This document shows positions 1 through 34,640 of a stretch of 34,640 nt of DNA, piece after piece (position 1 is the first letter of the stretch; the number at the start of each line of letters is the position of its first letter). Position numbers and translations under genes: made by a program. Source of the DNA: an uncultured Eubacteriales bacterium (GTDB lineage Bacteria; Bacillota; Clostridia; Oscillospirales; Oscillospiraceae); the NCBI GenBank assembly GCA_900319635.1, contig ONPF01000012.1:1-34640 (forward strand), given 5' to 3'. The notes beneath the pieces were generated by a model. It was not told the origin of the DNA, did no database searches, and saw only the letters and a program-made list of their open reading frames with translations.

Positions 1-864
1 GAGGCCTCCATCTACACCGGCATCACCATCGCCGAGTACTTCCGCGACATGGGCTACGACGTGGCCGTTCTGGCTGACTCCACCTCCCGCTGGGCCGAGG
101 CTCTGCGCGAGATGTCCGGCCGTCTGGAAGAGATGCCCGGCGAAGAGGGCTACCCCGCCTACCTTGCCTCCCGCCTGGCGCAGTTCTACGAGCGGGCCGG
201 CGTGGTGGAGTGCCTGGGCAGCGACGACCGCCAGGGCTCCGTCACCGCCATCGGCGCCGTGTCGCCTCCGGGCGGCGATATTTCCGAGCCTGTCTCCCAG
301 GCCACCATGCGTATCGTCAAGGTGTTCTGGGCGCTGGACTCCTCCCTGGCCTACGCCCGCCACTTCCCGGCCATCAACTGGCTGACCTCCTACTCCCTGT
401 ATCTGGACACCCTGACCCCCTGGTACACCAAGGAGTTCGGCGAGGGCTACATGAAAAACCGCACCAAGGCCATGCACATCCTCCAGGAGGAGAGCGAGCT
501 GCAGGAGATCGTCCGTCTGGTCGGACAGGACGCCCTCTCTCCCGCCGACCGTCTCACCATGGAGACCGCCAAGAGCATCCGCGAGGACTTCCTGCAGCAG
601 AACGCCTTCGTGGACGAGGACGCCTACTCCTCCTACCGCAAGCAGTATCGCCTGATGGATCTGGTACTGCGCTTTGACGAGCTCTGCCGCGACGCGCTGC
701 AGAAGGGCGCCGATATGGAGAAGCTCTTCGTCATCCCCGCCCGGGAGCGCATCGGCCGCGCCAAGACCGCGGACGTGAAGGTTTTCGAGCAGGAGTACAG
801 CGACATCGAGGCGCAGATGAAACGCGAGATCGAAGAAGTCATTGCCGGAGGTGAGGACGCATGA
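1..864 (+). CDS. ntpA: V-type ATP synthase subunit A, C-terminal part (5' end outside window)
   Basis: The frame is open from base 1 and gives 287 residues, about half of a usual A subunit of near 590, so the N-terminal barrel and the P-loop lie upstream of the window. Visible family blocks are the stretch with [17 protein letters not shown] just after the entry point and [13 protein letters not shown] further on, both diagnostic of V/A-type catalytic subunits. The A subunit hydrolyses or makes ATP in the cytoplasmic V1 head and alternates with subunit B. The stop overlaps the start of the next gene by four bases (ATGA), which implies translational coupling. Identity is near certain; whether the enzyme pumps H+ or Na+ cannot be told because the membrane ring subunit is not here. 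Confidence 0.97.
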
Positions 865-2237
865 TCAAAGAGTATAAGACCATAAGAGAGATCGCCAGCC
901 CCCTGATGATCGTGGAGCACGTGGAAGGCGTCACCTACGACGAGCTGGGCGAGATCGAGCTGCCCAACGGCGAGACCCGTCGCTGCAAGGTGCTGGAGGT
1001 CGAGGGCGACCGGGCTGTCGTACAGCTCTTCGAGTCTGCCCAGGGCATCAACCTGGCGGAGTCCAAGGTCCGCTTCCTGGGGCACCCCCAGCAGCTGGCC
1101 GTCTCCGAGGACATGCTGGGCCGCGTCTTCAACGGCATGGGTCAGCCCATCGACGGCGGCCCGGACATCCTGGCCGACGCCCATATGGACATCAACGGCC
1201 TGCCCATGAACCCCGCCGCCCGCGCCTACCCCGCTGAGTTTATCCAGACCGGCGTTTCCACCATCGACGGCCTGAACACCCTGGTGCGCGGCCAGAAGCT
1301 GCCCATCTTCTCCGGCTCCGGCCTGCCCCACGCGGCGCTGGCCGCTCAGATCGCCCGCCAGGCCAAGGTGCTGGGCGACAACGAGACCTTCGCCGTGGTC
1401 TTCGCCGCCATCGGCATCACCTTTGAGGAGTCCGAGTACTTCATCAACGACTTCCGCCGCACCGGCGCCATCGACCGCACCGTGGTCTTCTCCAACCTGG
1501 CAAACGACCCCGCTGTCGAGCGTATTGCCACCCCTCGTGTGGCCCTGACCGCGGCCGAGTACCTGGCCTTCGAGAAGGACATGCAGGTGCTGGTCATCCT
1601 GACCGACATCACCAACTACGCCGAGGCTCTGCGCGAGGTCTCCGCCGCCAAGAAGGAAGTCCCCGGCCGCCGCGGCTACCCCGGCTACCTGTACACCGAC
1701 CTTGCCACCCTGTATGAACGCGCCGGCCGCCGCCAGGGCAAGAAGGGCTCCATCACCATGATCCCCATTCTGACCATGCCCGAGGACGACAAGACCCACC
1801 CCATCCCCGACCTGACCGGCTACATCACCGAGGGTCAGATCATCCTGAGCCGCGACCTGCACCGCAAGGGCATCGTGCCTCCCGTGGACGTGCTGCCTTC
1901 TCTGAGCCGTCTGAAGGACAAGGGCATCGGCGTGGGCAAGACCCGCGAGGACCACTCCGGCACCATGAACCAGCTCTTCGCCGCCTATTCCCGCGGCAAG
2001 GACGCCAAGGAGCTCATGACCATCCTGGGCGAGGCCGCCCTGTCGGAGGACGACAAGCTCTTCGCCAAGTTTGCCGACGAGTTTGAGCGCCGCTACGTCT
2101 CCCAGGGCAACACCACCAACCGCAGCATCCAGGAAACCCTGGATCTGGGCTGGGAGCTCTTGAAGATCCTGCCCCGCCGCGAGCTCAAGCGCATCAAGCC
2201 CGAGATGATCGACAAGTACATGCCCAAAGAGGAGTAA
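861..2237 (+). CDS. ntpB: V-type ATP synthase subunit B
   Basis: 458 residues, the normal length for the non-catalytic B subunit of bacterial V/A-type ATPases. The N-terminus ([19 protein letters not shown]) and blocks such as [20 protein letters not shown], where a true Walker A lysine is absent as expected of B, identify it. B alternates with A in the hexameric head and helps bind nucleotide at the interfaces. The start ATG overlaps the A stop. A 126-base gap separates it from the D gene, unusually wide for this operon and filled by a palindromic repeat, so D may be less tightly coupled than A and B. Confidence 0.97.
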
Positions 2238-2243
2238 CCGACT

Positions 2244-2342
2244 CTTGCCTCCCCCTCGGGGGGAGGTGGCCGAGCAAAGCGAGGCCGGAAGGGGGAATAC
2301 CCCCTCACCGCTTCGCGGAGCTCCCCCGAAGGGGGAGCCAAG
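2244..2342. repeat. MITE-like palindromic element between ntpB and ntpD
   Basis: About 99 bases with imperfect 13-base terminal inverted repeats: CTTGCCTCCCCCT at 2244-2256 and, read backwards from 2342, CTTGGCTCCCCCT (12 of 13 equal). Each end folds on itself: 2248-2255 pairs with 2259-2266, and 2320-2327 pairs with 2331-2338. No clear target-site duplication is visible. A related, rearranged copy lies at 6564-6697. It ends only eight bases before the ntpD ribosome site and would be transcribed inside the ATPase mRNA. Confidence 0.7.
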
Positions 2343-2363
2343 AAATAATGGAGGTGAAACTTT

Positions 2364-3017
2364 TTGGCCAATACCGCGATAACCCCGACAAGAATGGTGC
2401 TGAACCAGCTGAAGGGTCGCCTGAAAACGGCGCGCCGCGGCCATAAGCTCCTCAAGGACAAGCGGGATGAGCTGATGCGTCAGTTCATGGACGTGGTTCG
2501 CCGCAACAAGGAGCTGCGCACCAAGGTGGAGAAGGGTCTCACCGACGCCTTCGCCTCCCAGCAGGTGGCAAGCTCCATCATGTCCCCGGAGATGCTGGAG
2601 CAGGCGCTGCTCTACCCCCGGCAGAGCGTGGAGCTGGACATGACATATAAAAACATCATGTCCGTGAACGTCCCCCGCTACAAGTTCCAGACCAGGAACA
2701 ACGACCCGGCGGAGATCTACCCCTACGGCTTCGCGCAGACCAGCGGCGAGCTGGACGACGCGCTGGAGAAGCTGGAGAAGGTCTTCCGGGACATGCTGGA
2801 GCTGGCCGAGGTGGAGAAGACCATGCAGCTGCTGGCCGAGGAGATCGAGAAGACCCGGCGGCGCGTCAACGCCCTGGAGTACGTCATGATCCCGGAGCTG
2901 GAGGGGAATATCAAGTATATTTCCATGAAGCTGGAGGAGAACGAGAACGCCACCAAGGTGCGGCTTCTCAAGGTCAAGGAAATGGTCCTGCAGGACGCGC
3001 ACCATTATCAGCGATAA
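2364..3017 (+). CDS. ntpD: V-type ATP synthase subunit D
   Basis: 217 residues from a TTG start at 2364. That start is chosen because GGAGGTG at 2350-2356 lies seven bases upstream and because the family begins with a short lead into PTRM..L..LK..L; the first in-frame ATG (codon 12) would cut this conserved start. The block RGHKLLKDKRDEL is diagnostic. D forms the central stalk with F, a long antiparallel coiled coil that turns inside the A3B3 head; heptad-rich helices are seen at both ends, the C-terminal one around residues 150-200. It is the last gene of the operon: a strong terminator follows. No F subunit is seen downstream, so F must lie upstream. Confidence 0.96.
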   Translation: MANTAITPTRMVLNQLKGRLKTARRGHKLLKDKRDELMRQFMDVVRRNKELRTKVEKGLTDAFASQQVASSIMSPEMLEQALLYPRQSVELDMTYKNIMSVNVPRYKFQTRNNDPAEIYPYGFAQTSGELDDALEKLEKVFRDMLELAEVEKTMQLLAEEIEKTRRRVNALEYVMIPELEGNIKYISMKLEENENATKVRLLKVKEMVLQDAHHYQR

Positions 3018-3022
3018 GGAAC

Positions 3023-3060
3023 AAAACGGAAGTGGAAACGCCGGTTTCCACTTCCGTTTT
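3023..3060 (+). terminator. Rho-independent terminator of the V-ATPase operon
   Basis: A perfect 17-bp inverted repeat (3023-3039 with 3044-3060, loop GCCG) starts five bases after the ntpD stop. The left arm starts with AAAA and the right arm ends in TTTT, so it could act on both strands. Confidence 0.92.
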
Positions 3061-3072
3061 CCGTTATATGGC

Positions 3073-3096
3073 GTAGGGACGAGCATCGCTCGTCCG
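3073..3096 (+). repeat. GTAG-type REP palindrome
   Basis: GTAG (3073-3076) is followed by the stem GGACGAGC (3077-3084), loop ATC and GCTCGTCC (3088-3095), then G. Same build as the copies flanking the transposase at 26530-27118. Just beyond, 3170-3190 holds a decayed palindrome on the other strand that resembles the CGCCGAGCA stem but lacks GTAG. Confidence 0.75.
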
Positions 3097-3216
3097 CCGG
3101 TAAACACCAAACCCGCAATCCGGACGACCATGGTTATCCCTGCGGGAAAGGGTGAGATCGCCCCCGCAGTGCCAAGCCTTGCTCGGCGGAGTGCACAGGA
3201 GAGCTAACGACTGCGT

Positions 3217-3528
3217 TCAGCCTCGGCCCAGCCGCCGGGCGGTTGCCAGGATCAGCGCCAGATCCTCCGGATTCAAGCGGGCGAGAGCCTCCTGTGTTTC
3301 CTTTATCAGCGCGGGCGTCTGCAGCTCCTCGCTGAAAAACTCCACGGGAGTCACGCCAAAATACTCGCAGATGGCGAAAAACTCCGTCATGGAGGGCAGC
3401 GTCTTCCCGGAGGAGATGTTGTTCACATAGCCCCGGCTGTGTCCCAGATCGTAACTCATCTTGTATTCCGAAACACCCTTCTGCAGCCGCAGCCGGGTGA
3501 TGCGTTCCCGCACATATTTCGCGTTCAT
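3217..3528 (-). CDS. XRE-family helix-turn-helix regulator, 103 residues
   Basis: A small DNA-binding protein of the Cro/CI type: the helix-turn-helix covers roughly residues 5-65, with LRLQKGVSEYKMSYDLGHS as the first helices and RGYVNNISSGKTLPSMTEF as turn and recognition helix. The C-terminal 35 residues are helical with no recognised domain. The ATG at 3528 has AAGGAGG just upstream. It is divergent from the zinc-ribbon gene at 3686, with 157 bases of AT-rich spacer between them, so it may control that gene or itself. No direct evidence for an effector. The family call is firm, the target is not known. Confidence 0.85.
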   Translation of the reverse strand: MNAKYVRERITRLRLQKGVSEYKMSYDLGHSRGYVNNISSGKTLPSMTEFFAICEYFGVTPVEFFSEELQTPALIKETQEALARLNPEDLALILATARRLGRG

Positions 3529-3601
3529 TTCCCCGCCTCCTTTTGCTTAAGGATAGCGCGGATCCGGGCCAGAATATTCAATAATAAAACGATAAAAATA
3601 C

Positions 3602-3630
3602 TTGAATAGCCCGCATAAAAATGTTAATAT
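3602..3630 (+). promoter_or_regulatory. Sigma-A-type promoter for the zinc-ribbon gene
   Basis: -35 TTGAAT at 3602-3607, a 17-base spacer, and -10 TAATAT at 3625-3630, in an AT-rich spacer 56 bases before the start codon. Confidence 0.75.
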
Positions 3631-3685
3631 CTTTTTTGGAGTGGTGAAAAGCCAAAAAACAACATTTTTAAGAGGGGGAATTGCC

Positions 3686-4762
3686 ATGAAGGCCCTGGTT
3701 TGCGAAATGTGCAACAGCCAGGATCTGGTCAAACAGGACGGGGTATACGTCTGCCAGAACTGCGGGACGAAGTACAGCGTGGAGGAAGCGCGGAAGATGA
3801 TGGTGGAGGGCACCGTGAAGGTGGACAACACCGACAAGCTGGCCAATCTCTACCAGGTGGCTCGCCGGGCGCGGGACAACAACGACAGCGAGGGCGCCGC
3901 CAAGTACTATGACCTGATCCAAATCGAAAATCCCACCGACTGGGAGGCCAGCTTTTATTCGACTTACTACAAGGCCATGTCCTGCAAGGTCGGGGAGATC
4001 CGCTCCGCGGCGATTTCCGTCACCAATTGCCTGGACACGGTGCTGCATTTGGTGCGGGAGCATGTGGAGGATAAGGATAAGCAGAAGGCCGCCGTGGAGG
4101 AGATCGTGCGGCGCTGCAGGATCATTGCGCCGGTGCTCAGCAAAGCGGCGGAAAAGCATTACTTTGACATTGGGGAGAGCATTCGCGGCGACTACAGGCA
4201 GGAATATGTGGACAGGGCCTGCGCCGCGCGGGACATCCTCTACACCTGCGGCGACGCTATTGTGCAGATTTTCGGTGACGGGCCGGACTATGCGCCCCTT
4301 GCGGCGGATGCTTGGAAAGACGCGGTCGAGATGCATCGGGAGCTTCTGGGCTATTTTAGAGACAGGCAAGGAAACCAGAACCAGATCGACAGGTATTGGA
4401 AGAAAATCGAGCAATACGACCCCGGCTATGTAGCCGGAAAGGAAAAAGAGAAGAAGATCAAGGCGTTGAAACTGGAACTGAGCACTGCACAAGGTACGGT
4501 AAAGTATACGGAGACGAAGGCCAGCTGGCTCGGGCTGTTCCTCGTGTTTGCGGCGATATTTGCCGTTGCCTGCGCAGTGTTGTTTTTGCTTCCCGATGAC
4601 ACCTGGAATTTGACTGCGTTCATTTTAGGCCTGTTAGCTCTGACAAACTTTTGGATGGCCATGCCGAAGAAGAAAAAAATCGCAGAAAATGTGAAAAAAG
4701 TGGAAGAAGCGAAATCGAGCATCGCCCGCATTGAGAAGGAACTGGCCGAGCTGGAAAAGTAA
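3686..4762 (+). CDS. Zinc-ribbon protein with two C-terminal membrane segments
   Basis: 358 residues from the ATG at 3686, which has AGAGGGGG seven bases upstream; an open stretch 28 codons longer begins inside the promoter and is not used. The N-terminus is a zinc ribbon with cysteines at 6, 9, 23 and 26 (CEMC ... CQNC). Residues 50-275 are helical and carry no domain I recognise. Two membrane segments follow at about 280-302 and 310-326, and the last 32 residues are a charged coiled coil. The build suggests an envelope-anchored protein with the ribbon and the helical part in the cytoplasm. Base composition is less G+C-rich than in the neighbours, which hints at acquisition. Function unknown; ribbon-first membrane proteins of this type are common in Clostridia as accessory genes. 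Confidence 0.85.
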   Translation: MKALVCEMCNSQDLVKQDGVYVCQNCGTKYSVEEARKMMVEGTVKVDNTDKLANLYQVARRARDNNDSEGAAKYYDLIQIENPTDWEASFYSTYYKAMSCKVGEIRSAAISVTNCLDTVLHLVREHVEDKDKQKAAVEEIVRRCRIIAPVLSKAAEKHYFDIGESIRGDYRQEYVDRACAARDILYTCGDAIVQIFGDGPDYAPLAADAWKDAVEMHRELLGYFRDRQGNQNQIDRYWKKIEQYDPGYVAGKEKEKKIKALKLELSTAQGTVKYTETKASWLGLFLVFAAIFAVACAVLFLLPDDTWNLTAFILGLLALTNFWMAMPKKKKIAENVKKVEEAKSSIARIEKELAELEK

Positions 4763-4790
4763 TTGCCGCAGGGCAAGAGAAAAAGCAAGG

Positions 4791-5017
4791 GCCTGCTTCA
4801 AAATACGCGCATAGCCCTGTGGCCATCGTAGGGGAGGGGCTTGCCCCTCCCGGCAGCACAGAAGAAAAATCTTGGAAAAAGTTCGGCAAATTCGCAGCGG
4901 GTACGAATTCGCCGAACTTTTCTTTGCTATAATGGCTTTGCTCGGCCGGGAGGGCACAAGGCCCTCCCCTACGGGATAGCCAAGATTTTTGCATCCTTTT
5001 CAAATTTTGCAACAGGC
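4791..5017. repeat. Composite palindromic element, copy 1 (paired GTAG REPs around a hairpin)
   Basis: Nested symmetry. Outer inverted ends 4791-4804 and 5004-5017 match at 12 of 14 bases. Inside them a plus-strand REP (4828-4852: GTAG, stem GGGAGGGGC/GCCCCTCCC, loop TT) faces a minus-strand REP (4947-4972: GTAG, stem GGGAGGGC/GCCCTCCC, loop CTTGT). At the centre is a perfect 18-bp stem, 4877-4894 with 4904-4921, and the 9-base loop CAGCGGGTA. The REP at 4828-4852 is base-for-base the same as that at 18472-18496. No coding capacity, so it must be moved in trans if mobile. Confidence 0.75.
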
Positions 5018-5028
5018 TCAGTTTCTGC

Positions 5029-5212
5029 CTATCCACCGCCTTTCGGCAAGGGAAAACGGGCAGCCGGAGGGCGTTCTTTTTGCCTTCCATAACGGCGTTA
5101 TGGAAACCGATCTTGCAAAAAGGTTCCCGTTTTTGAACATTCTGCCTGTGGAAAACCCTGTTGGAAATGTTCAAAACCCTTGATCTGCCGCGGCTTTTTT
5201 CCTTTATCCAAA
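5029..5212. other. Cluster of DnaA-box-like 9-mers
   Basis: Against TTATNCACA: TTTTCCACA on the minus strand at 5147-5155 (one change), TTTCCAACA on the minus strand at 5159-5167 (two changes, three bases away from the first), TTATCCAAA on the plus strand at 5204-5212 (one change), and a weaker CTATCCACC at 5029-5037. Spacing of the middle pair is like that in DnaA arrays. No dnaA, dnaN or rpmH is nearby, so this is not claimed as an origin. Confidence 0.3.
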
Positions 5213-5229
5213 AAGAGGAATTCGCTCCG

Positions 5230-5258
5230 ATTGTGTGAAAAAAGAATAATTCTGTCAA
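5230..5258 (-). promoter_or_regulatory. Possible leftward promoter in the spacer
   Basis: On the minus strand, TTGACA (5253-5258), 17 bases, CACAAT (5230-5235). It would drive a leftward transcript through the palindromes at 5166-5085 with no gene on that strand, so either a small RNA or a chance match. Confidence 0.3.
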
Positions 5259-5378
5259 CCTTTGTCGAAGAGGGCTTTGTCCCGCATCATCCCGCCGGAC
5301 AGGGCATAGGCTTTTCCAGAATGAAGGGGGCGCCCCGTCCCGTGGGCGGAGCGCTCTGCCGCCAAAAGGGAGGAGACT

Positions 5379-6521
5379 ATGAAACGAACGCTTTGCTTGC
5401 TGTTGTTGTTTGCCGTGCTGGCGCAGGGGAGCGCCTTTGGGCCGGAGCCGCTGCGGGACGCCGCCATCCCCATCGACGCGCCCTCCGCCATCCTGATGGA
5501 GCAGGAGACCGGCACGGTGCTCTACGAGAAGAACGCCGACCAGCGCATGGCGCCGGCCAGCGTCACCAAGGTGATGACCCTGCTGCTGATCGTGGAGGAT
5601 CTGGAGGCGGGGAAGATCCGCCTGGACGACGTGGTCACCGCCAGCCGCCGCGCCGCCTCCTTCGGGGGCAGCTGCGTCTTCCTGGAGGAGGGGGAGCGTA
5701 TGACGGTGGACGACATGCTCAAGTGCATCGCCGTGGTCTCCGCCAACGACTGCGCCGTGGCCATGGCGGAGCATCTCAGCGGCACGGAGGCCCTCTTTGT
5801 GGAGCGGATGAACCGGCGGGCGGAGGAGCTGGGGCTCACGAACACCCACTTCACCAACTGCACCGGCCTCTTCGACGATGAGGAGCACTACACCAGCGCC
5901 AGGGACATCGCGCTTTTGTCCCGGGAGCTGATGCGCCACGACCTGATCCGCAGCTACAGCACCATCTGGATGGACAGCATCCGGGACGGGAGCTTCGAGC
6001 TGGCCAACACCAACAAGCTGGTCTATTGGTACGAGGGCTGCACCGGGCTGAAAACCGGCTTTACCTCCAAGGCCATGTACTGCCTCTCCGCCACGGCGGA
6101 GCGGGACGGGATCGCCTTCATCGCCGTCATCATGCACGGGGAGACCGCCGAAAGCCGCAACGCCGACGCCATGACCCTGCTGAACTACGCCTTCGCAAAC
6201 TTCTCCCTCTGCTCCCTGCGGCCGGAGGCGCCTCTGCCGGAGCTGCCGGTGGAGATGGGAAAGCAGGGGAGCGTCCCCCTGCGCTGCGAGGGGGAGGCCT
6301 GGGCGCTGGCGCCTAAGGGAAGCGCGGCGGCGGAATACGCCCTCTCCCTGCCGGAGCTGCTCTCTGCCCCCGTGCGGGAGGGGCAGCAGGTGGGCACGCT
6401 CACCGTGCGCCTGGGTGGGGAGACCGTCGCGGAGATCCCCATTCTGGCCGCCGGGGAGGTGCCCCGCATCGGCTTCTGGGGCATCTTCAAAAAGCTGGCC
6501 GGCAGCCTCATCGGACTGTAG
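5379..6521 (+). CDS. D-alanyl-D-alanine carboxypeptidase, PBP5/DacF type
   Basis: 380 residues. It trims the terminal D-Ala from peptidoglycan stem peptides outside the cell. The three penicillin-binding motifs are in order: SVTK with nucleophile Ser61, SAN at 121-123, and KTG at 225-227. Residues 1-20 are a Sec signal peptide. After the catalytic domain a beta-rich PBP5 C-terminal domain spans roughly 270-360, and the last 15 residues (GIFKKLAGSLIGL) form the usual amphipathic membrane anchor. GGGAGGAG stands before the ATG. Single gene; composite palindromes lie on both sides. In Bacillus the DacF branch is sporulation-specific, but no sigma-F or sigma-G promoter could be made out, so a housekeeping role is equally possible. 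Confidence 0.93.
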   Translation: MKRTLCLLLLFAVLAQGSAFGPEPLRDAAIPIDAPSAILMEQETGTVLYEKNADQRMAPASVTKVMTLLLIVEDLEAGKIRLDDVVTASRRAASFGGSCVFLEEGERMTVDDMLKCIAVVSANDCAVAMAEHLSGTEALFVERMNRRAEELGLTNTHFTNCTGLFDDEEHYTSARDIALLSRELMRHDLIRSYSTIWMDSIRDGSFELANTNKLVYWYEGCTGLKTGFTSKAMYCLSATAERDGIAFIAVIMHGETAESRNADAMTLLNYAFANFSLCSLRPEAPLPELPVEMGKQGSVPLRCEGEAWALAPKGSAAAEYALSLPELLSAPVREGQQVGTLTVRLGGETVAEIPILAAGEVPRIGFWGIFKKLAGSLIGL

Positions 6522-6532
6522 GGAGGAAGAAA

Positions 6533-6560
6533 GGAATGAAGGAATGAAGGAATGAAGGAA
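6533..6560. repeat. Tandem octamer GGAATGAA, three and a half copies
   Basis: Three exact copies of GGAATGAA (6533-6540, 6541-6548, 6549-6556) and a fourth cut off after GGAA. The same octamer is repeated at 20194-20221, between unrelated genes. Confidence 0.85.
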
Positions 6561-6563
6561 CGT

Positions 6564-6697
6564 ACCCCCTTCCGGCCTCACCGCCCCCACCGTCTCGCTC
6601 GCTTCGCTCCCTCGACACCTCCCCCAAGGGGGGAGGCAGGGCGCAGCCCTCTTGCTTCCCCCTATGGGGGAAGTGGCCGAAGGCCGATAGGGGGAGA
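6564..6697. repeat. Rearranged relatives of the ntpB-ntpD palindromic element
   Basis: The left part (6564-6640) shares CCCCCTTCCGGCCTC and a following CACCTCCCCC...GGGGGAGGCA block with the reverse complement of 2244-2342. The right part (6651-6697) starts CTTGCTTCCCCCTATGGGGG and continues AAGTGGCCGA like that element in forward orientation. It looks like two copies meeting head to head, both decayed. Confidence 0.55.
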
Positions 6698-6718
6698 GCA
6701 AAAAAGCAAACCACTGTC

Positions 6719-6855
6719 GTAAGCGAGGGCCTTGTGCCCTCCGGCGCAAAAGAATGAGAATGAATGAAAATGTGAGGCGAATTCGCAGCTTGTCCGAATT
6801 CACCTCACAATTTTTGCTTTTTAATGCTTGTCGCAAGGGCGCAATTCTCCCCTAC
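6719..6855. repeat. Composite palindromic element, copy 2 (decayed)
   Basis: Same plan as copy 1 at 4791-5017. The left REP at 6719-6743 reads GTAA instead of GTAG, keeps the CTTGT loop and a GAGGGC/GCCCTC stem. The centre is a hairpin with a 14-base stem (6772-6785 with 6795-6808, one mismatch) and again a 9-base loop starting CAGC. The inner bases GAATTCG are shared with copy 1. The right end 6852-6855 reads CTAC, but its stem has decayed. Confidence 0.65.
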
Positions 6856-6916
6856 AGCGAGAGCACTGATCTCGGCAGCAACATATATATCTGCATCCTT
6901 CCCGTCGGAGCTATTA

Positions 6917-7207
6917 TCATAATTTCCGGTTTTTCCTGCGCAGATGGCGAACCAAGCTTGTCACCAGCTCCGTGTCATCCTCAGTCAAGCCCGAAACGTC
7001 TATTGCCGCTGACCGATCGACACAAAGAAGATAATCCGTAGATACCTTAAACAGCGCAGCCAACTCGACAATGTATTGGGTGGAAGGAACCGAAATCCCC
7101 AACTCCCACGCGTTCACGCTTGACCGGGTAATTCCCAACTGCTTTGCCAGCGCCGTCTGAGTCATTCCCACTTGCTCCCGAAGCGTTTTAATGCGATCAG
7201 CTACCAT
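6917..7207 (-). CDS. XRE-family helix-turn-helix regulator, 96 residues
   Basis: The Cro/CI-type DNA-binding domain takes up residues 3-62: IKTLREQVGMTQTALAKQL, then GITRSSVNAWELGISVPS as turn and recognition helix. The short tail (from about 66) is basic at its end (RHLRRKNRKL). ATG at 7207 with GGGGTG five bases upstream. The gene is divergent from the lipoprotein gene at 7341, and an inverted repeat across its start codon suggests self-control. Base composition is more AT-rich than the genome average, as in the neighbour, so the pair may have been acquired together. Target unknown. Confidence 0.85.
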   Translation of the reverse strand: MVADRIKTLREQVGMTQTALAKQLGITRSSVNAWELGISVPSTQYIVELAALFKVSTDYLLCVDRSAAIDVSGLTEDDTELVTSLVRHLRRKNRKL

Positions 7208-7230
7208 ACCATCACCCCAAGTAGTATGGT
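7203..7230. promoter_or_regulatory. Inverted repeat at the XRE start codon, possible operator
   Basis: ACCATAC (7203-7209) and GTATGGT (7224-7230) are perfect 7-base inverted half-sites with centres 21 bases apart, i.e. two helical turns on the same DNA face. The left half overlaps the start codon of the XRE gene. Confidence 0.4.
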
Positions 7231-7274
7231 AAAATAATCGTAAGGATATTGCATTATCATAGAGATGTTTTAAC

Positions 7275-7303
7275 TTGACAGATGCTGCTGGGACTGCTAT
7301 ACT
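7275..7303 (+). promoter_or_regulatory. Strong sigma-A promoter for the lipoprotein gene
   Basis: Consensus -35 TTGACA (7275-7280), 17-base spacer, -10 TATACT (7298-7303) with an extended TGC just before it. The start codon follows 37 bases later behind AGGAGG. Confidence 0.88.
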
Positions 7304-7340
7304 GGCTTTACGCTACTCCATGATGAACAGGAGGTAAAAT

Positions 7341-8057
7341 ATGAAAAAACAGATCCTTTCCTTTGCCCTTGCCGTTCTTCTTGCTTGCTCCGCATTCTCG
7401 CTCTCCGCCTGCGGAGGGAGCAGCTTCCAGGTTCCCGATGGAGAGTTGCAGCTGTATGTCGAAAATACGCTCCGGAAGGAATCGGCAAATCGTTCGTCCT
7501 TTCATTGGGACGCCGTACACCAGCCGGACTCGGAACTCCACAGAGATATCGTGACCTTGACTGTGGATTTGGAGAGCACCTATGTGACGCGCTCCTTCAC
7601 CGCCACCGTCACGTATCAGTATGATCGCACTACGGATCTCTGGTCTCTTGTCGATGAATCCAAGTGGCACCTGACGGGATTTGCATTGAAGGACAGCTTG
7701 TTGGGCCGATGGGAATATGATGGTGACGGGACGGGCTATATAAACGTTACCGAGGTTTCCGGAACCCGTCTGACCCTTGATTATGAGCTTTCGTTTGCTC
7801 CCGCAAGCGTGGGCTTTACCGCGCCGCCTGACGCGGTCCTGCATTTCAACGGCTCCGCCACCGTAGGGGACGATCACGCTCCTTCTGGACTTGGCAACAA
7901 AAGAGACATGTTTACCTTTTATGTCGACCTTCCTCAAGGATATAGATACAGTACTTCTTCCGGAGGTGGCGATTCCCCAATGCCGATCAGCTTCTTTCTT
8001 GATTTTGGGGAAGGCATATCCACCTTTTTGGGTGTACGTGTCATATACGATCCTTGA
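7341..8057 (+). CDS. Predicted lipoprotein of unknown function, 238 residues
   Basis: The N-terminus is a type II signal peptide: MKK, a hydrophobic stretch, then the lipobox LSAC with the modified cysteine at residue 24. The mature part is rich in beta-strand pattern, and residues 115-160 (SLLGRWEYDGDGTGYINV) resemble the lipocalin-like or DUF-type sheets found in clostridial surface lipoproteins, though I cannot name a family. It would sit on the outer face of the membrane. It has its own strong promoter and a terminator, so it is monocistronic, and it faces away from an XRE gene that may regulate it. No catalytic motif seen. Confidence 0.85.
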   Translation: MKKQILSFALAVLLACSAFSLSACGGSSFQVPDGELQLYVENTLRKESANRSSFHWDAVHQPDSELHRDIVTLTVDLESTYVTRSFTATVTYQYDRTTDLWSLVDESKWHLTGFALKDSLLGRWEYDGDGTGYINVTEVSGTRLTLDYELSFAPASVGFTAPPDAVLHFNGSATVGDDHAPSGLGNKRDMFTFYVDLPQGYRYSTSSGGGDSPMPISFFLDFGEGISTFLGVRVIYDP

Positions 8058-8137
8058 TTTTGCCTCCTTTGCGCCTCTTTCTCCGCGCCGGCTCGCATTT
8101 TTGCAGGATGACGGGGCGGCCCTTTGGCGACAGCTTG

Positions 8138-8169
8138 AAATGCCTTCCTTCACAAGGGAGGCATTTTTT
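8138..8169 (+). terminator. Terminator after the lipoprotein gene
   Basis: AAATGCCTTCCTT (8138-8150), loop CAC, AAGGGAGGCATTT (8154-8166), one G-T pair in 13, followed by a T run. Confidence 0.85.
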
Positions 8170-8264
8170 GCGGCGGGAGCCGTCCCGCGCGAAGGTGCAG
8201 GCGCGGCTCTGCGGAGCCTGCCTTTCCGCACCGCGCTTCATTCCTGCATTTCCAACGCTTTTTC

Positions 8265-8292
8265 TTGCAATCGGCGGAAAATAGGGTATAAT
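8265..8292 (+). promoter_or_regulatory. Sigma-A promoter of pgi
   Basis: -35 TTGCAA (8265-8270), 16-base spacer, consensus -10 TATAAT (8287-8292), 38 bases before the ATG, which has AAGGAGG upstream. Confidence 0.85.
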
Positions 8293-8330
8293 GTTGCCAT
8301 AAGTTTTGACTTTTTCAAGGAGGCTTTCTT

Positions 8331-9608
8331 ATGGTAAAGGTAGATCTCTCCGGCGCGCGGCAGTTTTTCACCGCAGCCGGCCCCGATTATAAGCTGGCGG
8401 GTCTGGCCCACGAGACCCTGACCAGCGGCACGGGCCTGGGCGCCGACTTCATCGGCTGGCAGCAGCTTCCCCAGCGCATCAAGGACACGGAGCTGGACCG
8501 CATCGTGGCCGCGGCGGAAAAGATCCGCGCCCGCTCGAAGGCTCTGGTGGTCATCGGCATCGGCGGCTCCTACCTGGGCGCCCGCGGCGCCATCGAGCTG
8601 CTCAAGCCCTTCCCCGGCAAGGACGATCCCAAGGTCTTCTTCGTGGGCAACACCCTCTCGGCCGACGCCCTGTGGGACACCCTGGAGCAGCTGGGCGACC
8701 GGGACTTTGACGTGAACGTGATCTCCAAGTCCGGCACTACCCTGGAGCCCGCCGCCGCCTTCCGCATTTTCCGGGAGCTGCTGGCAAAGAAGTACGGCGA
8801 GGAGGCCGACGAGCACATCTTCGCCACTACCGACTCGAGGCGCGGCGCCCTCAAGTCCCTGGCCAACGCCCGGGGCTGGGAGAGCTTTGTGGTGCCCGAC
8901 GATGTGGGCGGCCGCTTCAGCGTGCTCTCCGCGGTGGGCCTGCTGCCCATGGCCGTGGCCGGCATCGACGTGCGCAAGGTCATCGACGCCGCGATCCGGG
9001 AGCTGAAGGCCCTGGATCTGCGCTCGGAGGAGAATCCCGCCTGGCAGTACGCCGCCGCCCGGCAGCACCTCTACAACAAGGGCTACGGCATTGAGATCCT
9101 GGGCTGCTACGAGCCCACCTTCCGCTTCATGGGGGAGTGGTGGAAGCAGCTCTACGGCGAGAGCGAGGGCAAGGACGGCAAGGGCATCTTCCCCGCCAGC
9201 GTGGAGTTTACCGCGGATCTGCACTCCATGGGGCAGTTTATCCAGGCCGGCCCCCGCTGCCTGATGGAGACCATTGTGCGCTTCACCCGCAGCCGCCGGG
9301 AGTTCCCCTTCCCCTTTGACGAGGGCAATGCCGACGGGCTCAACTACCTCTGCGGCAAGGATATGGCGGAGATCAACCGCATCGCCGCCGACGCCGTGAA
9401 GGACGCCCACATCAGCGGGGGCGTGCCCAATCTGGTGGTGGAGGTTCCCGCCCGGGATGAGGAGGGCTTTGCCGCTCTGGTCTGCTTCTTCGAGGTGGCC
9501 TGCGCCATTTCCGGCTACATGTCCGGCGTCAATCCCTTCGACCAGCCGGGCGTGGAGGCCTATAAGAAGAACATGTTCCGGATGCTGGGCAAGCCCGGCG
9601 CGGTCTGA
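8331..9608 (+). CDS. pgi: Glucose-6-phosphate isomerase
   Basis: 425 residues, the short clostridial and bacillar form. It interconverts glucose 6-phosphate and fructose 6-phosphate in the cytoplasm for glycolysis. The sugar-phosphate site VISKSGTT lies near residue 130, VIGIGGSYLGARGA near 75, and the C-terminal signature DQPGVEAYKKNM carries the active-site lysine at about 412. Own promoter, own terminator, no operon partners. No oddities seen. Confidence 0.97.
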   Translation: MVKVDLSGARQFFTAAGPDYKLAGLAHETLTSGTGLGADFIGWQQLPQRIKDTELDRIVAAAEKIRARSKALVVIGIGGSYLGARGAIELLKPFPGKDDPKVFFVGNTLSADALWDTLEQLGDRDFDVNVISKSGTTLEPAAAFRIFRELLAKKYGEEADEHIFATTDSRRGALKSLANARGWESFVVPDDVGGRFSVLSAVGLLPMAVAGIDVRKVIDAAIRELKALDLRSEENPAWQYAAARQHLYNKGYGIEILGCYEPTFRFMGEWWKQLYGESEGKDGKGIFPASVEFTADLHSMGQFIQAGPRCLMETIVRFTRSRREFPFPFDEGNADGLNYLCGKDMAEINRIAADAVKDAHISGGVPNLVVEVPARDEEGFAALVCFFEVACAISGYMSGVNPFDQPGVEAYKKNMFRMLGKPGAV

Positions 9609-9644
9609 GAAGCCGAAAAGGCGACTGTCTGACCCGGCAAGTTT

Positions 9645-9691
9645 CCCCTGCGGCGGGTATTTTCCGCCGCAGGGGTGTTTTCTGTTTTTTT
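9645..9691 (+). terminator. Terminator of pgi
   Basis: CCCCTGCGGCGG (9645-9656) pairs perfectly with CCGCCGCAGGGG (9664-9675), followed by a T-rich tract to 9691. An AT palindrome (TTTCAAAAA/TTTTTGAAA, 9689-9707) directly follows. Confidence 0.93.
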
Positions 9692-9768
9692 CAAAAAATT
9701 TTTGAAACCTTTTGCGCCTCTCATCCGTTATATGGACAGAGGCATCCGGGAAGGAGGGACAAGCGAAT

Positions 9769-11145
9769 ATGGTGTTCAGTTCTCCGGTGTTTCTCTTTGC
9801 CTTCCTTCCGGCGATCTTCCTGCTGGAGCGGCTCTGCCCGCGCCTGCGGGGGAAAAATCTCCTCCTGGCCCTGGGGAGCCTGGTATTCTATGCCTTCGGC
9901 CAGCTGGGCTATCTGCCGCTCTTCCTGGGCTCGGCGCTGCTCAACTACCTGGCGGGGCTTGCGCTGCAGCGGACGCGGCGGCGCCGCAGGCTCATGCTGG
10001 CGCTGGCGGTGCTGCTGAACCTGGCGGTGCTGGGGCTTTTCAAGTACGCGGACTTTGTGCTGGAAAACCTGGGCTTGCCCCCCAAGGGCATCCTGCTGCC
10101 CATCGGCATCAGCTTTTACACCTTCCAGGGCATGAGCTATGTCATCGACGTCTACCGGAAGCCGGAGAGCGGCACGGCGGACTTCGGCAAGCTCCTGCTA
10201 TATCTGGCCTTCTTCCCCCAGCTCATCGCCGGCCCCATCGTGAAATATCACGACTTCGCCCCCCAGATCGAGGCGCGGAAGACGGATCTCTTCTCCACGG
10301 AGCAGGGGCTGCGCCGCTTCATCCGGGGCCTTGGCAAGAAGCTGCTGATCGCCGACGCGGTGGGCCGGATCGCCGACGCGGTATTCTCCGGCGGGACGGG
10401 GGACTGGCGTCTGGCCTGGCTGGGCGCGGTCTGCTACACGCTGCAGATCTACTACGATTTCAGCGCCTACAGCGACATGGCCATCGGCCTGGGGCAGATG
10501 TTCGGCTTCACCATCCCGGAAAACTTCCGCCACCCCTACGCCGCCCTCTCCCTGCGGGACTTCTGGCGGCGCTGGCATGTGTCTCTGTCCTCCTGGTTCC
10601 GGGAGTATCTCTACATCCCCCTGGGCGGGAACCGGAAGGGGCGGCTGCGCACGGCGGCAAACCGCCTGCTGGTCTTCCTCTGCACCGGGATCTGGCACGG
10701 CGCCAACTGGACCTTTGTGGTCTGGGGGCTGGGCCACGGCCTCTTTTCCAGCCTGGAGGGGGCGCTGGGGGCGGAGAGGCTTCAGAAGAGCCGCCTCGGG
10801 CGGCTCCTGGGCCGGGGCTACACCCTGCTGCTGGTGACGCTGCTGTTCGTGATCTTCCGGGCGGAGAATCTCGCCGCGGCGGGGGCGATGCTGGCGGCCA
10901 TGTTCGCCGGCTCCGCCACCCGGGCGGGCGGCGTGACCCTGATCTCCCTGCTGCAGCCGGCATCCCTGCTGGCGCTGGGGCTGGCGATCCTCTTCGCCGG
11001 CGGCCTGCGGGAGCGGCTGTACAAGCGCCTCACGGCGCCGTGCTTCCCGCACCTGGCGCGGCTGGGGAGCCTTGCGCTGCTGGCGCTCTGCATCCTGTCC
11101 CTCTCCACCGGGGGCTTCCACCCCTTCCTGTATTTTCAATTCTGA
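9769..11145 (+). CDS. MBOAT-family O-acyltransferase, AlgI/PatA type
   Basis: 458 residues from the ATG at 9769, chosen because AAGGAGGG (9751-9758) precedes it and the hydrophobic N-terminus MVFSSPVFLFAFLP is typical of the family; an open frame 19 codons longer lacks a ribosome site. Multi-pass membrane protein. Family motifs: SFYTFQGMSYVIDVYR near residue 130, LIAGPIVKY near 155, and the catalytic block GIWHGANWTF with His310, then GHGL with His323. Such enzymes pass acyl groups, usually acetyl, across the membrane to surface polysaccharides. The next gene encodes the extracytoplasmic partner, so the pair most likely O-acetylates a cell-wall or capsular glycan. The exact substrate cannot be read from sequence. 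Confidence 0.93.
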   Translation: MVFSSPVFLFAFLPAIFLLERLCPRLRGKNLLLALGSLVFYAFGQLGYLPLFLGSALLNYLAGLALQRTRRRRRLMLALAVLLNLAVLGLFKYADFVLENLGLPPKGILLPIGISFYTFQGMSYVIDVYRKPESGTADFGKLLLYLAFFPQLIAGPIVKYHDFAPQIEARKTDLFSTEQGLRRFIRGLGKKLLIADAVGRIADAVFSGGTGDWRLAWLGAVCYTLQIYYDFSAYSDMAIGLGQMFGFTIPENFRHPYAALSLRDFWRRWHVSLSSWFREYLYIPLGGNRKGRLRTAANRLLVFLCTGIWHGANWTFVVWGLGHGLFSSLEGALGAERLQKSRLGRLLGRGYTLLLVTLLFVIFRAENLAAAGAMLAAMFAGSATRAGGVTLISLLQPASLLALGLAILFAGGLRERLYKRLTAPCFPHLARLGSLALLALCILSLSTGGFHPFLYFQF

Positions 11146-11151
11146 CGGCCT

Positions 11152-12168
11152 ATGAAAAAGATATGGTCACTTCTATACATATGTGCGGCGCTGCTGCTGC
11201 TTCTGACGCCGAGCCTGGGCATGGCGCTTTTCGGGGCGAGCGGAGAGGCCGCCAACGAGCATCTGAGCCCGCCGCCGACCCTGCGCACCCGGGAGGGGGG
11301 CTTCAACCCCAAGGTGCTGAACGAGAGCGCCGATTACCTGGCGGATCACTTTGCCCTGCGGCAGGAGCTGGTCACGCTTTGGGGCTCACTCAACGCGACG
11401 CTGGGCTCCTCCGCTCAGGAGCAGGTGATCCTGGGGCGGGAGGGCTGGCTCTACTACGCTCCCACCCTGCCGGACTATACGGGACAGGCCCTCTCCGATG
11501 CGGAGCTGGAGGCCATCGCCCGGCGGCTTTCCGAGCTGCAGGCGGAGGCGGAGAGCCGGGGCGCCGTCTTCCTCTTCACCGTGGCGCCCAACAAGAACAG
11601 CCTCTATCCCGCGCACATGCCCGCCGCCTATCCTTCCCGCCACGGGGAGGGGAATCTGGAGCGGCTGCTGCCCTGGCTGGAGGCTTACGGGGTGCGCTAT
11701 GTGGATCTCTTCCCCCTAAAGCTGCCCTACTACCGCACGGACAGCCACTGGACGGCGGAGGGCGCCGCCCGGGCGGCGGACGCGCTGCTGGCCGCCCTGG
11801 GGCGGGAGAGCGGCTATGCCGCCGCCCCCTTCACCGAGGGCGCGCCGCGGAGGGGGGATCTCTATGAGATGCTCTACCCCGCCCGGGAGGGCGCGGAGCC
11901 GGAAATCCTCTACGGAGGGGACCTCCGCTTTACCCATTTGAACGACCCCAAGGACGGCAGCGCCATCACCATCCGCACCCAGGGCGGGGAGGCCGGCAGG
12001 CTCTACTGCTGGCGGGACTCCTTCGGCATCGCCCTCTATCCCTATCTGGCGGACGCTTTCGCGGAGGCGGTCTTCTCCCGCTCCACGGACTATGTGCTGC
12101 CGGAGGGGAGCTATGACACGGTGATCCTGGAAATTGCCGAACGCAATCTGCCCAATCTGCTGGGCTGA
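11152..12168 (+). CDS. AlgJ/AlgX-like (DHHW) SGNH-type acetyltransferase partner
   Basis: 338 residues, start six bases after the acyltransferase stop. A single N-terminal membrane segment (residues 5-28) anchors an outside SGNH-like domain. Key residues: DSHW at 197-200, the Asp-His pair of the family, and WRDSFG at 287-292 with the likely nucleophile Ser290. Proteins of this type take the acetyl group delivered by the MBOAT protein and place it on a glycan. The usual first block GREGWLYY is present at about 97-104. Coupling and order with the MBOAT gene match alginate and cellulose acetylation operons. Confidence is high for the family, moderate for the reaction. Confidence 0.9.
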   Translation: MKKIWSLLYICAALLLLLTPSLGMALFGASGEAANEHLSPPPTLRTREGGFNPKVLNESADYLADHFALRQELVTLWGSLNATLGSSAQEQVILGREGWLYYAPTLPDYTGQALSDAELEAIARRLSELQAEAESRGAVFLFTVAPNKNSLYPAHMPAAYPSRHGEGNLERLLPWLEAYGVRYVDLFPLKLPYYRTDSHWTAEGAARAADALLAALGRESGYAAAPFTEGAPRRGDLYEMLYPAREGAEPEILYGGDLRFTHLNDPKDGSAITIRTQGGEAGRLYCWRDSFGIALYPYLADAFAEAVFSRSTDYVLPEGSYDTVILEIAERNLPNLLG

Positions 12169-12186
12169 ACATAGGAGGAAAGCAAA

Positions 12187-12612
12187 ATGAGACGACAGAT
12201 CTGGAGCCTGGCGCTTTGCCTTATGCTGCTGGCGCTCTGCGCCTGCGGCGGCAACTCCGCCGCCCCGGCGGAGGATGCGAGGCTGGCTCAAGCGGAGGCG
12301 TGCGACGCTTCCGTCACCGATGCGGTGGAGGAGCGGGTGGAGCTGGGCCCGCCGACCCTGCCCGACGCCGGCCTCCATGAGGCGGAGGAGAAGCCTCAAG
12401 AAGATGAGGAGATCGCCGCCCGCCGCGCCCTGGCCCGGGAGTACCTGGAGCGGGACGCGGAGGAGCTGATCGAGGCGCTGGGCGAGCCTCTGGAGCGCAA
12501 TTACGCCCCCAGCTGCCTGGGAGACGGCGAGGACGGAGAGCTCGTCTATGAGGGCTTCACCGTCTACACCTACCGGGAAGGTGACCGGGAGACGGTCACG
12601 GACGTATCATGA
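12187..12612 (+). CDS. Small predicted lipoprotein, 141 residues
   Basis: Type II signal peptide with lipobox LCAC, modified cysteine at residue 20. The mature part is strongly acidic. Residues 80-141 (EYLERDAEELIEALGEPLE ... YEGFTVYTYREG) look like a small fold of the kind seen in SmpA/BamE-like or DUF4309-like lipoproteins, but I do not claim a family. Its stop overlaps the start of the next gene (ATGA), so the two are translated together and probably act together at the outer membrane face. AGGAGG lies before the ATG. Confidence 0.85.
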   Translation: MRRQIWSLALCLMLLALCACGGNSAAPAEDARLAQAEACDASVTDAVEERVELGPPTLPDAGLHEAEEKPQEDEEIAARRALAREYLERDAEELIEALGEPLERNYAPSCLGDGEDGELVYEGFTVYTYREGDRETVTDVS

Positions 12613-14237
12613 GCAGGAAAGGAAGACGGAAGCCCTGGCGGCTCGTCCTGGAGCTGAGCATGGCCGCGGCGCTGATCGCCATGGGCGCCCTGCTGCTCTT
12701 CCGCCCGGCTCCGGTGCCGGCGGCGGCGCCCACACCTGCGCCGGAAACACCGGAGGCCAGCCCTGCGCTTGTCACGGTGCGCCTGCACGAAACGGAGGGC
12801 ACGCGGGAGCTGCAGCTCAGGCCGGGGGAGCTTCTGCTCCCGGAGGCGGCGCCCCTGGAGGGCTACACCTTCCTCCGCTGGCAGGACGCCCAGGGGCAGC
12901 CCCTGCCCGCCGAAGGGCTCAGCGTGTGGGAGGACGGGGACTACTATCCCGTCTACGCCATGCGCCTGGGGCGGGCGGATCACCTGCCCTACCTGTCCCT
13001 GGATGACAGCGGCGCCTTCCATCCCGGCGGCACCGTGACCCGGCGGGAGGCGGTGTGCATCCTCTATTTCCTGCTGGACACCGAGCTGGTGGGGGATGGG
13101 CGCTTCCTGGATCTCCCGGAGGACGACCCGGCCTATGACGCCGCGGCCACCCTCAAGACTCTGGGTGCCCTCTCCGGCAGCCGGCTGCACCCGGACGAGA
13201 CCGTTACCAGGCGGGAGTTTCTGGCCATGCTCTGCGCCTTCTTCCCGGAGGGACGGGAGGAGATCGCCTTTTCGGATCTGGACGAATCCGACCCGGATTA
13301 CCGCCATTTCTGCACGGCGGCGGAGCGGGGCTGGATCGAGCCCGGCGCCGCCCGGCCGGATGAGGAGCTGACCAGGCTGGAGCTGGTCTGCTGTGTCAAC
13401 GCCGTCACCGGCCGCCACGGGGACAGCGGCAGGCAGCTCGAACTGGTGGGCACCATCCTGGACATGGATCGGAACGACCCCCGGTATTGGGATGTGGCGG
13501 AGGCCACCCTGATCCACCGGCACCTGGGCGAGGGGGAGCAGGAGCGCTGGCTTGCCAGCCGCCATCCCCCGCTGCGGGAGGAGGGCCTGTTCTTCCTGGG
13601 CTATGAGCTCCACGCCATCGGCCCGGACGGGAACGCCGTGGTGAACGGGGAGTACGCCGGACTGCGCTTCGACGAAAACGGCATCGAGACCAGCGGCGAT
13701 CCGGAGCTGGATCGGCGGATCCGGGAGCTGCTGCCCACGCTGGTGGATCCGGCCGCCATGGAGCCGGAGGAGATGCTGCGGGTGCTCTTTGACCACACGG
13801 TGCGGCAGTACAAATATCACGCCGGCAACATCTACCCCGTGGGCGAGCCCAGCGGCTGGGAGGCCGGGGAGGCGCTTGCCATGCTGACCGAGGGGCGGGG
13901 CAACTGCTACAGCTTTGCCGCGCTCTATTATGAGCTGGTTCGCGCCGTGGGCTTTGACGCCAAGGCCTACACCGGCGGCATCATCGGCGGGGAGTTCACC
14001 CTCGCCCAGTCCTATACGGACGTTTACGGCAATCCCATGCAGCTGCCCTCCAACCACAGCCCCCACGGCTGGGTGGAGATCGAGTTTGACGGCGTGCCCT
14101 ATATTTTCGATCCGGAGTACGCCTACCGGATCCACAACCGGGGCTATTCCGACTTCGGCTTCTTCAAGCTGGACGAGCACGCGCGCCAGCAGTACGGCTA
14201 TCTGTATTCTCTGGAGGAAGAGGAGACGAAGAAATGA
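12609..14237 (+). CDS. Surface protein with SLH-like repeats and a transglutaminase-like domain
   Basis: 542 residues. A membrane segment at about 13-32 is followed by a Pro/Ala-rich linker and a short beta domain. Residues about 125-300 hold two to three S-layer-homology-like repeats (FHPGGTVTRREAVCILYF; LHPDETVTRREFLAMLCAFF), which bind pyruvylated wall polymers. The C-terminal third is a transglutaminase-like fold with a complete triad: Cys433 in GRGNCYSFAALYYELVRAVG, His486 in HGWVEIEFDG and Asp501 in YIFDPEYAYR. It is therefore likely an active cysteine protease or cross-linking enzyme held at the wall. Last gene of the acylation operon; function with the upstream genes is inferred from position only. 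Confidence 0.9.
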   Translation: MSRKGRRKPWRLVLELSMAAALIAMGALLLFRPAPVPAAAPTPAPETPEASPALVTVRLHETEGTRELQLRPGELLLPEAAPLEGYTFLRWQDAQGQPLPAEGLSVWEDGDYYPVYAMRLGRADHLPYLSLDDSGAFHPGGTVTRREAVCILYFLLDTELVGDGRFLDLPEDDPAYDAAATLKTLGALSGSRLHPDETVTRREFLAMLCAFFPEGREEIAFSDLDESDPDYRHFCTAAERGWIEPGAARPDEELTRLELVCCVNAVTGRHGDSGRQLELVGTILDMDRNDPRYWDVAEATLIHRHLGEGEQERWLASRHPPLREEGLFFLGYELHAIGPDGNAVVNGEYAGLRFDENGIETSGDPELDRRIRELLPTLVDPAAMEPEEMLRVLFDHTVRQYKYHAGNIYPVGEPSGWEAGEALAMLTEGRGNCYSFAALYYELVRAVGFDAKAYTGGIIGGEFTLAQSYTDVYGNPMQLPSNHSPHGWVEIEFDGVPYIFDPEYAYRIHNRGYSDFGFFKLDEHARQQYGYLYSLEEEETKK

Positions 14238-14241
14238 AAAC

Positions 14242-14273
14242 AAGCGGCGAGGGACATCCCCTCGCCGCTTTGC
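14242..14273 (+). terminator. Terminator of the surface operon
   Basis: AAGCGGCGAGGG (14242-14253) and CCCTCGCCGCTT (14259-14270) form a perfect 12-bp stem four bases after the stop. The T tract is only three long, so it may serve both this operon and the convergent DUF4298 gene. Confidence 0.7.
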
Positions 14274-14282
14274 GTATAGCAC

Positions 14283-14576
14283 TTATTCCTCCGTCCAGAG
14301 CCGATCGTTCAGCTCCCGCACCCGCTCCAGCAGGTTCCAGAGCCCGTCCTCGGAGAGGACGCCCCGCTTTAAGTCCGGGGGAAGCTCTCCCGCCCCGTCG
14401 GCCTCGAAATCCCCCCGCCAGAGGGGGCTTGCATAGTAGCGGGCCAGGGGCTCCAGCTCCTGCTGCGCGGCCTCCCAGGCATCCAGCGCCTGCTCCAGCG
14501 CCGCCGCCGCGGCCTGCACCCGGTCCATCCGCGCCTCCATCTCCGTGATGCGCTCGATGCGTTCTAATTGCTCCAC
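14283..14576 (-). CDS. DUF4298 family protein
   Basis: 97 residues, all helical, with the family signature toward the end: YYASPLWRGDFEADG then LKRGVLSEDGLWNLLERV. The function of DUF4298 is not known. Start: a GTG at 14576, with AGGAG 11 bases upstream, makes the protein begin EQLERIERITEME as relatives do. A GTG four codons earlier (14588) is in frame but overlaps the only ribosome site. Convergent with the transglutaminase gene. Between it and the small membrane gene lie a tandem heptamer and a terminator, so it needs its own promoter, which I could not identify. Confidence 0.8.
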   Translation of the reverse strand: MEQLERIERITEMEARMDRVQAAAAALEQALDAWEAAQQELEPLARYYASPLWRGDFEADGAGELPPDLKRGVLSEDGLWNLLERVRELNDRLWTEE

Positions 14577-14590
14577 TTTTGCTTCCACTC

Positions 14591-14621
14591 CTCAAAACTC
14601 AAATCTCAAAACTTAAAACTG
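14591..14621. repeat. Tandem heptamer CTCAAAA, four copies
   Basis: CTCAAAA, CTCAAAT, CTCAAAA, CTTAAAA in a row (14591-14618), then CTG. The same 7-base period with CTGAAAA occurs at 23246-23273. Confidence 0.75.
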
Positions 14622-14622
14622 G

Positions 14623-14658
14623 AAAAGGGCCGGGAAAACGCGTTTTCCCGGCCCTTTT
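14623..14658 (-). terminator. Terminator of the dehydratase operon
   Basis: A perfect 18-bp palindrome (14623-14640 with 14641-14658) reading AAAAGGGCCGGG toward its centre. It lies five bases beyond the stop of the small membrane gene and gives a TTTT end on the minus strand. Confidence 0.88.
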
Positions 14659-14663
14659 CGGCA

Positions 14664-14834
14664 TTATAGATAGTTGTCGTGCTCCCGGCTGTCGTACCAC
14701 TTGGCCAGCAGAGGCTCGATCAGGGTCATGAGCTTCATGTCCAGGTTGAACATGTAGACCGTGAAGGTGGTCACAAAGAAGCCCAGCACGATCCCCAGCA
14801 GGATCAGGGGGAGTTTCGCCAATTTCTTCATCAT
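14664..14834 (-). CDS. Small single-pass membrane protein, 56 residues
   Basis: Too short for usual gene-finding limits but well supported: ATG ATG start with AAGGAG five bases upstream, placed 16 bases after the dehydratase subunit, and the operon terminator begins five bases past its stop. Residues 8-29 (LPLILLGIVLGFFVTTFTV and on) form one membrane helix after a basic N-terminus, followed by an amphipathic stretch (LDMKLMTLIEPLLAKWYDS) that would lie along the membrane. I recognise no family. By position it may dock the dehydratase or its electron donor at the membrane, which is an inference only. Confidence 0.75.
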   Translation of the reverse strand: MMKKLAKLPLILLGIVLGFFVTTFTVYMFNLDMKLMTLIEPLLAKWYDSREHDNYL

Positions 14835-14850
14835 TCGCTGCTCCTTTTCC

Positions 14851-16452
14851 TTAATACGCCTCGTCGTCGGGGATATGCTCCAGCGACGGATCCAGCGGCT
14901 CCTCGCGCATGACGGTGCGCATGTAGTTGCTCACCTGGTCGCGAATGGCGTTGCGGGTGAAGACACGGGGATCGCAGAGGTCGTGGCTGACCCACATGAT
15001 GTGGATGCCGCGCTCCCGGGCCTGCTCCTCGAACATGCCGTGCATACCGGTGAGGGCCTTGCAGGACATGTGCTCCCACATCATGACGATGTCGGCGTTC
15101 ATCTTCTCGCACAGCTCCCACAGATCGTCCAGCAGCACCTTGTAGCCGCCGTGGGTGTGGTTGCGCATGATCATCTCCATGTTCAGCATGGCCATGTCGC
15201 GGTAGGCCTGCTCCCGGTTTTCCGGGGTGTCCTCCTCGGCGATCATGTCGGTGTTGATGATGGAGAGCATGTCCGCCAGAGGCATGACGCCCCAGCACTG
15301 CACCATCCAGTACAGCATGTCGATGACATACTGGGGCTGCACGCCCCAGACGATGGCGCGATGGCGGTACTCCTTGGCGTACATGCGCTTGGCCTTGTAG
15401 CCCTGGGTGGCCAGATCCAGCAGCTTCTTGTCGATCTTCACGAACTGGGGATCGCGGCCGGAGTTGCCCATGTAGTTGGTGTCGTTATACAGGGAGAAGG
15501 CCGCGCCGAAGAACTGGGGGTAGGGGGTGGAGTTGATCTCCAGCTGGGCGATGCGGCACTTGGTGGCGTAATTGACGCGCTTGGCGGCGGCAAAGTAGCG
15601 ATCCCAATCCCAGTGCTCGCCGGTGTGCTTCTCCACAAATTCGATGGCCTGCTTGATCTGGTCGGCGGCGTAGTCCAGCACGTCCGGCTCCTTGTGGCGC
15701 AGCGGGGTGGCCAGCTGGAAGGTGGGGATGCCGTACTGCCGCTCCAGGCGCTTGGCGATGATGCCGTTGCCCATGAGGGAGCCGTCGCAGGTGGTGTTGT
15801 TCTGCACCGCGCAGCAGCCCAGCACGCAGAAGTCGTCCTCAATGGAGATGCCGGCCTCGGCCTCGGGCATGGGGCAGACGTCGCCGGAGATGCCATTGAG
15901 CTGAGCCACGTCCAGATAGTGCATGACGTTGAACTGGTGGAAGATGTTGGAGGCGAACATGGTGGGCACCTCGCGGAGGATGGTGTGGACCTTCTCCTTG
16001 TCGAAGCCCATCATGAAGGTGACCATGGAGTTCTCGTCGGTGATGACGCACTTGTCGGAATAGGCCTTGTCGTTGCCCACCCGGCGGTCGCCCCGGAAGC
16101 AGTTGGCGATGGCCTGGGTCACGTCGGCAATGACGAAGTTGAAGGAGGTGTGGGCGATGCGCAGCGCCTCGTCCCGCAGACCCACGGTGAACTTGTCCAT
16201 GCCGTGGGGCACGAAGAGGTAGCTCATCATCCAGCGGTAGCGCAGGAAGCCCTTGACGTTGCGGGGGTTGAGGATGAACTTGCCCAGCACGCCGAACATC
16301 AGGTAGCACCAGCGGGTGTAATCGTAGAAGGTGTCCTTGAAGCCGCGCCACTCACGGCGGGCGCGCACCTTCAGCTTGTCGCTGTAGATCTTGCCGGGGG
16401 ACTGCTCACCGGCGCGCTTGCGGGTGTTGATGACTTTTTCGACGGTCTTCAT
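14851..16452 (-). CDS. 2-hydroxyacyl-CoA dehydratase / benzoyl-CoA reductase-type subunit, large
   Basis: 533 residues. Belongs to the HgdA/HgdB-BcrB/BcrC superfamily, whose two subunits each hold an iron-sulfur cluster and, after ATP-driven one-electron activation, remove water from 2-hydroxyacyl-CoA or reduce aromatic CoA esters. Seen here: many cysteines that could ligate the cluster, such as DVCPMPEAEAG, FCVLGCCAVQNNTTCDGS and MWEHMSCKALTGMHG, the last near the C-terminus with the family-like search for a helper loop. The protein is longer than the usual 380-480 residues, mainly at the N-terminus. ATGA overlap with the upstream partner gene shows they form one complex. Substrate unknown. 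No activator ATPase gene is in the window. Confidence 0.85.
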   Translation of the reverse strand: MKTVEKVINTRKRAGEQSPGKIYSDKLKVRARREWRGFKDTFYDYTRWCYLMFGVLGKFILNPRNVKGFLRYRWMMSYLFVPHGMDKFTVGLRDEALRIAHTSFNFVIADVTQAIANCFRGDRRVGNDKAYSDKCVITDENSMVTFMMGFDKEKVHTILREVPTMFASNIFHQFNVMHYLDVAQLNGISGDVCPMPEAEAGISIEDDFCVLGCCAVQNNTTCDGSLMGNGIIAKRLERQYGIPTFQLATPLRHKEPDVLDYAADQIKQAIEFVEKHTGEHWDWDRYFAAAKRVNYATKCRIAQLEINSTPYPQFFGAAFSLYNDTNYMGNSGRDPQFVKIDKKLLDLATQGYKAKRMYAKEYRHRAIVWGVQPQYVIDMLYWMVQCWGVMPLADMLSIINTDMIAEEDTPENREQAYRDMAMLNMEMIMRNHTHGGYKVLLDDLWELCEKMNADIVMMWEHMSCKALTGMHGMFEEQARERGIHIMWVSHDLCDPRVFTRNAIRDQVSNYMRTVMREEPLDPSLEHIPDDEAY

Positions 16453-17648
16453 GCTTTCCCACCTTTCTGGATCTTCTTGATCTCAATGCTCTCCACGAAG
16501 GCCTGGACGCGGGTGCGCATCTGGCCGCCGGCGGACGCGATGTTGTAGGGCCGGTCAACGGACAGCACGGGGTAGCCGTAATCGTGCTGCAGCATGGAGG
16601 AGCCCAGCACTCTCTCGTAAGCCCAGGGGTCGCAGAATTTGACCTGCTGGTAGATGATGCCCTCCGCGCCGTACTCCTTGGCCAGATCGGCAACATACTG
16701 CTTGCGGCCGTAGACCTTGTCCATGCTCATCATGCGCGGGCACTGGCAATGCTGGATGTAGTGGCGGCAGACCTGGGTCAGCGCGTCCTCGCTGTCGTTC
16801 AGAACGATCTCCGTGCGGCCGGGGAAGGAGCCGAAGCAGAAGCGGTCGGCGCAGACGAAGGCGCCGCACTCCTCGATGAGCTTCACGAATCCGGAATCGT
16901 CCACCTCGGAGCCCACCAGCAGCACCCGGGCGCGCCAGGGCTTGTCGTCGGGCTCGCGGGTCTTGAGCTCCTCCAGCGTCTCCTCCAGCTTTTCCAGCAC
17001 CAGATAGCTGGGACATACATAGGTGGCCAGGCACAGCACATGGAACTCATAGCCGGTGATGCGGGGCTTGTCTCCCTTGCGGAATTCGCCGATGGCGCGG
17101 ATCAGGCGGCAGAGCTTGTTGTGCTCCGCAACAGCCTGGCGGATGGCGGCGTCGGACACGTCGATGCCGTATTTCTCCTGCAGGGGCTTGAGCACGTGGT
17201 TGGTGCACTGGAGAACGGCCAGCTTCACGTCGGTCTCGCTGTTCTTGAAGGCGATCTCCATATACTCATGGAAGAACTTGGGGTTACCCTCGCCCATGGT
17301 GTGCAGCAGCTCCATGTTCTCCACGCAGCGGTTCATCATGGTGCAGCCGTCGGGGGTGATGACGCAGTCGGAGAAGTTGAAGCCGCCCTCAATGGCGCGC
17401 TCCAGCAGCGCCCGGCTGGGCTCGCAGAGGAGGTTGGTCATGTAATAGGTGGCGATGTCCATGGAGCCGGTGTGGGGCGCATGGAGGCGGATGGAAAAGC
17501 AGCCCGGCAGATTCAGCAGGGGTTCGGGTACGTTCTCGCAGGTGTAGGCGACGCAGACCTTCCCCTCGGCCTTGGCCTGGGCGATCAGTTCGTTGTTCGC
17601 CTCCTGCAGCAGGTTCTCGAAATAGAGCAGATGCTTTAAGTCTCTCAT
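16449..17648 (-). CDS. 2-hydroxyacyl-CoA dehydratase / benzoyl-CoA reductase-type subunit, small
   Basis: 399 residues from ATG at 17648; GAGG lies six bases upstream. A TTG one codon earlier is also open. Typical family blocks: HAPHTGSMDIATYYMTN and CVITPDGCTMMNRC in the N-terminal half; ARVLLVGSEVDDSGFVKLIE and ECGAFVCADRFCFGS in the C-terminal half, like the benzoyl-CoA reductase B/C and HgdB pattern LLTGSPLD...IEECGA...D.CTG; then QQVKFCDPWAYE and GQMRTRVQAFVES. First gene of the operon, behind a good promoter. It should form the heterodimer with the 533-residue subunit. Fermentation of an amino acid through its 2-hydroxyacyl-CoA is the commonest use in gut Clostridia, but the acid is not predictable here. 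Confidence 0.88.
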   Translation of the reverse strand: MRDLKHLLYFENLLQEANNELIAQAKAEGKVCVAYTCENVPEPLLNLPGCFSIRLHAPHTGSMDIATYYMTNLLCEPSRALLERAIEGGFNFSDCVITPDGCTMMNRCVENMELLHTMGEGNPKFFHEYMEIAFKNSETDVKLAVLQCTNHVLKPLQEKYGIDVSDAAIRQAVAEHNKLCRLIRAIGEFRKGDKPRITGYEFHVLCLATYVCPSYLVLEKLEETLEELKTREPDDKPWRARVLLVGSEVDDSGFVKLIEECGAFVCADRFCFGSFPGRTEIVLNDSEDALTQVCRHYIQHCQCPRMMSMDKVYGRKQYVADLAKEYGAEGIIYQQVKFCDPWAYERVLGSSMLQHDYGYPVLSVDRPYNIASAGGQMRTRVQAFVESIEIKKIQKGGKA

Positions 17649-17701
17649 CAAATCCCTCTTTTCACTTGTGTTCGGTCTTTTGGGCGTAAGATTGCTTTAT
17701 A

Positions 17702-17730
17702 ATTCTATCAACTTGAGGGCGAAATTTCAA
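17702..17730 (-). promoter_or_regulatory. Promoter of the dehydratase operon
   Basis: On the minus strand -35 TTGAAA (17725-17730), 17-base spacer, -10 TAGAAT (17702-17707), 53 bases before the ATG. The spacer repeats a CTCAAGTTG / CAACTTGA pair across the -35 box, which could be a regulator site. Confidence 0.8.
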
Positions 17731-17910
17731 GTTGCACCCTCTATTTTTTTAATAAGTGTATAAATGTCCGCTTCCCATTTGTACAGAACGCCGAAGCAGG
17801 TTTTTTCCACGTCTGGACATCTGACAAAGCAGTGTATAACGGCCCGCTCCCGACTGTCCGCCGGACCGGACTGCAGAGCGAAAATTTACCGAAGGTTTAC
17901 TTCTTTTCCC

Positions 17911-17939
17911 TTGCGTCCGGCCGGGATTCATGATAAGCT
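17911..17939 (+). promoter_or_regulatory. Possible promoter of the P-loop gene
   Basis: TTGCGT (17911-17916), 17 bases, then TAAGCT (17934-17939) preceded by TGA as in an extended -10. The -10 match is poor. Confidence 0.35.
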
Positions 17940-17980
17940 ATGGGCAACAAACGAAATACTTTGAAGGAGAGTGATCCCTT

Positions 17981-18394
17981 ATGGTTCAGCTCATCACGGG
18001 GCTCAAGGGCTCCGGCAAGACGAAGAAGCTGGTGGATATGGTGCGCGCCGCCGTCAACGAGGAGACCGGCGATGTGGTCTGCATCGAGAAGGAGCGCAAG
18101 CTGACCTTCGACATCCCCTATCAGGCCCGCCTGATCGACGCGGGGGTCTATGACATCGGCAGCTATGAATTTCTGCGCGGCCTCATCTGCGGCGTCCACG
18201 CCGGCAACTATGACATTACCCATTTCTTTATCGACAATTTCTATAAGCTCGTGAACGACAAGTCGACGGAGGCGCTGGTGGACTTCCTGGGTTGGCTGGA
18301 CAAATTCTCCCGGGAGGAGAAGATCAGCTTCGTGATCAGCCTGTCCATTGACCCCGCCACCCTGCCCGAAAGCGTCCTGCAGTACCAGATCTGA
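17981..18394 (+). CDS. Small P-loop ATP-binding protein, 137 residues
   Basis: The N-terminus carries a Walker A motif GLKGSGKT at residues 7-14. A Walker-B-like strand THFFIDNF follows near residue 80. At 137 residues it is a minimal P-loop domain without the sensor and lid parts of AAA+ proteins. Close relatives in Clostridia are annotated only as ATP-binding or PilT-like. ATG at 17981 with AAGGAG 11 bases upstream, a longish spacing. Single gene, closed by a strong terminator. Function unknown; a regulatory or kinase-like role is possible. Confidence 0.85.
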   Translation: MVQLITGLKGSGKTKKLVDMVRAAVNEETGDVVCIEKERKLTFDIPYQARLIDAGVYDIGSYEFLRGLICGVHAGNYDITHFFIDNFYKLVNDKSTEALVDFLGWLDKFSREEKISFVISLSIDPATLPESVLQYQI

Positions 18395-18415
18395 ACATAG
18401 AGTTTGATTTCATAC

Positions 18416-18460
18416 AAAACCCAGGCTCCCTCGCCGACCGGCGGGGGAGCCTGGGTTTTC
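18416..18460. terminator. Bidirectional terminator between the P-loop gene and ggt-like gene
   Basis: AAAACCCAGGCTCCC (18416-18430) and GGGAGCCTGGGTTTT (18445-18459) pair perfectly, with an inner CGCC/GGCG stem. T runs are on both strands, and the two flanking genes converge. Confidence 0.92.
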
Positions 18461-18471
18461 TGCTGGGATCC

Positions 18472-18496
18472 GTAGGGGAGGGGCTTGCCCCTCCCG
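18472..18496 (+). repeat. GTAG-type REP palindrome
   Basis: GTAG (18472-18475), stem GGGAGGGGC/GCCCCTCCC with loop TT, then G. All 25 bases equal those at 4828-4852, some 13.6 kb away. Confidence 0.85.
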
Positions 18497-18541
18497 GAGA
18501 AGGGGGAGCGGCGCGGGCAGGCGTGGGGCGGATGGCTTGCT

Positions 18542-20170
18542 TTACAGCAGGGCGATGTTGCTGTCGGTGCGGGACTCGGTGCCGCCCACCAGCACGCCGT
18601 TTTCGAGCCGCCGGATCATCTGCCCCCGGCCGAAGCTCGCGGTGTTCAGATCCACCCGCACCTCGTGCCCCATGCGGCGCAGCGCCCGGGCCAGCTCCGG
18701 ATCGAAGCGGCTCTCCACGGTGACGCTGCCGTCCCGCAGCCACTGGAAGCGGGGCGCGTCCAGCGCCTGCTGGGGATCCAGGCGGAAATCCACGGTGTTC
18801 ATCACCACCTGCACATGCCCCTGGGGCTGCATGTAGCCGCCCATGACCCCGAAGGGGCCCACCGGGAGGCCGTCCTTCATAAGAAAGCCGGGGATGATGG
18901 TGTGGTAGCTGCGCTTGCCGGGGCGGAGGACGTTGGCGGCGCCGGGATCCAGGGAGAAGTCCGCACCCCGGTTCTGCAGGGCGATGCCGGTGCCGGGTAC
19001 CACGATGCCGGAGCCGAAGCCCATGTAGTTGGACTGGATGAAGGACACCATGTTGCCCTCCCCGTCGGCGCAGCAGAGGTACACCGTGCCGCTCCTGGGC
19101 GGCATGGCCGCGCCGTAGACCTGGGCGCGCTCGGTCATCTCCCGGGCCCTCAGGGCGCCGTACTCCGGCAGCAGGAGCCGGCGGTAATCCAGCTCCATGT
19201 TCTTCGGGTCGGTGACGTAGCGGAAGGCGTCGGCAAAGGCCATCTTCAGCGCCTCGATCTGCCGGTGGGCGGTCAAGGCGCAATCTCTCTCGGGGAAGTC
19301 GAACTCCTTGAGGATATTCAGCGCCATCAGCGCCACGATCCCCTGGCCGTTGGGCGGGATCTCGCAGACCTCCCAGCCCCGGTAGTTCACCCGGATGGGC
19401 TCCACCCACTGGGGCCGGTAGGCCGCCAAGTCCTCATCGCGCAGGTAGCCGCCGAATTTGCGGCTCTCGGCGTCGATCTTCTTCGCCAGCTCCCCCCGGT
19501 AGAAGCTCTCGCCGCCGGTGCGGCCGATTTCCTCCAGGGTGTCGGCGTGGTCGAGGAGGCGGATCAGCTCGCCCGCCTCCGGCGCCCGGCCCTCTTGCGC
19601 GAAGGTGCGGAACCAGGCGTCAAAGCAGGGGGCGGTCAGCGCCTTTTGATAGACCGAGAAGGCGCTCTGCCAGGCGGAGGCCAGGTTCGGGGCGCAGGGA
19701 TAGCCCTCCCGGGCGTAGCGCAGGGCTTCGGCCAGATTCTCGGCCAGGCTGCGGCGGCCGAAGCGCTCCGTCAGCGCCGCCCAGGCGCCCACGGCCCCGG
19801 GGACGGTGACGGGGATCCAGCCGTGCCGGGGCATGCTGCCCTTTTCGTCCCGCCCCTCGGCCAGCACCTTCTCCGCGTCGGCCAGCATCGGTGCGGGGCC
19901 GCTGGCGTTCAGACCGAAGAGCCGCCCCTCCTTTTCGCTCCACACCAGGGCAAAGGCGTCGGAACCCAGGCCGTTGGCCGTGGGCTCGGTGACGGTGAGG
20001 GCGGCCGCGGCGGCCACGGCGGCGTCCATGGCGTTGCCGCCCCGGCGCAGGGCCTCCAGCCCTGCGGCCGCCGCCTGGGGACTGGAGCAGTTCACCATCC
20101 CGCCCCGGGCGTAGAGCGGGAAGCGCTGGGAAGCATAGCGCTGGGCAAGGGGATCAAAGTTTGTCAGCAT
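18542..20170 (-). CDS. Gamma-glutamyltransferase family protein, YwrD-like, cytoplasmic
   Basis: 542 residues, an Ntn-hydrolase that is expected to cut itself before the nucleophile threonine. That Thr is residue 362 in SGTVYLCCADGEGNMVSF, giving a large subunit of 361 and a small one of 181 residues. Blocks GGNAMDAAVAAAAALTVTEP near 45-64 and GPFGVMGGYMQPQGHVQV in the small subunit are typical. There is no signal peptide, which separates it from secreted GGT and places it with the YwrD or cephalosporin-acylase-like branch; the substrate may be glutathione or another gamma-glutamyl compound. ATG with AAAGGAAG upstream. The leader contains a tandem octamer repeat. Confidence 0.92.
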   Translation of the reverse strand: MLTNFDPLAQRYASQRFPLYARGGMVNCSSPQAAAAGLEALRRGGNAMDAAVAAAAALTVTEPTANGLGSDAFALVWSEKEGRLFGLNASGPAPMLADAEKVLAEGRDEKGSMPRHGWIPVTVPGAVGAWAALTERFGRRSLAENLAEALRYAREGYPCAPNLASAWQSAFSVYQKALTAPCFDAWFRTFAQEGRAPEAGELIRLLDHADTLEEIGRTGGESFYRGELAKKIDAESRKFGGYLRDEDLAAYRPQWVEPIRVNYRGWEVCEIPPNGQGIVALMALNILKEFDFPERDCALTAHRQIEALKMAFADAFRYVTDPKNMELDYRRLLLPEYGALRAREMTERAQVYGAAMPPRSGTVYLCCADGEGNMVSFIQSNYMGFGSGIVVPGTGIALQNRGADFSLDPGAANVLRPGKRSYHTIIPGFLMKDGLPVGPFGVMGGYMQPQGHVQVVMNTVDFRLDPQQALDAPRFQWLRDGSVTVESRFDPELARALRRMGHEVRVDLNTASFGRGQMIRRLENGVLVGGTESRTDSNIALL

Positions 20171-20193
20171 GGCGAGACTTCCTTTCGTTTAGC

Positions 20194-20223
20194 GGAATGA
20201 AGGAATGAAGAAATGAAGGAATG
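20194..20223. repeat. Tandem octamer GGAATGAA in the leader of the ggt-like gene
   Basis: GGAATGAA at 20194-20201 and 20202-20209, GAAATGAA at 20210-20217, and GGAATG at 20218-20223. In the minus-strand transcript this reads TTCATTCC repeats between promoter and ribosome site. Confidence 0.8.
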
Positions 20224-20238
20224 CTTTTTTCAAAAAAC

Positions 20239-20268
20239 AGTATAGCAGAGGGACGTGCCCCTTGTAAA
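20239..20268 (-). promoter_or_regulatory. Promoter of the ggt-like gene
   Basis: On the minus strand TTTACA (20263-20268), 18 bases, TATACT (20239-20244). Reading the -35 one base later gives TTACAA with a 17-base spacer. Confidence 0.6.
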
Positions 20269-20270
20269 GC

Positions 20271-20293
20271 AAAACGGACGCCCTCAGGCGCCC
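20271..20293 (-). terminator. Possible terminator of the EamA gene
   Basis: On the minus strand GGGCGCC (20287-20293), loop TGAG, GGCGTCC (20276-20282), then GTTTTGC. It overlaps the stop codon and has one mismatch. Confidence 0.45.
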
Positions 20294-21189
20294 GCTGTCG
20301 GTTTCTGTGCAATTCGTTTTCCCAGCGCCGGCTTACCCTGGCGCGGGGGCAGGGAGCGGAGCACAAAGCCGCAGGCGATGAGCCCGGCGCCGATGAGCCC
20401 CGTGGGGGTCAGCGGCTCGCCCAGGAACAGCACACCCAGGGTCGCCGCCGTCAGGGGATTGAGAGCGCAGAAGAGCCCGGCCTTCTCGGCGGAGACATAG
20501 CGCTGGGCCACCGGCTGCAGGGTGAAGCCGAAGCCGCTGCACACCAGCGCCAGCATCAGCACCATGCCCCACTCGGCGGGGGCGGCGGGGAGCCGGGGCT
20601 GCTCAAACAGGAAGGACGCCCCAAAGCCCAGCAGCCCCAGAAAGCCCAGCTGCAAAATGCCAAGCAGCAGGGGATCATCCTCCCGGGAGAGGCGGGCGGT
20701 GAGCAGGATGGCGCCGGCGTAGAGCAGCGAGGCGGCCAGGCACAGCAGCTCGCCCTGCCCGAAGGAGGGGACGCCGCCCTTCAGCGTGAGAAAGCCCACG
20801 CCCAGAAGGGTCAGCCCCGCGCAGCCGAGATCCCTCCGCCCCGGCGCCCTGCGGCGCAGCAGCGCCGCCAGCAGCGGCACCCAGACGATGGCGGTGTTCT
20901 CCAAAAAGGAGGTGGTGGAGGAGTCGGTGGCGCGCAGGCCGAAGAGCTCCGCCGTCATCACTGCGAAAAAGCTGGCGCCAAGGAGGAAGCCGTGGAACAC
21001 CGTCCGCAGCTTGACGCCCCGAAAACGCCTGCCGAAGAGCAGCATCAACAGCCCGAAGGCGATGGTGAAGCGCAGCCCCAAAAGGTTGAACGGATCCAGC
21101 GCACGCATACTCAGCTTCGAGAACAGCAGCGAGGTGGCCCTTGCCACAATGACCCCCGCCAGCAGCAGCTCCGCGTTTCTCTGTTTCAT
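20284..21189 (-). CDS. EamA/DMT-family transporter
   Basis: 301 residues with about ten hydrophobic helices in two EamA halves, the drug/metabolite transporter fold. Helix patterns such as GLRFTIAFGLLMLLF and AGLFCALNPLTAATLGVLFLGE with a GEPLTPTGLIGAGLI end are characteristic. The ATG at 21189 is chosen because GGGAGGG lies six bases upstream; longer open sequence runs back through the promoter. Divergent from a LysR regulator with overlapping promoters, so its expression is most likely set by that regulator. It probably exports a metabolite or amino acid; substrate unknown. Confidence 0.92.
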   Translation of the reverse strand: MKQRNAELLLAGVIVARATSLLFSKLSMRALDPFNLLGLRFTIAFGLLMLLFGRRFRGVKLRTVFHGFLLGASFFAVMTAELFGLRATDSSTTSFLENTAIVWVPLLAALLRRRAPGRRDLGCAGLTLLGVGFLTLKGGVPSFGQGELLCLAASLLYAGAILLTARLSREDDPLLLGILQLGFLGLLGFGASFLFEQPRLPAAPAEWGMVLMLALVCSGFGFTLQPVAQRYVSAEKAGLFCALNPLTAATLGVLFLGEPLTPTGLIGAGLIACGFVLRSLPPRQGKPALGKRIAQKPTAGA

Positions 21190-21210
21190 AACGATCCCTC
21201 CCGTTTCTTC

Positions 21211-21239
21211 TTGACAAGAGTATAAATCTGTTCTATCCT
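21211..21239 (+). promoter_or_regulatory. Promoter of the LysR gene
   Basis: TTGACA (21211-21216), 17 bases, TATCCT (21234-21239). The -10 lies inside the inverted repeat 21235-21266, consistent with self-repression. Confidence 0.75.
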
Positions 21240-21247
21240 TGCGTAAA
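21219..21247 (-). promoter_or_regulatory. Promoter of the EamA gene
   Basis: On the minus strand TTTACG (21242-21247), 17 bases, TATACT (21219-21224). It overlaps the LysR promoter, and its weak -35 lies in the regulator's inverted repeat, as in activator-dependent promoters. Confidence 0.6.
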
Positions 21248-21266
21248 GCGAGAGATAAGCAAGGAT
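21235..21266. promoter_or_regulatory. Inverted repeat, probable LysR binding site
   Basis: ATCCTTGC (21235-21242) and GCAAGGAT (21259-21266), perfect 8-base arms 16 bases apart, between the divergent genes. Confidence 0.55.
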
Positions 21267-21296
21267 GATTTGAGAAATACGCAAAGGAGGAGCGCA

Positions 21297-22175
21297 ATGG
21301 AGACGGAAAAGCTGCGTGTTTTGCTGACGGCGCTGGACTGCGGCTCCCTGTCCGCCGCGGCGGAGAAGCTGGACTATACCCCCTCCGGGGTGAGCCGGGC
21401 GGTGCAGGCGCTGGAGGAGGAGCTGGGGCTTGAGCTGCTGCGCCGCACCCGCTGGGGCGTGGAGGCTACGGAGAGCTGCGCCCAGCTCCTGCCTCGGCTG
21501 CGGGAGCTTGTGAACGCGGCGGAGGGCCTGGAGCAGGAGGCGCGGGCCCTGAAGGGGCTGGAGACCGGCCGGCTTCGCATCGGCAGCTCCTACGGCAGCT
21601 ATTCCCGGGCGCTGGCCGCCCTGCTCACGGCCTATTGCAGGGAGCACCCCGGCATCCGGGTGGAGACCCGGGAGGGCAGCAGCAGCGCCCTCTGCCAAGC
21701 CATGACGGAGGGGCAGCTGGATCTCTGCCTCATCAGCCGCCGGGAGGGGGACTTTGACTGGCTGCCCCTGCAGACCGACCCGCTGCTGGCGGTGCTGCCG
21801 GAGGATCACCCTCTGGCGGAGGCGGCGGGCTACCCAACCGAGCGCTTCCGGGAGGATTCCTTCATCGAGATCCTGCCCGGCGCGGAGACGGACAATTCCC
21901 GGCTCTTCGCCCGCCTGGGCATCCGGCCGAACGTGCGCTACAGCAGCGCCGACGACCGCACCGCCATGAGCCTGGTGGAGGCGGGGCTGGGGGTGACGCT
22001 GGTGAACCGCCTGCTGCTGCAGGACTGGCAGGGGCGGGTCAAGGGCGTGCCCCTGTCGCCGCCCCAGCAGGTGGAGATCGGCTTCGCCGTGCCCTCCCTG
22101 CGCCACAGCTCCCCGGCGGCCAGGGGCTTTCTGACCTTTGTGCGCGCAGAGCTTGAGCGTACAACCAACGGTTGA
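21297..22175 (+). CDS. LysR-family transcriptional regulator
   Basis: 292 residues from ATG at 21297, with AAAGGAGG six bases upstream. The winged helix-turn-helix is at residues 1-60 (LRVLLTALDCGSLSAAAEKL, then DYTPSGVSRAVQALEEELG). The effector-binding domain starts near 88 (GRLRIGSSYGSYSRALAALL) and ends with a typical NRLLLQDWQG segment. Divergent from the EamA transporter gene, with a shared promoter region and an inverted repeat, which is the classical LysR arrangement for controlling a neighbour. The inducer is unknown and probably relates to the transporter's substrate. Confidence 0.95.
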   Translation: METEKLRVLLTALDCGSLSAAAEKLDYTPSGVSRAVQALEEELGLELLRRTRWGVEATESCAQLLPRLRELVNAAEGLEQEARALKGLETGRLRIGSSYGSYSRALAALLTAYCREHPGIRVETREGSSSALCQAMTEGQLDLCLISRREGDFDWLPLQTDPLLAVLPEDHPLAEAAGYPTERFREDSFIEILPGAETDNSRLFARLGIRPNVRYSSADDRTAMSLVEAGLGVTLVNRLLLQDWQGRVKGVPLSPPQQVEIGFAVPSLRHSSPAARGFLTFVRAELERTTNG

Positions 22176-22268
22176 TTTTCCTCCGAATGATTGCATCTGG
22201 ATTTTGGCGCCGCCATCGTTTATCCTGTAGGCGAGCCGGTTCCAAGAACACAAACAAGGAGAAGCATC

Positions 22269-23066
22269 ATGAATATCGGAGCAAAAATCAAATTTCTGCG
22301 AAAAGAGAAAAAAGTGACCCAGGAGGAGCTGGCGGAGTATCTGCACATCTCTTCCCAGGCGGTGAGCAAGTGGGAGACAGGGGCGTCCTGCCCGGACATC
22401 GACCTGCTGCCGAAGCTCGCGATCTTCTTCGGCACCTCCCTGGATATGCTGCTGGACTTTGACCAGAGCCAGGTGGACGCGGCGGTGGAGGCGCTGGTGC
22501 GCGAGAGCGGCCGGGGCGGCAAGGATCCCGCGAAGTCCGAGGCTTTTCTGCGCAAGGCGCTGGAAAAGTACCCCAACAACGACCTGCTGCTGACCTGCAT
22601 CCTGGAGGATATGCAGGAGCAGAACGCCGACAAGAGCCGCAGCGGGGAGATCCTGGAGTTCGGAGAGCGGATCCTGGCCTGCACCAGGGACGACGAGCTG
22701 AAGATCGACGTGCTGCGCATCATGGCGGAGACCTACCACGGCCTGGGCGAGCAGGCTATGGCCGAATACTACCTCGGCAAGATCCCGGCCCTGCATTTTC
22801 AGTATTACGAGATCGCGGCGGCCATTAAAAAGGGCAAGGCGAGGCTGGAGGAGGCCGGGAAGGCGGAGGATCTGTGCATCGACAAGCTGTTCTGCATGCT
22901 CTGGCTGCGGCGGGAGGAGGCCGACGGGCAGGGGAAGGCGGAGCTGGATCGGCAGGCGCGGGAGATGTTTGCGTTCTTTGGGAGCTGGCCCATGTACCGG
23001 GAGATCACCGAGATCATGGAAAAGCTTTGGAACGAGGGCGCGATCATGCGGATCTACCAGGGATGA
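22269..23066 (+). CDS. XRE regulator with C-terminal helical-repeat domain
   Basis: 265 residues. ATG at 22269, after AAGGAGAA. Helix-turn-helix at about 5-60: IKFLRKEKKVTQEELAEYL, then HISSQAVSKWETGASCPD, a very common clostridial subtype. Residues 75-265 are a run of helices that look like TPR-type repeats (DPAKSEAFLRKALEKYPNN; GEQAMAEYYLGKIPAL), the kind that senses peptides in RRNPP-like regulators, though the repeat match is too loose for a firm claim. Single gene with its own terminator. Target and ligand unknown. Confidence 0.88.
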   Translation: MNIGAKIKFLRKEKKVTQEELAEYLHISSQAVSKWETGASCPDIDLLPKLAIFFGTSLDMLLDFDQSQVDAAVEALVRESGRGGKDPAKSEAFLRKALEKYPNNDLLLTCILEDMQEQNADKSRSGEILEFGERILACTRDDELKIDVLRIMAETYHGLGEQAMAEYYLGKIPALHFQYYEIAAAIKKGKARLEEAGKAEDLCIDKLFCMLWLRREEADGQGKAELDRQAREMFAFFGSWPMYREITEIMEKLWNEGAIMRIYQG

Positions 23067-23080
23067 CGAAGCAAAAAAGC

Positions 23081-23120
23081 ATCGGGGGAACAGTCAAAGC
23101 TGTTCCCCCGATCAGTTTTT
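23081..23120 (+). terminator. Terminator after the XRE gene
   Basis: ATCGGGGGAACAG (23081-23093), loop TCAAAG, CTGTTCCCCCGAT (23100-23112), then CAGTTTTT. Confidence 0.92.
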
Positions 23121-23150
23121 GGATGCGTTGGTTTTCTGTCATTGCGAGCC

Positions 23151-23218
23151 GTAGGGAGCGATCCCCTGATCGCTCCGCTGTTCAAGCGCTCCGGAGGCAT
23201 GTGGGCATGCCTCCCTAC
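23151..23218. repeat. Head-to-head pair of GTAG REPs (BIME-like)
   Basis: Plus-strand REP 23151-23177: GTAG, stem GGAGCGATC/GATCGCTCC, loop CCCT, G. Minus-strand REP 23192-23218: GTAG, stem GGAGGCATG/CATGCCTCC as a perfect 9-bp pair, 4-base loop. Both have exactly 9-bp stems and 4-base loops, but the stem sequences differ. A 14-base spacer separates them. ATTGC on the left (23141-23145) and GCAAT on the right (23225-23229) add an outer inverted pair. Confidence 0.85.
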
Positions 23219-23245
23219 GGTGTGGCAATCCGTCCCCCTCGTCCT

Positions 23246-23273
23246 CTCAAAACTGAAAACTGAAAACTGAAAC
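23246..23273. repeat. Tandem heptamer CTGAAAA
   Basis: CTCAAAA, CTGAAAA, CTGAAAA, CTGAAAC in a row, ending at the stop of the GtrA gene. Same 7-base unit type as 14591-14621. Confidence 0.75.
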
Positions 23274-23687
23274 CTATTTCTCCGCGGTGTCAATGCTCTT
23301 GCCGAAGACGAAAAAGCGCTGGTAGAGAAATTCCGTGACGAAATTCAGGATCATGTTGATGGCGGTGACCAGATACTCGTTCCAGCCCAGCGTGGTCGTC
23401 AGGTAATGCTCCAGCAGGGTGCTCAGCGGCGTGAACACCGCGTAGTAGCAGGCCACCTTCAGCATGGCGATGGGGATATTCGTGGCGGACTTGAAGGTGA
23501 ACTTTCGGTTCAGCGTGAAGTTCCACAGCACCGAAAGCACCAGCGCGATCAGGTAACTCAGCCAGTAGGGCAGGTGCAGCAGCTCGTTCAAAAGGGCGAA
23601 GCTGCCCATCTGGATAATTCCCGCGCTGGCGGAGAAGAGCGTGAATTTTACGGCCCGCAGGGCCTCTTTTTTCTTGCTGTTTTCCAT
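23274..23687 (-). CDS. GtrA-family membrane protein
   Basis: 137 residues with four membrane helices, the GtrA fold; family block FNFTLNRKFTF-like (WNFTLNRKFTFKS) lies in the middle and LNFVTEFLYQRFFVF near the end. GtrA-like proteins help move undecaprenyl-linked sugars or teichoic-acid precursors across the membrane or associate with a glycosyltransferase. No glycosyltransferase gene adjoins, so its partner is elsewhere. ATG with GGGAGG upstream and its own promoter with a very short leader. Confidence 0.92.
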   Translation of the reverse strand: MENSKKKEALRAVKFTLFSASAGIIQMGSFALLNELLHLPYWLSYLIALVLSVLWNFTLNRKFTFKSATNIPIAMLKVACYYAVFTPLSTLLEHYLTTTLGWNEYLVTAINMILNFVTEFLYQRFFVFGKSIDTAEK

Positions 23688-23710
23688 GTATCCGCCTCCC
23701 GTCGGCTCCT

Positions 23711-23739
23711 ATTATACCCCCAGCAGAACCGGGAGGCAA
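23711..23739 (-). promoter_or_regulatory. Promoter of the GtrA gene
   Basis: On the minus strand TTGCCT (23734-23739), 17 bases, consensus TATAAT (23711-23716). The leader is only about 17-20 bases. Confidence 0.8.
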
Positions 23740-23796
23740 GAAAAAGTTCAATTTTTTGAATAGATTGATGGAGCCGCAGCGAAAAGAGCCTTCGTC

Positions 23797-23827
23797 GCTC
23801 CGCTCCACAGAAGGTCAGCAGCGGAGC
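23797..23827 (-). terminator. Possible terminator after the ABC-F gene
   Basis: GCTCCGCT (23797-23804) pairs with AGCGGAGC (23820-23827), followed on the minus strand by CTTTTCG. Weak T tract. Confidence 0.4.
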
Positions 23828-23833
23828 AGCACC

Positions 23834-25435
23834 TTACCGCGCCTGCTCCAGATCGGCGATGTGCATGTACTCGTCGTAGCTGCCGATGCGGTCGATGATG
23901 CCGTCCTCGGTGATCTCGATGATGCGGTTGGCCACGGTCTGGGTCAGCTGGTGGTCGTGGCAGGAGAAGATCACGTTATACTTGAAAGCCTCCAGGCCGT
24001 TATTCAGCGCCGCGATGGACTCCAGATCCAGGTGGTTGGTGGGCTGATCCAGCACCAGGAAGTTTGCGCCGGAGAGCATCATCCGCGAGAGCATGCAGCG
24101 CACCTTCTCCCCGCCGGAGAGGACCTTTGCGGGCTTGTACACATCGTCGCCGGAGAAAAGCATCCGTCCCAGGAAGGTGCGCAGGTAGCTCTCCCGCTTG
24201 TCGGCGGAAAACTGCCGCATCCACTCGATGAGATCCGCGTCGAAGCCGTCAAAGTAGCTGTTGTGATCCTTGGGGAAGTAGCTGGGCTGGATGGAGGCGC
24301 CCCACTTGACGGTGCCCTCGTCCGGCTCCTCCTCGCCCATGAGGATCTTGAAGAGCATGGTCACGGCCAGCTCGTTCTTGCCCACGATGGCGATCTTGTC
24401 CTCCTTGCCCACGATGAAGCTGACCTTGTTGAGGAGCTTCACCCCGTCCACGGTCTTGGAGACCTGGGTGACGAAGAGGCGATCCTTGCCCGGCTCCCGC
24501 TCGGCCTTGAAGCCCACCCAGGGGTAGCGCCGGCCGGAGGCGGGCAGCTCCTCCACGGTGATCTTGTCCAGCAGCTTCCGGCGGGAGGTGGCCTGCCGGG
24601 ACTTGGACTTGTTGGCGGAGAAGCGGGCGATGAAGGTCTGCAGCTCCGCGATCTTCTGCTCGGCCTTCTTGTTCTGGTCCCGGATCAGCTTCTGGATGAG
24701 CTGGCTGGACTCGTACCAGAAGTCGTAGTTGCCCACGTACATCTTGATCTTGCCGTAGTCGATGTCCACGATGTGGGTGCAGACGTTGTTGAGGAAGTAG
24801 CGGTCATGGCTCACCACCAGCACCGTGCCCTCGTAGTCCATGAGGAAGTCCTCCAGCCAGACGACGCTGGCCAGATCCAGGTTGTTGGTGGGCTCGTCCA
24901 GCAGCAGCACGTCGGGCTTGCCGAAGAGGGCCTGGGCCAGCAGCACCTTCACCTTGAGCCGGGGGTCGATGTCCCCCATCAGGCTCTCGTGCAGCTCCAC
25001 AGGGACGCCCAGACCCTGGAGGATGCGCCCGGCGTCCGACTCGGCCTCGTAGCCGCCCAGCTCCGCAAACTCCTCCTCCAGCTCCGCGGCGCGGATGCCG
25101 TCCTCGTCGGAGAAATCCTCCTTCTCGTAGATGGCGTCCTTCTCCCGGCCGCAGTCAAAGAGCCGCTGGTGCCCCATGATCACGGTGTCCAGCACCCGGC
25201 AGTCGTCGTAGAGGCTCTGGTTCTGCTTTAAGACGGACATGCGCCGCTTGGGCTCCAGCACCACGGAGCCGGAGGTGGGCTCCAGCTCCCCGGAGAGGAT
25301 CTTGATGAAGGTGGACTTGCCCGCGCCGTTTGCGCCGATGATGCCGTAGCAGTTCCCGGCCACAAATTGCAGGTCCACCTTGGAAAACAGCACGGACGGG
25401 CCGAACTGCATGGAAAGGTCGTTGACGGTCAGCAT
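23834..25435 (-). CDS. ABC-F family ATPase (YbiT/YkpA-like)
   Basis: 533 residues with two ATP-binding cassettes and no membrane part. First cassette: Walker A GANGAGKST at 34-42, Walker B with DEPTNNLD at 180-187, but the signature region (151-164, SLMGDIDPRLKVKV) is not LSGGQ. Second: Walker A position is GKNELAVTM (352-360), lacking the lysine, while its signature LSGGEKVRC and Walker B LVLDQPTNHLD are good. The linker has the helical P-site-tRNA motif region (RDQNKKAEQKIAELQTFIARF). ABC-F proteins act on ribosomes, in translation control or antibiotic protection. Here Walker A of cassette 1 with signature of cassette 2 could build one working site. Gene follows the GNAT gene by 15 bases. 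Confidence 0.92.
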   Translation of the reverse strand: MLTVNDLSMQFGPSVLFSKVDLQFVAGNCYGIIGANGAGKSTFIKILSGELEPTSGSVVLEPKRRMSVLKQNQSLYDDCRVLDTVIMGHQRLFDCGREKDAIYEKEDFSDEDGIRAAELEEEFAELGGYEAESDAGRILQGLGVPVELHESLMGDIDPRLKVKVLLAQALFGKPDVLLLDEPTNNLDLASVVWLEDFLMDYEGTVLVVSHDRYFLNNVCTHIVDIDYGKIKMYVGNYDFWYESSQLIQKLIRDQNKKAEQKIAELQTFIARFSANKSKSRQATSRRKLLDKITVEELPASGRRYPWVGFKAEREPGKDRLFVTQVSKTVDGVKLLNKVSFIVGKEDKIAIVGKNELAVTMLFKILMGEEEPDEGTVKWGASIQPSYFPKDHNSYFDGFDADLIEWMRQFSADKRESYLRTFLGRMLFSGDDVYKPAKVLSGGEKVRCMLSRMMLSGANFLVLDQPTNHLDLESIAALNNGLEAFKYNVIFSCHDHQLTQTVANRIIEITEDGIIDRIGSYDEYMHIADLEQAR

Positions 25436-25450
25436 AGATTGGATCCTCCC

Positions 25451-25954
25451 TCAAGTTATTTTGGTTGAATAGGTCATCCGAATGACCTTGACCGGGCTGC
25501 CCAGAACCGGCTCCTTTTCGGCGCCGTCAGCCCGAAAGCCGACTCTTTCGTAAAAGGAAATGGCCTTTTGGTTCTCCCGCAGCACCCAGACATAGATTTC
25601 ACGGCAATCCGCCAGGCGGTCAAGGCTGTGCCGCATCAGCGCATAGCCGATTTTCTGCTTTTGGTATTCCTGTAGGACGTAGAGCGCGTAGACCTCGCCG
25701 ACGTCGCTTTCACTGCCATCTTCGCCGCGATATTTCCCGGCGGCGGTGAAGCCGACGACACACTCGCCGTCCATGGCGACCCAGGTGTTCTCCGGGTAGC
25801 GGAAGGCCATGTCCTCGCATTTTTCCAGCGTCAGGCGGGCGAGATAGCCCGGATCCACGATCCCGGCATAGCTCTCCTGCCAGCTTTTCCAGTGGACATA
25901 GGCATTGCCCCGGATTTCCGCTTCCGTTTCCATGGGCCTGATGGGATAGGTCAT
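25451..25954 (-). CDS. GNAT-family N-acetyltransferase
   Basis: 167 residues with the GNAT order: WVAMDGECVVGFTAAGK (strand with central glycine), YALYVLQEYQKQKIGYALM (acetyl-CoA pyrophosphate loop Q.QKIGYAL), and VLRENQKAISFYERVGF near the end, the classical N..A..FYE.GF block. It acetylates an amine of a small molecule, peptide or protein; substrate unknown. AGGAGAG before the ATG. It lies 28 bases after the DUF2716 gene and 15 bases before the ABC-F gene, so the three probably form an operon. Confidence 0.92.
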   Translation of the reverse strand: MTYPIRPMETEAEIRGNAYVHWKSWQESYAGIVDPGYLARLTLEKCEDMAFRYPENTWVAMDGECVVGFTAAGKYRGEDGSESDVGEVYALYVLQEYQKQKIGYALMRHSLDRLADCREIYVWVLRENQKAISFYERVGFRADGAEKEPVLGSPVKVIRMTYSTKIT

Positions 25955-25982
25955 GTTTTTCTCTCCTGTCTCTCGTCCGCCC

Positions 25983-26492
25983 TTACCGCAGCTTTTTCCA
26001 GCCTAAGCCGGGGGCGACGCGGGCGATCTCCGGCAGCAGCGCCTCTCCGAAGACCCAGATCTCCTTCCGCCAGGGGTGACCCAGATAGCCGAAGCAGAAG
26101 TCCTCGTCCAGGAAGAAATAGTAGTCCCCGTCGGGGTAGTAGAAGGGGAAGGGAGCCCGGTATTTTCCGTCCCCGTCCTCCAGCTTGACCCGTTTCTGCT
26201 CCTCTTCCTTCCGTGGGTCGTAGAGGAAGGCGCAGTGGTACCAGTCCATGGCGTAAAGCCGCCTGCCCGGCTCCGTCGCGGAGAGCAGACAGGCCTTCAC
26301 GGCCTCCGGCGTCTTTTCAATTTGCTCCTGGCTCACCCCGTCCAGGGCGTAGACCGCCCAGGGCTTGGGCAGCCGGAAGGGCCGCTTCCACCAGAGGAGA
26401 GAGTGGCTCCGGCCTTGGGCGCTGGGGCGAAAGCGCAGCTCCAGGCTCACCCGGTCCTCCAGCGCGCGTGTTTCCTGTTCGTTCAGCAGCAT
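25983..26492 (-). CDS. DUF2716-like protein
   Basis: 169 residues. The second half matches the DUF2716 pattern: LYAMDWYHCAFLYDP, then FYYPDGDYYFFLDEDFCFG and YLGHPWRKEIWVFGEALL. No function is known for this family; it lacks signal peptide and membrane segments. AAGGAG six bases before the ATG. First gene of a likely operon with the GNAT and ABC-F genes. The REP-framed transposase unit lies just upstream, so the operon promoter is either within 26493-26529 or was separated by that unit. Confidence 0.8.
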   Translation of the reverse strand: MLLNEQETRALEDRVSLELRFRPSAQGRSHSLLWWKRPFRLPKPWAVYALDGVSQEQIEKTPEAVKACLLSATEPGRRLYAMDWYHCAFLYDPRKEEEQKRVKLEDGDGKYRAPFPFYYPDGDYYFFLDEDFCFGYLGHPWRKEIWVFGEALLPEIARVAPGLGWKKLR

Positions 26493-26529
26493 GGCGTGCT
26501 CCTTTCGTGTATGTTTTCGCTTCTCTCCC

Positions 26530-26552
26530 GTAGCGCCGAGCAGTGCTCGGCG
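26530..26552 (+). repeat. REP hairpin, left boundary of the RAYT unit
   Basis: GTAG (26530-26533), stem CGCCGAGCA (26534-26542), one base G, TGCTCGGCG (26544-26552). Its reverse complement is identical over all 23 bases to 27096-27118. Confidence 0.9.
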
Positions 26553-26576
26553 AATCGGCTTAAGGGAGCTTGCAAC

Positions 26577-27056
26577 CTAAAAAGTCGGAGAATAGTATTC
26601 GTCCTCGGCCCATTTGGATGGGTTGTTCATAATATACTGATACCTTATGATATAGTCTGCATCATTTCGGATCACGTGGTCATGATACTTGTCCTGCCAA
26701 ATAGATTGACCACACTGCTTTGTGACAAAGCCTTTCAAGTGCTGGATAATTCTTCCTAAGGCGGGTCCATCCTCCGAAGGTAGTTGGAGGAGCAGATGAA
26801 CGTGGTTTGGCATGATGGCAAAAGCGTCGACCTGTACGCCCGGATAACGTATGGATATTTGCCGGATCCCCGTCTCCGCGAGGGACCCAAAGGTCGACAA
26901 TTGAACCGTAGGCGCATTCAAGCAGTCCCCGGGTTGAATGCGGGAGAGAATGGGAAGGCGCTCTTTCGTACAAAATGTCACAAAATACGCGCCAGCCTGG
27001 CTGTAGTCATAATGCGGAAGACGCAGACGCTTCCCAATCTGGTGTGGGTGGTTCAT
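26577..27056 (-). CDS. REP-associated tyrosine transposase (RAYT), Y1/IS200-like
   Basis: 159 residues, a single-domain HUH nuclease. The HUH motif is HVH at 85-87 in MPNHVHLLLQL. The C-terminal helix has the RAYT pattern IWQDKYHDHVIRND then YIIRYQYIMNNPSKW, with Tyr139 or Tyr141 as the likely nucleophile. The N-terminal AGAYFVTFCTKER also fits. ATG with GGGAG six bases upstream. Such enzymes cut and join single-stranded REP hairpins in trans and are thought to be domesticated relatives of IS200/IS605 transposases. Here the gene is framed by two identical inverted REP hairpins, and its base composition is clearly lower in G+C than its neighbours. No accessory TnpB, so not a full IS605. Confidence 0.92.
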   Translation of the reverse strand: MNHPHQIGKRLRLPHYDYSQAGAYFVTFCTKERLPILSRIQPGDCLNAPTVQLSTFGSLAETGIRQISIRYPGVQVDAFAIMPNHVHLLLQLPSEDGPALGRIIQHLKGFVTKQCGQSIWQDKYHDHVIRNDADYIIRYQYIMNNPSKWAEDEYYSPTF

Positions 27057-27095
27057 GATGTGCTCCCAAATATCAAAACACGATGCAGCAAGGGA

Positions 27096-27118
27096 CGCCG
27101 AGCACTGCTCGGCGCTAC
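27096..27118 (-). repeat. REP hairpin, right boundary of the RAYT unit
   Basis: On the minus strand GTAG (27115-27118), stem CGCCGAGCA/TGCTCGGCG with one central base. Perfect inverted copy of 26530-26552; the unit between outer ends is 589 bases. Confidence 0.9.
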
Positions 27119-27155
27119 GGAGTACCTTCCTCGAGGGGAGGCATGCGCTGTTCCG

Positions 27156-28112
27156 TTACGCAAAATATTTCTCCACAAAATCGACCTTCTCCACCGTGAA
27201 CTCCCGGCCCCGGAGGTAATTGAGGATCCCGGCGTCGGTGGGGAAGTCGAAGCGCAGTTTGTAGGAATAGAGCGCCTGGCCCTTCTCGTCAAAATCCCTG
27301 TTGAAGCGCTCCCGGCCGTACTTGCCGTCCCCCAGCAGGGGCCAGCCCGCGTGGGCCATCTGGACCCGGATCTGGTGGGTGCGCCCGGTGAGAAGCCGGC
27401 ACTCCACCAGGCTCAGCGCCCCCTTGGAGCGCAGGAGCTTATACTCCGTCACGGCGGTCTTGGCGCCGGGCTCCGGCTTTTGCTTCACAAAGACCTGGTT
27501 CTTGGCCGCGTCCTTGAAGAGCCAGTTCTCCAGCCGCCCCTCCGGGGGCTTCGGCCGCCCCTGGACGGCGCAGAGGTAGTACTTCTCAATCTCCCGATCC
27601 CGGATCTTGTCGTTCAAAATCCGCAGCGCCTCGGCGTTCTTCGCGGCGATGACGATGCCGCCGGTGTTCCGGTCGATCCGGTTGCAGAGGGCGGGGGCGA
27701 AGGAATTTTCCTCCCGGGGCTTCCACTCCCCCTTCTGGGCCAGGTAGGCTTGGATGTTGGCGATGAGGGTGTTGTAGTCCCAGACCCCGGCGCTGTGGCA
27801 GAGGACGCCGGGCTTTTTGTCCGCCAGGAGGATGTTCTCGTCCTCGTAGACGACGGTGAGCCGGGGCGTGCCCACCTTCAGGTAGGAATTTTCCTCCCGG
27901 GGCTTTTCAAAGAACTCGTCGTTGATATAGAATTGTAAAGTGTCCCCCACGCTGAGACGGGCGTCCCGCTTGGCGCCCTTGCCGTTGAGCTTGATGCGCT
28001 TGAGGCGGATGTACTTCTGCAGCAGGCTTTCCGGCAGCAGGGGCACCGCCTTTCCCACAAAGCGATCCAGCCGCTGGCCGGCGTCGTTGGGCTTTACGGT
28101 CAGTTCTTTCAT
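27156..28112 (-). CDS. RluA-family pseudouridine synthase
   Basis: 318 residues. N-terminal S4 RNA-binding domain (about 12-70, LDRFVGKAVPLLPESLLQKYIRLKRI region), then the catalytic domain. The catalytic aspartate is Asp147 in CNRIDRNTGGIVIAAKN; most relatives read HRLDRxTSG, so His/Leu are replaced by Asn/Ile, as in a known clostridial subgroup. GRTHQIRVQMAHAGWPLLGD is the second diagnostic block. It isomerises uridine to pseudouridine in 23S rRNA or tRNA; the target cannot be chosen from sequence. Divergent from the yceD-rpmF pair, with overlapping promoters. Confidence 0.94.
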   Translation of the reverse strand: MKELTVKPNDAGQRLDRFVGKAVPLLPESLLQKYIRLKRIKLNGKGAKRDARLSVGDTLQFYINDEFFEKPREENSYLKVGTPRLTVVYEDENILLADKKPGVLCHSAGVWDYNTLIANIQAYLAQKGEWKPREENSFAPALCNRIDRNTGGIVIAAKNAEALRILNDKIRDREIEKYYLCAVQGRPKPPEGRLENWLFKDAAKNQVFVKQKPEPGAKTAVTEYKLLRSKGALSLVECRLLTGRTHQIRVQMAHAGWPLLGDGKYGRERFNRDFDEKGQALYSYKLRFDFPTDAGILNYLRGREFTVEKVDFVEKYFA

Positions 28113-28145
28113 ACAAAAGAGCCTCGCAAAACTGGATTTTTTTGT

Positions 28146-28174
28146 ATTATACTACGCAAAATAGGTGTTGACAA
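28146..28174 (-). promoter_or_regulatory. Promoter of the pseudouridine synthase gene
   Basis: On the minus strand TTGTCA (28169-28174), 17 bases, consensus TATAAT (28146-28151). Its -35 shares five bases with the -35 of the rightward promoter. Confidence 0.85.
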
Positions 28175-28196
28175 GTGGGAACGCTTCAACTATAAT
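28168..28196 (+). promoter_or_regulatory. Consensus promoter of yceD-rpmF
   Basis: Perfect TTGACA (28168-28173), 17-base spacer, perfect TATAAT (28191-28196), 29 bases before the ATG. A strong promoter, fitting for a ribosomal protein gene. Confidence 0.95.
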
Positions 28197-28225
28197 ACTT
28201 AGGCGACTGTAGCGAGGTGCCTGTT

Positions 28226-28720
28226 ATGCGACTGAATTTGCGAGAGATCATAGAGGTTCCCGGCGGCTCCGTTCCCTTCGAATGCGAGCTGGACACGGAA
28301 GGTCTGGATTTCCCTTCGGTGCTGGCATATCGGGGCAAGCCTCATGCAGAAGGCCGCGTGTATAACGAGGCCGGCGTGCTGCATCTGGAGGGCACGCTGC
28401 GAGCGGAGATGACCTGTGTCTGTGACCGTTGCGGCGATGCTTTTGACAGCGTGAAGGAGACGGCGCTTTCCGCCGTGATCGTGGAAGAGGAAAACGAGGA
28501 GTATCCCGAGTATTTCGCCCTGGACGGGAACGACCTGGATCTGGACGAGGTTCTCTCCACCAGCTTCATTCTGGATATGGAGACCAAGTTCCTCTGCAGA
28601 GAGGACTGCAAGGGTCTCTGCCCCGGCTGCGGCAAGAATCTCAACCTGGGCCCCTGCGGATGCAGGAAACAAATTGATCCAAGATTTGCTGTGCTTGAGC
28701 AGCTTTTGGATAAAGAATAA
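28226..28720 (+). CDS. yceD: YceD family (DUF177) protein, cotranscribed with rpmF
   Basis: 164 residues. ATG at 28226 with GAGGTG (28214-28219) before it; a GTG three codons earlier is part of that ribosome site. The DUF177 pattern with paired cysteines is clear: C64, C66 and C69, then C124, C128, C132, C135, C144 and C146 near the end (LCREDCKGLCPGCG), so it probably binds zinc. YceD is linked to 23S rRNA accumulation and ribosome assembly in other bacteria and is nearly always beside rpmF, as here, 40 bases ahead of it. Behind a consensus promoter. Confidence 0.93.
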   Translation: MRLNLREIIEVPGGSVPFECELDTEGLDFPSVLAYRGKPHAEGRVYNEAGVLHLEGTLRAEMTCVCDRCGDAFDSVKETALSAVIVEEENEEYPEYFALDGNDLDLDEVLSTSFILDMETKFLCREDCKGLCPGCGKNLNLGPCGCRKQIDPRFAVLEQLLDKE

Positions 28721-28760
28721 CTCAGCTGCTCAGAACAGCTAGATATCAGGAGGTGTCAAC

Positions 28761-28949
28761 ATGGCAGTCCCGAAAGGAAAAGTCTCCAGACAGCGGCGTG
28801 ATAAGCGGCGCTCTTCCCACTGGAAGCTCACCGCCCCCAGCATCGTCAAGTGCCCCAACTGCGGCGAGTTCTGCTTGCCCCATCATGCTTGCCGCCACTG
28901 CGGACAGTACAAGGGCCGCGTGGTCTTGAACGTTGAAGAGGATAAGTGA
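28761..28949 (+). CDS. rpmF: Large-subunit ribosomal protein bL32
   Basis: 62 residues, [20 protein letters not shown] at the start and a C4 zinc ribbon with C31, C34, C44 and C47. This is the zinc-binding (C+) form of L32, which in some genomes is backed by a cysteine-free copy used under zinc shortage; none is in the window. AGGAGGTG lies before the ATG, a very strong site. Terminator directly follows. Confidence 0.97.
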
Positions 28950-28953
28950 AAAA

Positions 28954-28990
28954 GCTTGAGGAGGAGAGGGATAGTCCGCTCCTCCTTTTG
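28954..28990 (+). terminator. Terminator of yceD-rpmF
   Basis: AGGAGGAG (28959-28966) pairs with CTCCTCCT (28979-28986), extended by outer AGC/GCT, followed by TTTT. Confidence 0.75.
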
Positions 28991-29023
28991 CTATTTTCGA
29001 TCGCAAACCTGCGATTCGGATTC

Positions 29024-29049
29024 GTAGGGGCGACCCTTGCGGTCGCCCG
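29024..29049 (+). repeat. GTAG-type REP palindrome
   Basis: GTAG (29024-29027), stem GGGCGACC (29028-29035), loop CTTGC, GGTCGCCC (29041-29048), G. The loop resembles that of the copies at 4947-4972 and 6719-6743 while the stem differs. A second hairpin, ATCGC/GCGAT, lies at 29000-29015. Confidence 0.8.
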
Positions 29050-29132
29050 CCAATGAGGCAAGCCCGCACTCTTCACAATTCTCTCACAAACAATCCCCCA
29101 GTCATCCGCCTTGCGTGAGACGGCGGCTGACA

Positions 29133-29153
29133 GCCCCCTTTAGGCAAGGGGGC
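29133..29153. repeat. CCCCCTT/AAGGGGG palindrome before the DUF512 gene
   Basis: GCCCCCTT (29133-29140), TAGGC, AAGGGGGC (29146-29153), directly before the ribosome site. It resembles an end of the 2244-2342 element but is too short to assign. Confidence 0.4.
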
Positions 29154-29169
29154 CAAAGAGGAAAAAGAT

Positions 29170-30540
29170 ATGGATCATATCATCAAATCCATCGACCCCA
29201 CCAGCCCCCTGCGGCACCATGCGAAGGTGGGGGACAATCTGATCTCCATCAACGGCAAGCGGGTGCTGGACGTGCTGGACTATAAGTTTTACGCCTACGA
29301 TACCCGGCTGGACGTGCTGCTGCGCCGCCCGGACGGGACGGAATACCACGTCCCGGTGCACAAGCGGGAGGGCGGCGACCTGGGGCTGGACTTTGAGAGC
29401 TATCTCATGGACAAGCCCCGCTCCTGCGCCAATAACTGCGTCTTCTGCTTCATCGACCAGCTGCCCCCGGGGATGCGGAAAACCATGTATTTTAAGGACG
29501 ACGACGCCCGCCTGAGCTTTCTGCTGGGCAATTACATCACCCTCACGAACCTCTCCCAGCGGGAGATCCAGCGGATCATCGACCTGCATGTAAGCCCGGT
29601 GAACATCTCGGTGCACACCACCGACCCGGACTTGCGCTGCCGGATGCTGAAAAACAAGCGGGCGGGGGAGATCATTGAGGTCATGCGCCGCTTTGCAGAG
29701 AACGGCATCACCATGAACTGCCAGATCGTCTGCTGCCCCGGCTGGAACGACGGGGCGGCGCTGCAGCGCACCATGGAGGATCTGGCGGGGATGTACCCGG
29801 GCGTCCACAGCGTCTCCGTCGTCCCGGTGGGGCTCACCAAGTACCGGGAGGGGCTGGAGAAACTCACGCCCTTCACCCCCGAGCACGCCGGGGAGACCAT
29901 CGACCAGATCACCGCCTTCGGCGACAAGTGCCTCGAAAAGTACGGCACCCGGATCTTCTGGTGCGGGGACGAGCTGTACCTGGAGGCCGGGCGGGAGCTG
30001 CCCCCGGATGAGTTTTACGAGGAGCACACCCAACTGGAAAACGGCGTGGGGATGCTGCGCCTCATGGAGACGGAGTTTCGCTCCGCCCTCCGGCTCTCGG
30101 ACGCGCCGGACGGCGTGCCCTTCTCCATCGCCACCGGCACGGCGGCCGCCCCCTTCTTCGAGGGGCTGCTGGCTATGGCAAAGGAAAAATGGCCCCAGCT
30201 GAACGGCCGGGTCTACGCCATCGAGAACGACTTTTTCGGCCACAGCATCACCGTGGCGGGGCTGGTGACGGGACAGGACCTCATCGCACAGCTCAAGGGC
30301 AGGGAGCTGGGGGAGCGGCTTTTCGTCTCCCAGAACATGCTCCGGCGGGAGGAGCTGGATTTCCTGGACGATGTGAAGCTGGAGGAGGCGGCAGCCGCCC
30401 TGGGGCTTCCCATCTATCCCACGGAGGCGGACGGCTTCGCCCTCTGGGACGCCATCTCCGGCGACACGCTGCCCCAGGTGCGCATCCCCCGGCGGGAGGG
30501 TCTGGAGCAGACGGAATACTATCTCTATAATCAGAACTGA
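29170..30540 (+). CDS. DUF512 radical-SAM-like protein with N-terminal PDZ-like domain
   Basis: 456 residues. Residues 1-70 form a PDZ-like domain (SIDPTSPLRHHAKVGDNLIS). The radical SAM cluster motif is C86-x3-C90-x2-C93 in SCANNCVFCFIDQLPPGMRK, which is the form used by DUF512 proteins. The C-terminal DUF512 domain covers about 250-440. The exact chemistry is unknown. In Clostridia this gene is regularly found just upstream of der, as here, so a role linked to ribosome or membrane maturation is suspected. AGAGG precedes the ATG. The Nudix gene starts one base after its stop. Confidence 0.92.
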   Translation: MDHIIKSIDPTSPLRHHAKVGDNLISINGKRVLDVLDYKFYAYDTRLDVLLRRPDGTEYHVPVHKREGGDLGLDFESYLMDKPRSCANNCVFCFIDQLPPGMRKTMYFKDDDARLSFLLGNYITLTNLSQREIQRIIDLHVSPVNISVHTTDPDLRCRMLKNKRAGEIIEVMRRFAENGITMNCQIVCCPGWNDGAALQRTMEDLAGMYPGVHSVSVVPVGLTKYREGLEKLTPFTPEHAGETIDQITAFGDKCLEKYGTRIFWCGDELYLEAGRELPPDEFYEEHTQLENGVGMLRLMETEFRSALRLSDAPDGVPFSIATGTAAAPFFEGLLAMAKEKWPQLNGRVYAIENDFFGHSITVAGLVTGQDLIAQLKGRELGERLFVSQNMLRREELDFLDDVKLEEAAAALGLPIYPTEADGFALWDAISGDTLPQVRIPRREGLEQTEYYLYNQN

Positions 30541-30541
30541 A

Positions 30542-31024
30542 ATGGGAAAAGATATTACACTGCCCATTGAGGACGGCTATGTGAACGTCCGGGTGGGCGC
30601 GATCCTTGAGAAAAACGGAAAGCTCCTCATGGTGCGAAACGCGGACCTCAGCTACTATTACTCCGTCGGCGGCAGGATCCAGTTCGGCGAGAGCGCGGAG
30701 GAGGCCATCCGGAGAGAAGTCCTGGAGGAGACCGGCTGGGATCTGGAGGTCGAGCAGCTGGGCTTTGTCCACGAGGACTTCTTCTGGAGCGACTCTCCCT
30801 CCAAGCAGGGGAAGCTCATCTATGAGATCGGCTTTTACTATTATATGAAAACGCCGGCGGACTTTGAGCCCCGCTGTGAAAGCCTGACGGAGGACGGCAC
30901 GGAGGAGCGGCTGGAGTGGGTAGACCCGGCGGAGGATACGGTCCTGTACCCGGACTTTTTCCACACCGCGCTGCAGGACCGGGTCCCTTACGTCCGGCAT
31001 GTGCTGAAGGACGAACGGGAGTAA
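30542..31024 (+). CDS. Nudix hydrolase
   Basis: 160 residues with a full Nudix box: G44, then E50, then R58-E59-V60, E62-E63 and G65 (Gx5Ex7REUxEExGU), which binds the metal and diphosphate substrate. Such enzymes cleave nucleoside diphosphates linked to another group; the substrate class is open, though SYYYSVGGRIQFGE and the tail LYPDFFHTAL are shared with ADP-ribose/8-oxo-dGTP-like clostridial relatives. Only one base lies between it and the DUF512 stop, and there is no separate promoter, so it is translated with DUF512. The ATG follows without a strong own ribosome site. Confidence 0.93.
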   Translation: MGKDITLPIEDGYVNVRVGAILEKNGKLLMVRNADLSYYYSVGGRIQFGESAEEAIRREVLEETGWDLEVEQLGFVHEDFFWSDSPSKQGKLIYEIGFYYYMKTPADFEPRCESLTEDGTEERLEWVDPAEDTVLYPDFFHTALQDRVPYVRHVLKDERE

Positions 31025-31044
31025 GCGCAAACGTAACCCCTATC

Positions 31045-31115
31045 GGCGCTTCGCGCCACAGTTTGCTTCGCTCCTCTTTTGCCTGCAAAACCTGCCACTG
31101 GCAGCTTTTGCGGGC
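31045..31115. repeat. Hairpin pair upstream of der
   Basis: GGCGC/GCGCC (31045-31057) is followed by a long stem GCCTGCAAAACCTGCC (31081-31096) with GGCAGCTTTTGCGGGC (31100-31115), loop ACT, one mismatch and one G-T pair. No T run on the plus strand, so it is not a plain terminator; it may be a repeat or an mRNA structure upstream of der. Confidence 0.55.
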
Positions 31116-31157
31116 GGCAATAGTCCCGAGGGGGGAAGCTATAAGGAAGGTGATTGT

Positions 31158-32483
31158 ATGTCAAAACCTTTGGTAGCCATCGTTGGACGACCCAACGTGG
31201 GCAAATCCATGCTCTTTAACCGCCTGGTGGGGCAGCGCCTCTCCATTGTGGAGGACACCCCCGGCGTCACCCGGGACCGGCTCTATGCCGAGTGCGAGTG
31301 GTGCGGGCGCAAATTCGATATGGTGGACACCGGCGGCATTGAGCCCACCACCGACAGCGAGATCCTGCTCTTCATGCGGGAGCAGGCGCAGATCGCCATC
31401 GACCAGGCCACGGTCATCATCTTTGTGACCGACCTGCGCACCGGCGTCACCGCGGCGGATCAGGACGTGGCCAACATGCTGCTGCGCTCCAAGAAGCCCG
31501 TGGTGCTGGCGGTGAACAAGGCCGACTCCACCGGCGCTACCGACCTGGGCGTGTACGAGTTCTACTCCCTGGGGCTGGGCGACCCCATCCCCACCTCCGC
31601 CGTCCACGGCCACGGCACCGGCGACCTGCTGGATGAGTGCCTGAAGTATTTCCCGCCCGTGGAAGAGGACGGGGAGGATGAGGATCTCATCAAGGTGGCC
31701 ATTATCGGCAAGCCCAACGTGGGCAAGAGCTCCCTGGTGAACCACATCCTGGGGGAGAAGCGGGTCATCGTCAGCGACATGGCCGGCACCACCCGGGACG
31801 CGGTGGACACCGTGTATGAAAACGAGCTGGGCCGCTATATGTTCATCGACACCGCCGGCATCCGCCGCAAGTCCAAGGTGGACGAGCGGGTGGAGAAGTT
31901 CTCCGTCATGCGGGCGCAGATGGCCATCGAGCGGGCGGACGTGTGCCTCATCATGATCGACGCCCGGGACGGCGTCACCGATCAGGACACCAAGATCGCC
32001 GGGCTTGCCCACGAGGCGGGCAAGGCCAGCATCATCGTGGTGAACAAGTGGGATCTGGTGGAGAAAGAGACCGGCACCATGGAGAAGATGCGCAAGGACA
32101 TCATGCGGGATCTGAGCTTCATGAGCTACGCCCCCATCCTCTTCATCTCCGCCCTCACCGGTCAGCGCACCAACCGCATCTTCGAGCTCATCAACTTCGT
32201 CAACGACCAGAGCAATATGCGCATCTCCACCGGCATGCTCAATAACGTCCTGGCCGACGCTCAGGCGCGGGTGCAGCCTCCCACGGACAAGGGCCGCCGC
32301 CTGAAGATCTACTACATGACCCAGACGGGCATCAAGCCCCCCAACTTCGTGATTTTCTGCAACAGTCGGGAGCTCTTCCACTTCTCCTATCAGCGCTATC
32401 TGGAAAACCAGATCCGCTCCGTCTTCGGCCTGGAGGGTACGCCGGTGCGCATCGTGATCCGGCAGAAGGGAGACAAGGAATGA
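31158..32483 (+). CDS. der: Ribosome biogenesis GTPase Der (EngA)
   Basis: 441 residues with the double GTPase build unique to Der. First domain: G1 GRPNVGKS at 10-17, G3 DTGG, G4 NKAD. Second: G1 GKPNVGKS near 183-190, G3 DTAG, G4 NKWD. The C-terminal KH-like domain carries TGIKPPNFVIFCN. It is essential for 50S assembly. AAGGTGAT before the ATG. Overlaps the next gene by four bases (ATGA). Confidence 0.97.
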   Translation: MSKPLVAIVGRPNVGKSMLFNRLVGQRLSIVEDTPGVTRDRLYAECEWCGRKFDMVDTGGIEPTTDSEILLFMREQAQIAIDQATVIIFVTDLRTGVTAADQDVANMLLRSKKPVVLAVNKADSTGATDLGVYEFYSLGLGDPIPTSAVHGHGTGDLLDECLKYFPPVEEDGEDEDLIKVAIIGKPNVGKSSLVNHILGEKRVIVSDMAGTTRDAVDTVYENELGRYMFIDTAGIRRKSKVDERVEKFSVMRAQMAIERADVCLIMIDARDGVTDQDTKIAGLAHEAGKASIIVVNKWDLVEKETGTMEKMRKDIMRDLSFMSYAPILFISALTGQRTNRIFELINFVNDQSNMRISTGMLNNVLADAQARVQPPTDKGRRLKIYYMTQTGIKPPNFVIFCNSRELFHFSYQRYLENQIRSVFGLEGTPVRIVIRQKGDKE

Positions 32484-33127
32484 TCCTCAACTGGTTTTTG
32501 CTGCTGCTGACAGCCTTTTTCGCCTATACCCTGGGCAGCATCAGCACCCTGCGGGTGGCCTCCCGCTATGTGTTCCACCGGAACCTGGAAAAGCTGGGGA
32601 AGGGCAATGTATGGCTCTCCAACTTCCGGCGGCTCTTCGGGCCTCTGGGCTTTGTGAAGCTGGCACTGGTGGAGATCGTGAAGGATCTGCTGCCCATCCT
32701 CTTCGGCGCGCTGCTGATCTCCTTCCGGGGACGGGCGGACATCGGGCGGCTCTTCGCGGGCTACTGTCTGATGCTGGGGCGGCTCTGGCCGGTGTTCAAC
32801 CGCTTCCGGGGCAGCCACGGCTGCATCGCGCTGATCCTGATCGGCCTCTTTGTGGATCCCACCCTGGGCGTCACCGCGGCGGTGGGCATCGTTGTCGGCA
32901 TCTGGGTGACGAAGAGCCTCACCGTGGGCGCGGTGGCCGGCGCGGTGGCCATGGCCGCCGTGGCGGTGATGGTGGTGGAGCCGAAGCTGATCCTGATCCT
33001 CACGGTGCTGGTCTGCCTGCTGGTTTTGGTTCACCACATCCCGGGCCTGCGCCGCTTCTTCCTCCACCAGGAGGAGAAGCTGAGCCGGACGGAGGATCTC
33101 AGCTATAAATTCGACGAAAAATTCTAA
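32480..33127 (+). CDS. PlsY-like glycerol-3-phosphate acyltransferase family protein, divergent
   Basis: 215 residues, five to six membrane helices in the PlsY pattern, and the usual position after der. PlsY moves acyl groups from acyl-phosphate to glycerol 3-phosphate. The three family loops are present but changed: residues 39-48 read LGKGNVWLSN where GSGNxGATN is normal; 100-118 read GRLWPVFNRFRGSHGCIAL where GH.FPVF..FKGGKGVAT is normal; the third loop (HHIPGLRRFFLHQEEK) lacks the usual N-I-RL form. Loss of the GGK motif speaks against the normal activity. It may be a second, specialised paralog, with the true PlsY elsewhere. Confidence 0.82.
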   Translation: MILNWFLLLLTAFFAYTLGSISTLRVASRYVFHRNLEKLGKGNVWLSNFRRLFGPLGFVKLALVEIVKDLLPILFGALLISFRGRADIGRLFAGYCLMLGRLWPVFNRFRGSHGCIALILIGLFVDPTLGVTAAVGIVVGIWVTKSLTVGAVAGAVAMAAVAVMVVEPKLILILTVLVCLLVLVHHIPGLRRFFLHQEEKLSRTEDLSYKFDEKF

Positions 33128-33134
33128 ACCATGT

Positions 33135-33176
33135 GAATCACGGATAAATCGGACAGTTTATCCGTGATTCGCTTTT
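33135..33176 (+). terminator. Terminator of the der operon
   Basis: GAATCACGGATAAA (33135-33148), 8-base loop, TTTATCCGTGATTC (33157-33170), perfect 14-bp stem, then GCTTTTCC. Confidence 0.9.
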
Positions 33177-33178
33177 CC

Positions 33179-33207
33179 TTGACTTTTTTGCCCGCCTCCT
33201 GTACAGT
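33179..33207 (+). promoter_or_regulatory. Promoter of mntP
   Basis: TTGACT (33179-33184), 17 bases, TACAGT (33202-33207), 22 bases before the ATG. The leader is too short for a yybP-ykoY manganese riboswitch. Confidence 0.65.
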
Positions 33208-33229
33208 ACTCTCTTGAGGTGAAAACACC

Positions 33230-33793
33230 ATGCACTTTGCGGAATTGCTGCTGATCGCCGTGGGTCTGAGCATGGACGCCTTTGCGGTGTCCGTGTGCAA
33301 GGGACTGAGCGTGAAGCGGCTGCGCCCCCGGCACGCCCTGCTGGCGGGGCTGTATTTCGGCGGCTTTCAGTTTCTCATGCCCCTGCTGGGCTGGCTGCTG
33401 GGCTACCGTTTTGAAGAGCTGATCACCAGCGTGGATCACTGGATCGCCTTTGTGCTGCTGAGCCTCATCGGCGGCAACATGATCCGGGAATCCTTCTCTG
33501 AGGATGAGGAGCTGAACGATGATTTCGGCGTGAAGACCATGCTGCTGCTGGCGATCGCCACCAGCATCGACGCCCTGGCCGTGGGCATCACCTTCGCCTT
33601 CCTCGCGGTGAATATCCTGCCGGCGGCGGGCACCATTGGCGTCACCACCTTCCTGCTCTCCGTGGCCGGCATCTATATCGGCCGGGCCTTCGGGGCAAAA
33701 TACAAGGCGGGAGCCGAGCGGGTGGGCGGCTGCATCCTGATCCTGATCGGACTGAAGATCCTGCTGGAGCATCTGGGGATCCTGACATTTTGA
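33230..33793 (+). CDS. mntP: Manganese efflux pump MntP
   Basis: 187 residues, six membrane helices. The two inverted family halves each carry the metal-binding aspartate: Asp16 in GLSMDAFAVSVCKG and Asp114 in ATSIDALAVGITFAF. Exports Mn2+ when the cytosol has too much. GAGGTG before the ATG. Its stop is followed after four bases by the next gene, so they share a transcript. Confidence 0.95.
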   Translation: MHFAELLLIAVGLSMDAFAVSVCKGLSVKRLRPRHALLAGLYFGGFQFLMPLLGWLLGYRFEELITSVDHWIAFVLLSLIGGNMIRESFSEDEELNDDFGVKTMLLLAIATSIDALAVGITFAFLAVNILPAAGTIGVTTFLLSVAGIYIGRAFGAKYKAGAERVGGCILILIGLKILLEHLGILTF

Positions 33794-33797
33794 GCCT

Positions 33798-34640
33798 ATG
33801 AAGAGACAGAAAGAGAAAAGCCCCTATGGGCTGCTGGCGCTGCTGGCGCTGCTGCTGGGGCTGGGCATTCAGCTTGCCATGGGCCGCACGGATTATCGCC
33901 GGGAGACGGCGGAGGCGGAGCGGATCCTTGCGGAGCTGGGAGACCGGGCGGAGAGCGCGGCGGGAGAAGAGCTGCTGACCCGGCGGCTCCAGCGGGCGGC
34001 GGGAGAAGGCCGGGCGGCGGAATTTCCCGCCGAGCGCCGCGCCGCATCCGAGAGCGGGGATCCCACGCTGCTGATCCTGGTGAACCGGTGGAACGAGCTG
34101 CCGGAGGATTACGCGCCGGAGCTGGAGCTGGTGGCGGAGCTGGACGGGCGCCGCTATGAGCTGGATCGGTGCTGCTCCGAAGCGCTCTGGGATATGCTGG
34201 CCGACTGCGCCGCCGCGGGCGGGCGCCCTTACATCTGCTCGGCCTACCGCAGCGCGGAGGATCAGCAGAAGCTGTATCAGGACAAGGTCAGGCGCCTGGA
34301 AAAGGACGGCGTCTCCCGGGAGGAGGCGCCGGAGCTGGCGGCGGAGTCCGTGGCCCTGCCCGGCACCAGCGAGCATCAGCTGGGCCTGGCTGTGGACATC
34401 ATCGACGAGGAATATCCCTTCCTGGACGAGGGACAGGAGGAGACCGCCACCCAGATCTGGCTCATGGAAAACAGCTGGCGCTACGGCTTCATCCTCCGCT
34501 ATCCCAACGGCACCACGGAGCAGACCGGCATCCTCTACGAGCCCTGGCACTACCGCTATGTGGGCCGGGAATACGCCGGGGAGATCCACCGGATGGGCCT
34601 GACCCTGGAGGAATACCTGCTGCGCCGGGAGGGAAGATAA
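33798..34640 (+). CDS. D-alanyl-D-alanine carboxypeptidase, VanY/M15B family
   Basis: 280 residues, ending with its stop at the last base of the window. N-terminal membrane anchor at about 10-28, then a coiled region and the M15 metallopeptidase domain from about 115. Zinc ligands: His193 and Asp200 in SEHQLGLAVDI and His251 in EPWHYRYVG; Glu248 is the catalytic base. It cleaves terminal D-Ala from peptidoglycan precursors outside the cell, as VanY and LdcB-like enzymes do. It adjoins mntP by only four bases; there are no van resistance genes around, so a wall-remodelling role is likelier than glycopeptide resistance. Confidence 0.94.
   Translation: MKRQKEKSPYGLLALLALLLGLGIQLAMGRTDYRRETAEAERILAELGDRAESAAGEELLTRRLQRAAGEGRAAEFPAERRAASESGDPTLLILVNRWNELPEDYAPELELVAELDGRRYELDRCCSEALWDMLADCAAAGGRPYICSAYRSAEDQQKLYQDKVRRLEKDGVSREEAPELAAESVALPGTSEHQLGLAVDIIDEEYPFLDEGQEETATQIWLMENSWRYGFILRYPNGTTEQTGILYEPWHYRYVGREYAGEIHRMGLTLEEYLLRREGR

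Follow-up and report, generated by a model that had tools for sequence, protein, structure and literature searches.

A clostridial RAYT gene framed by two identical inverted GTAG REPs, and relatives that carry paired REPs inside their genes

The window (the whole stretch of 34,640 nucleotides of Oscillospiraceae DNA that was analyzed) contains a gene for a REP-associated tyrosine transposase (RAYT/TnpAREP) whose cognate REPs are of the GTAG kind. The unit is very probably a REPtron, namely, a chromosomally fixed RAYT gene framed by two REPs of its own and presumably acting on REPs and REPINs. The clade of the window gene is an exception among its relatives in having its REPs outside the gene. 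The features concerned are as follows.

3073 to 3095, plus strand: sister-type REP GTAGGGACG, the type of the other sublineage of the same clade (30 pattern matches in the assembly).
4828 to 4851, 4948 to 4972, and 18472 to 18495: GTAGGGGAGGG.. hairpins.
23151 to 23218: REPIN-like inverted REP pair of 68 bp, GTAGGGAGCGATCCCC / GTAGGGAGGCATGCCC, with hairpins at 23151 and 23193.
23834 to 25435, minus strand: neighbor A, with two ABC_tran stretches and ABC_tran_Xtn; conserved, left border of the RAYT locus.
25983 to 26492, minus strand: neighbor C, DUF2716.
26528 to 26552, plus strand: downstream REP, 3′ of the gene, made up of CC, GTAG, and a hairpin; exact inverted match.
26577 to 27056, minus strand: RAYT/TnpAREP gene, encoding a Y1 HUH protein of 159 amino acids with HVH at 85 to 87 and a predicted catalytic Y141.
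27096 to 27120, minus strand: upstream REP, on the 5′ side of the gene, an identical copy in inverted orientation; exact inverted match.
27156 to 28112, minus strand: RNA pseudouridylate synthase (PseudoU_synth_2), right border of the RAYT locus.
29024 to 29048, plus strand: REP GTAGGGGCGACCC, not of the window-gene type, found inside the frames of RAYT genes on contigs C5 and C41.

The original prediction had described a RAYT/REP unit in a clostridial genome, with a 159-residue Y1/HUH protein bearing HVH at 85 to 87 and C-terminal tyrosines. The open reading frame agrees with that description, as do the fold match, the conserved residues, and the pairing with REPs across the clade. In the translation (P0001), YIIRYQYIMNNP lies close to the C terminus. 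P0001 matched the NCBIfam model NF047646 (REP_Tyr_transpos) with an E value of 6.3e-21 and 74.8 bits, which is below the curated cutoff of 80 bits, and the same model was matched by all 16 members of alignment A1 at an E value of ≤0.01. Its score was 24.4 bits against Pfam Y1_Tnp (cutoff, 23) and 21.9 bits against the IS200 family TnpA model NF033573 (cutoff, 55), so that it falls outside the latter family. PDB entry 4er8, the E. coli TnpAREP, was matched by sequence with an E value of 3e-9, and a Foldseek search with the AlphaFold2 model of P0001 (pLDDT 85.8) ranked 4er8, where that protein is seen with a REP, first with an E value of 5e-9. Both the sequence and the model present an HUH motif and a single catalytic tyrosine in a Y1 fold. 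When the sequences were aligned, Y141, N145, W120, and Q121 of P0001 corresponded to residues 115, 119, 94, and 95 of 4er8, and D126, H127, and R130 corresponded to residues 100, 101, and 104; we take Y115 of 4er8 to be the catalytic residue. Roles for N119, W94, Q95, E100, H101, and R104 of TnpAREP are given in the accessible part of PMC6006769. The W, Q, H, and R that read GTAG are retained in P0001 and the equivalent of E100 is D126, a change from E to D which is reported there for TnpAREP subclasses 2.5 and 2.7.

The hairpins proper occupy 26530 to 26552 (plus) and 27096 to 27118 (minus). They had been described as an inverted match over 23 of 23 bases, and the exact match was found to reach 25 of 25. 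Each reads, as predicted, as GTAG followed by a 9-bp stem, here with a 1-nucleotide center; folded as single-stranded DNA, they gave an 8-bp stem with a 3-nucleotide loop at −10.7 and −10.8 kcal/mol (z scores of −4.5 and −4.7). Hairpins of at least 8 bp followed GTAG nine times in the window; the overlapping CGTA equaled this count, the highest of any tetramer, and the mean for all 256 tetramers was 0.61. The flank hairpin pattern, with up to three mismatches allowed, had 30 matches in the 2.16-Mb assembly, some of which are the second strand of the same hairpin, and the reversed-pattern control had none. The REPs bordering the window gene belong to a family scattered through the genome, as is characteristic of RAYT genes. 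Chance pairing of the hairpins with the gene was considered and is ruled out by the tetramer counts, the reversed-pattern control, and the co-occurrence across genomes.

The genus was sampled with 102 genomes, 47 of which had RAYT matches at an E value of ≤1e-8. Inspection covered 97 RAYT loci, 79 of them full length by motif, and a RAYT tree was built from 90 rows and 142 columns with the loop columns left out; many of its forks are open. The window gene fell in a clade of eight genes from seven genomes (SH-aLRT 98) whose members are 57 to 70% identical to P0001. All eight genes lie between the gene for neighbor A, which we take to be an ABC-F type ATPase, and the pseudouridylate synthase gene, presumably of the RluA type. 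The locus was compared in 21 genomes, picked for a RAYT near RluA or for high RluA identity. The clade keeps a fixed place and is consistent with vertical inheritance, with a sub-position that varies inside the one neighborhood (A-C, C-RluA, or A-B). A ninth RAYT near RluA, in G022, is 36 to 39% identical, failed the motif test, and stands outside the tree; no ATPase gene was found on the G022 stretch around it. In G059, two clade members are adjacent, the GTAGCGCC type going with the gene between C and RluA and the GTAGGGACG type with the gene between A and C. Most simply, this would be an old tandem RAYT pair with separate losses, the window genome having kept the first gene and G010 and G045 the second. 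No RAYT was found at A-C-RluA in G044, G096, or G028. In G044 and G096, the flank on the C side of the gap matched the window flank (0 of 200 shuffles as good) and the match on the RluA side was weak (4 of 200 shuffles as good in G044 and 15 of 200 in G096), and in G010 and G028, which have no RAYT in the C-RluA gap, neither flank matched the joined window flanks; none of these four loci provided a clean empty site for insertion of the gene and its REPs as a unit. The dN/dS ratio was 0.15 for G045/G010 and 0.086 for G045/G059b, neither pair including the window gene; dS was not estimable in two other clade pairs above 62% identity, one of them the window gene and G059a.

The original prediction had also proposed that orthologues be searched for linked GTAG palindromes, and cognate REPs were found close by at all eight clade genes in the seven genomes. 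The types follow the tree, with one REP type per RAYT lineage: GTAGCGCC goes with G000 (the window genome), G059a, G025, and G063, and the sister type GTAGGGACG goes with G010, G045, G082, and G059b. Genome by genome, REPs and RAYT do not always occur together. At least one of the two cognate REP types was found in 7/7 genomes with the clade versus 9/95 without it (Fisher P = 6e-7, a test that overstates independence because the genomes are related). The pairing was to count as coincidence if GTAG hairpins were equally dense in genomes lacking the gene; 86 of the 95 had zero matches to either pattern, and the other 9 indicate that REPs can outlast a detected gene or lack one. Matches to the GTAGCGCC pattern numbered 104 in G059, 18 in G063, 9 in G045, 7 each in G000 and G025, 2 in G010, and 0 in G082; those to GTAGGGACG numbered 61 in G082, 48 in G010, 30 in G000, 29 in G045, 13 in G063, 3 in G059, and 1 in G025. 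In the nine genomes without the clade, the counts (GTAGCGCC plus GTAGGGACG) were 48 + 2 in G028, 11 + 19 in G044, 0 + 26 in G091, 20 + 0 in G095, 3 + 11 in G096, 1 + 13 in G067, 1 + 2 in G089, 2 + 0 in G012, and 0 + 2 in G081. A double-footed hairpin is counted twice in these figures, and the reversed-pattern controls for both types gave 0 in every genome. Most of the nine are incomplete MAGs; G044 is 96% complete, with an A-C-RluA stretch that has no RAYT.

With the REPs of the locus set aside, all seven clade genomes kept copies elsewhere, the fewest being one of each type in G025, where six of the seven GTAGCGCC matches are at the locus; two of the seven in the window assembly are the gene flanks. 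The more numerous sister-type copies in the window genome may be left over from a sister gene that has since disappeared. Sister-type REPINs of 73 to 74 bp were present at six fetched places in the window genome, and REPINs of the GTAGCGCC type, 76 to 77 bp long, were present at seven places in G059. Five of the six in the window genome (L181 to L186) join a GAGCA half to a GACCA half, and two of the six are near-identical over 73 bp plus 12 bases on each side.

Besides the two gene flanks, the window holds seven GTAG hairpins, which had been taken to be substrates of the enzyme. That part of the original prediction was not borne out, as most match the REP types of other RAYTs instead: one is of the sister type, five are exact types of other RAYTs, and one is similar only. 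The hairpins at 4828 and 18472 are GTAGGGGAGGGGC, identical to REPs that lie within RAYT genes of G063, G003, and other genera, and that at 4948 resembles this type without an exact partner; no RAYT with the GTAGGGGAGGGGC type was seen among the RAYT-like loci of this assembly. The types at 23151 and 23193 are those flanking the RAYT gene on contig C67 of G059 and are absent from the RAYT-like loci found in the window assembly. Among the types matching RAYTs elsewhere, only GTAGGGGCGACCC has RAYT genes carrying it in this assembly (17 copies, 4 of them inside the C5 and C41 genes). This type was present in 10/11 genomes with its RAYT lineage, one of the 11 being assigned by its REPs and standing outside the tree, and in 16/91 without it, a comparison that is partly circular because the counts include in-gene copies (in G051, both copies are in genes).

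The G+C content of the window gene is 49.6%, and that of its flanks is 60.7%. The unit is therefore lower than its surroundings, as originally noted. The arrival from outside that had been read into this difference does not follow, since the clade stands at one locus in seven genomes and all eight of its genes share the trait (43 to 50% versus 60 to 64% in the flanks), so that low G+C is a lasting trait and does not point to a newcomer. A recent horizontal transfer deduced only from G+C was accordingly rejected. Among the 79 full-length genus RAYT genes, the median was 52% versus 60%, with 62 of the 79 below their flanks.

By homology with TnpAREP from E. coli, Stenotrophomonas, and Marinomonas, whose biochemistry is published, the enzyme would bind the GTAG foot and the hairpin of a single-stranded REP, Y141 would cut nearby and then rejoin the DNA, and REPs and REPINs might thereby be copied or moved around the genome with the RAYT gene staying put. 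Another reading is that of a recently arrived IS200/IS605-type insertion sequence, mobile as a whole, with the hairpins as its ends; the position of the gene between two inverted hairpins, the low G+C of the gene, the weak IS200 match, the shifting sub-positions in one neighborhood, and the sequence beside gene C in G044 and G096, which matches the window flank with no RAYT in the gap, are all in keeping with this. It is nevertheless highly improbable, given that P0001 has a single copy in the assembly (the genome has seven RAYT-like loci, and the other RAYT-like matches do not exceed 53% identity over the part that aligns), that its clade members, 57 to 70% identical to it, all sit at one locus, that REP_Tyr_transpos scores far above IS200, and that REPs elsewhere stand alone and as REPINs. 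We also considered a dead or domesticated relic, a gene that has ceased to act on REPs, with hairpins that are transcript ends or fossils. The few own-type REPs of the window genome (seven) and the persistence of REPs where no clade gene was detected point that way, but the low dN/dS (0.09 to 0.15) in two clade pairs, neither with the window gene, the retention of the catalytic and GTAG-reading positions, and the 104 pattern matches and REPINs of G059, which has the nearest relative, make it unlikely.

In the relatives, REPs were found within the coding sequence. A strict internal hairpin was defined as GTAG with a stem of at least 8 bp and no mismatch, and a tolerant one could have one mismatch or GTGG. 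The 79 full-length genus genes contained 85 strict hairpins, whereas 100 synonymous-codon shuffles averaged 0.12 and never exceeded 2. These lie at two sites: site A, which precedes HUH (plus orientation in 45/46), and site B, between HUH and WQ (minus in 40/40). By the strict definition, 38 genes had both sites, 7 had A only, 2 had B only, and 32 had none; by the tolerant one, the numbers were 61, 6, 4, and 8. The window gene has no internal GTAG hairpin by either definition and, with three relatives of the GTAGCGCC type, is among the last eight. In other genera, 27 of the best-scoring places (3 partial) gave 24 full genes, of which 17 had both sites, 5 had B only, and 2 had none; this set leans to internal REPs because the search query gene has them. 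In the model of the window protein, site A falls in the turn at 42 to 49, between strands 38 to 41 and 50 to 53, and site B falls in the loop at 93 to 99, between the HUH strand and the helix at 100 to 115.

When the genus, the other genera, and seven further relatives were combined, 85 of 110 proteins had genes with GTAG hairpins at both A and B, or 85 of 115 on adding five distant relatives (L021, L029, L030, L031, and L032) that had been left out and have one internal site or none. A and B were inverted to each other in 85/85 genes (83 plus/minus and 2 minus/plus). They shared their first 12 bases in 64 and differed in 21, and in one gene (G028_C27) they are two clearly different types. Among 13 non-overlapping tree pairs with unlike A types (2 or more differences within the first 12 bases), the change was concerted in 12, tied in 1, and discordant in none (sign test P = 0.00024). 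The REP DNA translates into different peptides at A and B, and at a given loop the frame varies with the REP type (A in frame 0 or 1, B in frame 1 or 0). Since the same loops are coded in different frames and as different peptides, the peptide is not what is conserved. Compensating stem pairs offer no independent test because pairing was the basis on which hairpins were selected. A fast turnover by which internal REPs are overwritten found no support, the closest pair differing in A type being 0.68 changes per column apart.

Several further arrangements were observed. In the Pseudoflavonifractor MAGs (L025 and L026), the pair is flipped, with A minus and B plus, still mutually inverted. Two loci of the window genome (L014 and L015, contig C24) have repeated REP-coded units at B, with peptide repeats such as TGPSGTPAPTRE, and in one of them the RAYT match is split across two open frames. 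Single palindromes near B in Acetothermia, Acidobacteria, and Zixibacteria (L029, L033, and L034) start and finish with different feet, GTAG and CTAC, resembling published double-foot REPs.

Both internal REPs are present in relatives L022 to L027, only B in L021 and L029, and neither in L030 to L032; the internal pair is not the root state, as these last are the most distant. In the tree, genes with both internal REPs surround the window clade, whose sister-type members G045, G082, and G059b retain a REP at A and G010 a weak one at B. On deep forks with moderate support, we infer that the window clade lost REPs from inside the gene and kept or gained them outside. An ancestor within the group would have had an inverted REP pair in frame, in loop A before HUH and loop B after it; in the window clade this pair would have decayed, with the REPs now outside the gene.

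As RAYT lineages diverge, their REP types change too, so that the DNA hairpin, not the encoded peptide, is what is kept. We tentatively propose, as close to an even call but leaning to doubt, that in this family the substrate of the transposase is normally contained in its gene, as a REPIN-like inverted pair at two fixed loops that serves as a working cis element, is re-coded in different frames as types change, both members together, and has moved to the flanks in the window clade. If so, the enzyme may act on its own gene, remain linked with its REP type through transfer, or limit its own expression. It is also quite conceivable, if somewhat doubtful, that the in-frame REPs at A and B are without function, having inserted passively where flexible loops tolerate them. 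In the model of the window protein each site is a loop, several REP-coded units can pile up at B, and the 21 of 85 pairs differing in their first 12 bases fit such a history; in the accessible parts of the sources, Quentin et al. (2018) argue for tolerance of REPs between HuH and Y (PMC6006769), and REPs inside unrelated genes are known (PMC3733652). Counting against passive insertion are the universal mutual inversion, the 64 matching pairs, the 12 concordant contrasts of 13 (1 tie, none discordant), the large excess over synonymous shuffles, and the presence of REPs in different frames in the same loops.

These observations bear on how REP transposases and their repeats are kept in step and on the reasons for retention of the genes. 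This family has many RAYT lineages and REP types, and most genes examined carry hairpins of their own type, so that a single gene can show how enzyme and hairpin have co-evolved. The two sister enzymes of G059 with their two REP types, together with the inferred losses elsewhere, provide a natural experiment on the fate of REPs after loss of the enzyme.

The REPtron of E. coli TnpAREP/RAYT (4er8) shares with the window unit the HUH-Y1 core, the equivalents of Y115, N119, W94, Q95, H101, and R104, the GTAG-tagged hairpins flanking the gene, and dispersed REPs and REPINs. Unlike it, the window has a palindrome without a bulge, D126 in place of E100, seven RAYT-like loci in the genome, and relatives of its gene from Oscillospiraceae and Ruminococcaceae records. 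The REPtrons Sm of Stenotrophomonas and Mb of Marinomonas have gammaproteobacterial hosts. In the part of Corneloup et al. (2021) that was available (PMC8266576), these share perfect-palindrome REPs after GTAG and the co-evolution of TnpAREP with REP, and no mention of internal REPs was found for them there. The GTAG REP families of Di Nocera et al. (2013) share the GTAG foot, short stem, dimers, and RAYT linkage and are described, in the portion at hand, from Proteobacteria, Cyanobacteria, Chloroflexi, and the PVC group (PMC3733652); terms for Firmicutes and Clostridia had no match in that text. A literature search for REPs in Firmicutes or Faecalibacterium, whose coverage took in few subscription papers, returned nothing relevant.

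As far as the accessible text of PMC6006769 goes, TnpAREP subclass 2.4 has in common with our family GTAG REPs, three G-C pairs at the foot of the stem, and a patchy distribution across phyla, and with the relatives of the window gene it shares in-frame REPs within the tnpAREP genes, which Quentin et al. (2018) place generally between HuH and Y, approximately at site B. In contrast to subclass 2.4, the window gene has no REP between HuH and Y, and the relatives add a fixed site before HUH, inverted and mostly matched; that same text yielded no second REP site before HuH, no inverted matched pairs, and no Clostridia for this subclass. Internal REPs are thus already published (PMC6006769, in the part seen), the matched pair of the relatives was not found in the accessible text, and the window unit itself belongs to a known kind.
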